Part shown: in pieces, positions 1 through 64,000 of the stretch
Layout: every line of letters begins with the position of its first letter
Position numbering within the stretch: the stretch's first letter is position 1
NCBI GenBank assembly: GCA_947490145.1
Contig: CANLGD010000006.1
Coordinates: 1 to 64,000 of the forward strand
Source of the DNA: Flavobacteriia bacterium
GTDB taxonomy: Bacteria; Bacteroidota; Bacteroidia; Flavobacteriales_D; Crocinitomicaceae
DNA: 64,000 nt
Reading direction: 5' to 3'
Made by a program: the position numbers and the translations under genes
Notes under the pieces: model-generated
Told to the model about the DNA's origin: nothing
Database searches by the model: none
What the model saw: only the letters and a program-made list of their open reading frames with translations

Positions 1-184
1 TAAAAATTGAAGATAAATGCCATTCATGCCATAACAAATTTCTCAGTTATTTGATTCCTTCTCTTTTCAATAATACGATCCGAAACTCGATTTTTTTAAA
101 CCATCCGAAACGTTTTTTATTTCAAATCCTAAATCAAACATTGTCAAAATAAACTGATCGATACCTTGTTTATTTAATCTATAA

Positions 185-406
185 TTAAAACAAGAAAGTA
201 CAGATTCTTGCAAACTTTATAATGGATTTTTCGTCTTTTGTTGACAAAGAAATATTGAATGCAGGAATTTCAACAAAAAATTCATTCTCTAAAAATTCAA
301 ATTCTGTATTGTAGTTTGTTTCAATAATTTTACTTTCAATATTGATATTTAAAACAACAGAATCTTTACCTTTTTTAAAGTGAATTTTTCTAATTTCTTC
401 TTGCAT
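185..406 (-). CDS. hypothetical protein, 73 aa
   Basis: ORF with ATG start in otherwise non-coding sequence; no family recognised. Confidence 0.45.
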   Translation of the reverse strand: MQEEIRKIHFKKGKDSVVLNINIESKIIETNYNTEFEFLENEFFVEIPAFNISLSTKDEKSIIKFARICTFLF

Positions 407-581
407 GATGATTATAATTTAAAACCAAGTTCAATGTAATTTTTATTTTAAACCTATAAAATTAACAAATCTTTTATTTTTCATCAATATTTTCTGCCTT
501 TTAACATTAATTGTAAATCTTTGTTTTAATAATTTAATAAATTTGGCAAACTCAAGCCGTAAATACAATCTTTCTAATGAT

Positions 582-2423
582 ATGGAAAATCAAAATTTAA
601 ATCAACAAGTTAATAAAAACATAAAAATTGTTTCTGATAAAAAAATTACTTTTGGTCGAATTTTTTGGCCAAGTTTATTGGCAGCTTTTATCGTATCAAT
701 TATTGGAATAATTATTTTCTTTGTCGGAGTGGGAGGAATTATTGGAAGTTTAAGTGAAACACCAAGCAAAGGAATTTCTTCCAATTCAGTTTTACATCTA
801 ACTTTGAATGGAGATATTAATGAAAGTTCTTCCTCAAAATTTGATGCTTCTGTGATGGGACTTGACACCAAAATTGGTTTAACAGATTTGTTGTATGGTT
901 TTCAAGAAGCTAAAAAAGATGAAAATGTAAAAGGAATTTTTATTGAATTAAAAGGGCCACAATGTGGCATGGCAACCGCCAAAGAAATTAGAAATGCCAT
1001 CAATGATTTTGAAAAAACAGGAAAATTTGTTATAGCATACAATAGGGGAGAAGTGATATCGCTAAAAGAATATTACATTGCAAGTGCGGCCAATGAAATT
1101 TATGGTTTTCCGAGTTCAATGATGGAATTTGTTGGTTTGGGTGGAGAAATGACTTTTTTCAAAAACACATTAGACATGCTTGAAGTTGAAATGCAAGTAA
1201 TTAGAGGAAAAAACAATGATTTCAAAAGTGCAGTCGAACCTTTTTTCTTAACAAAAATGAGTGATTCTAGTCGTTTGCAAACGGAACGATATATGAATAA
1301 TATTTGGCAAGAAATGTTAAGTGATATTTCTAAAGAACGAAAGATTTCTATCTCTGAATTAAATTCTTTAGCTGAAAATTTTAAAATCAAACGAATTGCT
1401 GATGCAGTAAAATTTAAATTGATTGATAAAGTAAAATACCGTGATGAAGTGCTTGTAATGTTAGAAAAAAAAATAACAGATGCTTCAATGTTGAATTTAA
1501 CATCCTTTGAAAAATATGCAAAAAATAAATTTGAAAACAATCAAATCATAGTTCGAGCTAATAAGCCAAATATTGCAGTAGTTGTCGCAGAAGGTGACGT
1601 TTCTGTGGATGGCGACGGACTTTCATCCGAAAAAATTTGCAAAGCTTTGAGAGAGGTTCGATTGGATAAAACAATCAAAACAGTTGTTTTTAGAGTCAAT
1701 TCTCCAGGTGGAAGTGCGTTAGCAAGTGACGAGATCTGGCGAGAAGTTTATTTATTAAACAAAAAGAAAAAAGTAATTGTTTCCATGGGAGATGTTGCCG
1801 CTTCTGGAGGATATTACATAGCTGCTCCAGCTTATAAAATTTTCGCTGAGCCAACAACAATTACAGGTTCAATCGGCGTTTTTGGCTTAATTCCCTATAC
1901 AGGAAAAATGTTTGAAAATAAATTGGGCTTAAGCTTTGATCAAGTTGCAACAAACAAACATTCGGTTGTCTCAACGAATAGAAAATTAAGTCTGGTCGAA
2001 ATTGCCGTAATTCAAGAAGAAGTGGATGTTATTTATGATGAATTTTTAGATAGAGTTTCTCAAGGAAGAAAAATTACAAAAGCACAAGTCAATCGATTTG
2101 CCAGAGGAAGAGTTTGGACTGGAACTGACGCTTTAAAAATTGGTTTGGTAGATAAACTGGGAGGGCTGAATGATGCAATTAATTTTGCTGTAAAAACAGC
2201 AGGATTAAAAGAAGCAAAAATTGTATATTATCCAAAGAAAAAAGCAAGCCCTTATGATGTTATTTTTGAGATTTTGGAAGAACAAGAAGAGCAAGTAAAA
2301 ACGCAAGTAAAACTTCCAGTTTCGTTAATGAAAAACTATGAACTTTTATTAAAGATGGAAGGTTTAAAAGGTGTTCAAATGAGACTTCCTTTTTACTTTA
2401 ATTTTGAAGGGAATATGTACTAG
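582..2423 (+). CDS. sppA: signal peptide peptidase SppA, 67K-type (ORF opens at TTG 543; ATG at 582 is the likelier start)
   Basis: N-terminal TM segment (WPSLLAAFIVSIIGIIIFFVG), two ClpP-like domains, catalytic-Ser region GDVAASGGYYIAAPA, ITGSIGVFG. Confidence 0.93.
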   Translation: MENQNLNQQVNKNIKIVSDKKITFGRIFWPSLLAAFIVSIIGIIIFFVGVGGIIGSLSETPSKGISSNSVLHLTLNGDINESSSSKFDASVMGLDTKIGLTDLLYGFQEAKKDENVKGIFIELKGPQCGMATAKEIRNAINDFEKTGKFVIAYNRGEVISLKEYYIASAANEIYGFPSSMMEFVGLGGEMTFFKNTLDMLEVEMQVIRGKNNDFKSAVEPFFLTKMSDSSRLQTERYMNNIWQEMLSDISKERKISISELNSLAENFKIKRIADAVKFKLIDKVKYRDEVLVMLEKKITDASMLNLTSFEKYAKNKFENNQIIVRANKPNIAVVVAEGDVSVDGDGLSSEKICKALREVRLDKTIKTVVFRVNSPGGSALASDEIWREVYLLNKKKKVIVSMGDVAASGGYYIAAPAYKIFAEPTTITGSIGVFGLIPYTGKMFENKLGLSFDQVATNKHSVVSTNRKLSLVEIAVIQEEVDVIYDEFLDRVSQGRKITKAQVNRFARGRVWTGTDALKIGLVDKLGGLNDAINFAVKTAGLKEAKIVYYPKKKASPYDVIFEILEEQEEQVKTQVKLPVSLMKNYELLLKMEGLKGVQMRLPFYFNFEGNMY

Positions 2424-2763
2424 TATTTCGGTATTTTAATTCTTTTTAATTTTTTATGTTTTTTATGGAATATTCATGCTAAAATAAATAGCGAAACTCA
2501 AATAAAAATGGCTTTAGGTATTATCTAAAGTTAGAATAAATTGATTCAAAGGAACAAAAATTAAAATTAAAAAACAGGAATACAGAGCTAATTTTTTTAA
2601 AATAGGGATTAGATTTTATTGCTAGCATTCTCTTAAACCCTCAAAATCAATCAAACTCAATATTTTTGATTTTTTGTTATTATGTTAGTATTTATTATTA
2701 ATTTTGTAACTAACCTTGTAAATAAGGTTTTAAATTTATTGTTTTTAGCTTTTTTCAAAGAAT

Positions 2764-3897
2764 ATGAAGGAAATACAAATGGTTGACTTAAAGTCACAAT
2801 ATGCAAAAATAAAAACAGAAGTTGATGCTGCAATCATGGATGTTATTGAAAAAGCACAATTTATAAACGGCCCTGAAGTTAGTGCTTTTCAATCAGAGTT
2901 AGAAACTTATTTAGGAGTAAAACATGTTATACCATGTGCAAATGGTACAGATGCTTTGCAAATTGCTATGATGGCTTTGGGATTAAAACCAGGTGATGAG
3001 GTAATTACACCTTCATACACGTATATTGCTACGACAGAAGTTATGGCTTTATTAGGTTTAACACCAATTTTTGTTGATGTTGATCCAAAAACATTTTGCA
3101 TTGACGTAAATTTAATTGAGGCTGTAATTACGCCAAATACAAAAGCAATTGTCCCAGTTCACCTATATGGTCAAGCGGCCGATATGGATGCAATTATGGA
3201 TTTTGCAAAAAAACATAATTTGTTTGTCATCGAAGATAATGCACAAGCAATTGGTTGTGATTACACGCATCGCGATGGTTCAAAAACAAAAACTGGTTCA
3301 ATTGGCACAATCGGTTGTACTTCATTTTTCCCATCAAAAAACTTAGGTTGTTACGGTGACGGGGGAGCTATTTGCACAAATGATGATTCTTTAGCAGTAT
3401 CTTTAAGGCAAATTGCAAACCACGGTCAAACGATTCGTTACCATCATGAAATGGTTGGTTGTAATTCTCGATTGGATTCAATTCAAGCGGCAATTTTAAG
3501 AATTAAATTACGTTCCTTAGATGATTATTGTGCTGCAAGAATAAAAGCTGCAGATTATTATGGAGAGGTATTATCTAAAATAGAAGGAATTACTGTTCCT
3601 TTTAGATCCGAAAATTCCCGTCATGTTTTTCACCAATATACGATGCAGCTAGATGGAATTGACAGAGATAAACTATCAGATTTTTTGGCAAAAAAAGGAA
3701 TTCCAAGCATGATTTATTATCCAATTCCTGCACACAAACAAAAAATGTTTGCTGCATTTAATTGTCAAAATCAAGTTTTACCTGTTACAGATTGGTTAAC
3801 GCAACGTGTTTTGTCCTTACCAATCCACACAGAATTAGAGGAAGAACAATTACAATTTATTTGCTCTTCAATTCAAGAATTTGTTAGTGAAAACTAA
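2764..3897 (+). CDS. DegT/DnrJ/EryC1/StrS PLP-dependent sugar aminotransferase, WbpE-like
   Basis: PCANGTDALQIAM, VHLYGQAADMDAI, ED(N)AQAIG, SFFPSKNLGCYGDGGA (PLP lysine region); adjacent to WbpA/B/D-like genes. Confidence 0.9.
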   Translation: MKEIQMVDLKSQYAKIKTEVDAAIMDVIEKAQFINGPEVSAFQSELETYLGVKHVIPCANGTDALQIAMMALGLKPGDEVITPSYTYIATTEVMALLGLTPIFVDVDPKTFCIDVNLIEAVITPNTKAIVPVHLYGQAADMDAIMDFAKKHNLFVIEDNAQAIGCDYTHRDGSKTKTGSIGTIGCTSFFPSKNLGCYGDGGAICTNDDSLAVSLRQIANHGQTIRYHHEMVGCNSRLDSIQAAILRIKLRSLDDYCAARIKAADYYGEVLSKIEGITVPFRSENSRHVFHQYTMQLDGIDRDKLSDFLAKKGIPSMIYYPIPAHKQKMFAAFNCQNQVLPVTDWLTQRVLSLPIHTELEEEQLQFICSSIQEFVSEN

Positions 3898-3914
3898 CAT
3901 AAAAGATGTAAAAA

Positions 3915-5234
3915 ATGGGAAAAATTGCCGTTGTAGGAACAGGTTATGTAGGTTTAGTTACTGGAACTTGCTTTGCTGAAACAGGAAATGAAGTTATTTG
4001 CATTGACATTGATGAGAGCAAGGTTGAACGCATGCGAAATAGGGAAATTCCAATATACGAGCCAAATTTAGATGTACTTTTTGAAAGAAATATCAAAGCA
4101 GGAAGATTAACCTTCACAACAAATTTAGCTGCAGGAATAAAAGATGCAGAAATAATTTTTCTGGCTCTTCCAACTCCGCCCGGAGAAGATGGTTCTGCAG
4201 ATTTATCCTATATTTTGGGCGTTTCACAAGAATTAGGAAAAATCATAACTGACTACAAAGTTATAGTTGATAAAAGTACTGTTCCAGTAGGTACCGCTGA
4301 AAAAGTTCAGAAAATGATTGCAAAAAATGCAAAAGTTGACTTTGCGGTTGTATCAAATCCAGAATTTTTGAGAGAAGGTTTTGCCGTAGATGATTTCATG
4401 AAACCAGACAGAGTTGTGATTGGAACTTCTGACGAAAGAGCAAAGAAAGTAATGGAAAACTTGTACAAACCTTTTGTTAGGCAAGGAAATCCAATTATTT
4501 TTATGGATGAAAAATCCGCTGAATTAACAAAATATGCAGCAAATTCTTTTTTAGCAACAAAAATCACATTCATGAATGAGATCGCTAATTTCTGTGAATT
4601 GGTTGGTGCAGATGTTGATAAAGTTAGAATTGGAATTGGTTCAGACGCCAGAATTGGAAAGCGATTTCTTTTTCCAGGAATTGGTTACGGAGGTTCTTGT
4701 TTCCCAAAAGATGTTCAAGCTTTGGTAAAATCTGGAAAAGAACATGATTTCACTTTTGAGATTTTGGAATCAGTTATGAAAGTAAATGAAGATCAAAAAA
4801 CAGTTCTTTTCCCTAAAATGAAAAACTTTTTTAGAGGCGATTTGAAAGGAAAAAAAATTGCACTTTGGGGCTTGGCTTTCAAACCTGATACGGATGATGT
4901 GCGCGAAGCACCAGCACTTTACATGATTGATGAATTGACAAAAGCTGGAGCAACTATTTGTGCTTACGATCCTGAAGCAATGCCAAATATTAAAAAATTA
5001 ATTGGTGATAAAATTATATATGCAGAAAACGAATATGAAGCAGTAGAAAATGCAGATTGTTTGCTTATTTGCACTGAATGGGGAGTCTTTAGAAATCCAA
5101 ATTTTGATAAAGTTAGCTCTCTTTTAAAAGATAAAGTTATTTTTGATGGAAGGAATTTATTCGATTTAGAAGAAATGACTGAAAAAGGGTATTTTTATAC
5201 TAGCATTGGAAGAAAATCGGTGGAGAAAATCTAA
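3915..5234 (+). CDS. UDP-glucose 6-dehydrogenase
   Basis: GTGYVGLVTGTCFAETGNEV, FPGIGYGGSCFPKDVQAL (catalytic Cys), LAFKPDTDDVREAPA. Confidence 0.93.
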   Translation: MGKIAVVGTGYVGLVTGTCFAETGNEVICIDIDESKVERMRNREIPIYEPNLDVLFERNIKAGRLTFTTNLAAGIKDAEIIFLALPTPPGEDGSADLSYILGVSQELGKIITDYKVIVDKSTVPVGTAEKVQKMIAKNAKVDFAVVSNPEFLREGFAVDDFMKPDRVVIGTSDERAKKVMENLYKPFVRQGNPIIFMDEKSAELTKYAANSFLATKITFMNEIANFCELVGADVDKVRIGIGSDARIGKRFLFPGIGYGGSCFPKDVQALVKSGKEHDFTFEILESVMKVNEDQKTVLFPKMKNFFRGDLKGKKIALWGLAFKPDTDDVREAPALYMIDELTKAGATICAYDPEAMPNIKKLIGDKIIYAENEYEAVENADCLLICTEWGVFRNPNFDKVSSLLKDKVIFDGRNLFDLEEMTEKGYFYTSIGRKSVEKI

Positions 5235-5300
5235 ACCATAGAATACTTCACTATAACTATAAGCTACTATTTATATAAACGCTAAAAGTTAATCAAAAAA

Positions 5301-6287
5301 ATGAAAAGAATATTAATCACAGGGGCAGCAGGATTTTTAGGCTCACATTTGTGTGACCGCTTTATTAAAGAAGGATATCACGTTATTGGAATGGATAATT
5401 TGATTACTGGTCGTTTGAGTAACATTGAACATTTATTTCCTTCAGCGAGTTTTGAGTTCTATAATCATGATGTGTCAAAATTTATTCATGTTCCAGGACA
5501 ATTAGATTATATTTTACACTTCGCCTCACCCGCAAGTCCAATAGATTATTTGAAAATTCCAATTCAAACCTTGAAAGTTGGTTCTTTGGGTATTCACAAT
5601 TGTTTAGGTTTGGCAAAAGCCAAAAATGCTCGCGTTTTAATTGCCTCAACATCAGAAATTTATGGTGATCCAACTGTTCATCCGCAAACGGAAGAATATT
5701 GGGGAAATGTAAATCCAATCGGACCGCGAGGAGTTTATGACGAAGCAAAACGTTTTCAAGAGGCAATGACAATGGCTTATCATACTTTTCATGGCCTAGA
5801 AACGAGAATTGTGCGTATTTTTAATACCTATGGTCCAAAAATGCGGTTGAATGATGGTCGTGTTTTACCTGCATTTATAGGACAAGCATTGCGTGGCGAA
5901 GATATTACTATTTTTGGAGACGGTTCACAAACCCGCGCCTTTTGTTATGTTGATGATTTGGTTGAAGGAATTTACCGTCTGCTTTTAAGTGATTATGCTC
6001 AACCAGTAAACATCGGAAATCCAGATGAAATTTCTATTAGTCAATTTGCTGAAGAAATTATTGCTTTGACAGGAACAGACCAAAAAGTTGTTTACCTCGA
6101 TTTACCAGTTGACGATCCAAAACAACGTCAACCAGATATCACAAAGGCGAAAGAAATTTTAGGTTGGGAACCAAAAATCTCTCGTGAAGAAGGATTAAAA
6201 AGAACTTATGCTTACTTTTGTAGTCTAAGTGAGGAAGAATTAAACAAAAAAGATCACAACGATTTTGAAAAATTTACTGTAAAATAA
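5301..6287 (+). CDS. SDR-family UDP-glucuronate decarboxylase (UDP-xylose synthase-like)
   Basis: [61 protein letters not shown]. Confidence 0.9.
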
Positions 6288-6856
6288 TGGAATATTTCGC
6301 GCACGAATCAGCATATATTGATGACAATTGTTCAATTGGAAAGGGTACAAAAATTTGGCATTTTTCGCACATAATGTCGAATTGTACTTTAGGAGAAAAT
6401 TGCAATATAGGTCAAAATGTAGTTATTTCTCCTCAAGTAATTTTAGGAAAAAACGTCAAAGTGCAAAATAATGTTTCAATTTACACTGGTGTAATTTGTG
6501 AAGACGATGTTTTTTTGGGTCCTTCAATGGTTTTTACAAATGTAATTAATCCAAGAAGTGCTGTAAATCGCAAAAGTGAATATGCAAAAACCCTTGTTAA
6601 AAAAGGTGTAAGTATTGGAGCTAATGCAACAATTGTTTGTGGGCACGATATTGGTAAATTCGCCTTTATTGGCGCAGGCGCTGTTGTTACAAAGCACGTT
6701 CCAGCTTATGCTTTAATGGTTGGAAATCCCGCCCGTCAAATGGGTTGGATGAGTGAATTTGGACAGCGTTTGGAATTTGATTCAGAAGGAAAGGCAAGAT
6801 GTAAGGAAAGTGGTGAAAATTATCAATTGAGTAATAATTTAGTTAGTAAAGTATGA
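6287..6856 (+). CDS. left-handed beta-helix N-acetyltransferase, WbpD-like
   Basis: hexapeptide repeats; start overlaps the upstream stop (TAATG); neighbours are WbpB/A-like. Confidence 0.87.
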
Positions 6857-7908
6857 TGAATATAATTTCAGATAAAATAAAATTTGCAATATTAGGCGCT
6901 GGGCATATTGGAAAACGTCATGCCGAAATGGTAAAGCGAGATACAAGTGCTGAATTGGTTGCAATGATAGATATTCGATCAAAAGAAGAATGTGGAGCAA
7001 CGGATTTTGATGTTCCTTTCTTTTCTTCTTTGGAAGATTTGTTGAAATCAGATATTGATTTTGATATTGTAAATGTATGTACACCAAATGGTTTTCATGC
7101 TGAGCAAGCAATTTTGGCTTTAGAAAACCATAAACATGTCGTGTGTGAAAAACCGATGGGTCTGAGTAAAGATTCATGTGAAAAGGTGATTTTCAAGTCT
7201 TTGCAAATGTCAAAACAAGTATTTTGTGTTATGCAAAATCGTTATTCTCCGCCTTCAGAATGGATAAAATCACTAGTTGATAATGGGATTTTGGGTGACA
7301 TTTTTATGGTACAACTAAATTGTTATTGGAACAGAGATGATCGCTATTACAAAAAAGATAGTTGGAAAGGGAAACAGGATTTAGATGGAGGAACGTTGTT
7401 TACACAGTTCTCTCATTTCATTGATATTATGTATTGGCTTTTTGGTGATATCGATAATATTCAAGGAAAATTTGCTGATTTTACACACAAAGATTCAACA
7501 GATTTTGAAGATTCTGGTTTTGTAAGTTTCGACTTCGTAAATGGAGGAATGGGGTGCATTAACTACTCAACTGCTGTGCAAGATACAAACCTAGAAAGTT
7601 CAATTACAATTATTGGAAGTAAAGGAAGCGTAAAAATTGGTGGTCAATACATGAATGAAGTGGAAGCGTGCAATATTCCAGGTTATCAAATGCCAGAACT
7701 TGCACCAACAAATCCAGGAAATGATTATGGAGCATACAAAGGATCAGCTGCAAATCATAATTATGTCATAACAAATGTTATCGAAACATTAAAAGGAAAA
7801 ACAACTGCAACTACTAATGCCCTAGAGGGCCTAAAAGTTGTTGAAATAATAGAACGAATTTATAAAATAAGAGATGAGCAATTTAATCTACAGTCAACTA
7901 GTAAATAA
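6853..7908 (+). CDS. Gfo/Idh/MocA oxidoreductase, WbpB-like
   Basis: [15 protein letters not shown] Rossmann motif, [28 protein letters not shown] overlap with upstream gene. Confidence 0.9.
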
Positions 7909-9178
7909 GGAAACAAAATTAGCTGTAATTGGTCTTGGATACGTTGGTTTGCCAATTGCGTTAGAATTTGCAAAAAAAATCAAAGTTGTTGGATTTGACA
8001 TTAATCAAGCAAGAGTTGATTTAATGCGTAATAAGAAGGATCCAAGTAATGAGCTAGATTCTTCTGCTTTTGAGAATTCTGATATAGAATTTACTGCAAA
8101 TATTGAAGATTTGAATTCTTGTACTTTTTTTGTCGTAGCAGTTCCAACTCCTATTGATGACGCAAATTTACCAGACTTAAAACCACTTTTAGGTGCTAGT
8201 TCAACCGTTGGAAAAGTCTTAAAAAAAGGGGATTATGTGGTTTTTGAATCAACAGTTTATCCGGGTTGTACAGAGGAAGATTGTATTCCTGTTTTAGAAC
8301 AACTTTCTGGTTTAAAATTTAAAGAAGATTTCAAAGTTGGTTATTCTCCAGAAAGAATTAATCCAGGAGATAAAGAACATACTTTGCAAAATGTAATAAA
8401 AGTTGTTTCAGGTTGTTGCGATGAGTCTTTAGATCAAATTGCAAAAACCTATGAATTAGTTGTTGGTGCTGGAGTTCATCGTGCTACAACAATTAAAGTT
8501 GCAGAAGCAGCAAAAATAATTGAAAACACGCAACGTGATGTCAATATTGCTTTAATGAATGAACTTTCGATTATATTTAATAAACTTAAAATCAACACTT
8601 TTGATGTGTTAGAAGCCGCTGGAACAAAATGGAATTTCTTAAAGTTTCAACCTGGTTTAGTTGGTGGCCATTGTATTGGTGTTGATCCATATTATTTAAC
8701 ACATAAGGCGCAACAAGCGGGTTATCATTCAAAAGTGATTACAAGTGGGCGTTTTGTGAATGATTCAATGGGTGGATACATCGCAAAACAAACTGTAAAA
8801 AAAATCATTGCGCAAAATAAAATCATTCAAGAATCTCGCGTTTTAGTGATGGGAGCAACCTTTAAAGAAGATGTGAGTGATATTCGTAATTCCAGGGTAA
8901 TTGATATTGTAAATGAACTAAAATCATATCAAGTTACCGTTGAAATGATCGATCCGCATGCTTCTTCTGAGGAAATGGAGCACGAATATGGAGTTTCATT
9001 AATTAAAAAACCTGAAGGAAAATACGATGCAATTATTGTAGCTGTAAATCATAAGGAATATAAAAGCTTTACTGAAAATGACTTCAAGTCTTTACTAAAA
9101 GATGAAAAAGGAGTTTTTATTGATGTGAAGGGAATTTTTAGAAATAAAATGCATGAGCTAGAATATTGGAGTTTATAA
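7874..9178 (+). CDS. UDP-N-acetylhexosamine (nucleotide sugar) dehydrogenase, WbpA/TviB-like
   Basis: VIGLGYVGLPIALEFAKK, ESTVYPGCTEE, PGLVGGHCIGVDPYYLTHKAQ, GATFKEDVSDIRNSRV; 35-bp overlap with upstream CDS. Confidence 0.9.
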   Translation: MSNLIYSQLVNKETKLAVIGLGYVGLPIALEFAKKIKVVGFDINQARVDLMRNKKDPSNELDSSAFENSDIEFTANIEDLNSCTFFVVAVPTPIDDANLPDLKPLLGASSTVGKVLKKGDYVVFESTVYPGCTEEDCIPVLEQLSGLKFKEDFKVGYSPERINPGDKEHTLQNVIKVVSGCCDESLDQIAKTYELVVGAGVHRATTIKVAEAAKIIENTQRDVNIALMNELSIIFNKLKINTFDVLEAAGTKWNFLKFQPGLVGGHCIGVDPYYLTHKAQQAGYHSKVITSGRFVNDSMGGYIAKQTVKKIIAQNKIIQESRVLVMGATFKEDVSDIRNSRVIDIVNELKSYQVTVEMIDPHASSEEMEHEYGVSLIKKPEGKYDAIIVAVNHKEYKSFTENDFKSLLKDEKGVFIDVKGIFRNKMHELEYWSL

Positions 9179-9191
9179 TTTAAATTCTAAA

Positions 9192-10079
9192 ATGTTCCAA
9201 AAATTCAAATTTTACATTCTATTACATTTAATAATCTTTGTTTGGGGCTTTACTGGAATTTTAGGAAAATTAATTCATTTAGAGGCGCTTGAATTAGTTT
9301 GGCATCGAATTTTAGTTGCTTTAGTTTCTCTTTTCATTGGACTTAGAATCTTAAAGATGCCAATGAAAATTCAAGCCAAAAAACATTTTTGGGCAGCATT
9401 AGGAGTGGGTGTTTTTGTAGCAATTCATTGGATTACATTTTATATTTCGATCCAACTTTCAACGGCCTCCCTAGGAATTTTGTGTTTATCAACTGCAACT
9501 TTACATGTTACCTGGTTAGAACCTCTCATCATGAAACGCAAATTTTCTTGGATAGAATTTATCCTCGGGATAATTGTGGTTTTCGGAATTTACATCGTTT
9601 CAGCGAATTTTTCAGCCAAAGATTTTGAAGCACTTATTTATGGATTAATTTCAGCTTTAGCGGCAGCTTGTTTTAATGTTTTCAACGCAAAATTAGCTAA
9701 AGATGTTCCCGCTTCTGCAATCACTTTGCACGAAATGTTCATGGGTTTACTTGTTTTGACAGGAGTTTTAATTTATAACGAAAGATTTAATGCGGAACTT
9801 TTTGTAATGACTTGGAGCGATTTTGCTTGGTTATTATTTTTGGGAATTTTATGCACTTCGGTAGCTTTTTTATTATGTATCGAATTAATTAAAAAACTAG
9901 GAACTTTTACGGTTTCTTTAAGCATTAATTTAGAACCCATTTATACGATGATTTTGGCTATTTTTATTTTACATGAACATGAATTATTAAGTAAACAATT
10001 TTACATAGGTTCTGTTATTATAATATTGGTTGTTATTGCAAATCCAATATTAAAATTGATTTTAAAAGAGAAAAAATAA
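9192..10079 (+). CDS. EamA/DMT-superfamily transporter
   Basis: ten predicted TM segments, two EamA-like halves. Confidence 0.85.
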   Translation: MFQKFKFYILLHLIIFVWGFTGILGKLIHLEALELVWHRILVALVSLFIGLRILKMPMKIQAKKHFWAALGVGVFVAIHWITFYISIQLSTASLGILCLSTATLHVTWLEPLIMKRKFSWIEFILGIIVVFGIYIVSANFSAKDFEALIYGLISALAAACFNVFNAKLAKDVPASAITLHEMFMGLLVLTGVLIYNERFNAELFVMTWSDFAWLLFLGILCTSVAFLLCIELIKKLGTFTVSLSINLEPIYTMILAIFILHEHELLSKQFYIGSVIIILVVIANPILKLILKEKK

Positions 10080-10092
10080 AAATTTAAATGTT

Positions 10093-11262
10093 ATGCTCAA
10101 TTTTGAGGTACAAAACCCAACACAAATTATCTTTGGATCAAACCAATTAGAAAAACTTTCAAGCTACATTAAAAAATTCTATTCAGGATCTAAAATTCTA
10201 ATCGCTTATGGCAGTGGAAGTATTGAATCCTCAGGTCTAATGGATTCTATTGAAAAAAAATTACTCGATTTTGAAGTTTTTAAATTCAAAGGAATTGAAG
10301 CAAATCCTGAGTTTTCAACATTACTAAAAGCAGTAGAATTAATCCGAAAAAAAAACATTGGATTTATTTTGGCAGTTGGCGGCGGCTCTGTAATTGACGG
10401 TGTGAAATTTATTTCTGGTGCCATTCATTATAAAAATGACCCTTGGGATGTTTTGTTGAGAAAAGAAGGTTGCGTATTTACTGAAGTAGTTCCTTTTGGA
10501 ACAATTTTAACATTACCTGCAACGGGTTCGGAAGCAAATAGCGGCGCTGTAATTAGTAGAAGTGAATTGAAAGAAAAACGTACAATGGGTGGACCATTAT
10601 TTTTCCCAACCTTCTCATTTTTAGACCCAACTGTCGTTTCAACCTTACCAAAAAGGCAAATTGCAAATGGAATAGTGGATGCTTTCATGCATACATTAGA
10701 GCAATATTTGACCTATCCGACCGATAATTTATTGCAAGAAAGAGAAGCTGAAGGAATTCTTTCAACTTTAATTGAAATTTCAGATGAGGTAATAAGAAAT
10801 CCAACTTCTTATAAATTTGCAGCGAATTTAATGTGGTGTGCAAATCATGCGTTAAATGGAAATTTACGTTGTGGAGTTCCAACAGATTGGGCAACTCACA
10901 TGATTGGACATGAATTGACAGCAATTTTTGGAATAGATCATGCGCGAACTTTGGCGATAATTGCTCCTCGTTTATATGAAGTTAAATTTGAGAATAAAAA
11001 AGAAAAGTTGACGCAATATGGAAAACGTGTTTGGAATTTAACTGGAGATGATTTAGCGATTGCAAAGGAAGCAATTGTGAAAACAGAAAACTTTTTTCAG
11101 TCACTTGGAATTGAGACAAAAATTAGTAATTACACCAAAGATTCAGGCCATATCGTTGCAGAAATCAGAAAACGATTTGAAGAAAGAGGCTGGGAAAATA
11201 CAGGAGAAAGGCAAGATTTGACATACAATGAAATTGAACAAATCGTAAAAAATGCCTTATAA
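10093..11262 (+). CDS. iron-containing alcohol dehydrogenase (YqhD/BdhA-like)
   Basis: AVGGGSVIDGVK, LPATGSEAN, metal-ligand regions GIVDAFMHTLEQY and THMIGHELTAIFGIDHA. Confidence 0.92.
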   Translation: MLNFEVQNPTQIIFGSNQLEKLSSYIKKFYSGSKILIAYGSGSIESSGLMDSIEKKLLDFEVFKFKGIEANPEFSTLLKAVELIRKKNIGFILAVGGGSVIDGVKFISGAIHYKNDPWDVLLRKEGCVFTEVVPFGTILTLPATGSEANSGAVISRSELKEKRTMGGPLFFPTFSFLDPTVVSTLPKRQIANGIVDAFMHTLEQYLTYPTDNLLQEREAEGILSTLIEISDEVIRNPTSYKFAANLMWCANHALNGNLRCGVPTDWATHMIGHELTAIFGIDHARTLAIIAPRLYEVKFENKKEKLTQYGKRVWNLTGDDLAIAKEAIVKTENFFQSLGIETKISNYTKDSGHIVAEIRKRFEERGWENTGERQDLTYNEIEQIVKNAL

Positions 11263-11273
11263 AAAGTTTTAAA

Positions 11274-12308
11274 GTGGAAATTAAAGCACCATTATTTTTG
11301 CGAAATTCTTGGAATAAATCAATTTTAGGGTTACTTCAAAAAACAACTTTGGGAACAAATGGTGCTCGTTATCAACACTTGAATACAAGGGAAATAATTG
11401 ATGATTTAGACAATCCTTTGTTTTTGACTTTGGAGCGAAATAATTCAGTTTTGGGAAATGTAACTTTTTGCAAAAGAGAAAAAAATTGGTACATTCGGTA
11501 TTTTGCATTTGACCAAATTTTTCAAAGAAAAAAAAGCAACAGCATAAATAATTTGAACGATAGTTCAAATTTTAAATCAAAAAAAATAGGTCTAAAATCT
11601 ACTCTAAATAATTTTTTTGAAGAAAGTTTAAAAACTGAAAATGATTGTTTTTATGCATACATTGATCCAAAAAATCTGCGTAGTAAATTTATGTGTGAAA
11701 ATTTTGGTTTTCAATCAATCGGAAAATTAATAACACATTCTTTTTCGAGGTTATATCCAAAATCAGCTGCAAATATAGAAGAAATCGTTGATATAAATGA
11801 AATTGGAAACATAAATTTAAAATTTGAGAATCACTTATTTTATACAAATTTTCACCCCAAACGGACAAATATTTATGCTTTAAAAAATGAACGAGGAGAA
11901 ATAATTTGTTCAGCAAGAATTCAAAAAGCCCACTGGAGAATTGAATCTTTACCAGGAAAATTTGGTAAAACATGGGTTAAAATTATTCCTTTTATCCCAA
12001 TTTTAAATAAATTATTAAATCCCAAAGATTATCGTTTTCTCGTTACTGATATGGTATTTTGCAAAGACAATAATCCTGATTATCTATCTACATTTTTTGA
12101 AGGAATTTTGGCGCAAGAAAATTATAAATTGATGCTTTGGTGGATTGATGAAAAAGATAAATTAAATGACCTTCAGAAAAAAATTTCATGGGGAATTTTC
12201 AAACAGTTTTTAGGAAATCCAATGGTTGATGTCGTTACAAAATTTGATGAATCAAAAAAGATTGATTTTGAAAAAACAATTTTTGTGTCAGGAATTGATT
12301 TGATTTAA
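11274..12308 (+). CDS. hypothetical protein with GNAT-like features (GTG start)
   Basis: ORF follows Fe-ADH by 11 bp; internal YIDPKNLRSKFMCENFGFQSIGKLITHSFSRLYP resembles a GNAT C-terminal signature. Confidence 0.65.
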   Translation: MEIKAPLFLRNSWNKSILGLLQKTTLGTNGARYQHLNTREIIDDLDNPLFLTLERNNSVLGNVTFCKREKNWYIRYFAFDQIFQRKKSNSINNLNDSSNFKSKKIGLKSTLNNFFEESLKTENDCFYAYIDPKNLRSKFMCENFGFQSIGKLITHSFSRLYPKSAANIEEIVDINEIGNINLKFENHLFYTNFHPKRTNIYALKNERGEIICSARIQKAHWRIESLPGKFGKTWVKIIPFIPILNKLLNPKDYRFLVTDMVFCKDNNPDYLSTFFEGILAQENYKLMLWWIDEKDKLNDLQKKISWGIFKQFLGNPMVDVVTKFDESKKIDFEKTIFVSGIDLI

Positions 12309-12317
12309 GGAAAAGGA

Positions 12318-12950
12318 CTAGTACTCCTTAGCTAATTTCCCTGATTTCCATGCTTGTATAAAAGACGCCCAAGAATAAGGATTCAATAAATTATTTACGG
12401 GAGACTGTCCCATGGTATATAATTTCGTATTACGCTGATTTTGTGCCCAACCAAATGAAAGTGAACCATCAGTTGAAACTTTTGATGCAGCAAAAGCTAA
12501 ACTTTCACCAGATAACTGTTTTTGAGCTCTTCTTAATGCATCGTCATAAGGTTTCATTTCTAGGAAAGCTCTTGCAAAATCCTCTTTTGACGGCCATGGG
12601 TAAATCGTCACCATCGGCAAATTAATCGTGTCAACATCCATTATATGTATTATTGAATAGCGGTTTTCAACTAAAGTATCAGGTACAATAAATGATGAAG
12701 GCTTGAAACCATAATAATTGAACATCAGTGTATCTCCTGGCACAACGACCATGGAAAAATAACCATAATAATCGCAAATTGTTCCTCTTCTTGTTGTTTT
12801 ATCAAAAACCGTCGTAAAGGGCATTTGTGTCAAACTATCACTTGTAATCACAACTCCAGAAAGTTGAATTAAGCGCACGGAATCTGCAGGTGCTTGAGAA
12901 AAAATTCCAAATGAGAAAAAAAATGTCGCTATTAAAATTATTGTTTTCAT
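12318..12950 (-). CDS. carboxypeptidase-regulatory-like domain protein (secreted); ORF extends to 13040 but MKTIILIATFFFSFGIFSQ at 12950 is the likely start
   Basis: signal peptide then LSGVVITSDSLTQMPFTTVF...YGYFSMVVVPGDTLMFNYYGFK. Confidence 0.8.
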   Translation of the reverse strand: MKTIILIATFFFSFGIFSQAPADSVRLIQLSGVVITSDSLTQMPFTTVFDKTTRRGTICDYYGYFSMVVVPGDTLMFNYYGFKPSSFIVPDTLVENRYSIIHIMDVDTINLPMVTIYPWPSKEDFARAFLEMKPYDDALRRAQKQLSGESLAFAASKVSTDGSLSFGWAQNQRNTKLYTMGQSPVNNLLNPYSWASFIQAWKSGKLAKEY

Positions 12951-13012
12951 CTTTGTATTAAAATACAAGTTTAGGTATAAAAAGCCTATAAATTTGTAAA
13001 TAATTGTTAATA

Positions 13013-13804
13013 ATGAATTATCTAGAAAAAAACAGAACATCTTGGAACGAAAGGACCAAACACCACATATATTCAGAGTTTTATAATTTAGAGGGATTTA
13101 TGAAAGGTGAAACTTCTCTTAAAGAAATCGAATTAAAATTATTAGGTGATGTAAAAGGAAAATCAGTCTTGCATTTACAATGTCATTTTGGCCAAGATTC
13201 GCTTTCATTGGTTAGAATGGGTGCAAAAGTTACAGGAATTGATTTATCTGATGAAGCAATAAAAAATGCACAAGAAATCAATGAAAAACTAGGTTTAGAT
13301 GCTACATTTATTTGCTGTGATATTTACGATTTACCCAAAAATTTAACTGAGAAATTTGATATTGTGTTCACAACTTACGGCACTATTGGTTGGTTGCCAG
13401 ATATTAATAAATGGGCGGATATTGTTTCACAATATATGAATGAGTCTGGAAAATTTATTTTTGTTGAATTTCATCCAGTAATTTGGATGTATGACAATGA
13501 TTTTAAAGAAATTGAATACAATTATTTCAATGACGGACCAATAATTGAGACTCTATCAGGAACGTATGCTGATAAAAACGCACCAATTGAATGCCAATAT
13601 TATTCATGGAATCATTCATTAGGAGAGGTAATTACCGCATTAATGAATCAAAATTTGAACTTAAATTCATTTCAAGAATACGATTTTTCTCCCTACGATT
13701 GTTTGAGTAATATGATTAAAATCGAAGAAAATAAATACCATATCGAACGCTTTGGAAATAAAATCCCCATGGTTTACAGTTTGGTAGCAGAGAGGAAAAA
13801 GTAA
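13013..13804 (+). CDS. class I SAM-dependent methyltransferase
   Basis: SVLHLQCHFGQDSLSLVRMGAKVTGIDLSDEAIKNAQE motif I; ORF opens at 13004. Confidence 0.88.
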   Translation: MNYLEKNRTSWNERTKHHIYSEFYNLEGFMKGETSLKEIELKLLGDVKGKSVLHLQCHFGQDSLSLVRMGAKVTGIDLSDEAIKNAQEINEKLGLDATFICCDIYDLPKNLTEKFDIVFTTYGTIGWLPDINKWADIVSQYMNESGKFIFVEFHPVIWMYDNDFKEIEYNYFNDGPIIETLSGTYADKNAPIECQYYSWNHSLGEVITALMNQNLNLNSFQEYDFSPYDCLSNMIKIEENKYHIERFGNKIPMVYSLVAERKK

Positions 13805-13941
13805 ATGAGTTGTTTCGGTAAATCATTTAAATTTATCCCTTGCAAAGCGCACACCCTTTCACCTTATGCAACCTGAAAAAGGTCGTTTTGTCTTATTTTA
13901 ATTGAAGTTAAACAAAGTATATCAAATTCTGATGTTTTTCT

Positions 13942-13949
13942 TAACTTTG
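13942..13949 (+). promoter_or_regulatory. candidate Bacteroidota -7 box (TAACTTTG) upstream of pheT
   Basis: match to TAnnTTTG, 20 bp before the pheT ATG; no clear -33 box. Confidence 0.45.
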
Positions 13950-13969
13950 TCTTTTAATAAAAATTCCAA

Positions 13970-16402
13970 ATGAAAATATCGTACAACTGGTTAAAACAAT
14001 ATGTTGACACAGATTTATCTCCTGAAAAAATTTCAGAAATACTTACAGAAACTGGATTAGAAGTTGATGGCTTTGAGAAAATTGAAGCTGTAAAAGGAGG
14101 TTTGGAAGGTGTTTTTGTTGGTGAAGTTTTGACTTGCGAAAAGCATCCAGATGCGGACAAACTAAAAGTTACAACCGTATCTGTTGGTGGTGAAGTTCTA
14201 CAAATTGTTTGCGGAGCGCCAAATGTTGCAGCAGGTCAAAAAGTTATTGTTGCCACAGTTGGTTCCACTTTATATCCAACACCAGATGAAGCATTTAAAA
14301 TCAAATCGTCAAAAATTCGTGGTGTTGAATCAAATGGAATGCTTTGTGCTGAAGATGAATTAGGCTTAGGAGAATCTCACGCTGGAATTTTAGTTTTAAG
14401 TGCAGATGTAAAAGTTGGGACTCCAGCAGCTACCTATTTTGAACTAGAAGATGATTATGAAATTGAAATAGGATTGACGCCAAATCGTGCGGATGCAATG
14501 GGGCACATTGGTGTTGCACGGGATTTAATCGCCTATTTGAATTTTCATCAAGCTTTAAATTTGGAATTAAAACTTCCTAAAACAGAAAAATTAGTTGCTA
14601 AAAATCAAGATTTAGTTCACTCAATTGAAATTAAAGATGCTGATTTTTGTCCAAGATATATTGGAATCAGTTTAAAAGGTACAAAAATTGAACCTTCTCC
14701 ATCTTGGTTACAAAAACGTTTGAGAAGCGTCGGTTTAAGTCCAATTAATAATGTTGTTGACTGCACAAATTTTGTAATGCGCGAATTGGGAACTCCACTT
14801 CATGCTTTTGATTGTGACGCTTTAGAAGGAAAAATTGTTGTTAAAAATGCACAATCTGGTGAAAAATTTACAACTTTAGACGGAATTGAAAGAACTTTGG
14901 ATGATTCAAATTTAATGATTACAAACGGGAAAGAAAATTTAGCTATCGCTGGAGTTTTTGGTGGTTTTAAATCAGGAATTTCAGAAAGCACGACAAATAT
15001 ATTCATCGAATCGGCTTATTTTAATCCTATTTCAGTAAGAAAAACAGCTAAATTTCACGGCTTAAATACCGATGCAAGTTTCCGGTACGAACGCGGAGTT
15101 GATCCACATTTGACGAAATTTGCTTTGGAAAGAGTTGTTAATTTGATTCAAAGCATTGCAGGTGGAGAAATTGCTATGGATTTATTGGATGTAAATCCGC
15201 TAAAAATAGAAAATGTAGAAATTGATTTTCGTCCAGCAAAAAGCAATAAAATAATAGGAATCGAAATTCCAAACGATTCGATGCGATTGATTTTGAAAAA
15301 TTTAGACATTAATATTCTTTCAGAAACTGCTGAATCTTGGAAATTAGAAATTCCTGCTTACAGAGTTGATGTGACAAGAGAAATTGATGTTGTGGAAGAA
15401 ATTTTACGCATTTATGGGTTTAATTTGGTTTCCTTGCCAAAAAAATTAAATACCAATTTGATTTTAAGTTCTAAACCAAACTTAGAAAAAATTCAATCGA
15501 CAATTGCAGAACTTTTGGTTGCAAACGGTTTCCATGAAACAATGAATAATTCCTTGACAAATTCAGCTTATGTGGATAAATTAGCAGAAGGAATTTTGGC
15601 AAAAACTGAAAATGTTGAAATGCTGAATCCTTTGAGTCAAGAGTTAGATGTTATGCGTCAATCTTTGATTTTTAATGCTTTAGAAGTTGTTGCTCACAAT
15701 CAAAACCGTCAAAATCCAAATTTAAGAATCTTTGAATTTGGTAAAACATACAAAAAAAGTGGCAATGATTACAAAGAAAATAAGCGTTTACTTTTAGCCA
15801 TTTCTGGTGATAAATTTGAAGAACAATGGAATAGTTCTAAAGAAAAATCAAGTTTTTACACGATTAAAGGAATTGTAAAAGCCTTGTTTTCTAGACTTGG
15901 ATTTAACGCAATGTTAGTCGAAAAAGGATTGGATTCAACTTTGATGGCAGACGGAATTTCTTTACATGTTTTGAAAGATAATTTGGGTGAAATGGGTTGG
16001 ATTTCAACAAAAATGAAAAAACATTTTGGCATCAAAAATGATGTTTTCATAGCTGATTTAGATTGGGAAGCTGTAATTTCTTGTTTGAAATTCAATAAAG
16101 TTGTTTACAAAGAAATTCCAAAAACATTTGAAATGCGAAGAGATTTTTCTCTACTTTTAGATGAAAAAACTTCATTTTCAGAAATTGAACAAATTGCAAA
16201 AAATGCCGATAAAAAAATCCTGAAGAAAGTATCTTTGTTTGATGTTTATGAAGGAAAAAATTTAGAAGCTGGAAAAAAATCCTATGCAGTTTCATTTTAT
16301 TTCCAGGATGCTGAGCAAACATTGAAAGATTCAAGTGTTGAAGCGATTATGCAAAAAATTAGAATAAATTTGGAACAAAAATTGCAAGCACAACTAAGAT
16401 AA
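13970..16402 (+). CDS. pheT: phenylalanyl-tRNA synthetase beta subunit
   Basis: full length 810 aa; MKISYNWLKQYVDTDLSPEKI, tRNA-binding domain, B3/B4, B5, FDX-ACB C-terminus. Confidence 0.97.
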   Translation: MKISYNWLKQYVDTDLSPEKISEILTETGLEVDGFEKIEAVKGGLEGVFVGEVLTCEKHPDADKLKVTTVSVGGEVLQIVCGAPNVAAGQKVIVATVGSTLYPTPDEAFKIKSSKIRGVESNGMLCAEDELGLGESHAGILVLSADVKVGTPAATYFELEDDYEIEIGLTPNRADAMGHIGVARDLIAYLNFHQALNLELKLPKTEKLVAKNQDLVHSIEIKDADFCPRYIGISLKGTKIEPSPSWLQKRLRSVGLSPINNVVDCTNFVMRELGTPLHAFDCDALEGKIVVKNAQSGEKFTTLDGIERTLDDSNLMITNGKENLAIAGVFGGFKSGISESTTNIFIESAYFNPISVRKTAKFHGLNTDASFRYERGVDPHLTKFALERVVNLIQSIAGGEIAMDLLDVNPLKIENVEIDFRPAKSNKIIGIEIPNDSMRLILKNLDINILSETAESWKLEIPAYRVDVTREIDVVEEILRIYGFNLVSLPKKLNTNLILSSKPNLEKIQSTIAELLVANGFHETMNNSLTNSAYVDKLAEGILAKTENVEMLNPLSQELDVMRQSLIFNALEVVAHNQNRQNPNLRIFEFGKTYKKSGNDYKENKRLLLAISGDKFEEQWNSSKEKSSFYTIKGIVKALFSRLGFNAMLVEKGLDSTLMADGISLHVLKDNLGEMGWISTKMKKHFGIKNDVFIADLDWEAVISCLKFNKVVYKEIPKTFEMRRDFSLLLDEKTSFSEIEQIAKNADKKILKKVSLFDVYEGKNLEAGKKSYAVSFYFQDAEQTLKDSSVEAIMQKIRINLEQKLQAQLR

Positions 16403-16403
16403 G

Positions 16404-16490
16404 AGACTTTAAGACATATAGATTCAGAAGTCAAGACTTTGATATTTGTAGAAATAAGTCTTGACTTTTGAGTCTTAAAATCTTGAATCT
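16404..16490. repeat. intergenic imperfect inverted repeat
   Basis: aagtcaagactt (16428-16439) and aagtcttgactt (16456-16467) are perfect 12-bp arms with flanking partial symmetry. Confidence 0.7.
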
Positions 16491-16527
16491 AATTAAAAAA
16501 TAATGAGTATATTTAAAAAAATTAAAC

Positions 16528-17211
16528 ATGAAAAAATTAGCTCTCCACTTTGGTGGAATCTTTTCCCTAGTTGCAATAAGTTTAATAAATTTCAGTTTTT
16601 CGCAAGAAATTAAACTTTTCGAAGAAAATCAATTTTTTAACATTGGCTCAAAAAACTCCATTGTAATTTCAATTCCATACGGAGTAAAAGATATTGTAGA
16701 AAGAGAAATAAAGCGAGAATTAAAAGATTGGGACGGAAAATACGATTCTGATAAGGGTGAATTTTTCACCATTCAAGCTTCCACAAAAGCAATGGGCGGA
16801 AAACCTTTTGATGCTTATGCTAAAATCATTGTTGAGGCAGATAATTCGATGAAAGTTGCTTTTGCCATTGATTTAGGTGGAGCATTTTTATCAAGTCGTG
16901 AACATGTATTGCAGTACAAAGCGATGAGCGAAATGATAAAAGATTTTGCTAAAAAAGCTTCATTGGCCTGTATAGACGGAGAATTGGATGTCGAAAACAA
17001 AGTACTCTCCGGTCTTGAAAAAGATTTACGATCATTAGAAAAAGACAAAGAAAAACTAGCCGAAGATATCGAGGATTACAAGAAAAAAATCCTTGAAGCA
17101 GAACGTAAAACTGAAACAAACATCAAGGAACAGGACAAAAACAAAGATTCAATCAAAAAACAAGTTGAAAAATTATTTGAAGTTGAGAAGAGAAAGAAGA
17201 GTTTGAAATAA
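16528..17211 (+). CDS. secreted hypothetical protein with C-terminal coiled coil
   Basis: signal peptide ...LINFSFSQE; heptad-rich KDLRSLEKDKEKLAEDIEDYKKKILEAERK. Confidence 0.75.
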   Translation: MKKLALHFGGIFSLVAISLINFSFSQEIKLFEENQFFNIGSKNSIVISIPYGVKDIVEREIKRELKDWDGKYDSDKGEFFTIQASTKAMGGKPFDAYAKIIVEADNSMKVAFAIDLGGAFLSSREHVLQYKAMSEMIKDFAKKASLACIDGELDVENKVLSGLEKDLRSLEKDKEKLAEDIEDYKKKILEAERKTETNIKEQDKNKDSIKKQVEKLFEVEKRKKSLK

Positions 17212-17212
17212 T

Positions 17213-17455
17213 CTACTTCTTTAAAAAAACCATTCTTAGCGCAGCTAATATTTTTTTTCTAAAAAGAAACAAAATCAAAATATAAGGAATAATCATTAAG
17301 TACAAAATTCCAGAATTGATGTTTGTTCCAAAAGATGATTCGTCCATTTCTGCTCCCTGCTCAGCCAAAAGTTTACACTGAGAACAACCTTGAGCAAAAA
17401 TTTGTTGGCTAAAAGTTAATATTGTAGCTAAAAAAAGAAGAGCTATTTTTTTCAT
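17213..17455 (-). CDS. small membrane protein, 80 aa, CxxC-containing
   Basis: signal peptide, GCSQCKLL motif, one TM helix; convergent with 16528 gene, 1-bp gap. Confidence 0.7.
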   Translation of the reverse strand: MKKIALLFLATILTFSQQIFAQGCSQCKLLAEQGAEMDESSFGTNINSGILYLMIIPYILILFLFRKKILAALRMVFLKK

Positions 17456-17639
17456 AATACAAAGTTACAGAATTTTCTTTAATCAATGTAGAAAATTTGG
17501 GGCATTAATAAATTATTATTCCGTTCTTTTTGATGATTCACAAGTTTATGAGAACACTTCGCTAAGCTGCTAAAAAGAACCAAGAATCCGCAAAAGTAGA
17601 TGAAGACGAAACAAAACAAAATTTATCTAAAAATTGTTG

Positions 17640-18872
17640 TTACTTCAAAATCCAAGCAGAAACTTGATTTTCAGACAATTTTTGAACCAAAATTTGAGCA
17701 TCCATCGAATTTTCAGCTTTTCCAGCAGAAACACGAATCAAGCCATTTTCTTGCTCAAATGTATATGCGTCAAAACCTTTTGCTCTTAAACTTGATGCCA
17801 ATTCTGCGGCATTATTTTGATTACTAAAACTTCCAACAATTATTTGTAAATTTCCTTTCGAAGTTGCAGAGGAAATCGCTTTAGAAACATATTCCTTTGG
17901 GATTGTAATTGTTTCTTTATTTGGTAGATTAGTTTGAGAATTTTTCTGAATTGGTTCAGTATCTTTCACTTTAACAAAAAACACTTCATCGTCAATTTCC
18001 ATTGAATATATTGAGATGTCACTTGGAAGTGCTGAAATTTGTTCATTTAGTGTTTTTTCTTTTGGAAATTGCTCTAATTTAGTAGAGAAATTTTTGGACG
18101 TATAGATCGATTTTACACTTTTTTTGAATGGGTTAAAATCTTTCAGTGAAATCATACCTGATTCTAAAACATCCGTTTTTGTCGGAATCCAAACAGAATA
18201 AAAAGCAATTGGTAAAATACAAGCTGCTGCAATATATTTTATCAATTTTTTATTTGATTTTTGTTTATGTGCTGTGGAAATTATTTTTTTTATTTCAGAA
18301 TTTTTAGTTGCTTTTTTGCTTTCTTTCTTTTTTATAAAATTTGGTAAAAGCTGAATAATTGGTGTTTCATTTTCCTTTTCAATTTCTACTGAATTTTCAC
18401 CAATAACTTCTTTACTTTCAATTTTCGGAGTAGTACTTTCTTTTACTTCAATATTTTGATCAGAAACAAATGTAACTTGTCCCATTCCAAATGATTGCAT
18501 CAATAAATTGAAAAAACGATCTTGTTCAAAAAGAATATTTTTTTGATTATCTAAATATAAAAACCCTACTTTATCAAATGAAATTCTTTTTCCTCCACTT
18601 AATTCTTTTTGCCAATTTTTAATTTGTTTATCAATTTCTTGACTAGCAAATTCATAATCTAGTTTGTTTTTTAGTGCATAAGCAGAAATGAGCAAACCAT
18701 CGCTATTTGTCAATTGCTTGTTAAATAAAATTGCCTTTTTTGGAGCAGACATTACACCTTTACTAAAATCAATTTGCGCTTCAGCTTGGGTAGCTATAAA
18801 ACCCCCAAACTTTGGTATCACAACACAATTGTTGCGCATTAATAATTCTCCTATGAGTAAATCTAAATTCAT
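17640..18872 (-). CDS. HU-CCDC81-like domain plus TM plus SPOR domain protein
   Basis: N-term LLIGELLMRNNCVVIPKFGGFIATQAEA; TM IAAACILPIAFYSVW; C-term LQIIVGSFSNQNNAAELASSLRAKGFDAYTFEQENGLIRVSAG. Confidence 0.85.
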   Translation of the reverse strand: MNLDLLIGELLMRNNCVVIPKFGGFIATQAEAQIDFSKGVMSAPKKAILFNKQLTNSDGLLISAYALKNKLDYEFASQEIDKQIKNWQKELSGGKRISFDKVGFLYLDNQKNILFEQDRFFNLLMQSFGMGQVTFVSDQNIEVKESTTPKIESKEVIGENSVEIEKENETPIIQLLPNFIKKKESKKATKNSEIKKIISTAHKQKSNKKLIKYIAAACILPIAFYSVWIPTKTDVLESGMISLKDFNPFKKSVKSIYTSKNFSTKLEQFPKEKTLNEQISALPSDISIYSMEIDDEVFFVKVKDTEPIQKNSQTNLPNKETITIPKEYVSKAISSATSKGNLQIIVGSFSNQNNAAELASSLRAKGFDAYTFEQENGLIRVSAGKAENSMDAQILVQKLSENQVSAWILK

Positions 18873-18979
18873 TTTTTATACTGACTAAATTACTTACGCT
18901 AATTTTAAATTTTTGTTACGTTTTTAAAAAATTTTAAACTCTGATTACTTAAAAAATATAGTTGAATGTTAATCAACTA

Positions 18980-21166
18980 TTAATTTGCCATTTCACTCAT
19001 AAACTTAATACGCATCAACCTCAATTCTTCCTCTGTATAATCTCCATCAAATTCATGATAAGCAGCGATTAAATTATCTGTTTCGGCATCTTTAAAATAA
19101 TCATAAATTTCTTCTTGATTATCTGGATCTAAAATATCGTCGATGTAATAATTAATATTTACTCTTGTTCCAGAAGATACGATCATTTCAATTTCTTCAA
19201 TCACATCATCCAATGATTTGCCTTGAGATTTTCCAATGTCTTCTAATGATAATTTTCTATCAATATTTTGTATCAATTGTACTTTTAAACCTGATTTATT
19301 TACCAATGATTTTACAACCAAGTCTTGTGGTCTTTCAATATCGTTTTCCTCAACATATTGTTTGATTAAAGCGATAAATGGCGCTCCGTATCTTGCTGCT
19401 TTTCCTGTTCCAACTCCTTGAATGTTTGTCATTTCATCCATTGTGATTGGATATTGAAAACACATATCTTTCAAAGATGGTTCTTGAAAAATTACGAATG
19501 GCGGAATGTTTTTTTGTTTTGAAATTGATTTTCTTAAATCAACTAATGCATCGTATAAAATCTCATCAAATGCGCCACCTTTTCCAGTTATGATTCCATT
19601 TTCATCATCTTCTGCTCCTGTGAAATCATGTTCTTTTATCAACATGAAAGATTTTGGATTTTTAATAAATTGGTGACCTAAATCAGTCATTTTAATCGTT
19701 CCGTAAGTTTCAATATCTTTTGAGATAAAACCACCAACCAAACTTTGACGAATAACAGCATTCCAAAAATGTTCATCTTTTTCCTTTCCTTCGCCAAATA
19801 AGAGATGTAAATTGTGCTTATAATTTTTGACATCAGCTGTAATATTTCCGGCCATGAAGACACACAAATATTTTGCTTTTTGTTGTTCTTCCAAGGCAAC
19901 AACCGTTTTTAATAGGATTGAGACATAATCTTTTCCTTCTGTTTTTTCTCTTGGATGTTTGCAGTTATCGCAGTAATTATTGCATTTTTTTTCGTCAAAA
20001 AATTCGCCAAAGTAATGTAAAATATATTTTCTTCGACAAACTGAGGTTTCTGAATAGGAAACCATTTCATTTAATAATTGTTTACCAATTTCTTGTTCGG
20101 CAACTGGTTTTCCCTGTAAAAATTTTTCTAGTTTCTCAATATCTTTATAGGAATAGAAAACAACACATTCGCCCTCACCGCCATCTCTTCCAGCACGTCC
20201 TGTTTCTTGGTAATAACTTTCAATTGACTTTGGAATATCGTGGTGAATTACAAAACGAACATCTGGTTTGTCAATTCCCATTCCGAAAGCTATTGTTGCC
20301 ACAATTACACTTGCTTCTTCCATTAAAAACATATCTTGATGTCTTCCTCGTGTTTGAGCGTCTAGACCAGCATGATATGGTAAGGCGTTAATTCCATTTA
20401 CATTCAATAATTCAGCTAATTCTTCCACTTTTTTGCGGCTTAAGCAATAAATAATTCCAGATTTTCCTGGTTTATTTCGAATGTATTTAATGATTTCTTT
20501 TTCTACGTCTTTTTTAGGACGAATTTCGTAATACAGATTATCTCTGTTAAAAGACGATTTATATAATTTTGCATCCAACATATTCAAGTTTTTTTGAATA
20601 TCTAATTGAACTTTAGGTGTTGCTGTTGCTGTTAATGCAATAATTGGAACATTTGAAATTTTCTCAAAGATCTCCCTTAATCGTCTATATTCTGGTCTGA
20701 AATCATGTCCCCATTCCGAGATACAATGTGCTTCATCAATTGCAAAAAAGGAGATATTCACTGATGTTAAAAAGTCAATATATTCTTGTTTGGTTAAAGA
20801 TTCTGGAGCAACATAAAGTAATTTAGTATGGCCAGCAGTGATATCAGCTTTTGCACGATTTATTTCTGTTTTTGAAAGTGATGAGTTTAAAAAGTGCGCA
20901 ATGGCATCATTATCACTCACATTTCTAATTGCGTCAACTTGGTTTTTCATTAAAGCTATCAGTGGAGAAACAACTATTGCGGTTCCTTCTGAAAGTAAAG
21001 CAGGCAACTGGTAACATAGCGATTTACCTCCACCAGTTGGCATGATAACAAAGGAATTGTTACCGTTCAAAACGTTGTTTATTATTGCTTCTTGTTCTCC
21101 TTTAAAACTATCAAATCCGAAAAATGTACTTAGAGCACCTTTTAAACTTTGTTGAACTACTTGCAT
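18980..21166 (-). CDS. recQ: ATP-dependent DNA helicase RecQ
   Basis: IMPTGGGKSLCYQLPAL, DEAHCISEWGHDFRPEYRRL, ALTATATPKV, ETGRAGRDGGEGECV, Zn cysteines, HRDC region. Confidence 0.96.
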   Translation of the reverse strand: MQVVQQSLKGALSTFFGFDSFKGEQEAIINNVLNGNNSFVIMPTGGGKSLCYQLPALLSEGTAIVVSPLIALMKNQVDAIRNVSDNDAIAHFLNSSLSKTEINRAKADITAGHTKLLYVAPESLTKQEYIDFLTSVNISFFAIDEAHCISEWGHDFRPEYRRLREIFEKISNVPIIALTATATPKVQLDIQKNLNMLDAKLYKSSFNRDNLYYEIRPKKDVEKEIIKYIRNKPGKSGIIYCLSRKKVEELAELLNVNGINALPYHAGLDAQTRGRHQDMFLMEEASVIVATIAFGMGIDKPDVRFVIHHDIPKSIESYYQETGRAGRDGGEGECVVFYSYKDIEKLEKFLQGKPVAEQEIGKQLLNEMVSYSETSVCRRKYILHYFGEFFDEKKCNNYCDNCKHPREKTEGKDYVSILLKTVVALEEQQKAKYLCVFMAGNITADVKNYKHNLHLLFGEGKEKDEHFWNAVIRQSLVGGFISKDIETYGTIKMTDLGHQFIKNPKSFMLIKEHDFTGAEDDENGIITGKGGAFDEILYDALVDLRKSISKQKNIPPFVIFQEPSLKDMCFQYPITMDEMTNIQGVGTGKAARYGAPFIALIKQYVEENDIERPQDLVVKSLVNKSGLKVQLIQNIDRKLSLEDIGKSQGKSLDDVIEEIEMIVSSGTRVNINYYIDDILDPDNQEEIYDYFKDAETDNLIAAYHEFDGDYTEEELRLMRIKFMSEMAN

Positions 21167-21742
21167 TTATTTTGGTATTTTAAAAGTTTATAGCATGAAT
21201 TTAAATTAGGTTTTGAAAAGTGACAAAATTTCAACTTGTAGAAATTTTTACCTAGCTTAAATTCTCTTTACATAATTAACTTTAAATGTACGAATTTTTA
21301 TACGAAATTAAACATTATTTATTGATTTATTTATATAAAATTGATATTTATTTAAATAAAAGTTTCTTTTTCCACTAATGTACTTGAATTTTCGTTTATT
21401 TGACTTTTTCAGACTTAAGTGTTTTTTCTTTTAGAACCAGAGAGTTTTTCTATTCAATTTATAGTTTCTTTTTAGAGCCTTGAATCTGTAATTTTAATAG
21501 GTTTGTAGAATGATGTTAAATTCTCAGGAAAATTATTCGTTTATTATCTGTTAAAAACCGATATGTATCAATATATCAACTGTTTATTTCATACTGCTGA
21601 TGTGTTTCAAATTAGTACTTGATGATTATCAATCTAATTTCTAATCATCATTTAATCAGAAGATTAAACAGATATATTTTTCCAATTATTGCTAATAATC
21701 GAGTTCAATAAAAAGAATATCGTTTTATAGCCAACTTATTGT

Positions 21743-21750
21743 TAACTTTG
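21743..21750 (+). promoter_or_regulatory. candidate -7 box (TAACTTTG) upstream of FkbM-type methyltransferase
   Basis: TAnnTTTG match 23 bp before the GTG start. Confidence 0.45.
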
Positions 21751-21773
21751 CACGTTTTTTAGGAAAACTATTT

Positions 21774-22502
21774 GTGAAAGATTCATTAAAATACATATTA
21801 CAAAAATCGCTTGGCTTCAAAAATTATTTGTATGTATTTGCTTTGTTTAAAATTAAAACCTTAAAACAAGATTCTAAGGAAAAAGATTTTTTTTACTTCA
21901 TGGATTTACTTTACGATGATAAAGGCATCGTTTTAGATATTGGCGCAAATATTGGAATAATGTCTTATCATTTGGCTAAAAATTTGCCTAATACTTCCAT
22001 TCATGCCTTTGAGCCAATTCCTGATAATATTTCTATTTTAAAGAAAATTATCGCCAAATTTCATTTGAAAAATATAAAATTACATGAAATTGCCTTGGGT
22101 GAAAAAAAGGGTCATGTTCAAATGGTTTTGCCCGAAAGGAATAAAGTTGTTTTTCAGGGATTAAGTCATGTTAAGCATGAGAGTATAACTGAAATGAATG
22201 AAGGTAAAGAATTTGATGTTGAAATAGATTCTTTGGATAATTTATTTAAGGGTGAATTAATTCAAGCCATAAAAATTGATGTAGAAAATTTTGAGTATTT
22301 TGTGTTGAAAGGTGCTGAAAGAATTTTAAATGCAAATAAACCGATTATTTACGCTGAATTGTGGGATAATTTGAATAGAATAAATTGTTTTAATTTACTA
22401 TTATCAATTGATTATGCTGTATTTGTAGTTGAAAAAAATCAATTAATAGGCTACGACGAAAAAATTCACAACAAACAAAATTTTATTTTTATTGCAAATT
22501 AG
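21774..22502 (+). CDS. FkbM-family methyltransferase
   Basis: GIVLDIGANIGIMSYHLAK, IHAFEPIPDNISILKKI, LIQAIKIDVENFEYFVLKGAERIL. Confidence 0.9.
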   Translation: MKDSLKYILQKSLGFKNYLYVFALFKIKTLKQDSKEKDFFYFMDLLYDDKGIVLDIGANIGIMSYHLAKNLPNTSIHAFEPIPDNISILKKIIAKFHLKNIKLHEIALGEKKGHVQMVLPERNKVVFQGLSHVKHESITEMNEGKEFDVEIDSLDNLFKGELIQAIKIDVENFEYFVLKGAERILNANKPIIYAELWDNLNRINCFNLLLSIDYAVFVVEKNQLIGYDEKIHNKQNFIFIAN

Positions 22503-22558
22503 CGTCAATTACAAGAACGTACAATAGTAAATATAATTAATTTACAAAGAAACTTATT

Positions 22559-23644
22559 ATGGTTAATCAAGAACAGATTAAGGAAATAAATAAACGAATT
22601 GAGGCAATTTCTGTTTACTTAAAAATAAACGAAAAGCGCATTGAATTAAATGAAATTGAATTAAAAACGCAAGATCCAAGTTTTTGGGATGATCCTAAAA
22701 AAGCAGAAATTCAAATGAAATCGCTTCGTTCCACTAAATATTGGATTGAAACCTATGACCACCTAAAACGTTCAGCTGATGATGTTGAAGTTTTAATTGA
22801 TTTCGTGAAAGAAGATGTTGCTGAAGAATCTGAATTAGACGCTTCATATAAAACTTTATTGACTGATGTTGATGAGTTAGAATTGAAAAACATGCTTTCT
22901 GGTGAAGAAGATCAATTAAGTGCAGTTTTACAAATTACGTCTGGAGCTGGCGGAACAGAAAGTTGCGATTGGGCATCAATGTTGATGCGAATGTACATGA
23001 TGTGGGGACAAAAAAATGGTTACAAACTGAAAGAATTAAATTTCCAAGAAGGGGATGTGGCTGGAATTAAAACAGTTACAATTGAATTTGAAGGAGAATT
23101 TGCTTTTGGTTATTTAAAAGGAGAAAATGGAGTTCATCGTTTGGTAAGAATTTCACCTTTTGATTCAAATGCAAAAAGACATACTTCTTTTGTTTCTGTT
23201 TACGTTTATCCTCTAGTTGATGATACGATTGAAATAAATATTAATCCAGCAGATATTACTTTTGAAACGTTCCGTTCTGGTGGCGCTGGTGGACAAAATG
23301 TAAATAAAGTTGAAACAGCCGTAAGACTTCGACATGCTCCATCTGGAATTATCATTGAAAACTCTGAATCACGCTCTCAATTAGGTAATAAAGAAAAAGC
23401 AATCCAATTGTTAAAATCACAATTATACGAATTGGAATACCGCGCAAAAATGGAAAAACGAAATGAAATTGAGTCTAACAAAAAGAAAATTGAGTGGGGT
23501 TCTCAAATACGAAATTATGTAATGCAACCTTATAAATTGGTAAAAGACGTTAGAACGGGTTATGAAACAGGAAATGTTGAAGCTGTGATGGATGGAGATA
23601 TTACTGGTTTTTTGAAAGCTTATTTAATGACTTACGGAAGTTAA
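22559..23644 (+). CDS. prfB: peptide chain release factor 2
   Basis: [36 protein letters not shown]; full length in one frame. Confidence 0.95.
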
Positions 23645-23843
23645 TTGGGTAAAAACTAAGAAGGGCTGCAAACAGTAGGTGGTCATAGTCACACAAAATC
23701 TTATTACGAGGTAGAATAAAGACGTCAAAATATCTTTTTTTCCTAAAATCCTTTTATCCAAAATTAATAATTGAACATTAAATCTTTTTTTGAAAAAAAA
23801 CGTTTATCTTAACACATAAACAAAAGCCTTTGGGGTAAAACTG

Positions 23844-24635
23844 TTATTTTTTTAGCAAATTTATATCGTAAGTTCTTGAGACAGGAATTAAATTACTAAA
23901 GTGATTTAATTTAATTTTATAGGCTTGAGCTCTACCTTTTACTTCATCTAAAAAATATGGATTAATCAAATATGATTTATGAACTCTATTAAAAACTACT
24001 TGTTCATTGATTAACATTTCTTCAATTTTTTTTAATGAAATTCTTTCCATAGATTTAGCAGAATCATTTTCATTTTTCATATAATAGGTTACGACATAAT
24101 TATCATTTGCTTCAAAACAGATAATATTTTTTATTGCAACCTCTAATAATAATTTACCATTAGCATTTTCTAAATGAAATAATTTATCTTCTTCTGCTTC
24201 AGAATTTTCATCGTTTTTTAAAGAAACATTTCCAAGTTTAGAAAGTTTTTCCTCTGTTTCCTTATAAAGGAAATAAAATAAGGAAAGAAAAGTAGGCAGT
24301 AAAGAGGCTATGAAGAAAGAGGAAACGAAAACTAAATAATGATTCAATTTTGTTGCAGTAAAAAACCAAATTAAGGAACTACCCAAAATTCCGATTCCTA
24401 AAAAAGATCCTGAAAAAATTAGTTTATTTAGTCCTTTGCGTTTTTTGGTTTTAAGTAAAAAATCAAGGTAAGAAAATTCAAAAGAAAAGAAAACACAGAA
24501 AACAATGAAAAAGTATAAAAATAAATTTAAATTTAAGTCAATATATTCATAAGATGCAAAAAATAGGTTTGTCAAAACTTGATAAAAAGCAAAAGACAAA
24601 GCAATAAATAAATTATTTTTTGATGAGGTGGTCAT
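23844..24635 (-). CDS. LytTR-domain DNA-binding regulator with N-terminal TM region
   Basis: several N-terminal hydrophobic helices; C-term IICFEANDNYVVTYYMKN...MERISLKKIEEML...FNRVHKSYLINPYFLDEVKGR. Confidence 0.9.
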   Translation of the reverse strand: MTTSSKNNLFIALSFAFYQVLTNLFFASYEYIDLNLNLFLYFFIVFCVFFSFEFSYLDFLLKTKKRKGLNKLIFSGSFLGIGILGSSLIWFFTATKLNHYLVFVSSFFIASLLPTFLSLFYFLYKETEEKLSKLGNVSLKNDENSEAEEDKLFHLENANGKLLLEVAIKNIICFEANDNYVVTYYMKNENDSAKSMERISLKKIEEMLINEQVVFNRVHKSYLINPYFLDEVKGRAQAYKIKLNHFSNLIPVSRTYDINLLKK

Positions 24636-25771
24636 TGTTGTTTTTCGCTCGTTAACTTTTTAATACCAAATAGAATTAACCCTATAGAAATAAGTAAAAT
24701 TAGGACAACAAACCAGGTAATCTTTTGTTCGTACTTTTCATTTTTCAGAGCTAAATTACGTTCTTCCTGAACTAGCTTTATTTCCAATTCTTTTTTTGTA
24801 AGTTCATTTTTATAAGTCAAATCTTCTATTTGATTTTTGATTTCACTATTCGTTAATTCGTTGTTTTTTATAATGTATTTTTTATAAATCTTATTAGCAT
24901 TAAGAATATTGTTTTGTGCTTCAAATACGGCAATTTTTAACAAATAAACGTCTAAAATATGGTTCCAAATTTGATTTTTGATTGATAAATCTTCCGCTTC
25001 GGAAATACATTTCAAAGCAGCTCCAAAATTGTTTACTTGAAGATTATATTGTCCTTGTAATTTTGAATAAACAATATTTTCTTCCAGCTGTGCATTTTTA
25101 ATATTTTTTTCAATTTTATCAAGAATCATTTTTGCTTGATATTCATTTTTTAAATTCAAATAAACTTCAACAATTCCTAAGTTAGCAAAAATAATTCCTT
25201 GGTTGTTTTTAAACTTTTCTTCAATAATCAATGAATTATTAAAATAGGACAAAGCTAAATCATATTTCTTCAATTCTTTGTAAGAATCGCCTAAATTGTA
25301 ATAACGAATAGATTTTTGTAGTTGATTGGTTCCCTTTTCTTCAATTTCTAAACTCCTTGAAAAGTATTTTATTGCTTGTTTGTAATTTTTTTGATGTTGG
25401 TAAATTACACCTATATTGTTTAAACAAGCGGAAACTCTTCCATTGTCGCTTATCTTTTCAGATAAATTTAGCGCATGAATGTAATTTTCTAATGAGGAAA
25501 TATAATATCCTCTATTTTTATTTATGATCCCAAGAAGAGTATAAGCATTTATCTGATATAGGTTTGCTGGTCGGTTTTTAAGTTTATCCAGAATTTTATA
25601 TGCTGTAATTTCGGCATCCTTAGGATTATTTTTTTCATAAAAAACAAAAGCAAGACTATCTAATTTATTTAACTCTTTAGATTTTTCTTTGTTCAAATTT
25701 TGAGCAAAACCATTATGCTCACCAATTTTTAGTAAGAGTATATAGAAAAAAAATAACTTAAATTGTTTCAT
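24632..25771 (-). CDS. TPR-repeat protein with C-terminal coiled coil and TM helix
   Basis: TPR repeats (ACLNNIGVIYQHQKNYKQAIKYFSRSLEIEE), C-term ITWFVVLILLISIGLILFGIKK; ATGA overlap with LytTR gene. Confidence 0.88.
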   Translation of the reverse strand: MKQFKLFFFYILLLKIGEHNGFAQNLNKEKSKELNKLDSLAFVFYEKNNPKDAEITAYKILDKLKNRPANLYQINAYTLLGIINKNRGYYISSLENYIHALNLSEKISDNGRVSACLNNIGVIYQHQKNYKQAIKYFSRSLEIEEKGTNQLQKSIRYYNLGDSYKELKKYDLALSYFNNSLIIEEKFKNNQGIIFANLGIVEVYLNLKNEYQAKMILDKIEKNIKNAQLEENIVYSKLQGQYNLQVNNFGAALKCISEAEDLSIKNQIWNHILDVYLLKIAVFEAQNNILNANKIYKKYIIKNNELTNSEIKNQIEDLTYKNELTKKELEIKLVQEERNLALKNEKYEQKITWFVVLILLISIGLILFGIKKLTSEKQQ

Positions 25772-25828
25772 AAATGTAGCGCAAAATAAAACAATTTTTG
25801 CATAATGAACGCATTTTGTTTGTTTTTT

Positions 25829-27961
25829 TTACAACACACTTAATATTTTTATTTCAGTTCTTCTATTTTCTTGATGTTCTTCATCAGAGCACTTAACATT
25901 ATTTTTACAGCGATTCACTAATTTAGTTTCACCATAACCTTTGGCAACAATGTTTTGCTTTTTTATTCCTTTTGTTAGAAGATAGTTAACACAACTTTGA
26001 GCTCTAGCTTGCGAAAGTTTCTGATTTGCTGCATCTCCTCCTCTACTATCTGTATGGGAGCTTAGCTCAACTTTGATATTATCATTTTCAAGTAAAAAGT
26101 CAGATAATTTATCTAATTCTTTTGTACTTTCTGGACGAAGATTTGCTTTTCCAAAATCATAAAATACATTTTCAATTTTGAAGCTAGTTCCAGCTACAAT
26201 TTTTGTCATAAGTACTTCTTTTTTTGCTTCATTTTCTCTAGTGTAAGTTTTGATAGAATCCAATTTATCAATAAAGCCTTTTTTAGTTAATAATAACTCA
26301 TAATTACCATTTCTAGGTAGTTTTAATCTTAATTGTCCTATTGAATCCGTTTCAAATTCCATTACTTTATTTGTAATTGTATTTCTCAATTGAACCGCTG
26401 TATTGGCTAGCGGCTCGCCGGATTTATCATCTTTTACAAGCGTGTTTACTATTACTGTTTTTGGATTAAGTAAAATAGCTCGTTTTATGGTATCTAAGTT
26501 CTTTAGATCGAATGTAGAAAAAATTTCTTGGTGATTTTCATAATCATCGTCGCCCAGGTAAAAAGTATATTTTTTATCCTTCTTCGCTTTGAAATTTATT
26601 ACTCCATTGTCATCACTTACCAACGAATCAATTACTTTATTGTTTTCATCTTTTATTAAAACCAAGGTTTGGGGAATCGGTTTTCTACCTTTTAGATTTT
26701 CCAAAATTGTAGCAACAATATTTATTTCTAAATTATTTAATTTAAATGTGTAAATATTATCTACAAATTTAAAATCTTTTCGGTTATTTGTGTAGTAACC
26801 TGTTAAACCATCATTTTTGAAAACCACTGCAAAATCATCTCCATAAGAATTTAATGGATATCCTAAATTTACTACATTATCAAATTGTCCTTCATTCATT
26901 CTTGATGAAAAAACATCTAATCCACCTAAACCAAGATGTCCATCGCTAGCAAAATAAAAATCGTTTACATTGATATAGGGAAACATTTCATTTTCAAAAG
27001 TATTAATAGTAGGACCTAAATTTACAGGTTTTTCCCATGTTCCATTTAAGTTTTCACTTTTCCAAATATCTGATCCGCCAAGTCCTCCAGGCATATCTGA
27101 GCTGAAATAAAGCGTTAAACCATCTTCTGATAAAAATGGTTGAGCAATAAAATAAGTTCGATCATTAAATGGAAATTCTACTTCTGAATTTGTTTTTTCA
27201 TCATATATAAAAATTCCAGTTTTTGTTAACTCATTTTCTTTTAAATTTTTAAAGTTTTTTGAAAAATACCAAATTTGATTTTTTTGGTCATAATAGGCCG
27301 CGCCATCATGATTTATACTTAATATATCATTTACTGGTTTTATTGTTTTTAATTTATCGTTGTAAATATATTGATCTAAAAAACTTCTATTGTCGTAGTT
27401 TGCTGTTTTTCCTGAAAAATTTCTGTGAGAACTAAATGAAATTCCATTTGGTACGATTACTGGACCAAAATCTCCTGTTCCAGAATTAAAAGGGGTTATT
27501 TCTATGGTAGATCCTAGTGTATCTTTTGATAATTTTTCCCAAGGTTTTTCGCTTTTGTTTAGCATTAAAAAATCTTTTTTCGGTCCTGTTGCACCAGCAA
27601 TTAATTCTGAATTTAATAAATCATACAACTTTAGATATTGACCTAAAAAATGTCTTAATTTGAATAAATTATACAAATCATCAAAAGAAAATTCACTTTC
27701 CTTTTCAATTTTTTCATAAACCTTTAGAGCAAACCAAAAGTCATTACTTTTTATTCCAGCAAGTGCTGCATTTCTATATTCTTTAAAAAAATCTTTTGAA
27801 TTTATTTTATCTTTGAAGCATAAATCTTCGTAAATTAACTTAGCATCAGCAAAACGATAACTTGCTATATATTCTTCCGCTTTTTTTATTTTTAAATCTA
27901 CTTGAGAAAAACTAAAAAGTGAAGCAAATAATAAGATTGTTAGAAGTATATTTTTTTTCAT
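25829..27961 (-). CDS. OmpA-family protein with PD40-type repeats and carboxypeptidase-regulatory-like domain (T9SS-associated type)
   Basis: PFLSEDGLTLYFSSDMPGGLGGSDIW (PD40); C-term FYDFGKANLRPESTKELDKLSDFLLENDNIKVELSSHTDSRG. Confidence 0.9.
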   Translation of the reverse strand: MKKNILLTILLFASLFSFSQVDLKIKKAEEYIASYRFADAKLIYEDLCFKDKINSKDFFKEYRNAALAGIKSNDFWFALKVYEKIEKESEFSFDDLYNLFKLRHFLGQYLKLYDLLNSELIAGATGPKKDFLMLNKSEKPWEKLSKDTLGSTIEITPFNSGTGDFGPVIVPNGISFSSHRNFSGKTANYDNRSFLDQYIYNDKLKTIKPVNDILSINHDGAAYYDQKNQIWYFSKNFKNLKENELTKTGIFIYDEKTNSEVEFPFNDRTYFIAQPFLSEDGLTLYFSSDMPGGLGGSDIWKSENLNGTWEKPVNLGPTINTFENEMFPYINVNDFYFASDGHLGLGGLDVFSSRMNEGQFDNVVNLGYPLNSYGDDFAVVFKNDGLTGYYTNNRKDFKFVDNIYTFKLNNLEINIVATILENLKGRKPIPQTLVLIKDENNKVIDSLVSDDNGVINFKAKKDKKYTFYLGDDDYENHQEIFSTFDLKNLDTIKRAILLNPKTVIVNTLVKDDKSGEPLANTAVQLRNTITNKVMEFETDSIGQLRLKLPRNGNYELLLTKKGFIDKLDSIKTYTRENEAKKEVLMTKIVAGTSFKIENVFYDFGKANLRPESTKELDKLSDFLLENDNIKVELSSHTDSRGGDAANQKLSQARAQSCVNYLLTKGIKKQNIVAKGYGETKLVNRCKNNVKCSDEEHQENRRTEIKILSVL

Positions 27962-27973
27962 ATTTATGTAAAT

Positions 27974-28900
27974 TTAAAAATATCTTGGAGAACCAAAAGC
28001 TTTGTTTTTATTAAAATCATAAGTGACCATAATTTCGTGTGATCCTGCATTTTTAAGGGAACTCAATCCGTTAATCGGGAAATCAAAACCATAACCAATC
28101 ATTAGTGATTCTTTGTGCTGATAAGCAAAATTAAATCCTACTGATTCATTGTAGCGGTACATTAAACCCAACCACCAAGTTTTATTTAGAAATAAATTTG
28201 CATTTAAATCGACTGTGATAGGTGCGTTGGCGGTCATTTTCAACAACATACTTGTTTTTAAATCAAGAATTGAATTTATTGGAAAAACATAACCTGTACT
28301 TAGAAAAAAATGTCTTTTTGTATATGCGTTACTTATTAAAATTGATTTATTTTTCAATTTCGTTTCCAAAATTCTTGGTGAACTTAAACCCAGATAAAAT
28401 CGTGTTGTACTATAATATAGTCCTGAACCAATGTTAAAAGTTGTTTTTGTAAGTGAAACTAAATAATCAGTTTCATCAGCGTCTTTTGCAACTAATTTAT
28501 TATAATCAACGGACATTAAATCTCCTCCGGCTGAAAGTCCTAGATTTAATTTACTTCGATTTTTAAAATGTAAAGTGTAAGCATAATTTCCATAAAAACT
28601 GGTTCTATTTCTTGCGCCAATATTGTCGTTTACCAAATTTAAACCAACAGCCATATTTTTAGCTTTTATGGGGCTGTGTGCTGATAAAAATTGAGTAATA
28701 GGTGCACCTTTGATTCCGACCCATTGAGCTCGAACTACGCCGACAACACTTAAATCGTTATGGCTACCTGCATAGGCAGGATTAAAATGCAATGGATTAA
28801 ACATATACAAACTTGATTGTTCATCTTGCTGCGCTGAATAGTTGTTTACAAGAAAGACAAGTGAACTTACCAATACTATTTTATTAAAAATTGTCTTCAT
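27974..28900 (-). CDS. PorP/SprF-family T9SS membrane protein
   Basis: QQDEQSSLYMFNPLHFNPAYAGSHNDLSVVGVVRAQWVGIKGAP signature. Confidence 0.93.
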   Translation of the reverse strand: MKTIFNKIVLVSSLVFLVNNYSAQQDEQSSLYMFNPLHFNPAYAGSHNDLSVVGVVRAQWVGIKGAPITQFLSAHSPIKAKNMAVGLNLVNDNIGARNRTSFYGNYAYTLHFKNRSKLNLGLSAGGDLMSVDYNKLVAKDADETDYLVSLTKTTFNIGSGLYYSTTRFYLGLSSPRILETKLKNKSILISNAYTKRHFFLSTGYVFPINSILDLKTSMLLKMTANAPITVDLNANLFLNKTWWLGLMYRYNESVGFNFAYQHKESLMIGYGFDFPINGLSSLKNAGSHEIMVTYDFNKNKAFGSPRYF

Positions 28901-28922
28901 ACTAACACGTATTTATAATTTA

Positions 28923-31900
28923 TTATCTTACTAATTCAATATATCCTGAAAGTGGTTTATCACCGTTTTTTAAATCAATCAAGTAGAAATAAGTACCGTT
29001 TGGCAAAAATTCATCTCCCATCTTAATTCCTGTGTTACATTTACCCGCCCAATCATCTAGATACGGAGAGGCTGTAAAGACTTCGTTACCCCATCTATTA
29101 AAAATTTTTACGGTCATTTCAGGATAAATTGTATATAAACCAATTACCCAAGTTTCATTTTTGCCGTTTCCTCCTGGTGTAATGATTTCAGGAATTTCTG
29201 GTAAAATGCAATCAACAAGTTTTGTTAAGCTTGCTGAACAACCATTTACATCCAATACATTTACTGTGTATTGTCCGCCTGGGATTGAATTTATTTCATC
29301 ACTGACAATTCCATTTGACCAAGTATAAGTATAAGGAGAATTACCACCAGAAGCAATAACAGAAATTGAACCTTCAGATTCTCCACAAGTTGGTTCATTA
29401 ATTGAATTAATTGCTAAAGTTACGGTATTTATTGTAACATCTATTTGTAATAAATTTACACCTTCACAGCCATCAACTGTTTGCGAAGCAAAGTAGGAAA
29501 TACCATTAACCAATGGGGTAGAAGAATTTAGAATTGTTTCAATTGGAACGGTCAAGTACCATTGGATATTTGAGCCAGTAGCTTGAAGATCTGCAACTGT
29601 TGGATTGTCTTCAACACAAAACAACTGACTAGGATTGCCAGCTGGTGCACTTGGATTGGAAATATTAACAACAACTTCAACTCTTAAAGCACTTTCGCAA
29701 GATCCTTCGGTTTGAGATGCAAAGTAAGAAGTTCCATTAACTAAAGTTGTTCCACTTGGAAGTAAATTTCCATTTACTGCTGCGTCATACCATTGAATGT
29801 TTGTTCCAGTTAAAGTTGTTAAATCAGCAACTGTTGGATTATCAATTGTACAGAATGATTGTGCTGCATTTGCTGTTGGCGCGGATGGATTTTCAACCGT
29901 TGCAACAACTTCAACTCTTAAAGCACTTTCGCAAGATCCTTCGGTTTGAGATGCAAAGTAAGAAGTTCCATTAAGTAAAGTTGTTCCACTTGGAAGTAAA
30001 TTTCCGTTTACTGCTGCATCGTACCATTGAATGTTTGTTCCAGTTAAGGTTGTTAAATCAGCAACTGTTGGATTATCAATTGTACAGAATGACTGAGTTG
30101 CGTTTGCTGTTGGCGCGGGAGTTGCATTTATACTAAAATTAGCAACATAAAACAATCCACTATTGTTTACAAATTTTTCTTCACTACAACCTCCAGCACT
30201 GCAATTAGAGCCAGTATAAGAATATGATACTTCTAAATTATAATTTCCTTCACAAATTCCATCAGTGAGGTCGATAGCAAAAGAATAATCTTTCCATTTT
30301 TGATCATTAGGACTACAAGGTCCTAATCCATCATTAAATATGCCGGCAACACATGAATTAGCAAACGGTAAATTTACGTCTATAAATGATCCGGGTACAT
30401 CCCCTATTTTATAAACTCTATATGACATTGTGCCCGAACAAACGTTTCCTGTTGATTTACGGGTTTTTATTTCAGCACCACTAATTTGTAAATCTCCTGA
30501 GTTTTGATCATAAGTGCCTAAATTTGTTCCATTTAAAACTACCGCGCAAGCTTGATTAATGCAGTCAGCACCACTGCCTGTTGTGTTGTATATTGTTGGA
30601 GTACCAAATGCTTTTATCTGGGTCGCAGAGGCAAATGAGCTAAAACCAATTATTTCCCCGATAACAACTTCCCATCTATCAGCGCTTTCGCAAGTTGCAA
30701 CAACAGTTTGCGAGGCAAAGTAAGAAGTTCCTGAAAGCAAAACTGTAGTGCCTGGAAGTAAATTTCCACCAACTGCTGCATCGTACCACAAAATATTATC
30801 ACCTACCACAACAATATTATTTAAAGTAGGGTTATTAATAATACAAAATTCTTGACTTGCATCACCCGCTGGTGGACCTGGATCAACACAGGCTACACAG
30901 CCGCTAACAGTAATATTAAAAATACAAGTTGATGTATTTCCTGCAGCGTCCGTCACAGTCATTGTAATTGGGTGGGTTCCATTTGCTAATATCGTTCCAG
31001 CAGCCGGTGATTGTGTCACGGTAAAAGAACAGTCATCAAAAGCAGATACTAATAAAGTATAATCTAAAATCGCACTACAATCTAAAATTGTTTGATCAGG
31101 CACACAAGAAATAATAATTGGAGTAAGGGTTTCTGCTCCACAATCTATAGTAGCGCCACAAGCAGCGATATTACTTACGTCGATACAATTTGTATTAGGA
31201 GCACTAAATGTTGCATCCCAAACTGGTGCATTTCCATCGGTAACAGCAGCGGCAGCTCCTGTAAAAGTGAAAGATCCTGAATTGGTTATTGTCAAATCAG
31301 CCGCTTCCAAGTCATTATTATTAATATTTACTTTATTTCCTCCACTTGCATTAGTTGAAGGGCCAAAAGATGAGTTTGTAATTGATAATGTCATTGCTGC
31401 GGATTCGTCCAAAAAGAAATCTTGACCTCTATCATATCTTCCTGCTGCTCCAGGCTGCAAATTGTCAAAGGAACACTTATCAAATGTATAAGTTCCTCCT
31501 GCCGATCTAAACAAAAAGCATCCACCATCGCAAGAAGCATTAGAGTCGAATTGCACCGTAATAGGATTTACAAAATTATCTGTAAAATTACAATTTGTAA
31601 AGCTTGCGCTTGTTGTTGCGCCGCTTGAGACATTTGCATAAGCTCCTCCTCCTAAAAGTGGATCACTTGAATTTCCCTGAGTATAATTATTAAAAAAGCA
31701 GCTGTTGTCAACAGTTAATGTGCCGCTATTTTGAAATATTGCTCCTCCTAAAGTGGACGAACAGTCCTCAAAAACTGTTTCAAAAATTGTAACCACAGGA
31801 TTTGCACCAATCATTTCCACTGCTCCGCCTCTTCCAGAGGAGGCGAAATTCTTAACTTCCTTAAATGCACAATTTTGCAAGGTTAAATTAGTATTATTAG

Positions 31901-32486
31901 CTAAAATTGTTCCACCACCATCTGCGTTCCAACCAGAGCAACTAAACAAACAAGCTTTGAATGTTACAGTTGAGTTTATTAATTCAAAGTTAACACCATC
32001 CGAAGGAGCTCCCTGGTTGTCCTTTACGACAATATTTTCAAAAATAATTCCGGTTCTTCCAGTCATAGTCATTACTTGACCATTATTATTCAAATAATAA
32101 TTAATGAATTTGATGTTTTTAATAGTTACATTATTTGCCGTGATAGAACCAAATCGATTTATTGAAGCATTTCCTGTAAAGACTGTAATTCCCGAGCTAG
32201 CTCCAATAATACTAACAGATTTATTGATATTAACACTAACTTGATTGTAATTTCCTGCATCAACAAAAATAGTGTCACCATTTGATGCTGAAGATATGGC
32301 TTGTGCCAAAGTAGCAAAAGGTGCTAGAGCTGTGCCCACTGCGCCATCATTTCCATTAGCTGATCCAATTGTATACACATCATTTGAGTTACTGGTATCA
32401 TCCACGTACCAATCGGCAGCAGAAATATTGAATGGAAAGGAAAATAATAAAAGAATTTTGAATAAGCTCAAAGATTTTTTTTTCAT
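28923..32486 (-). CDS. large secreted protein: parallel beta-helix, HYR, Ig-like (CHU_C-type) repeats, SprB-type repeat, gliding motility-associated C-terminal domain
   Basis: TVFVDAGNYNQV beta-helix; QSFCTIDNPTVADL..IQWYDAAVNGNLLPSGTTL repeats; C-term IFNRWGNEVFTASPYLDDWAGK...PNGTYFYLIDLKNG. Confidence 0.9.
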   Translation of the reverse strand: MKKKSLSLFKILLLFSFPFNISAADWYVDDTSNSNDVYTIGSANGNDGAVGTALAPFATLAQAISSASNGDTIFVDAGNYNQVSVNINKSVSIIGASSGITVFTGNASINRFGSITANNVTIKNIKFINYYLNNNGQVMTMTGRTGIIFENIVVKDNQGAPSDGVNFELINSTVTFKACLFSCSGWNADGGGTILANNTNLTLQNCAFKEVKNFASSGRGGAVEMIGANPVVTIFETVFEDCSSTLGGAIFQNSGTLTVDNSCFFNNYTQGNSSDPLLGGGAYANVSSGATTSASFTNCNFTDNFVNPITVQFDSNASCDGGCFLFRSAGGTYTFDKCSFDNLQPGAAGRYDRGQDFFLDESAAMTLSITNSSFGPSTNASGGNKVNINNNDLEAADLTITNSGSFTFTGAAAAVTDGNAPVWDATFSAPNTNCIDVSNIAACGATIDCGAETLTPIIISCVPDQTILDCSAILDYTLLVSAFDDCSFTVTQSPAAGTILANGTHPITMTVTDAAGNTSTCIFNITVSGCVACVDPGPPAGDASQEFCIINNPTLNNIVVVGDNILWYDAAVGGNLLPGTTVLLSGTSYFASQTVVATCESADRWEVVIGEIIGFSSFASATQIKAFGTPTIYNTTGSGADCINQACAVVLNGTNLGTYDQNSGDLQISGAEIKTRKSTGNVCSGTMSYRVYKIGDVPGSFIDVNLPFANSCVAGIFNDGLGPCSPNDQKWKDYSFAIDLTDGICEGNYNLEVSYSYTGSNCSAGGCSEEKFVNNSGLFYVANFSINATPAPTANATQSFCTIDNPTVADLTTLTGTNIQWYDAAVNGNLLPSGTTLLNGTSYFASQTEGSCESALRVEVVATVENPSAPTANAAQSFCTIDNPTVADLTTLTGTNIQWYDAAVNGNLLPSGTTLVNGTSYFASQTEGSCESALRVEVVVNISNPSAPAGNPSQLFCVEDNPTVADLQATGSNIQWYLTVPIETILNSSTPLVNGISYFASQTVDGCEGVNLLQIDVTINTVTLAINSINEPTCGESEGSISVIASGGNSPYTYTWSNGIVSDEINSIPGGQYTVNVLDVNGCSASLTKLVDCILPEIPEIITPGGNGKNETWVIGLYTIYPEMTVKIFNRWGNEVFTASPYLDDWAGKCNTGIKMGDEFLPNGTYFYLIDLKNGDKPLSGYIELVR
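29671..30114. repeat. near-identical tandem repeat within the adhesin gene, period 234 bp (78 aa)
   Basis: acaacttcaactc at 29671 and 29905; gcaactgttggattatcaattgtacagaatga at 29827 and 30061; both offsets are 234 bp. Confidence 0.85.
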
Positions 32487-32827
32487 AATTTAAGCAATTT
32501 TAATTTTTGTTAACCAAAGATTATTGTAAACTTAAAAAAGATTTATTTCATTACCTTGAAAAATACGTAATGTGCAAAAAATAGGCTACTTTAATGTGTT
32601 TTTTTATGTAAAATGTTATTTTTTGTGGCAAATAGTTAAACAGAAGTTAACAGATAAATACTTATCAATTTACCTCAATAGTTATCCGTATATATATATT
32701 TTCTAATGTTTTAGAGCTATTTTTAACCATTGCCTAAAAATTGAAGTATACTAGGCTGCCAAAGATTAACTTTAATCGTTCAAATAATAAATTAATGATA
32801 ATTTATATTGCTTTAAAAACTATAATC

Positions 32828-35800
32828 ATGAATAATATGATGAAACATCTATTTATAATCTCTTGTTTTTTTTCTTTTCTTAATTCATCTTTTTTTGCTT
32901 GTGATGAAACAAGTACCGTTGTAAATGGAATTGTAAATAATGGAGATGGTACATTCACTGTAACGTTGACTGCCTGTATGGAGCCAAATGATAATTCAGG
33001 AAGTGCAAGTTATTTTTTGGCAACATTCATTGGAGCAAATGCAATTAGTGCCTCTCCTTCAACAATGAACTATAGTGATGGAACAGTTCATACTTTAAAT
33101 GCAATTTCTGGAGCCAACGGTAGAGCAAAGTGGTCAGGGCCAACTGTTTCAACATTTGTTTCACAAGCTTGTTTTACAGTTAGTATTGTACTAGATGGAA
33201 TGCCCACAGGTTTATCAACTGAAAATGGGCGTTCAGGATGCAGCCACACTGCAACTTTTCCTACAACAGTAAATTTGACATGTACAAGTTCTGGTGGAGT
33301 TTTTACAGATTCTGGAGGTGCAAGTGGTAATTATGGGTCCAATCAAAATACAGTGACTACAATTTGTCCCGATTCTCCGGGCGGTGCTGTAACGGTTGCC
33401 TTTTCAGGAATTATTAATACGGATGCAGTATTTTCGACTTGTGTAGATATTTTATCCATTTATCAAGGGCAAAGTACAGCAGGCACTTTTGTTGGGGATT
33501 TTTGTGAAAATGACCCTGCACCTGGAACAATTGTTTCAACCGATCCAAGTGGTTGTTTGACTTTTCAATTTGTATCGGATGGTAGTACAAATCGTGCCGG
33601 TTGGAATTCCATCGTGAGCTGCAGTAATCCGTGTAATACATCTGCGATTTTAAGCGGAAGCTCTTCAATTTGCAGTGGAAATGGCACAAACTTGTCTGTT
33701 GCTTTAACTGGCACTCCACCTTGGAACATAACTTATACTGATGGTACAACTCCAGTTACAGTTAATGGAATAAATGCATCACCTTTTGTAGTAAATGTTA
33801 CTCCGACTTCCACAAAAACATATTCTTTAACAGCAGTAAGCAATGCTCAATGTGCTGGTACTTTTTCAGGAGCAGCTACGGTTTCAGTTTCAACTGCTTT
33901 GCCTCCGACCTACACAAAAACATCAACTGGAATAACTTGTGCTGGGCCGAACACTGGTTCAATAACGATTAATCCAAGTTCAGCAAATACTTCATTTGAT
34001 TGGGTAAGTGGACCTATTGTTTCACCAATTCCAGCGGGAAATTTACCAGGAGGAGCAAGTGATGAAAGAGCCTTAACTAATCTTCCTGTTGGAACGTATT
34101 GTGTCGATATTACAAGAAATACAAATTCAACAACAAATGCAGTAATTTTTAGTGAAACATTTGAAACTGGTGGTACAAACTGGACCATAAATAATTCAAC
34201 TGGAGCAAATATATTTGTAATTAATAACACTTATCCAGGAGGAACATGTGTAACTGGTCTAGGTCCATTTACAGTTCCAGTTGTGCCAAATCAACCAGCA
34301 GCTGTTACAGCTGGACCAAATAGTAATTATTTACACATTATGGCAACCACGACTTCTGGCCTAACATGTGGAGGAGGTTCCACAACTCCTTTTCCACCCT
34401 TAAATGCAAATTTTGATGGGGCAGTGTCAAATCAAAAGGTAACCATGAACACTCCTTTAAGTACACTTGGAATGACTAATGTAGTGGTGAGTTTTTATTG
34501 GTTAGCGCAAGGAGAAACCTCAGGTCAAGACGATTTTGGGTCAATCGAATATAGCTTAAATGGAGGTGCATTTATTCAAGTGGGGTCAAAATTAAGAAAT
34601 CAAACTACTTGGTTAAATACAACTTTAACTGACCCATCGTGGAGCAATCAAGCTAGTTTGGTTTTTAGAATAAGATGGCAAAATGATGCTTCCTCAAGCA
34701 TTGATCCACCTTTGGCGATAGATCAATTTGTAGTTACTGCTGATGTTACCACATCATGTCCAAATACTGTGCAAGAATGTTTCACTCTTGTTGCACCGGC
34801 GAATATAACTCCGACCTTTAATCCACTAAGTGCCGTTTGTCAAAATGCGCTAGCACCTGTTTTGCCTCCAACTTCCTTAAATGGAATTACAGGAACTTGG
34901 AGTCCAGCGGTTTCAACAGCAACATCTGGAACGAAAACATTCACTTTTACTCCAAATGCAGGACAATGTGGACTTACAACAACAATAACTTTGTTAGTAA
35001 ATCCAATTTTAACACCTGCGATAACTTGCGGGACTTTAATGACAACTTCTGTTCAATTTAATTGGGTTGCATTAGCTGGGGCAGCTAATTATGCTGTTTC
35101 ATATTCTATAAATGGTGGCGCGTCGATAAATGGTGGAACTATTACAACAACAACTTTTACTGTTACGGGCTTAAGCCCAGCAGATAACGTCGTGATTACA
35201 GTAACACCATCAGGGACAGGATGTTATTTAGCAGGCACAGGAAACTGTACATCAAATAACTGTGTACCTCCAGTAATAACTGTACAACCAATTGGAAATC
35301 AAACTATTTGTGAGGGATTACCAACAAATTTTGACGTAACTGTGACAGGAGGCACTAATTTTCAATGGCAAATTAGTACAGATAACGGTGCTTCTTATGT
35401 TAATTTATCAAATGGTGGAATTTATTCAAATGTAACAACGAATAATTTAGCAATTAGCGATGTCACTGGATTAAATGGAAATATTTACCAATTAGTTGTC
35501 ACTGCAGCAGATCCTTTATGTCCAGCTACAACAAACCCTGCACTAACCTTAACAGTTACTCCTAGAACTATTCCATTATTTACGCAAATTCCTGCAATTT
35601 GCCAAAATGCTGTAGTTCCAATTTTACCTCCAAATTCGACAAACGGAATAGCTGGTACTTGGTTGCCACCACTAGTAAATAACACAACTACAACAACTTA
35701 CACATTTACACCTTCATCTGGATTATGCGCAACTACGACAACAATGACTATTACCGTTAATCCAAATTTAGCACCAGTAATTTCTTGTGGCACAAGCACG

Positions 35801-38800
35801 GTTAGTTCAGTTAGTTTTGATTGGCCTAATATATCTGGTGCTAGTTCTTACAATGTAACTTATACAATAAATGGATCAGGGACAACCAATTCAAGCACAG
35901 CTGCGTCAGATTTTAGTGTTATAGGATTAAGCATTGATGATTTAGTAAACGTTACTGTAACTCCTATTGGAACAGGCTGTTATGCTTCAAGTATGGGTTC
36001 TTGTTCAGCTTTAGGTTGCAATCAACCAACAATTACAACTCAGCCTTTAAATGATGTGAATTGTGTCGGAACTTCAGTTAACTTAAGCATTGTTGAAAAT
36101 GGTGGGTCAAGTTATCAATGGCAAATTAGTACGGATGGTGGTACAAGTTTTTCAAACTTAACGAACAATGCTGTTTATTCAAATGTAACATCGACAACTT
36201 TGATAATTAATGACAACACAGGTTTGAATGGAAATGTTTACCGTGTTATTGTCAATGAAATCAACAATCTATGTCCAACTACCTCAACAAATTCAACTTT
36301 AACAGTAAATCCACAGCTTATTCCAACAATCACATGCGGTATTTCAACGGCAGCGAGTGTTACATTTAATTGGAATACTTTAGTTGGAGCAACTAATTAT
36401 GATATTACCTATAGGATTAATGGTGGAACAAATCAAAATGGTGGAAATATTTTAATCAATACTTTTGATGTCACGGGTTTAACAGCTGGAGATATAGTAG
36501 ATATTACCGTTACTCCAAACGGCGTAGGTTGTTTTACAGATGGATTCGGAACTTGTACGGCGATAAATTGCACACCTCCTGCAATAAATACGCAAGCTAT
36601 TGATGATATTAATTGTGAAGGTAATCCAATTACATTTTCTGTTTCAGAAACTGGTGGAAGTTCTTATCAGTGGCAAATAAGTGCGGATAATGGAATTACA
36701 TTTATCAATTTATCAGATGGAGGAATTTATTCTGGAGCGGCAACAGCAATTTTAGACATTAGTAACAATACAGGATTAAATGCAAATCAATATCAACTTG
36801 TAATCAATGAACTTACAGGATTTTGTCCAATTACTTCAAATATTGTTACAGTTACGGCAAATCAAAATATAACTCCAACTTTTACTGCAATTTCGGCAAT
36901 TTGCTCAGGGGATATTTTGAGTGATTTACCGCAAAATTCAACAAATTCAATTTCTGGAACTTGGAGCCCAGCCATAGATAATACTACAACGACAGTATAC
37001 ACCTTTGTGCCTGATGCAAATCAATGCGCAGTTTCTAATACTTTAACAATAAATGTGAATCCAATAGTAACCCCAACTTTTACAGCTGTAACTCCAATTT
37101 GTTCAGGTGTAGCTTTGGCAGCATTACCTGTAAGTTCAACAAACGCAATTGATGGAACTTGGAGTCCAGCTCCTGATAATACTGCAACAACAATTTATAC
37201 TTTTACTCCAGATGCTGGCCAATGCGCAGTAATAAATACCTTAACAATAATTGTAAATCCAATTGAAACTCCAGCAATTACCTGTGGAGCTTCAACCGTT
37301 TCTTCTGTAACTTTTGATTGGGCTGCTTTAACTGGAGTTACTACCTATTCAATTTCATATTCTATAAATGGTGGAGCAAATATTGCTGCAGCAAATCAAA
37401 TAGGTGTTAGTTTTACTGTAAATGGTTTGAATCCAAATGATGTTGTTGATGTATCAATAACACCAAACGGAACAGGATGCTACCTAGTTGGAACTGCAAC
37501 TTGTACAACCTTAAACTGTGCGGCTCCAATAATAACAACACAACCAGCTTCAAATGTGGCCTGCGAGGGAAATCCTGTAACTTTTACTTCTGTTGCAACA
37601 GGTGGAAATACTTTCCAATGGCAAGCAAGTAATGATAATGGAGCCACATTCTTTAATTTAATAGATGTTGTGGGGGTAGTTTCTGGCTCAAGTTCTAATA
37701 CGCTTAATATCTTAAATAATACAGGATTAAGCGGCATAATATATCAGCTTGTTATTAATGAAATTAACAATATTTGTCCAACAACGTCTGATCAGGTAAG
37801 TATTACGGCAAATCCAATTCCAGTAATTACGGCTTCAAATAATGGACCTTTATGTGTAGGAAGTCAGTTGGATTTAGCGGCAACAAATTTTGCTGGAGCA
37901 ATTTATACCTGGATTGGGCCAGCATTTGCTTCAGGAATCCAAAATAACTCTATTCCTCAAATTCTTGTTGCAAATGCAGGAGTTTATTCTGTTACAGCTT
38001 TTTTAAATGGATGTTCTTCGACTTCAACTACAACAGTTGTCGTAAATACTCAGACACCAGTTTCAATTTTACCAGCTGGACCTTTTTGTGAGAGCGATCC
38101 AAGCGTTATATTGACAGCTGATGTCTTAGGCGGAATTTGGTCCGGATCAGGAATTACAGATCCAAATCTAGGGATTTTTAGTCCTTCAAATGCACAAAGC
38201 GGTTTGAATGCTATCACATACACCCTTTCCGCTGGATGCGGAGGTTTAGCTCAAAGTGCTATTCAAGTAAATGCGACCCCAATAGCTTCTTTTACTTTAA
38301 ATACTGGTATTTTAGACCCGATTAATCCTTCTGTGACGACATTTAATTTATCTCAAAATGCTGTAACTTATAACTGGTCATTTGGTGATAACTCTATTTC
38401 TACTGATTTTGAGCCAACATATCTTTATCCTTCAGATATTAAAAGTTATACTATTACTTTGATTGCAACAAGTTTGGCAGGTTGTAAAGACACTACTGCA
38501 GCAATTGTGACTGTTCCTGAAACACTAATTTTTTATGTTCCAAATGCTTTTACTCCTAATCAAGATGAATTGAACAACACTTTTTTCCCAGTATTTACTT
38601 CAGGGTACAATCCGTTTGAATATCATTTATCGATTTTTAATCGTTGGGGTGAAAGAATTTTTGAATCATTTGACCCTCAAGTTGGATGGGATGGAACATA
38701 TAAGGAACTAGGATTGGTTGAAATCGGTACTTATGTTTGGAAAATTGATTTTGGACTAACTATTAATGGTCAGAAAAAATCTGTAGTTGGAAGTGTGAGT

Positions 38801-38812
38801 GTTATCAAATAG
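32828..38812 (+). CDS. giant secreted adhesin-like protein: CUB-like region, alternating Ig-like/FN3-like repeats, PKD domain, gliding motility-associated C-terminal domain (ORF opens at 32741)
   Basis: signal peptide MNNMMKHLFIISCFFSFLNSSFFACDE; repeated ITTQP..G.SYQWQIS.DNG; PKD YNWSFGDNSISTDFEPTYLYPS; C-term FTPNQDELNNTFFPVF...IFNRWGERIFESFDPQVGWDGTYKE. Confidence 0.9.
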   Translation: MNNMMKHLFIISCFFSFLNSSFFACDETSTVVNGIVNNGDGTFTVTLTACMEPNDNSGSASYFLATFIGANAISASPSTMNYSDGTVHTLNAISGANGRAKWSGPTVSTFVSQACFTVSIVLDGMPTGLSTENGRSGCSHTATFPTTVNLTCTSSGGVFTDSGGASGNYGSNQNTVTTICPDSPGGAVTVAFSGIINTDAVFSTCVDILSIYQGQSTAGTFVGDFCENDPAPGTIVSTDPSGCLTFQFVSDGSTNRAGWNSIVSCSNPCNTSAILSGSSSICSGNGTNLSVALTGTPPWNITYTDGTTPVTVNGINASPFVVNVTPTSTKTYSLTAVSNAQCAGTFSGAATVSVSTALPPTYTKTSTGITCAGPNTGSITINPSSANTSFDWVSGPIVSPIPAGNLPGGASDERALTNLPVGTYCVDITRNTNSTTNAVIFSETFETGGTNWTINNSTGANIFVINNTYPGGTCVTGLGPFTVPVVPNQPAAVTAGPNSNYLHIMATTTSGLTCGGGSTTPFPPLNANFDGAVSNQKVTMNTPLSTLGMTNVVVSFYWLAQGETSGQDDFGSIEYSLNGGAFIQVGSKLRNQTTWLNTTLTDPSWSNQASLVFRIRWQNDASSSIDPPLAIDQFVVTADVTTSCPNTVQECFTLVAPANITPTFNPLSAVCQNALAPVLPPTSLNGITGTWSPAVSTATSGTKTFTFTPNAGQCGLTTTITLLVNPILTPAITCGTLMTTSVQFNWVALAGAANYAVSYSINGGASINGGTITTTTFTVTGLSPADNVVITVTPSGTGCYLAGTGNCTSNNCVPPVITVQPIGNQTICEGLPTNFDVTVTGGTNFQWQISTDNGASYVNLSNGGIYSNVTTNNLAISDVTGLNGNIYQLVVTAADPLCPATTNPALTLTVTPRTIPLFTQIPAICQNAVVPILPPNSTNGIAGTWLPPLVNNTTTTTYTFTPSSGLCATTTTMTITVNPNLAPVISCGTSTVSSVSFDWPNISGASSYNVTYTINGSGTTNSSTAASDFSVIGLSIDDLVNVTVTPIGTGCYASSMGSCSALGCNQPTITTQPLNDVNCVGTSVNLSIVENGGSSYQWQISTDGGTSFSNLTNNAVYSNVTSTTLIINDNTGLNGNVYRVIVNEINNLCPTTSTNSTLTVNPQLIPTITCGISTAASVTFNWNTLVGATNYDITYRINGGTNQNGGNILINTFDVTGLTAGDIVDITVTPNGVGCFTDGFGTCTAINCTPPAINTQAIDDINCEGNPITFSVSETGGSSYQWQISADNGITFINLSDGGIYSGAATAILDISNNTGLNANQYQLVINELTGFCPITSNIVTVTANQNITPTFTAISAICSGDILSDLPQNSTNSISGTWSPAIDNTTTTVYTFVPDANQCAVSNTLTINVNPIVTPTFTAVTPICSGVALAALPVSSTNAIDGTWSPAPDNTATTIYTFTPDAGQCAVINTLTIIVNPIETPAITCGASTVSSVTFDWAALTGVTTYSISYSINGGANIAAANQIGVSFTVNGLNPNDVVDVSITPNGTGCYLVGTATCTTLNCAAPIITTQPASNVACEGNPVTFTSVATGGNTFQWQASNDNGATFFNLIDVVGVVSGSSSNTLNILNNTGLSGIIYQLVINEINNICPTTSDQVSITANPIPVITASNNGPLCVGSQLDLAATNFAGAIYTWIGPAFASGIQNNSIPQILVANAGVYSVTAFLNGCSSTSTTTVVVNTQTPVSILPAGPFCESDPSVILTADVLGGIWSGSGITDPNLGIFSPSNAQSGLNAITYTLSAGCGGLAQSAIQVNATPIASFTLNTGILDPINPSVTTFNLSQNAVTYNWSFGDNSISTDFEPTYLYPSDIKSYTITLIATSLAGCKDTTAAIVTVPETLIFYVPNAFTPNQDELNNTFFPVFTSGYNPFEYHLSIFNRWGERIFESFDPQVGWDGTYKELGLVEIGTYVWKIDFGLTINGQKKSVVGSVSVIK

Positions 38813-39176
38813 AATTGAGCGTAGAATTTAAAAATTGAAATAAGGTTACTATCCATATTTTTACTGCTATAAAGTTGTTTAAATAAGGCGTTTCCTGCAA
38901 ATTGCAAAAAAGTTAATTCAATTGTATCGTTTAGTGATTTTTTGCAATAGTCAATTCCTTTCAAAGAATATAACATAGCGAAATCATATTAATTGGAATT
39001 TTGAGTACAAAAATATAGGCTGAATACCACAAAAGTTGAGTTTCAGTATTTATTTTGACTTTTTCTGAAAGAGATCTAAACTTTTTAAAATAGAATTATC
39101 ATTATTTTGAAGCTTTATTTTTTGAATGTTTTTTTACTGAAGTTTTAGAACTAATATTAAATTAAAAATCTTACAT

Positions 39177-40163
39177 TCAAATCAATCCTTTTTTAATCAA
39201 TAATAATCCAATTTGAACTGCATTTGTTGCAGCACCTTTTCTTAAATTATCAGCAACAATCCATAAATTCAAGGATTTTTCTTGTGATTCATCGCGTCGA
39301 ATTCTACCAACAAAAACATCATTTTTCTTTGCTGCAAATTTCGGCATTGGATATTCAAAATTCGCAGGATTATCTTGTAAAGTAATCCCTTCTGTCGCGC
39401 TTAGAATTGATTTAATATCTGAAATATCAAATTCATTTTCAAATTCAATATTGACAGCCTCAGAGTGACCACCAACAACTGGAACACGAACAGCTGTTGC
39501 AGAAACAAAAATACTATTGTCAATTATTTTTTTGGTTTCACGCGTCAATTTCATTTCTTCTTTGGTATATCCATTTTCTTCAAATGAATCACATTGCGGA
39601 ATACAATTTTTATCAATTTCGTACTTGTAAGCCATTTCACCTGAAACACCATTGCGTTCGTTTTCAAGCTGTTGAACTGCTTTTACACCAGTCCCTGTGA
39701 TTGATTGGTAAGTAGAAACAATAACTCTTTTTACCTTAAATTTATCGTGCAAAGGTTTCAAAGTCATCACCAATTGAATGGTGCTACAATTTGGATTTGC
39801 AATAATTTTATCTTCCTTGGTTAATGAATCTCCATTGATTTCTGGAACGATTAATTTTTTTGTTGGATCCATTCTCCAAGCCGAACTATTATCAATAACT
39901 GTTGTACCAATTGCAGCAAATTTTGGGGCCCATTCTAGTGAAGTTTCGCCTCCGGCAGAAAAAATCGCCAAGTCTGGTTTCATTGAAACAGCATTTGCTA
40001 AACTTACAATTTTGTGGGATTTTCCATCATAAAAAACTTCTTTTCCTATAGATTTTTCTGATGCTATTGGAATCATTTCTGTTAAAGGAAAATTAAACTC
40101 TTTTAAAACTTCTAACATGACTTCTCCAACCATTCCTGTGGCTCCAACAACTGCTACTTTCAT
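39177..40163 (-). CDS. asd: aspartate-semialdehyde dehydrogenase
   Basis: VAVVGATGMVGEVML, IANPNCSTIQLVM catalytic Cys, VRVPVVGGHSEAVNIEF. Confidence 0.95.
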   Translation of the reverse strand: MKVAVVGATGMVGEVMLEVLKEFNFPLTEMIPIASEKSIGKEVFYDGKSHKIVSLANAVSMKPDLAIFSAGGETSLEWAPKFAAIGTTVIDNSSAWRMDPTKKLIVPEINGDSLTKEDKIIANPNCSTIQLVMTLKPLHDKFKVKRVIVSTYQSITGTGVKAVQQLENERNGVSGEMAYKYEIDKNCIPQCDSFEENGYTKEEMKLTRETKKIIDNSIFVSATAVRVPVVGGHSEAVNIEFENEFDISDIKSILSATEGITLQDNPANFEYPMPKFAAKKNDVFVGRIRRDESQEKSLNLWIVADNLRKGAATNAVQIGLLLIKKGLI

Positions 40164-40239
40164 TTTTTTTAAATAAAATTTGTAAATCGAAACAAAATTA
40201 CTATTTTTATGTTCATTAAATTCAATTTATCACTAAAAT

Positions 40240-42822
40240 ATGAAACATATTGTCCTTCTATCACTTATAATTTTTTCTGTGAATGCCTTTTCCCAGGTTC
40301 AAGATGATTTTTCAGACAATGATTTTAGCTTGAATCCTACTTGGCTTGGAGATGATTCCGTTTTTACAGTAGTTGACGATGGGGGAAATTTAAAATTACG
40401 TTCCAATAAATTAATTGCTTCTACAAATTTTTATCTTGCAACTGCAAATACTTTAGTTACAAATACGCAATTTGAATTTAACTTACGCTTGGCTTTTAAT
40501 ACTTCAGGACCAAACTTTGTAGATGTTTACTTAACCTGCAATCAATCAGATTTATCATCATCAACTTTGTCTGGTTACTTTGTAAGAATAGGAACAACAA
40601 CAGATGAAATATCACTATATAATATATTAAATGGAACTGAAACAGAAATAATCGATGGAGTTGATGGAATTACAAACGTTTCAAATAATAATTTAAAAAT
40701 AAAAGTAATTTGCTCAGCTACAAATGATTGGTCATTAGAAAGAGATATCTCAGGTACTGGAAATTCTTATGTTTTAGAAGGAACAATAAATGATAATGCT
40801 TCTACTGGTAGTTCTTTTTGTGGAATAAAAATAACACAATCAACAGCGACTTTCTTTCAAAAACATTATTTTGACAATCTTTATATTGGTCCTATAATTT
40901 TGGATGTTACAGCACCAACTTTGGTTTCTTCAACATTAGTTGACGCAACACATGTAGATATCCTTTTTTCTGAAAGTGTAGATCAAACTTCTGCTGAAAA
41001 TAGCGCCAATTATTCCTTTGCTCCAAGTTTAGGAATTGCCTCTGTTGCGCGAGATTTAACCAATCTAAGTTTGGTTCATATTACAACAAGTTCCGCCTTA
41101 GTAAACGGTACGAATTATACTTTAACTATTTCAAATGTCGCTGATTTATTTTCAAACAACATGACAAGTGGCAATTTGAATGTTTCACTTTTGTTAGGAG
41201 AAATTCCGTCAAAAGGAGATATTGTTATTACAGAGTTTTTCTGTGATCCTTCACCAAAAATTGGTTTGGCAGAAATAGAATTTGTAGAGATTTACAATAA
41301 AAGCTCTAAAATATTTCATTTACAAGGTTGGAAATTAGGGGATAACGCAACTTCGGGTACAATTGCTGATTCTTGGATTCTTCCTGGTGATTACAAAGTA
41401 TTGGTAACTACCTCCGCCAAAGATTCATTTCCAAATTCAATTGCAGTTTCAAGTTTTCCAAGTTTGAATAATGCTGGCGATAATATTGTTCTTAGAGATA
41501 CAAGTGGGCTTCAAATTGACAGTTTGACTTTTGATGATACGTGGTATCAAGATGAAATTAAAGCAGATGGTGGATATACAATTGAGCTGATAAATCCAAA
41601 CGATCCATGTTCTGGAAAAGATAATTGGAAGGCTAGCAATTCAGCAAGCGGTGGGACGCCTGGTGCTCAAAATTCAATTTTTGATATTACACCTGATACA
41701 CAAGATCCAAGTATCATTTTATTAACAGCAATTGCACCAAAATACTTATCTGTAGATTTTTCAGAAGGTATGGATTCTTTGAGTTTGGTAAATGCTCTAG
41801 CTACAGCCAATCCAGGACTTACAATTTTTGATATTTTCGCTGCAAGTGCAGAATTTCCGACAAATATGTTGATTCAATTTAACGAAAATTTAGTTGCATC
41901 ACAAACTTACAATATTAATATTCAAAATATAAAAGATTGTTGGAATAATATCGCAAATTTGAGTGGGTCGTTTGCCTTACCTGAAGATGCAATTGTAGGG
42001 GATTTGGTGATAAATGAAATTCTTTCTGACTCAAAAACTGGAGGTGCAGATTTTATTGAACTAAAAAATAACTCAAAAAAATTGATTAATTTAAAAGATT
42101 ACGAATTAGCAAATTTTTCGAATGATACCATTTCAAATAATAAAATAATTGCTATTAATTACGTCTTAAATCCTGGAGATTATGTTGTTATAACACCAGA
42201 TTCCAATAGTCAAAAACAACTTTATCCTGCAACAATTTCTGGTAAATTTATTGAAATGAGTTTGCCAACTTACAGCAATGATTCTGGTACCGTTTATCTA
42301 ATTAAAACATACAATATAATTGATAAAGTAAGTTATGAAAGCGATTGGCAATTTGCTTTGCTTGATGATACTGATGGAAAATCCTTAGAAAAAATTGATT
42401 CAAAGGGACTTTCAAATGACAAAAACAATTGGCATACAGCATCTGAAACAATTGGATTTGCTTCACCAGGAAGAGAAAATTCTCAAGAGATGTATGGAGA
42501 AAAAGAAGGTGTAATTTCACTTACAAATTCTCTTTTTTCACCAGATAATGATGGCAACGAAGATGTTCTTCAGATCAATTATTCGATGATAAATAGTGGT
42601 AAATTAGCTACTTTAACAGTTTATGATGACCGAGGTAGAAAGGTTAAAGACATAACAAAAAGTGAATTAATTGGGACTGAAGGTACTTTTACGTGGGATG
42701 GCGTTACAGAAACAAATCAAAAAGCAAGTATCGGAACATACGTACTTGTATTTGAAGCCTTTGATCTTGCGGGTAATACTTTTATAAATAAACTAGCATT
42801 TGTTTTAGCTGGGAAATTATAA
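40240..42822 (+). CDS. secreted protein with Ig-like and two lamin-tail domains and C-terminal FlgD-like sorting-type domain
   Basis: signal peptide; ITEFFCDPSPKIGLAEIEFVEIYNKS and INEILSDSKTGGADFIELKNNS (LTD); C-term TVYDDRGRKVKDI...GTFTWDGVTETNQKASIGTYVLVFEAFD. Confidence 0.88.
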   Translation: MKHIVLLSLIIFSVNAFSQVQDDFSDNDFSLNPTWLGDDSVFTVVDDGGNLKLRSNKLIASTNFYLATANTLVTNTQFEFNLRLAFNTSGPNFVDVYLTCNQSDLSSSTLSGYFVRIGTTTDEISLYNILNGTETEIIDGVDGITNVSNNNLKIKVICSATNDWSLERDISGTGNSYVLEGTINDNASTGSSFCGIKITQSTATFFQKHYFDNLYIGPIILDVTAPTLVSSTLVDATHVDILFSESVDQTSAENSANYSFAPSLGIASVARDLTNLSLVHITTSSALVNGTNYTLTISNVADLFSNNMTSGNLNVSLLLGEIPSKGDIVITEFFCDPSPKIGLAEIEFVEIYNKSSKIFHLQGWKLGDNATSGTIADSWILPGDYKVLVTTSAKDSFPNSIAVSSFPSLNNAGDNIVLRDTSGLQIDSLTFDDTWYQDEIKADGGYTIELINPNDPCSGKDNWKASNSASGGTPGAQNSIFDITPDTQDPSIILLTAIAPKYLSVDFSEGMDSLSLVNALATANPGLTIFDIFAASAEFPTNMLIQFNENLVASQTYNINIQNIKDCWNNIANLSGSFALPEDAIVGDLVINEILSDSKTGGADFIELKNNSKKLINLKDYELANFSNDTISNNKIIAINYVLNPGDYVVITPDSNSQKQLYPATISGKFIEMSLPTYSNDSGTVYLIKTYNIIDKVSYESDWQFALLDDTDGKSLEKIDSKGLSNDKNNWHTASETIGFASPGRENSQEMYGEKEGVISLTNSLFSPDNDGNEDVLQINYSMINSGKLATLTVYDDRGRKVKDITKSELIGTEGTFTWDGVTETNQKASIGTYVLVFEAFDLAGNTFINKLAFVLAGKL

Positions 42823-42828
42823 AAGAGT

Positions 42829-44349
42829 ATGATTAAAATTTTTAAGCACAAAAACTACTTATTTTTTGCTCTTTTAATTCTTCTTTATTTTTACTTTGAT
42901 TTTTATAAAGTTTTATTTTTAAAACCACAAGGAATACATTTTATGAGGCAAACAGATTCATTATCTTTTGCAGCAAATTATTACAATAATGGCTTCCATT
43001 TTTTTCAGACCAAGGTTTTTAACCAACAAAGCCTAAATGGAAATGCTGCTTGTGAATTTCCAATCATTTATTATCTAGCCGCACTTTTACGTTTAATTTA
43101 TAACAATGATGTTTTTATTCTTCGATTAATTACTTTACTAATCAGTTCAACCGGATTTTTGTATTTATTTAAACTTTTAAAAGCCTTTTTTAAGAGTGAA
43201 TATTTTGCCTATACTTTTACATTTTTATTTATTTCTTCAACAGTTCTTTTAAACTATTCGATTAACTTTTTGCCTGACCCAAGTTCGTTAGGATTAATCT
43301 TTATTGGATGGTTCTATTTCTATAATTTTATAAATCAACGAGACAAATCAAAAAACGGGATAATTGCTTTTGTATTTTTCACTATAGCTTCTTTATTGAA
43401 AGTCACATTTTTTATTCATCCATTAAGTGCGTTTTTAACTGTGATTTGTTTGGATGTTTTAGCGAAAAAAAGTTTCAAAATAATAGTAAAAGAAAATATC
43501 AATACAATCTCGATAATGTTTTTTTCACTCTTGATAATTATTTCATGGAATTTATACATGATTGATTACAATATAAAAAATCAAGTGAAATCTTTTTTAT
43601 TTGAACCTCTTCCAATTTGGAATTTGAGCAAAAAGGAAATTTTCAAAGTGTGGGATTATATGTCCAATTACTGGTTTACAAAATATTATTTTCAAACGAC
43701 TTTTCATTTGTTCTTTTTAGTAACTATTTTAGGAATCCTTTTTATCAAAAAAGGTGAAAAAGTAATTTTAATACCAGCAGTTTTCGTATTTTCAGGTACC
43801 CTAGCTTTTTTCACGCTTTTTTATTCCCAATTCAAGGAACATGATTATTATTTCATAACGTTAATTCCTGCAATTGTTTTTATTGTCAGTTCCTCTTTTG
43901 TCTCCTTAAAAAATAAATTTCCAAATTTAATAAATCACTTTTCTATCAAATTAATTTTGGCATTAATTTGTTTATTGAGTCTCAATTATGCAAATAAAAA
44001 ATTAGCTGAGAGATTCAGTATTAAAAATGATTTATATGCTGTAATAGGAGATAAATTATCAAACTCAGAAAGTTTTATTAATACACTAAATATTTCCAAA
44101 AAAGCCAAATTTATAATTGTCCCTGATTTAACACCAAACGGCGGATTATATTTTATAAATCATTCTGGATGGAACATCCAAGATTCAAGTTCAGTGAGTA
44201 TTTTAAAATATAAAAAGTATATTAGAAAAGGAGCGGATTATGTTATTTTAACAGATTCGAATTATATTACTAATTTAAATTTTAATTTCAAATCTCTTCA
44301 ATTTGTGGGTGAAGATAACGGACTTAAAATTTTTAAAATAAGCCAATAG
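42829..44349 (+). CDS. glycosyltransferase family 39-like integral membrane protein
   Basis: multiple TM helices, FMRQTDSLSFAANYYNNGFHFF, CEFPIIYYLAALL, NFLPDPSSLGLIFIGWF. Confidence 0.75.
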   Translation: MIKIFKHKNYLFFALLILLYFYFDFYKVLFLKPQGIHFMRQTDSLSFAANYYNNGFHFFQTKVFNQQSLNGNAACEFPIIYYLAALLRLIYNNDVFILRLITLLISSTGFLYLFKLLKAFFKSEYFAYTFTFLFISSTVLLNYSINFLPDPSSLGLIFIGWFYFYNFINQRDKSKNGIIAFVFFTIASLLKVTFFIHPLSAFLTVICLDVLAKKSFKIIVKENINTISIMFFSLLIIISWNLYMIDYNIKNQVKSFLFEPLPIWNLSKKEIFKVWDYMSNYWFTKYYFQTTFHLFFLVTILGILFIKKGEKVILIPAVFVFSGTLAFFTLFYSQFKEHDYYFITLIPAIVFIVSSSFVSLKNKFPNLINHFSIKLILALICLLSLNYANKKLAERFSIKNDLYAVIGDKLSNSESFINTLNISKKAKFIIVPDLTPNGGLYFINHSGWNIQDSSSVSILKYKKYIRKGADYVILTDSNYITNLNFNFKSLQFVGEDNGLKIFKISQ

Positions 44350-44366
44350 ATGTTACATTTAATGGT

Positions 44367-44374
44367 TATATTTG
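44367..44374 (+). promoter_or_regulatory. candidate -7 box (TATATTTG)
   Basis: TAnnTTTG match 25 bp before the ATG at 44399. Confidence 0.4.
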
Positions 44375-44398
44375 TAACTTAACTTTAAAACAAAATTT

Positions 44399-45058
44399 AT
44401 GAAAAATTTTATTAGAATTCAAGTAGTTGCACTTTTTGGTGTACTAATTTTAAACGCTTGTTCAACTTCAAATGATGTAGTTTCGAACAATTTTATTACA
44501 AAAAGAAAGCATAACAAAGGTTTTCACATTGATTTTAAAAGCAAATACGATTCTCAAAAAGGAAGTGATTTAGCTCAAGAAGAATTATCCATGGCAAATG
44601 ATAAAACAATCATTAGAGCAGCTAAAAAAACAGAAAAATCAGAAGTTGACTATGAAAATCATCTTGTAAGTGCATCAATTGACAATAAATTTGTTTCAGA
44701 TGCAGTTGAGTCAAGAGATTATGTAAATGTTGCTGAAACCTCTTCTGAAATTGAATCAAATTCAACTTCAGTATTTGAAAACGGAAAAAATAATTATGTT
44801 GCGTCTGAAAAAAGTTCTAAAAAAGAGACTAAAATCGCTACAAAACAAACTATTAAAGCATTAAAAAAATTAGCTAAATCAAATCAAAAAGATGATACGA
44901 GCCATATATTAATTATTGTTTTATGTTTTTTCTTGCCTCCAGTAGCAGTGTATTTAAATCAAGGAGAATGGAATGATAAATGTTGGATAAACTTGTTATT
45001 AACTTGTCTTTGTGGGCTTCCTGGTGTAATCCATGCATTAATTGTTTGCCTTAAGTAA
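44399..45058 (+). CDS. predicted lipoprotein with C-terminal YqaE/Pmp3-like membrane domain
   Basis: lipobox-like LILNACSTS; C-term IIVLCFFLPPVAVYLNQGEWNDKCWINLLLTCLCGLPGVIHALIVCL. Confidence 0.85.
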   Translation: MKNFIRIQVVALFGVLILNACSTSNDVVSNNFITKRKHNKGFHIDFKSKYDSQKGSDLAQEELSMANDKTIIRAAKKTEKSEVDYENHLVSASIDNKFVSDAVESRDYVNVAETSSEIESNSTSVFENGKNNYVASEKSSKKETKIATKQTIKALKKLAKSNQKDDTSHILIIVLCFFLPPVAVYLNQGEWNDKCWINLLLTCLCGLPGVIHALIVCLK

Positions 45059-45064
45059 TTACAT

Positions 45065-45373
45065 GTGCAAAAAAAAATTAAATTATGGTTAAGGGCTAGC
45101 ATTATATTTTGTTTAGTTGTTTTGCCACTTATTTTAATATTTTTGCCAGCAAATTACTTTGATGTGGGGACTTCGATTTGTCCATCAAAAAGCTTCTTAA
45201 ATATTGATTGTTTGGGTTGTGGAATTACAAAAGCAATTCAACATCTTTTACATTTTGAATTTCAAATAGCTTGGGATTACAACAAATTTAGTTTTGTTGT
45301 AATCCCATTTTTTGCTTATGTTTGGGTAAAACAAGTTTTGGAATATTATAATTACTTTGCGAAAAGTAAATAA
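45065..45373 (+). CDS. DUF2752-family membrane protein (GTG start)
   Basis: SICPSKSFLNIDCLGCGITKAIQHLLHFEFQIAWDYNKFSFVVIP. Confidence 0.85.
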   Translation: MQKKIKLWLRASIIFCLVVLPLILIFLPANYFDVGTSICPSKSFLNIDCLGCGITKAIQHLLHFEFQIAWDYNKFSFVVIPFFAYVWVKQVLEYYNYFAKSK

Positions 45374-45445
45374 TAAAAACATTTATTTAACAAAACCACT
45401 CTATTTTTGATTTTTATTTAACTTTACGAACTTTTAAAGATTTAA

Positions 45446-46777
45446 ATGAAAACAATATTAATTTTAGGTGCAGGTTTATCAAGTTCATCCTTGATACGTT
45501 ATTTTTTAAACAATGCTTCTTCACATAATTGGCAAGTAAGAATTGTGGATCAAAACATCGATTTAGTTCAAAAAAAAATCAATGGAAATGAACGAGGAAT
45601 TGCATTGTCATTTAATGCGTTAAATCCAGAAGAAAGAAAAACTGAAATCGAAAATGCTGATTTGGTAATAAGTATGTTGCCTGCCCGTTTTCACATAGAT
45701 ATAGCTCAAGATTGCATCAAATACAAAACAAATTTAATTACTCCATCATACGTTTCGCCTGCAATGAAAGGGCTGCATCAAGATGCAATTGACGCTGGAA
45801 TAATCATTATGAATGAAATTGGTGTAGATCCGGGAATTGATCACATGAGTGCAGCAAAAATCATTGATGAAATTATTGATAAAGGAGGAAAGATAACCAG
45901 CTTCAAATCCTATTGTGGTGGTTTAATTTCTCCAGAAAGTGACGATAATCCATGGAATTATAAATTTACATGGAATCCAAGAAATGTTGTGTTAGCAGGC
46001 CAAGGAGGTGCATCAAAATTCATTAGAAATAATCGTTATAAATACATTCCATATCATCAATTATTTAAGCGACTTGATCGAATTGAAATTCCTGGTTATG
46101 GTTCTTTTGAGGGCTATGCAAATAGAGATTCACTTTCATACCGAGCAGTTTATGGATTAGAAGATATTCCTACAATTTTTAGAGGTACTTTGAGAAAAGT
46201 TGGTTTTTCTGAGGCTTGGGACATTTTTGTTCAGCTCGGTTTAACTGATGACACCTATTCCATTGAAAATTCAGAAAATTTCACTGCAAGAACTTTTATC
46301 AATAGTTTTTTACCTTATAGTATTGAAGAAGCTGTTGAAACAAAATTCAAAAGACTTTGGACACCTGATAATGAAGAATTATTTCAAAAATTTTCTTGGC
46401 TTGAAATTTTTGATGATGAAAAAATAATAGGTTTTAAAAATGCTACTCCTGCTCAATTATTAGAAAAAATTCTTGTTAATAAATTGAGTTTAAATCCAAA
46501 TGATAAGGACATGTTGGTTATGTATCATGAATTTGAATACGAATTGAATTTTGAAAATCATACCATTAATTCTTCTATGGTTAATATTGGCGAAGACCAA
46601 ACTTATACTTCTATGAGTAATACAGTTGGTTTACCAGTAGCCATATGTGGTAAATTAATTTTAAACGATGAAATTCAGTTAAAAGGAGTTCAAATTCCAG
46701 TCATGCCTGAAGTATATTTGCCAATTTTAAGTGAACTAGAAACTTTCGGAATTACTTTTAAAGAAGTTTGGGGATAG
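45446..46777 (+). CDS. saccharopine dehydrogenase-family protein
   Basis: ILILGAGLSSSSLIRYFLN, EIGVDPGIDHMSAAKIIDE, SYCGGLISPESDDNPWNYKFTWNPRNVV. Confidence 0.93.
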   Translation: MKTILILGAGLSSSSLIRYFLNNASSHNWQVRIVDQNIDLVQKKINGNERGIALSFNALNPEERKTEIENADLVISMLPARFHIDIAQDCIKYKTNLITPSYVSPAMKGLHQDAIDAGIIIMNEIGVDPGIDHMSAAKIIDEIIDKGGKITSFKSYCGGLISPESDDNPWNYKFTWNPRNVVLAGQGGASKFIRNNRYKYIPYHQLFKRLDRIEIPGYGSFEGYANRDSLSYRAVYGLEDIPTIFRGTLRKVGFSEAWDIFVQLGLTDDTYSIENSENFTARTFINSFLPYSIEEAVETKFKRLWTPDNEELFQKFSWLEIFDDEKIIGFKNATPAQLLEKILVNKLSLNPNDKDMLVMYHEFEYELNFENHTINSSMVNIGEDQTYTSMSNTVGLPVAICGKLILNDEIQLKGVQIPVMPEVYLPILSELETFGITFKEVWG

Positions 46778-47001
46778 GAAATAATACTAGAGGAAAATTA
46801 TACTGCAGAACTCAGGTTAAGATACTGTAAATTTGAATTTTATTCTTTTTTAAAACTTATTTCTATCGAGATGTGAGTTTAATAAAACTTTTTATCTAGG
46901 TCATAATTATTATGACAATCGTTTTACATTTTTTTGCTGGAATTATCTTTCTAACGGCAAAGTTCCTCAAAAAAGATTCAAAAGATAAAATACAAATTAA
47001 C

Positions 47002-47035
47002 AAAAAAACCTCAAGACTATTCAGAAATGAGGTTT
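47002..47035 (-). terminator. Rho-independent terminator downstream of mreB
   Basis: 8-bp stem aaacctca/tgaggttt followed on the minus strand by a T tract. Confidence 0.75.
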
Positions 47036-47054
47036 ATAATTTAGTTTAAAATTC

Positions 47055-48083
47055 TTAATCTTTGATCAAGAATTGGTATTTATCAATATTTTTCAATGCA
47101 ATGCTTGTTCCACGAGCAACTGCTCTAAGCGGATCTTCAGCAATGTGAACTGGTAATTTTGTTTTTAGAGAAATTCTCTTATCCAAACCTCTTAACATAG
47201 AACCTCCGCCAGCTAAATAAATTCCAGTTTTGTAAATATCTGCTGAAAGTTCTGGTGGCGTCATCTCTAATGCACTCAATATAGCTTCTTCAATTTTAGA
47301 AATCGTTTTATCCAAAGCATGAGCAATTTCAGAATATGAAACAACTATTTCTTTTGGAATTCCTGTCATCAAATCACGTCCTCGTACAGCATAATCTTGT
47401 GGTGGATTATCTAATTCTGGAATTGCTGCTCCAACTTCAATTTTCAACTGCTCAGCTGTTCTTTCACCAACTAAAATGTTGTGCTGACGCTGCATATATT
47501 TCTCAATATCTTGCGTGAAATCATCACCGGCAATACGAATTGATTTATCACACACGATTCCACCAAGGGCAATTACTGCGATTTCGGATGTACCACCTCC
47601 TATATCAATAATCATATTTCCCATTGGCTCTTCCACATCAATTCCAATCCCAATAGCTGCTGCCATTGGTTCGTGAATTAAGTAAACTTCTTTTGCTCCA
47701 GCGTGCTCACATGAATCTCTTACAGCACGTTTTTCAACTTCAGTAATACCAGAAGGAATACAAACGACCATTCTCAAATTTGGAGAAAACATACTTTTTT
47801 TCCCTCCGTTAATCATTTTGATCATTCCACGAATCATGGCTTCAGCACTTTGAAAATCAGCAATTACTCCATCTTTCAATGGTCTAACTGTTTCAATTAA
47901 CTTGTGCGTTTTTCCGTGCATTTGTTGCGCTTTTTTTCCAATTGCAACAATGTTCCCTGTTTGAATGTCTCTTGCAACAATCGATGGCTCATCAACAACT
48001 ACTTTGTCATTCATAATAATTAAGGTATTTGCCGTACCTAAATCGATTGCTATTTCTTGTGTTAAAAAACTAAATAATCCCAT
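47055..48083 (-). CDS. mreB: rod shape-determining protein MreB
   Basis: IAIDLGTANTLIIMNDKVVVDEPSIVA, IDIGGGTSEIAVIALGG, GIYLAGGGSMLRGLDKRI. Confidence 0.97.
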   Translation of the reverse strand: MGLFSFLTQEIAIDLGTANTLIIMNDKVVVDEPSIVARDIQTGNIVAIGKKAQQMHGKTHKLIETVRPLKDGVIADFQSAEAMIRGMIKMINGGKKSMFSPNLRMVVCIPSGITEVEKRAVRDSCEHAGAKEVYLIHEPMAAAIGIGIDVEEPMGNMIIDIGGGTSEIAVIALGGIVCDKSIRIAGDDFTQDIEKYMQRQHNILVGERTAEQLKIEVGAAIPELDNPPQDYAVRGRDLMTGIPKEIVVSYSEIAHALDKTISKIEEAILSALEMTPPELSADIYKTGIYLAGGGSMLRGLDKRISLKTKLPVHIAEDPLRAVARGTSIALKNIDKYQFLIKD

Positions 48084-48186
48084 TTTATTTTTATTGTCTT
48101 TGCATAGAAAGACTTTATTTTGACGTATTTATCGTAAAATTGCAAATAAAGTTTCATTTAATCGCAAGTTTTTTAATTTTAGTGAA

Positions 48187-49722
48187 TTAATGTTTAAAAT
48201 GTCTAACTCCAGTCATGACCATCGAAAGTTGATTATCATTACAATAGGCAATGGATAAATCATCTTTAATTGATCCCCCCGGTTGAATAACAGCTGAAAT
48301 TCCTGCATTTTTAGCAATTTCCACACAATCTGGAAAAGGAAAAAAAGCATCGGAAGCCATAACTGAACCTTTTAAGTCAAAATTAAACGTATTTGCCTTG
48401 TGGATTGCTTGGTTCAAAGCATCAACTCTTGAAGTTTGACCAGTTCCACTAGCCAATAATTGTTTGTTTTTTGCAAGTATAATTGTATTCGATTTTGTAT
48501 GTTTAACTAATTTATTAGCAAACAATAAATCTTCAATTTCCGATTCTGTAGGAGTAGTTATGGTACTTGTATTTAACTCAGTTTTTGTTTCAGATTTAAA
48601 ATCTCTATCTTGCTCCAAAATTCCATTTAATATTGTGCGAATTTGTTTTTTTGGAAAACTGACTTCCTTTTGTTTTAAAATAATCCGATTTTTCTTTGAC
48701 TGTAAAATTTCCAATGCTCTTGGGTTATAAGCTGGAGCTATGACAACTTCACAAAACAAACTGTTCATTATTTCAGCAGTTTCTTCATCAATTGTTTTAT
48801 TTGAAATCAAAATTCCTCCAAAAGCAGAAACAGGATCCCCAGCTAAAGCTCCTTCGAATGCTTCTTTAATTGTTGGACGAGTTGCAATTCCACACGCATT
48901 GTTGTGCTTTAAAATAGCAAAAGTTGGTTCGTCATTTTTAAATTCTTGCATCAATTGAACTGCTGCATCAACATCTAACAAATTATTATAAGACAATTCT
49001 TTACCGTTTAATTTATCAAAAACGGCATTCAAATCGCCATAAAAAACTCCTTCTTGATGCGGGTTTTCTCCGTAACGTAGTACTTCTCCTTTTTGAAGTG
49101 AAACTTTTAAAGCCAGATCTTTATCTTGAGTTAGAGTAGTAAAATAAGCATGAATTTGAGCATCATAGTGAGAAGAGACGTTAAATGCATCACGAGCAAA
49201 TGACATTCTTTCTTCGTAAGAAGTTGTTCCTAAATCTGTCAGTACATTTAAGAATTTTTCATATTGAACTTGAGAAGGAATAACAACAACATCCTCGTAA
49301 TTTTTTGCCGCGGCGCGAATAAGAGAAATTCCACCAATATCAATTTTTTCAATAATTGTATCTAAATCCGATGTTGCTTTAACTGTTTCTTCAAAAGGAT
49401 ACAAGTCAACAATTACTAAATCCAAAGAAGGGATTTCATATTCAGCAATTTGAGTTTGGTCTTCTTGGATGTTTCTTCTATTTAAAATTCCACCAAAAAC
49501 TTTAGGATGAAGCGTTTTTACTCTACCTCCTAAAATAGAAGGATAAGAAGTCAAATCTTCTACTCTTTTAACCGAAACTCCAAGTTTTTCAATGAATTCT
49601 TGTGTTCCTCCAGTTGAGTAAATTGTAACATTTAATGCATCTAATTTTGCAATAATTGGCTCTAAACCCGTTTTGTTAAATACCGAAATTAATGCACTTT
49701 TGATTTGCTTATTTTTACTCAT
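48187..49722 (-). CDS. purH: bifunctional AICAR formyltransferase/IMP cyclohydrolase
   Basis: STGGTQEFIEKLGVSVKRVEDLTSYPSILGGRVKTLHPKVFGGIL; RYGENPHQ; LKHNNACGIA; ASDAFFPFPDCVE. Confidence 0.97.
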   Translation of the reverse strand: MSKNKQIKSALISVFNKTGLEPIIAKLDALNVTIYSTGGTQEFIEKLGVSVKRVEDLTSYPSILGGRVKTLHPKVFGGILNRRNIQEDQTQIAEYEIPSLDLVIVDLYPFEETVKATSDLDTIIEKIDIGGISLIRAAAKNYEDVVVIPSQVQYEKFLNVLTDLGTTSYEERMSFARDAFNVSSHYDAQIHAYFTTLTQDKDLALKVSLQKGEVLRYGENPHQEGVFYGDLNAVFDKLNGKELSYNNLLDVDAAVQLMQEFKNDEPTFAILKHNNACGIATRPTIKEAFEGALAGDPVSAFGGILISNKTIDEETAEIMNSLFCEVVIAPAYNPRALEILQSKKNRIILKQKEVSFPKKQIRTILNGILEQDRDFKSETKTELNTSTITTPTESEIEDLLFANKLVKHTKSNTIILAKNKQLLASGTGQTSRVDALNQAIHKANTFNFDLKGSVMASDAFFPFPDCVEIAKNAGISAVIQPGGSIKDDLSIAYCNDNQLSMVMTGVRHFKH

Positions 49723-50048
49723 TTTTTGAAAATGCTTAAATATGAGTACAAAAGTACTTCAAAAAAATGAATTTATTCAATAAAGACCAAGTTTTTTTGA
49801 TTAGTTTTTTCATTTTTTTAAATTAAAAAGATATATAATCACGTAGTTTAAACACTTTGATTATTTTTGTGAAAAATATTGTTAGGCTATTTAATAGGAA
49901 CTTGTCAATCTAGTTTTCTTATTAGTCATGTTCAAAACTCAATTGTTTGGAATTTACATTTGTTAGGGAGGAATATTTAACTAAAAATAACAACATTTCC
50001 GAAGGAAGCACCGAAGGTAGCGGCGGACGATATAACAAGTTCTAAATT

Positions 50049-50846
50049 ATGGAAGATAGAAAAGAAATGTCATTTTTAGACCACCTGGAAGAACTTAGGT
50101 GGAGATTGGTGCGCATTGCTATTGCTATTGTCACAATTTCAGTTGTTTTATGGTGGTTTCAAGAATGGATTATGGATAACCTTTTTCTTTCTATGTCAAA
50201 ACCAGACTTCATTACTTTTCGTCTTATGTGTGACATGTTTGGAATTTGTATTGATGAAATTCCTGTAAAAATGCAAAGTACAACCATGGCCGGACAATTT
50301 TCTTACGCCATGATGACAAGTATAATTGGAGGAGTTGTTTTAGCTTTTCCGTACATTTTTTATCAAATTTGGAGTTTTGTAAAACCTGGACTTAAACAAA
50401 AAGAAAAATCAGTTGTAAAAGGAATCGTTTTTTATGTAAGTATTTTGTTTTTTACAGGAATCTTATTCGGTTACTTTGTTGTTGCTCCGCTTTGTGTTCA
50501 GTTTTTTGGAACTTATCAAATTTCAAAAGACGTTGAAAATATTTTTACAATTAGTTCTTACATGAGTACAATTATTTCAACTGTTTTTTATTCAGGACTA
50601 CTTTTTCTTTTGCCTGTTGTTATGTATTTATTTGCTAAATTGGGAATAATTACCCCTATTTTTTTAAGAAAATATCGAAAACACGCAATTGTTGGAGTTT
50701 TAATTCTTTCAGCAGTTATTACGCCACCAGATCTAATCAGTCAAATAATTGTTGCAATTCCAATTGTAATGTTGTATGAATTAAGTATATTTGTAGTTGT
50801 TGCAGTTGAAAAAAACCGAAACAAAACAAATATGGCTAATCCATGA
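50049..50846 (+). CDS. tatC: Sec-independent protein translocase TatC
   Basis: MSFLDHLEELRWRLVRI, FPYIFYQIWSFVKPGL, SAVITPPDLISQIIVAIPIVMLYELSI. Confidence 0.96.
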   Translation: MEDRKEMSFLDHLEELRWRLVRIAIAIVTISVVLWWFQEWIMDNLFLSMSKPDFITFRLMCDMFGICIDEIPVKMQSTTMAGQFSYAMMTSIIGGVVLAFPYIFYQIWSFVKPGLKQKEKSVVKGIVFYVSILFFTGILFGYFVVAPLCVQFFGTYQISKDVENIFTISSYMSTIISTVFYSGLLFLLPVVMYLFAKLGIITPIFLRKYRKHAIVGVLILSAVITPPDLISQIIVAIPIVMLYELSIFVVVAVEKNRNKTNMANP

Positions 50847-53320
50847 TTCGTAGTTTTTTATTTTTACTTCTAGTTTTTAATTCCTCCATAAATTTCGCGC
50901 AGCAAACAAAAGTTTATGGAAAAATTACAGATGTATCAACAGGCGAAACCTTGCCTTTTGTTAGAATTAAATTCTTCGATTCCAAAATTGGAACATTATC
51001 AGATTCTGTTGGAAATTTTGTCTTAGAATCTTATTACGGTGCGGATAGCATTCAAGTCTTTTTTGCTGGGTATATTACAAAAACAATTAAAATCAAAAAA
51101 GACATCTCACAGGAAATAAACATCAAATTAGAAATAAAAGTTTCGGAAGTAAATGAAGTTGTTATAAAAGCCCCCGAAGAACTTCCATCCACAAGATTAC
51201 ATAAATATGTGATTAAAAACAAAGACATAAATAACAAAGTAAAACTGAATTCTTATGAATATGAATTGTATAACAAAGTACAATTAGATATAAATAATAT
51301 TGGTGACAAATTTTCAAAAAATCCAATAGTCAAACGCTTAGATTTAGTTATGGATTATTTGGATTCAGCAGACAATGGAAAAAATTTCCTTCCTGTGCTG
51401 CTGAGTGAATCCCTCTCAGATTTCTATTTTAGAAATGATCCAAGAAAAAAAAGAGAAATAATTGCAGCTTCAAAAATCAGTGGGATAGATAATTTTCAAA
51501 TCAATCAGTTGATTGGTGACATGTATTTAGACATGAATATTTACGATAATAACATCAATCTTTTTCAACGAAATTTTGTTAGTCCTGTTTCAATTATTGC
51601 CCGAAATTTTTACCGTTTCTACCTAGAAGATTCAACTTTCATCGGAAAACAATGGTGTTACAAATTACGATTTACACCTAAGAGAACTGGTGATATGACA
51701 TTTGAAGGTGAAATGTGGATTCACGACACAACTTACGCTGTAAAAAGTATCAAAGCATCCATCTCTCCATGGGCAAATATTAATTATGTGCAAGATCTAT
51801 ACTTCGAACAAGAATTTGATCAAGTAGAAAAAGAAGTTTGGATGATGACCAGAGAAAGCATGATTGTGGATTTAAAAATCACAAAAAAATCTGCTGTTTA
51901 TGGTTTTTTTGCTAGAAAAGTATCTTCTCGAAAAGATTTTATTATCAATAAAGAAAAAGATTTTGAATTTTACAACGCCGATAATGCTGTTGAATATACT
52001 GATAGTGCACAAATTCGAGATGAAAAATATTGGCTCATTCACAGACATGAACCGTTATCTGTTCAAGAAGTTGGAATTCAAAACATGATTGATTCTCTTG
52101 AAAACACAAGTATGTTTCGATCCTTAAAGACTCTTGCATATTTAGGTGCAACAGGTTTTTATGGTTTGGGGAAATTTGAAATCGGTAGTGCGTTTAGCCT
52201 TTTATCAATAAATTTTGTTGAAGGAGTTAGAACGGGACTGGCTTTAAGAACTTCTAATAAGTTTTCTAGAAAAGTGGAACTTGGGGGAAAAATGGCTTTT
52301 GGCTTTGAAGATCTACGATTTAAATATGGAGCTTCTATTAGAATTAATACTTCCAAGAAAAAAAGAGGACTTTTAACAGCATTTTACAATCACGATATTG
52401 AACAATTTGGAATGTCTTCAACTGCAGCCTCAGCTGGTTCAACTTTCAATTCTATTTTTAGAACTGCACCTATGGATAAATTAACTTTTGTTGAAAAAGT
52501 TGGAATTAATTTTGAAAAAGATGTCAAAAAAGACCTCGTTTTGTATGGTGCTATTGAATGGAAGGAATTTTTACCTATCGGATTAACAGTATATGAAAAA
52601 TATGATGCTGAAAATATTTTGCAACGATTAACAAAAATTCAAACAACTGAATTTACTGCTAGAATTCGCTGGACAAAAGACGAAGAATTTGTTTCAGGAG
52701 CCTTTGACAGAAGTACCTTACGGTCCAAATATCCTATTTTTATTTTACAAGGTGTTTTTGGTGTTAAAGGAGTTTTCGGGAGTGAATATTCCTATCAAAA
52801 GATTGAATTTAGGATGAATCACAATACTTCTGTAGGAGTTTTTGGCTACTTAAAATACGGAATAGAAGCTGGTTATGTTTTTGGAACGGCTGCATATCCT
52901 TTTTTAAAAATTCACGAAGGAAGTCAATCATACTGGTTGATGACAAATGCATTTAACAAATTAAATTTCTTCGAATTTATTTCTGATAGCTATATTGGAG
53001 GAAACGTGGAACAACATTGGGAAGGTTTATTTTTTGATCGAATTCCTTTAATTAAGAAGCTAAAATGGAGATTGGTAACAATTGGAAGAATTACTTATGG
53101 ATCAATAAGTGAGCGGCATTTAAAAGAAATGTTATTACCAGATTTTACTCGAAAATTTGGAAAAACCCCCTATGCAGAAGCAGCTCTAGGAATTGAAAAT
53201 ATCTTTAAAGTTGGCAGAGTAGATTTAGTTTGGAGATTGACGCATTTAGATCCAATATTACCAACTGACAAAAAAATCAATCCCCTAGGAATCAGATTTA
53301 GATGGGCATTTATCTTTTAA
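50843..53320 (+). CDS. DUF5686 / carboxypeptidase-regulatory-like outer-membrane protein
   Basis: signal peptide, VYGKITDVSTGETLPFVRIKFFDS..GTLSDSVGNF, beta-barrel-like C-terminus ending in F. Confidence 0.9.
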   Translation: MIRSFLFLLLVFNSSINFAQQTKVYGKITDVSTGETLPFVRIKFFDSKIGTLSDSVGNFVLESYYGADSIQVFFAGYITKTIKIKKDISQEINIKLEIKVSEVNEVVIKAPEELPSTRLHKYVIKNKDINNKVKLNSYEYELYNKVQLDINNIGDKFSKNPIVKRLDLVMDYLDSADNGKNFLPVLLSESLSDFYFRNDPRKKREIIAASKISGIDNFQINQLIGDMYLDMNIYDNNINLFQRNFVSPVSIIARNFYRFYLEDSTFIGKQWCYKLRFTPKRTGDMTFEGEMWIHDTTYAVKSIKASISPWANINYVQDLYFEQEFDQVEKEVWMMTRESMIVDLKITKKSAVYGFFARKVSSRKDFIINKEKDFEFYNADNAVEYTDSAQIRDEKYWLIHRHEPLSVQEVGIQNMIDSLENTSMFRSLKTLAYLGATGFYGLGKFEIGSAFSLLSINFVEGVRTGLALRTSNKFSRKVELGGKMAFGFEDLRFKYGASIRINTSKKKRGLLTAFYNHDIEQFGMSSTAASAGSTFNSIFRTAPMDKLTFVEKVGINFEKDVKKDLVLYGAIEWKEFLPIGLTVYEKYDAENILQRLTKIQTTEFTARIRWTKDEEFVSGAFDRSTLRSKYPIFILQGVFGVKGVFGSEYSYQKIEFRMNHNTSVGVFGYLKYGIEAGYVFGTAAYPFLKIHEGSQSYWLMTNAFNKLNFFEFISDSYIGGNVEQHWEGLFFDRIPLIKKLKWRLVTIGRITYGSISERHLKEMLLPDFTRKFGKTPYAEAALGIENIFKVGRVDLVWRLTHLDPILPTDKKINPLGIRFRWAFIF

Positions 53321-53416
53321 AGCTTGATGATTATGAAAAAAACAGCCTATAGTGGCTTAGAAAGTTTAGAACTCATATTTTCAGAGCTTCTAAGGGGTAA
53401 AAAGAAAATATAATTC

Positions 53417-53451
53417 TTTTTGCATGCTTTTACCAATAAAAACTATATTTG
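53417..53451 (+). promoter_or_regulatory. candidate Bacteroidota promoter for lptB (TTTTTG, 21 bp, TATATTTG)
   Basis: TTTTTG 53417-53422 and TATATTTG 53444-53451. Confidence 0.5.
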
Positions 53452-53455
53452 TAAA

Positions 53456-54187
53456 ATGAAACTTCACACCAACAATATAAAAAAATCTTACAAAGGAAGA
53501 CCTGTTGTGAAAGGAGTTTCTGTAGAAGTTAGCCAAGGAGAAATTATTGGACTTTTGGGGCCGAATGGAGCTGGAAAAACGACTTCTTTTTACATGATGG
53601 TTGGCTTGGTAAAACCAGACGAAGGCTCTGTTTTTTTAGATGATTTGGACATCACAAGTTTGCCAATGTATAAAAGAGCACAACTTGGTTTGGGTTATTT
53701 ACCGCAGGAAGTTTCGGTTTTTAGAAAATTAAGCGTAGAAGATAACATTTTGTCCATTTTAGAAATGACTGATTTAACAAAAGTTCACCGCAAAGAACGC
53801 ATGGAACAATTGTTGGAAGAATTTAGTTTAACACACGTTAGAAAAAATCTTGGAAACAGACTTTCTGGAGGAGAAAAACGCAGAACAGAGATTGCTAGGG
53901 CTTTAGCTACTGAACCAAAATTTGTTTTACTTGATGAACCTTTTGCAGGAGTAGATCCAATTGCTGTGGAAGATATTCAAAGTATTGTTTCAGATTTAAG
54001 AAAGAAAAACATTGGAATTCTTATCACAGATCACAATGTTCAAGAAACACTTTCCATTACAGATAGAGCTTATTTATTATTTGAAGGAAGTATTTTAAAA
54101 TCTGGAACCGCTGAAGAATTAGCTGCAGATGAGCAAGTGAGAAAGGTTTATTTAGGTCAAAATTTTGAATTGAGAAAAAAAGTTTGA
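53456..54187 (+). CDS. lptB: LPS export ABC transporter ATP-binding protein (ORF opens at 53420; MKLHTNN at 53456 is the likely start)
   Basis: [77 protein letters not shown]. Confidence 0.96.
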
Positions 54188-54241
54188 TTTTCTAAAACTA
54201 TTTTGGCTTTTAGTTCGTTAATTGTGTAAAAAACAATACCT

Positions 54242-54733
54242 GTGAAAAATAAAATATTCCATTTTCTAGTGTTTACTTCACTTTTTGTAAGCAGTTGTAA
54301 ATCACAAATTGATACAAATCAAACAAATAAAGCAATGAATATAAAATACAATACTTTAACCGATCAAGAAAAAAATGTAATTATAAACAAGGCAACTGAC
54401 CGACCATTTACAGGAGAATATTATTTGAAAAATGACGAAGGAATCTATTTATGCCGTCAATGTAATAATGTACTATACACTTCTGAAGATAAATTTGAAG
54501 CTCATTGTGGATGGCCAAGTTTTGATAAAGCCATTGATGGGGCAGTAAAACAAGTTCCAGATGCTGATGGATCGCGTGTTGAAATAATTTGCAATAATTG
54601 TCAAGGTCATTTGGGACATGTTTTTGTTGGAGAAGGTTATACTGATAAAAATACGCGATTTTGCGTAAACACAAGTTCACTGATGTTTTTCCCAGCCTCC
54701 AAAAAGAAAAATTTACCAAAAGTGATAAAATAA
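54242..54733 (+). CDS. msrB: methionine-R-sulfoxide reductase MsrB, predicted lipoprotein (GTG start)
   Basis: lipobox-like FVSSCKS; CRQC and CNNC zinc pairs; AHCGWPSFDKAI; catalytic RFCVNTSSLMF. Confidence 0.95.
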   Translation: MKNKIFHFLVFTSLFVSSCKSQIDTNQTNKAMNIKYNTLTDQEKNVIINKATDRPFTGEYYLKNDEGIYLCRQCNNVLYTSEDKFEAHCGWPSFDKAIDGAVKQVPDADGSRVEIICNNCQGHLGHVFVGEGYTDKNTRFCVNTSSLMFFPASKKKNLPKVIK

Positions 54734-54764
54734 AAAAAGGTTCTCATTTCGAGAACCTTTTTTT
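54732..54764. terminator. bidirectional Rho-independent terminator between msrB and the 54784 gene
   Basis: perfect 14-bp stem aaaaaaaggttctc / gagaaccttttttt with loop atttc. Confidence 0.92.
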
Positions 54765-54783
54765 ATTTATTTAGAAGTGTGTA

Positions 54784-55143
54784 TTAATATAATTCTTCTT
54801 TTAAAGCAGTACGATAATCTTTGATTTCCTCTCGGTTAATTTTGTGATCTGCATTTTTTAGCAAGTTCAACAAATACAATAAATTTTCTTTGTCTTCAAT
54901 TTCCAAAGGAAATTCGTTTCCTTCTTCGTCTTCTTCATATTGAGCTTGAACATCAAAAGCTTCTTTTTCGATAAGGTATTCGTATGTTAAACGCAAAACT
55001 TTTGTCAACAAAGGATCTTGCTCTTTCAAAGCAAATTCTCTCAATTCTTTCAATTGTTCTGATAAGCCTTTTGCTTCAATTCCTTTTTTCTCTACCAATT
55101 CAATGATTGAATCAAGTTTAATGTTTGCTGCTAATATTTTCAT
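54784..55143 (-). CDS. conserved-looking hypothetical protein, 119 aa, acidic helical
   Basis: ATG start, clean ORF ending at the shared terminator. Confidence 0.8.
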   Translation of the reverse strand: MKILAANIKLDSIIELVEKKGIEAKGLSEQLKELREFALKEQDPLLTKVLRLTYEYLIEKEAFDVQAQYEEDEEGNEFPLEIEDKENLLYLLNLLKNADHKINREEIKDYRTALKEELY

Positions 55144-55542
55144 TTTATTGTTGAAATTTTATTTTTTAGATCATTTTTCCACATCCAAAAAGAGTAGAAA
55201 TTTTTATCCGTTACAAAAATAAGGTTTTTTTTGAAATTGTAGAACTATTATATAAAAAGAATCACTATTGGCCAAAAAAATTTATCTTTATATACTAATC
55301 TTCACTTTTATTTTGCGGAAAAAGAAGAGAAAGTGCTGCTTTCGATTATCAAATAAAAGAAAACTCCCAACTTCTTGTCAGTAAATGCTCGTCACTAGAC
55401 TTTGAGAACGTTTGTTGATTACATCAAGGCTGAGTTACTGGCCGGTTCCCAGAATAATATTCACTTTGTTTTTCACTAAAAATTAGGTGCCAAAATTAAA
55501 TATAATACTAAAATTCTTGCTTTCGTTACAATTATTTCTGAT

Positions 55543-56124
55543 TTAATTTTTTTGCTTTTCCAATTCTAAATCAATCGTTTCCATTTCTTGGTAAAAATCT
55601 TCTCCGAAAGCCCGTATTATTGGTTCTTTCAGAAATTTAAAAACCTTAACATCTAATTTTGAACCACAAGCACAAGCTGGTTCACAAATTTTCCATTCGC
55701 TGTAGTTTAAAGCTTCAAAATCATTGAATTTTTGAACACGAATTGGATATAAATGACAGGAAATTGGTTTTTTAAAGCTCGTTTTCCCTTCTTTATGCGC
55801 TTGTTCAATAGCACATTTTGCAATGTTGTTCTTATCAAAATTCACGAAGGCACATTCTTTGCCATTTACCAAAGTTGTAACCGCTTCGTTGTCCCAATCC
55901 ATGTAAAAAACACCCGATTTATCAACAGTATCAATTCCTTCTTGACGCATATATGGCTTTATTTTTTCCAAATCGTCTTCTAAAATAGTAATTTCTTCCT
56001 CTGTAATTGGCGCTCCGGAATCACCTTCTATGCAACAAGCGCCCTTGCAAGCATTTAAGTCACACACAAATTTATTTTCAAACAAGGAAAGTGATGCAAC
56101 TTTGTCTTTAATTTCGATTAACAT
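55543..56124 (-). CDS. DUF3109-family protein (Cys-rich)
   Basis: CDLNACKGACCIEGDSGAPITEEE, ISCHLYPIRV, CEPACACGSKL. Confidence 0.9.
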   Translation of the reverse strand: MLIEIKDKVASLSLFENKFVCDLNACKGACCIEGDSGAPITEEEITILEDDLEKIKPYMRQEGIDTVDKSGVFYMDWDNEAVTTLVNGKECAFVNFDKNNIAKCAIEQAHKEGKTSFKKPISCHLYPIRVQKFNDFEALNYSEWKICEPACACGSKLDVKVFKFLKEPIIRAFGEDFYQEMETIDLELEKQKN

Positions 56125-56162
56125 GGTGTGAAATTAGCGATTTTTGCGGGATTTTAAAGGTA

Positions 56163-56828
56163 TCATTTCATTTTCTCCAACATTTCTCCCAAATTTTCAA
56201 AAATTTCATCTGCTATGATTAATTTTTTGTTGAGTTCATGGGTTTTTTCTGGCACACAAATAACGTGCATTTTTGCCGCTTTTCCCGCAATTACCCCATT
56301 GATACTATCTTCAATTACAATACAATCGATTGGCTCAACTTTTAACATTTTGGCGGTATTGATATAAACCTCTGGATGTGGTTTTCCATAATTTTCGTGT
56401 TCAGCTGAATGGGTGACATCGAAAAAATGAGCAATGTTTAATGTTTCTAAAACGGTATCAATCAAAATTTCATAGGAAGAAGTTGCCAAACCAATTTTAA
56501 AACCAGTTGATTTGAAAAAAGTCAAACTCTCAAGAACACCCGGTAGAGGTTTTCCAGTTGCTTTGATTAAAATAACCATTTCAGCAATGATTTTTTGTAA
56601 AACTTCTTCAGGTCCAAAATTTTTCCAAGGTGAATGTTTGTACCAAAAATTAATCACCTCATCTAAACGTAAACCCACTGTTTTTTCAAAATCTTTGCGC
56701 GTTAAATTGCAGCCAACTTCATTAAAAACTTTTTCCATGGCAATTTTCCATAAAGGTTCAGAATCGATTAAAACTCCATCCATGTCAAAAATAATTGCCT
56801 TGAATTTTTTTAAGTTTTTGTTATTCAT
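56163..56828 (-). CDS. HAD-superfamily phosphatase (beta-phosphoglucomutase/HxpB-like)
   Basis: IIFDMDGVLIDSEPLW, GLATSSYEIL, GKPHPEVYINTAKML, CIVIEDSINGVIAGKAA. Confidence 0.92.
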   Translation of the reverse strand: MNNKNLKKFKAIIFDMDGVLIDSEPLWKIAMEKVFNEVGCNLTRKDFEKTVGLRLDEVINFWYKHSPWKNFGPEEVLQKIIAEMVILIKATGKPLPGVLESLTFFKSTGFKIGLATSSYEILIDTVLETLNIAHFFDVTHSAEHENYGKPHPEVYINTAKMLKVEPIDCIVIEDSINGVIAGKAAKMHVICVPEKTHELNKKLIIADEIFENLGEMLEKMK

Positions 56829-57677
56829 TTACTTGATTTTTAGTTTGTAAAATTTGTTTTTTAAAGCCGAACTGTAATATTCATCAGCAATATATAAATG
56901 TTTTCCTTTTCTGCAAAGCGCTTCTTTCTGGCTAATAAGTTCGAGTTTAATTCTTTTTATTTTTTCAAATTTTTCGTTGGTGCAGGAAAAAATTTCTATA
57001 GATGAGTAGGTTAATAAATAACAAATGCCATTTTCAATTTCAGCAGCTGTTACTCCGTCTAATTTCATTTTTCGATCTTTCAATTGAATTGATTGAAGGA
57101 ATTTCGCTTTTCTTTGCCCCTTCTTACAGGATAATTTATAAGCATTGCAAATTCCAGAATATGGCTCCGTTCTGCATTTTGTGAAAAGATATAATTCATC
57201 TTCAAAATATGCAATCGCTTCACAATCAAATAAAAAACAATCTTTATTTGGTGGAAAATCTTTCTGATCTTCGTAAGAGAATTCAATAATTTCCGCTTTT
57301 ACTTCTTTTTTGAAAAGTAAAGAATCAATTGTAATTATATAAATACATAAATCTTTTCTGGAGTTTGAATTATTTCCTACATCAGCAATGTAAATGTTTT
57401 TTTCATCACGAGTAAGATCTTCCCAATCAACATTTTTAGCATTTGTCACCACAACCTCATGAATGATGTCTCCGTTTTTATTTAAAACAAATAGTTTGGG
57501 ATCATTTCCTCCATCATTGTGAGCTAAAAAACAAGAATCATTTAAAACTTCCAATCCAGAAATTTCATTCAGTTTTTTATTTAGATTGGAAATTTTATCT
57601 AAGGATTGTGAGAAAAAGAAATTCGCAGTGACGAAGGAAAAAAGAATCAGTAAAATAAATCTAATCTGCATATTCAT
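56829..57677 (-). CDS. secreted beta-propeller-like hypothetical protein
   Basis: signal peptide; LNEISGLEVLNDSCFLAHNDGGNDPKLFVLN, VDWEDLTRDEKNIYIADVGNN; 17-bp overlap with upstream gene. Confidence 0.78.
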   Translation of the reverse strand: MNMQIRFILLILFSFVTANFFFSQSLDKISNLNKKLNEISGLEVLNDSCFLAHNDGGNDPKLFVLNKNGDIIHEVVVTNAKNVDWEDLTRDEKNIYIADVGNNSNSRKDLCIYIITIDSLLFKKEVKAEIIEFSYEDQKDFPPNKDCFLFDCEAIAYFEDELYLFTKCRTEPYSGICNAYKLSCKKGQRKAKFLQSIQLKDRKMKLDGVTAAEIENGICYLLTYSSIEIFSCTNEKFEKIKRIKLELISQKEALCRKGKHLYIADEYYSSALKNKFYKLKIK

Positions 57678-60600
57678 CCCGTTCTAATCGTTCTTTTACT
57701 TCTTCCAAGTTTTGCATTTTTTTCGCTTGACGTGTACTTTTCGCTGTCTCAGTAAAATACTGATGTTGCGTTAAAAACATCACTTGAATTTCATCCCATT
57801 TGCGGTCGCTGTCAATTTTACCATGCTCCCGTAATTCCAAGCGTAATTTATCTGCAATGAAATGAAAATCATCTCTTCCAAGGTAATCTAAATCGGCATC
57901 ACAGATTATTTCTTCCAATTTGTTTGTTGGCTTGTGCGGAATTTGAGTAACATAAATTAACCGTCTGATTTCTTCAATGTGTTCATTTGTATAACCGTAG
58001 CTTGGCAAAATTTCCCCAGCCATTCTTGCTCCAACAGGTTCGTTTTTATCATAACTTTCAACAAAACCAGCATCGTGATAAGTTGCGGCAGATTTTAACA
58101 AAAACAAACCGTCATCGGCAACACCTTCAAGCAAAGCCAAACGTTCAACTGCACGACACACATCTTTTGTGTGGGCAATACTGTGATAATGTAATTTTGG
58201 AGATAATTTTTTCTGCAAAACCTTCATAATATGTCGCTCAGCTTTATAATAATTAATGCTACTATAATGATGAAGGTTGACAATTTGATGAAAACGATCA
58301 TTTGGAAATAAGCCTAAACCATCTTGTGAAAGTTCTGGTTTTATGCCATCAACCGTGTACATATCAATCAAACCTTTACTTTTTGATTTTACCTTTCCTT
58401 TAAAAGTACACAAGAAATAAGGTTCAATAAATTGGAATGTTTGTCCAGAAATAGTTACTTTTCCAGGCTCACCAAGCATTTCCATTCGTTGCGCTTGATT
58501 TACAGTTGCTCCCCAAATGTCGTAAGCTAATTTTTCTGAACCAATAACACCAGCTGTAACTTCACCTGTGTTGATTCCCAAGCGTAAATCCCAAACCACT
58601 CTTCCTGAAATTAACGCTTCATGACGCATGATTTCCATGCTTTCTTGAATTTGAAGTGCTGCAATACACGCATCAATTGGATTGGTGTTGTTTCTTACAG
58701 GTACGCCGCCAGCACACATGTATGCGTCACCAATTGTTTTGATTTTTTCTAAATTATTGTTGACAATAATTTCATCAAATTTACTAAAATAAATATCCAA
58801 TTCATTCACCAGTTCAGATGGGCTCATTTTTTCTGCAATCTTAGTAAAACCTACAAAATCTGTAAATAAAACTGAAACAGTTTTATAGGCTCTGGCACTT
58901 GCCTTTCCTTTTGCCTTTATTTCTTGAAAAGTTGATTCTGGAATAATATTTTTAAGTAATTTTTCTGTTTTTTCCTTTTCAATTTCGAGCAGTTGTTTTT
59001 GTTCTTCTAAATTATTTTTCTTTTCTTCTATTGTTGCTCGTTGTTTTTCAATTTGAATATTTTGTTCTCTTATTTCACGTGTTCTTTCAACAATTTTCAT
59101 TTCCAAGCGCACTTGTTGGCGCCGTTCAGCCTCAATTTTTGTTCTTGTATAAACTAAAATAAATATTCCAATAAAAAATATACAAAGAATCCAAAACCAA
59201 GTCCTTTTCCAAAATGGTGCTGCCAAATATATTTGTATTTCAGCAGGTTTCGAACTCCATTCACCATTTCCTAATCGAGCATAAACTTTTAAAGTGTAAT
59301 CTCCAGGATCAAGTGAATTAAAATGAATTTGATTTGAGTTTCCAATCATTATTTCACCTTCGTCTGAACCAAGTAAATCATATTTATAAGTAACTAATCT
59401 TGGATTACTCATATCATAAGCCATGAATTTGACTGTGAAATTTCTTTGTTTGTAATTCAGTTCTATTCTCTTGGTTTCAGCAAAATTCTTATATAAAATT
59501 CCCTCTTCTAAATTAGGTTTTAGCCATTGCGCATCTAATTTAAATTTTGTGAAAACCACGTCTGTTTTTTTTCGTTGATTATCAAAGGTTATTGGATTGA
59601 AATAATTAAATCCATTGATTGTTCCAAAATAAAAATCTCCTTTTTTAGCATTTAAGTATGCTCCTTGATTAAATTCTGTGGAAACTAAACCGTCTAATTC
59701 TGTATAATTTTCAAAGCCTTTCTTTTCCAAAGAAAATTTTGAAATTCCTTTATTGGTGCTTAACCAAAGGTTTCCATTTTTATCATTCAAAATTCCATAA
59801 ATGACATTGTTTGGCATTCCATTTTTCTTATTATAAAGTGTTGCTTTCTTTTCTCTAAAATTATATTCAATCATTCCAGAACCCATCGTTCCAAAATAAT
59901 AAATGTCTTTAGAAACCTGAATTATGTTGGTGATGTAATCTTTAGAAGTACTAGTTAAAATTTCATTTTCCTCGAAAGGTATAATCTTTAAGCCAGCTTT
60001 CTCGCTTAAATAATTCAAACCACCTAAACTTGTAGGAAACCAAATTTTTCCATTGTTATCTTTATACATTGAACGACAAATTCCATTTGAAATAGTCGTT
60101 TTTACCTCCAAAGGATTATGTTCAAAGGACTGAAAATTGCCTTTATTTCTATCATAAAGTAAAATCCCACCTTTTGTAGCAATAAAGTATAAATTTTGCT
60201 TCCAGTGAAGCATTGAGTACGTTAGTTCAAAATTAGATTGATTTATCAGTCCTTTGTATTTTATTTTCTCAAAACTGTAAGCGTAAGCTGATTGGATTTT
60301 CAAAATATACAAACCTTCTGTTGTGCCTACTAAAACTTCATTTTTATCAACAACTAAAATAGATAATATCAAAGATTCGTTCTTTCCAACCGTTGAAGTC
60401 GTTTTTTTTCGTAAAAATTGATCAAATTTTCCAGTAATTAAATTTTTTCGTGAAATTGCATTATCCGTGCCGATAAAAATATAATTTCCACTTTTATCTT
60501 CAGAAAAACACCATACACTTGGAGAAGGAATTCCCTTAGTTAAATCACCACTTGGTTCGACACTCAAAAAACCTTTATTGAAAGGATTGAAACTACCAAT

Positions 60601-61569
60601 CCCCCGTTCAGTTGCAACCCAGAAAGTTCCAGTTTTGTCTTTGAAAATTTTATTTACAGAATTAAATAATAATGCATTTTTTTGAAAAATGTCTTGTGTA
60701 TTTTGAGCTAATTTTGAGATTTTATCTTTATCAAAAATTGTTATTAATCCCTGAGCTTTTGTTGTAATAAAATACTGATTTTCATTTTGAACATAAATAT
60801 CCAACACGTCAATTAATCCATAATCTTTTTCTATTTTGGGTAAATAGGCAGTCGTTGTTGTTTTCTTACTATCAAATTGATACAGTCCTTGGTTTGAACC
60901 AAGTAACCACAAATTGGTGCTTTTTTGTTCAATGGTATTAATTCTTACATAAACCTTCTGCTTTCCAAGAACTTTTACATCTGAAACTTTTTTTGTTAAG
61001 ATATTTAAGAGGTATAAACCTTTGTCTTCTGTGCTTACAAAAAGCGTTTTTTCATCTAAAAATTTGAGAAAAAGAATTTTATTCGAGGGAATTTTTGAAA
61101 TAAAGAAGTTGAATTTATGTGTTTTTTTATTGAAAACACATAATCCGTTTGAACTAGTTCCAAACCACAAATTACCTTTTTTGTCCTCAGTAATGGTTTC
61201 AATCTGTAATGCGAAACCACCCTTTAGTTGAAATGTTCTAAATTTTTCTGTGTGAGGATTATAATTTGTAAGTCCATTCGATGTTCCAAACCATAAATTT
61301 CCATCTTTTGACTTAAAGGAGGTTTTTATATACGAATTTTCAATTCCTTCTGTATTATCAGCCGAGAAATTTTCAAATGTTTGTCCGTCAAACCTATTTA
61401 ATCCATCCTGTGTACCAAACCATAATCCTCCGTATTTATCTTGTTCAATTGAGGTTACGGAACTTTGCGAAAGGCCATCAATGATAGAATAATTTTTAAA
61501 ACGATATGTACTTTGCCCGAAACTTATGAAAAAGTTTAAGAAAAATAAAGTACATATTATTTTCTTCAT
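57661..61569 (-). CDS. hybrid sensor: two-component regulator propeller + Y_Y_Y domain + TM + coiled coil + class III adenylate cyclase + HD phosphohydrolase domain
   Basis: Reg_prop repeats (GLWFGTQDGLNRFDG...), TM ILCIFFIGIFILVYT, SVLFTDFVGFTKIAEKM, IKTIGDAYMCAGG, LAYDIWGATVNQAQRME, HYHSIAHTKDV...ATYHDAGF...DADLDYLGR. Confidence 0.92.
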   Translation of the reverse strand: MKKIICTLFFLNFFISFGQSTYRFKNYSIIDGLSQSSVTSIEQDKYGGLWFGTQDGLNRFDGQTFENFSADNTEGIENSYIKTSFKSKDGNLWFGTSNGLTNYNPHTEKFRTFQLKGGFALQIETITEDKKGNLWFGTSSNGLCVFNKKTHKFNFFISKIPSNKILFLKFLDEKTLFVSTEDKGLYLLNILTKKVSDVKVLGKQKVYVRINTIEQKSTNLWLLGSNQGLYQFDSKKTTTTAYLPKIEKDYGLIDVLDIYVQNENQYFITTKAQGLITIFDKDKISKLAQNTQDIFQKNALLFNSVNKIFKDKTGTFWVATERGIGSFNPFNKGFLSVEPSGDLTKGIPSPSVWCFSEDKSGNYIFIGTDNAISRKNLITGKFDQFLRKKTTSTVGKNESLILSILVVDKNEVLVGTTEGLYILKIQSAYAYSFEKIKYKGLINQSNFELTYSMLHWKQNLYFIATKGGILLYDRNKGNFQSFEHNPLEVKTTISNGICRSMYKDNNGKIWFPTSLGGLNYLSEKAGLKIIPFEENEILTSTSKDYITNIIQVSKDIYYFGTMGSGMIEYNFREKKATLYNKKNGMPNNVIYGILNDKNGNLWLSTNKGISKFSLEKKGFENYTELDGLVSTEFNQGAYLNAKKGDFYFGTINGFNYFNPITFDNQRKKTDVVFTKFKLDAQWLKPNLEEGILYKNFAETKRIELNYKQRNFTVKFMAYDMSNPRLVTYKYDLLGSDEGEIMIGNSNQIHFNSLDPGDYTLKVYARLGNGEWSSKPAEIQIYLAAPFWKRTWFWILCIFFIGIFILVYTRTKIEAERRQQVRLEMKIVERTREIREQNIQIEKQRATIEEKKNNLEEQKQLLEIEKEKTEKLLKNIIPESTFQEIKAKGKASARAYKTVSVLFTDFVGFTKIAEKMSPSELVNELDIYFSKFDEIIVNNNLEKIKTIGDAYMCAGGVPVRNNTNPIDACIAALQIQESMEIMRHEALISGRVVWDLRLGINTGEVTAGVIGSEKLAYDIWGATVNQAQRMEMLGEPGKVTISGQTFQFIEPYFLCTFKGKVKSKSKGLIDMYTVDGIKPELSQDGLGLFPNDRFHQIVNLHHYSSINYYKAERHIMKVLQKKLSPKLHYHSIAHTKDVCRAVERLALLEGVADDGLFLLKSAATYHDAGFVESYDKNEPVGARMAGEILPSYGYTNEHIEEIRRLIYVTQIPHKPTNKLEEIICDADLDYLGRDDFHFIADKLRLELREHGKIDSDRKWDEIQVMFLTQHQYFTETAKSTRQAKKMQNLEEVKERLERDEYAD

Positions 61570-61584
61570 TATTTTTTAGATTGG

Positions 61585-61667
61585 CAGATTACAAATTTGC
61601 AGATTAGAGATTGCTTCGCTTTCAAAAAAATATACTGAAAGCCAAGCAATCTGTAATTTGTAATCTG
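61585..61667. repeat. long imperfect intergenic inverted repeat (hairpin)
   Basis: cagattacaaatttgcagattagagattgcttcgctttca (61585-61624) versus reverse complement of tgaaagccaagcaatctgtaatttgtaatctg (61636-61667). Confidence 0.8.
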
Positions 61668-61684
61668 TTAATCTTTAATTATTT

Positions 61685-62203
61685 TTAAGCTGGTTGACTT
61701 GCTATTTTAGCACTAAGGTTTACGGCTGCCTCCAAGTCTCTATCAAACATATACATTCCACCTTTATCACCTCCAATTAAACGTAATTTATCTAAAATTG
61801 AACGGGCCAAGGCTTCTTCTTCAAGTTGCTCAGAAACATACCATTGCACAAAATTATGTGTCGTATAATCCTTTTCTTGAAGACAAATATCTACTAAATT
61901 ATTGATACTCGCAGTAACTGCTAATTCATGTTCTAATAATAATTCAAAAACACGCTCTAAATTATCAAATTCAACAGGAGGTTGCGCAATTCCAGGAATC
62001 ACAGCTTTTCCCCCGCGTTCGTTAATAAATTTTATCAATTTCAGCATGTGAAAACGTTCCTCATCTGAATGAGTGTAAAGAAACTTAGAAGTTCCATTTA
62101 GGCCATTGTTTTCAGACCAAGAAGCCATTGCTAAATAAAATTGTGACGATGAACTTTCTTTTATTACTTGTTCATTAAGTGCTTTTTCAACGCGAGGATT
62201 CAT
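61685..62203 (-). CDS. non-heme ferritin
   Basis: [79 protein letters not shown]-like. Confidence 0.95.
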   Translation of the reverse strand: [172 protein letters not shown]

Positions 62204-62280
62204 AAATTTTTTTTATTTTTTGTAAAGTTAATAAATCTACTTTTATAACAATGAATTAGAGGAAGAATTTTTTTAGGTAT

Positions 62281-62355
62281 TTTAAGACTTTAAGATTCAG
62301 AAGTCACGATTTTAATTACTGTCTTGCCTTCTGAATCTTGAAATTTTTTGTCTTA
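62281..62355. repeat. intergenic imperfect inverted repeat, related in sequence to 16404-16490
   Basis: aagattcagaag (62292-62303) and cttctgaatctt (62328-62339); shares agattcagaagtca with 16420-16433. Confidence 0.7.
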
Positions 62356-62365
62356 CTTTATAGGG

Positions 62366-62971
62366 CTACTTGTAAAAATTCATCTCATCAACGTATTTAA
62401 AAACAGGTTCCGAAAGCAAATACCTTACATCTTTCCCATTCATAATTGCTTCTCGAATAAAGCTTGATGAAATTTTCATTAACGGCGTATCTTCACAAAG
62501 GTGAATATTGGGGTGGTTTTTAATAAACTCATTTGGTAAAACTAAATCTTCAATATTTTCTTGCTGTGTTAAATTTCTCGGAAAAACGAAAATTTTATGG
62601 TTTTTTAAAATATATTCAAAATTGAACCATTTGTGAAAATTCCTTAAATTATCTTCACCTATTATCAAGGAGAAGGTATCATTTGGATATTTTTCTTTGA
62701 TGTGCGCTAAAGTATTTACCGTGAAACTTGGTTTCGCCAACGAAAATTCAATGTCTGAAGCCTTTAATTTTGGATTGTCTTCAACAGCAATTTTCACTAA
62801 ATTTAAACGATGAAAATCAGCTAAAAGTGTATGTTTTACTTTAAGTGGATTTTGTGGAGAAACAATTAACCAAATTTGATCCAATTCATTTTCTTGTGCA
62901 AGGTGATTTGCTATTATTAAATGTCCAACATGAATTGGATTAAATGTCCCAAAATAAAGTCCTATGTTCAT
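62366..62971 (-). CDS. nadD: nicotinate-nucleotide adenylyltransferase
   Basis: GLYFGTFNPIHVGHLIIANHL, ISSSFIREAI. Confidence 0.95.
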   Translation of the reverse strand: MNIGLYFGTFNPIHVGHLIIANHLAQENELDQIWLIVSPQNPLKVKHTLLADFHRLNLVKIAVEDNPKLKASDIEFSLAKPSFTVNTLAHIKEKYPNDTFSLIIGEDNLRNFHKWFNFEYILKNHKIFVFPRNLTQQENIEDLVLPNEFIKNHPNIHLCEDTPLMKISSSFIREAIMNGKDVRYLLSEPVFKYVDEMNFYK

Positions 62972-63564
62972 TTTGTTAAGAAATTTTCAACTAAATCAAT
63001 CGCATCTTTGCAAGCTATTTCTAGATTTTCGTTTACCAAAATTATGTCAAATTCAGATGCTTTAATCATTTCTTCCTTTGCCTTTTCAATACGAATAGCT
63101 ATTTTTTCTTCCGTTTCTGTACTTCGAAATCGCAACCGTTTTTCCAATTCTTCAATTGATGGCGCTTGCACAAAAATTGCTAAAGCTTGGTCTTTGAATT
63201 GTTTTTTTAAATTCAACCCTCCAATTACATCTACATCAAAAATTACTGTTTTTCCAGCATTCCAAATACGCTGAATTTCAGACTTTAAAGTTCCGTAATA
63301 ATTATCTTTGTAAACTTCTTCCCATTCAATAAATTCGTTATTTTTAATTTTATTGGTAAAATCTGTCAAGGAAAAAAATTTGTAATCGACTCCATCTTCT
63401 TCATTTCTTCGAGGATAGCGACTACATGCAGAAATTGAAAATTCTAAATTTGAATTGTGCGCCAATAAATATTTTACAATTGTTGTTTTACCCGCGCCAG
63501 ATGGCGCGGAAAAAATAATGCATTTTCCAGTTTTATTTTCCTTGAGATTATCTAAATCGTTCAT
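62968..63564 (-). CDS. gmk: guanylate kinase
   Basis: CIIFSAPSGAGKTTIVKYLL, SACSRYPRRNEEDGVDYKFFS, IFDVDVIGGLNLKKQF; ATGA overlap with nadD. Confidence 0.95.
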   Translation of the reverse strand: MNDLDNLKENKTGKCIIFSAPSGAGKTTIVKYLLAHNSNLEFSISACSRYPRRNEEDGVDYKFFSLTDFTNKIKNNEFIEWEEVYKDNYYGTLKSEIQRIWNAGKTVIFDVDVIGGLNLKKQFKDQALAIFVQAPSIEELEKRLRFRSTETEEKIAIRIEKAKEEMIKASEFDIILVNENLEIACKDAIDLVENFLTK

Positions 63565-63679
63565 AAAACGTAAATTAATATTTTATAAAAGTTATCGTGT
63601 TTCTTCATAAAATACATATCGAGACTTTTCATACATTATATTTTTTAAGATAACGATAATGGGGCAAATTTGTGAAGAA

Positions 63680-64000
63680 TTATAATGTATTTAAAATTTG
63701 TTCTTTGATTTTTTCCAAATTATCCTTCATATTCACAACAATTTTCTGCATTTCAGCATGGTTAGATTTACTTCCTAAGGTGTTTATTTCGCGACCAATT
63801 TCTTGGGTTATAAAACCTAATTTTCTTCCTGAAGCATTTATTTTCATTGTTTCTAGAAAATAATCCAAGTGATTTGTCAACCTCATTTTTTCTTCAGACA
63901 CATCTAATTTTTCCAAATAATAAATTAATTCCTGTTGCAAACGACTTTCATCAATTATTGTGTTTTCTATTTCTTCTAAGCCTTTTCTGATTTTTTCTTT
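63680..64000 (-). CDS. yicC: YicC-family protein, C-terminal part only (gene continues past window end)
   Basis: RLTNHLDYFLETMKINASGRKLGFITQEIGREINTLGSKSNHAEMQKIVVNMKDNLEKIKEQILN; frame stays open to 64000. Confidence 0.9.
   Translation of the reverse strand, partial: KEKIRKGLEEIENTIIDESRLQQELIYYLEKLDVSEEKMRLTNHLDYFLETMKINASGRKLGFITQEIGREINTLGSKSNHAEMQKIVVNMKDNLEKIKEQILNTL

Follow-up and report, generated by a model that had tools for sequence, protein, structure and literature searches.

The window, the whole 64,000-nucleotide stretch of DNA that was analysed, carries on its minus strand an open reading frame of 1302 amino acids (aa) that runs from 61569 to 57661 with no internal stop. The order of modules in the encoded protein is a propeller, a Y_Y_Y domain, a transmembrane (TM) helix, a coiled coil, a class III cyclase, and an HD domain. 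A preliminary description had placed all of these in one continuous chain at 57661-61569, and this has been borne out, as orthologues with the identical architecture are found elsewhere. Furthermore, the cyclase and the HD domain lie in the same single frame in dozens of independent genomes, which rules out an assembly artefact or a frameshift between the modules.

The chain opens with a stretch that reads as a signal peptide (aa 1-20, 61510-61569, MKKIICTLFFLNFFISFGQS), which would place the propeller outside the inner membrane. The Reg_prop beta-propeller sensor region follows (aa ~21-715, 59425-61509; PF07494, E 4e-30), and its matches in the PDB are the hybrid two-component sensor domains 4a2l (E 5e-87) and 3v9f (E 1e-64). 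Next come the Y_Y_Y domain (aa 720-781, 59227-59412; PF07495, E 3e-11) and a single TM helix, read from the sequence as the hydrophobic stretch WFWILCIFFIGIFILVY (aa ~790-809, 59143-59202). A coiled-coil or signalling helix (aa ~828-875, 58945-59088), which AlphaFold2, given aa 828-1302, predicts as a single long helix, leads into the class III cyclase (aa 892-1074, 58348-58896; PF00211, E 1.4e-43). Thus, the Reg_prop, Y_Y_Y, and cyclase assignments made earlier are confirmed by Pfam. The last module is an HD phosphohydrolase domain (aa ~1078-1302, 57664-58338), recognised by AlphaFold2, by Foldseek, and by PF01966 in relatives. Its presence had been proposed before and is upheld by the fold, the ligands, and the relatives, but the span then given, 57750-58235, was slightly short of the conserved unit (~58338-57664). 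All of these features are on the minus strand. The joint model of coiled coil, cyclase, and HD has a mean pLDDT of 90 and a pTM of 0.79. No HisKA or HATPase domain was found by Pfam in the 1302-aa chain, so there is no histidine kinase output.

Directly upstream, after a gap of 115 bp and on the same strand, lies a ferritin gene (61685-62203, minus strand; PF00210, E 1e-39). It is a conserved neighbour: a ferritin gene occupies this position, in the same orientation, in 32 of the 70 relatives having upstream DNA, and two genomes from a different family (L305, L306) likewise have ferritin upstream. The sensor might be connected with iron or oxidative stress. In some relatives that lack the ferritin gene (L096, L097, L108, L112, L122), an upstream overlapping gene encodes a similar protein, which in L097 (1-1788) is a HAMP-SpoIIE phosphatase-like sensor by Pfam. 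Downstream, an open reading frame at 56829-57677 overlaps the gene by 17 bp; it is present at one locus and is not conserved as a neighbour.

The cyclase scores 149 bits with PF00211, against a cut-off of 21.9, and retains all six catalytic residues of class III enzymes: D904, D948, K944, D1017, N1024, and R1028. In this class, the first two bind metal, K944 and D1017 correspond to the pair that selects adenine, and N1024 and R1028 to the residues that act on the transition state. The metal-binding aspartates had been assigned previously to FTDFVGFT and IKTIGDAYM, and they are located there as D904 and D948, respectively; the Lys and Asp said to favour ATP are likewise found, as K944 in IKTIGDAYM and D1017 in YDIWG, and are conserved in relatives. 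Across 86 aligned sequences the six residues are conserved, the exceptions being an R to Q change in six and one degenerate relative (L038). The K944/D1017 pair is invariant in the aligned relatives, save for D to S in one degenerate member. Guanylyl cyclases have Glu and Cys at the substrate-selecting pair, whereas adenylyl cyclases have Lys and Asp. In an alignment with AC9, EKIKTIGD and YDIWG fall on the substrate residues of the C2 side and FTDFVGFT on the metal site of the C1 side. The alignment thus covers both half-sites, and a single chain holds both, as in a homodimeric adenylate cyclase. The top Foldseek match of the domain is the bacterial adenylyl cyclase 5o5l (E 4.5e-16). From these residues, ATP is inferred to be the substrate and cAMP the product. 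A degenerate cyclase was considered for the window protein and rejected, since the catalytic residues are kept. Degeneration does occur in two relatives (L038, L171), where a metal-binding D is replaced by E and the substrate D is lost while the HD domain stays intact.

The combination of cyclase and HD is not confined to this locus. A scan of GTDB contigs returned 565 relatives, and the best 80 of these 565 are mostly from metagenome-assembled genomes of Crocinitomicaceae and other Flavobacteriales, together with Brumimicrobium isolates. The HD domain is carried by 54 of 59 relatives, and an orthologue of ~1300 aa is present in nearly all sampled Crocinitomicaceae genomes. In most members of the family there is, in addition, a shorter match, often a paralogue of ~575 aa; in the genome of the window this paralogue is a 565-aa REC-cyclase-HD protein (L002, contig C1, 802-2499), whose input is a response-regulator receiver. 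Relative to the nearest named orthologue, dS is saturated, and no dN/dS value was obtained. More widely, of 395 Bacteroidia genomes sampled, at least 60, from 10 families, have cyclase and HD in one frame; this is a lower bound counted from the listed matches. The front ends of these fusions include the propeller, a receiver, TPR (L172), a kinase-AAA-GAF assembly of 1866 aa (L279), a TM segment only (L166, L173), and, read by eye, a GAF-like N-terminus (L165). Several shorter variants of ~525-550 aa (e.g. L083, L089, L104, L128) have no propeller and comprise just a TM segment, the coiled coil, the cyclase, and the HD. Cyclase and HD together form a widespread module that can be joined to different sensors. 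Most other cyclase matches in the 395 genomes end ahead of the HD part of the model, and many open reading frames of ~1040-1190 aa in Bacteroidia, one of which (L176) was read, appear to be propeller/Y_Y_Y cyclases with no HD. It had been proposed that the sensor is unusual in its output. This holds for the HD domain but not for the cyclase end: propeller-cyclase sensors without HD appear to be common, and so the HD, rather than the cyclase, is the unusual part.

What, then, does the HD domain do? With PF01966 it reaches 17.5 bits, below the cut-off of 22, and the same profile matches 55 of the 68 HD domains that were aligned from the orthologues (best E 5e-11). The AlphaFold2 model of the HD alone has a mean pLDDT of 96.1. 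The motifs recognised earlier are found as H1129 and H1133 in YHSIAHT, H1165-D1166 in YHDAGF, and D1224 in DADLDYLG; together with T1208, these residues show no variation among some 190 fused and unfused homologues, and E1177, D1226, W1258, and Q1262 are nearly invariant. The overall pattern is YHxxxHTxDV ... (Y/F)HDxG(F/Y) ... E ... T ... DxD ... W ... H ... T. Thus, both active sites of the chain are conserved, and alignment revealed no loss of catalytic residues in either. N1176 stands where most homologues outside the cyclase fusions have the His of 'HE'. Position 1262 also differs among relatives: it is Q in all 101 propeller fusions, in the REC fusions, in 25 of 28 other fusions, and in all near-cyclase HDs, and it is N, S, or E in all eight proteins in which the HD is joined to PycTM. 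This split makes it a candidate specificity position.

A search of the PDB by sequence with the HD domain alone gave no match, and a profile search gave only one plausible match, the uncharacterised HD hydrolase 2pq7 (E 0.016). With Foldseek, 2pq7 again comes first (E 5.2e-3), followed by cyclic-nucleotide phosphodiesterases (PDEs), namely PDE4D (from E 5.7e-3), PDE5A, and PDE10A, which make up most of the top 50 (TMq 0.48-0.65, probability 1.00). The many PDE structures in the PDB inflate their share, so this list supports a PDE role rather than proving it; moreover, the E-values of the PDEs are weak and about equal to that of 2pq7. YpgQ, which is not known to be a cyclic-nucleotide (cNMP) phosphodiesterase, appears lower in the top 50, including its ADP complexes, with scores near those of the PDEs. 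The H-x3-H spacing with the general-acid His is present in YHSIAHT, and both histidines are invariant. This spacing is not exclusive to PDEs. Above its cut-off, the class I profile PF00233 (PDEase_I) does not match the domain, and there are sub-threshold matches in some homologues only; membership of class I was rejected on this profile. The class I enzymes also have an invariant Gln that binds the purine, for which Q1262 is a candidate counterpart.

Members of the HD family that are not fused to a cyclase give a further view of its associations. At 11 of 37 HD loci that are neither fused nor joined to PycTM, a class III cyclase lies within ~3 kb, against an expectation of at most 0.9 (assuming 16 cyclases per genome; binomial tail 9e-10); these 11 span five families and are not fully independent. 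One such locus (L167) has a histidine kinase, a REC-cyclase, and a separate HD gene, and another (L168) has two tandem cyclases and a separate HD gene. In a tree of 110 HD domains, the cyclase-linked members form one supported group (96/99), outside of which lie the HDs fused to PycTM, a Pycsar effector domain (E 1e-29). Fusions of the latter kind were read in L044, L046, L048, L291, and L292, and many further frames of 390-460 aa are probably of this type too. In L278 (1656-4170), the HD is fused to a YitT membrane protein with DUF2179 (Pfam), overlapping a REC-cyclase gene; together with L273, L274, and L275, this is a recurrent HD-YitT cassette near a cyclase gene. Two proteins of 863-880 aa (L276, L277) combine a TIR-like N-terminus, TolB-like/TPR parts, and HD (the TIR and TolB assignments were made by eye, and Pfam identified TPR and HD in L276), and the gene in L277 adjoins a REC-cyclase. 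Membership of the window protein itself in a Pycsar system was rejected: PycTM was not found in its genome, and the padloc PycC profile matches the cyclase at E 1.3e-13, far more weakly than PF00211 does. Among the immediate neighbours that were scanned, no PycTM or PycTIR Pfam domain was seen.

Judged from the residues, conservation of both active sites makes it more likely than a single sequence could that synthesis and degradation of nucleotides are combined in one chain, as had been suggested, and the nucleotide degraded would most plausibly be the cyclase's own product. These considerations have led to a model, which we regard as the most likely reading and as somewhat more probable than not, in which the protein is an adenylate cyclase that is gated by a ligand and has its own built-in cNMP phosphodiesterase, both within one membrane receptor chain. 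In this model, the periplasmic propeller/Y_Y_Y unit would sense an external ligand; binding would change the dimerising coiled coil through the one TM helix and so control a homodimeric class III cyclase, a mode of control suggested by the architecture of hybrid two-component sensors. The cyclase would then make cAMP, and the HD, as a metal-dependent 3',5'-cyclic-nucleotide phosphodiesterase, would hydrolyse it, a role suggested by its genomic association, fold, and residues. Thus, a single chain would control how the messenger is made as well as how it is removed. In seven genomes of the family searched for class I and class II PDEs, none of either class was found above cut-off, which makes the HD a plausible remover of the messenger.

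The reading that comes closest to competing, though we consider it unlikely, is that an active cyclase is combined with an HD that acts on another nucleotide, so that cAMP synthesis is coupled to a different pool. The HD might be a dNTP/NTP pyrophosphohydrolase or a YpgQ-type 5'-nucleotidase, or might clear an inhibitory by-product. The top structural match to the uncharacterised 2pq7, the YpgQ-ADP complexes within the top 50, and the existence of some standalone members with no cyclase nearby are all compatible with such a role. However, the recurrent fusion or adjacency of the family with class III cyclases and PycTM points to cyclic nucleotides.

Somewhat less probable again is a regulatory HD, which would bind a nucleotide, perhaps the product, and tune the cyclase allosterically with little turnover. 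The HD does sit directly C-terminal to the cyclase in the confident joint model, and N1176, in place of the 'HE' His, could weaken the second metal site. On the other hand, none of the five core ligands varies, nor does the extra His, standalone HDs occur, and the two relatives with degenerate cyclases retain an intact HD, which suggests that the HD has a catalytic job of its own.

That the cyclase makes cCMP or cUMP in Pycsar fashion, with the HD degrading that messenger, is improbable. In its favour, other Bacteroidota have members of the family fused to PycTM, a canonical CRP receptor was not found, and there is the PycC match. Against it, K944/D1017 is the adenine-selecting pair, the PycC match is far below that of PF00211 and is probably explained by the fold common to class III enzymes, PycTM was not found in the genome, and the HDs joined to it fall outside the cyclase-linked clade. 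As regards the receptor, the genome of the window has only two cNMP_binding proteins (C13:42819 and C19:4743; L053, L054). Read by eye, both lack the CRP-type Arg that contacts cAMP, as do 20 further cNMP_binding matches read in two relatives. No regulator with the canonical CRP-type Arg was thus found in the genome, and a cAMP output is putative.

Returning to the built-in phosphodiesterase, a broader proposal, to which we give even chances, is that the HD family represents a type of bacterial cNMP phosphodiesterase not recognised before, which would close cNMP circuits across Bacteroidota, whether joined to or lying next to class III cyclases or joined to PycTM, with the window protein as a self-terminating receptor. 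Little has been described of cNMP turnover in Bacteroidota in the literature searched, and for the enzyme that degrades cNMPs, so far missing, the HD offers a concrete candidate. In addition, the HD-PycTM fusions suggest that the family may also serve Pycsar-type effectors.

Each part of the protein has known relatives: neither the cyclase, nor the propeller, nor the HD is new by itself, and plants have a cyclase-PDE fusion, in reversed order and with another PDE family. With the hybrid two-component sensors of Bacteroidota (4a2l, 3v9f), the window protein shares Reg_prop, Y_Y_Y, and the single TM, but its output is a cyclase and an HD instead of a histidine kinase and a receiver. Its cyclase has the fold and all of the catalytic residues of Rv1625c, 5o5k/5o5l, and AC9; unlike these, it is followed by a C-terminal HD. 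The HD shares its fold and the H-x3-H ... HD ... D arrangement with the class I enzymes PDE4, PDE5, and PDE10, yet it is smaller than their domain and lies outside their PF00233 profile. The HD-PycTM proteins contain the same HD family, but there it is placed N-terminally, the chain has no cyclase, and position 1262 is other than Q. The open-access literature searched gave no account of a bacterial module made of cyclase and HD, and nothing relevant was found for Bacteroidetes cyclase with HD, Reg_prop with cyclase, or DUF5706 with HD.

In GGDEF-EAL and GGDEF-HD-GYP proteins, synthesis and hydrolysis of a messenger are opposed within one sensor chain, and variants with a degenerate synthase exist. 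The messenger and the enzyme families differ from those of the window protein, which is proposed as the cNMP counterpart, and the degenerate cyclases beside an intact HD in L038 and L171 recall the degenerate GGDEF domains that regulate EAL. Among characterised proteins, the closest analogue is CAPE (COMBINED AC with PDE), a plant protein of Marchantia polymorpha and other streptophytes, for which both activities have been shown (PMC5159850, PMC8115329). Replacement of His199/His203 in MpCAPE abolished its PDE activity (PMC5159850), and the x3 spacing of H1129/H1133 in the window protein equals that of this pair. Both are membrane-associated chains that join a class III adenylyl cyclase to an HD-fold PDE, the latter being a prediction here. 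In CAPE, however, a class I PDE is N-terminal and the cyclase C-terminal, with two TM helices between them, whereas in the window protein the cyclase comes first, the HD is of a different, smaller family, and a bacterial propeller sensor and one TM helix precede both. If the proposed mechanism is correct, the window protein would be a bacterial counterpart of both plant CAPE and the GGDEF-EAL proteins.
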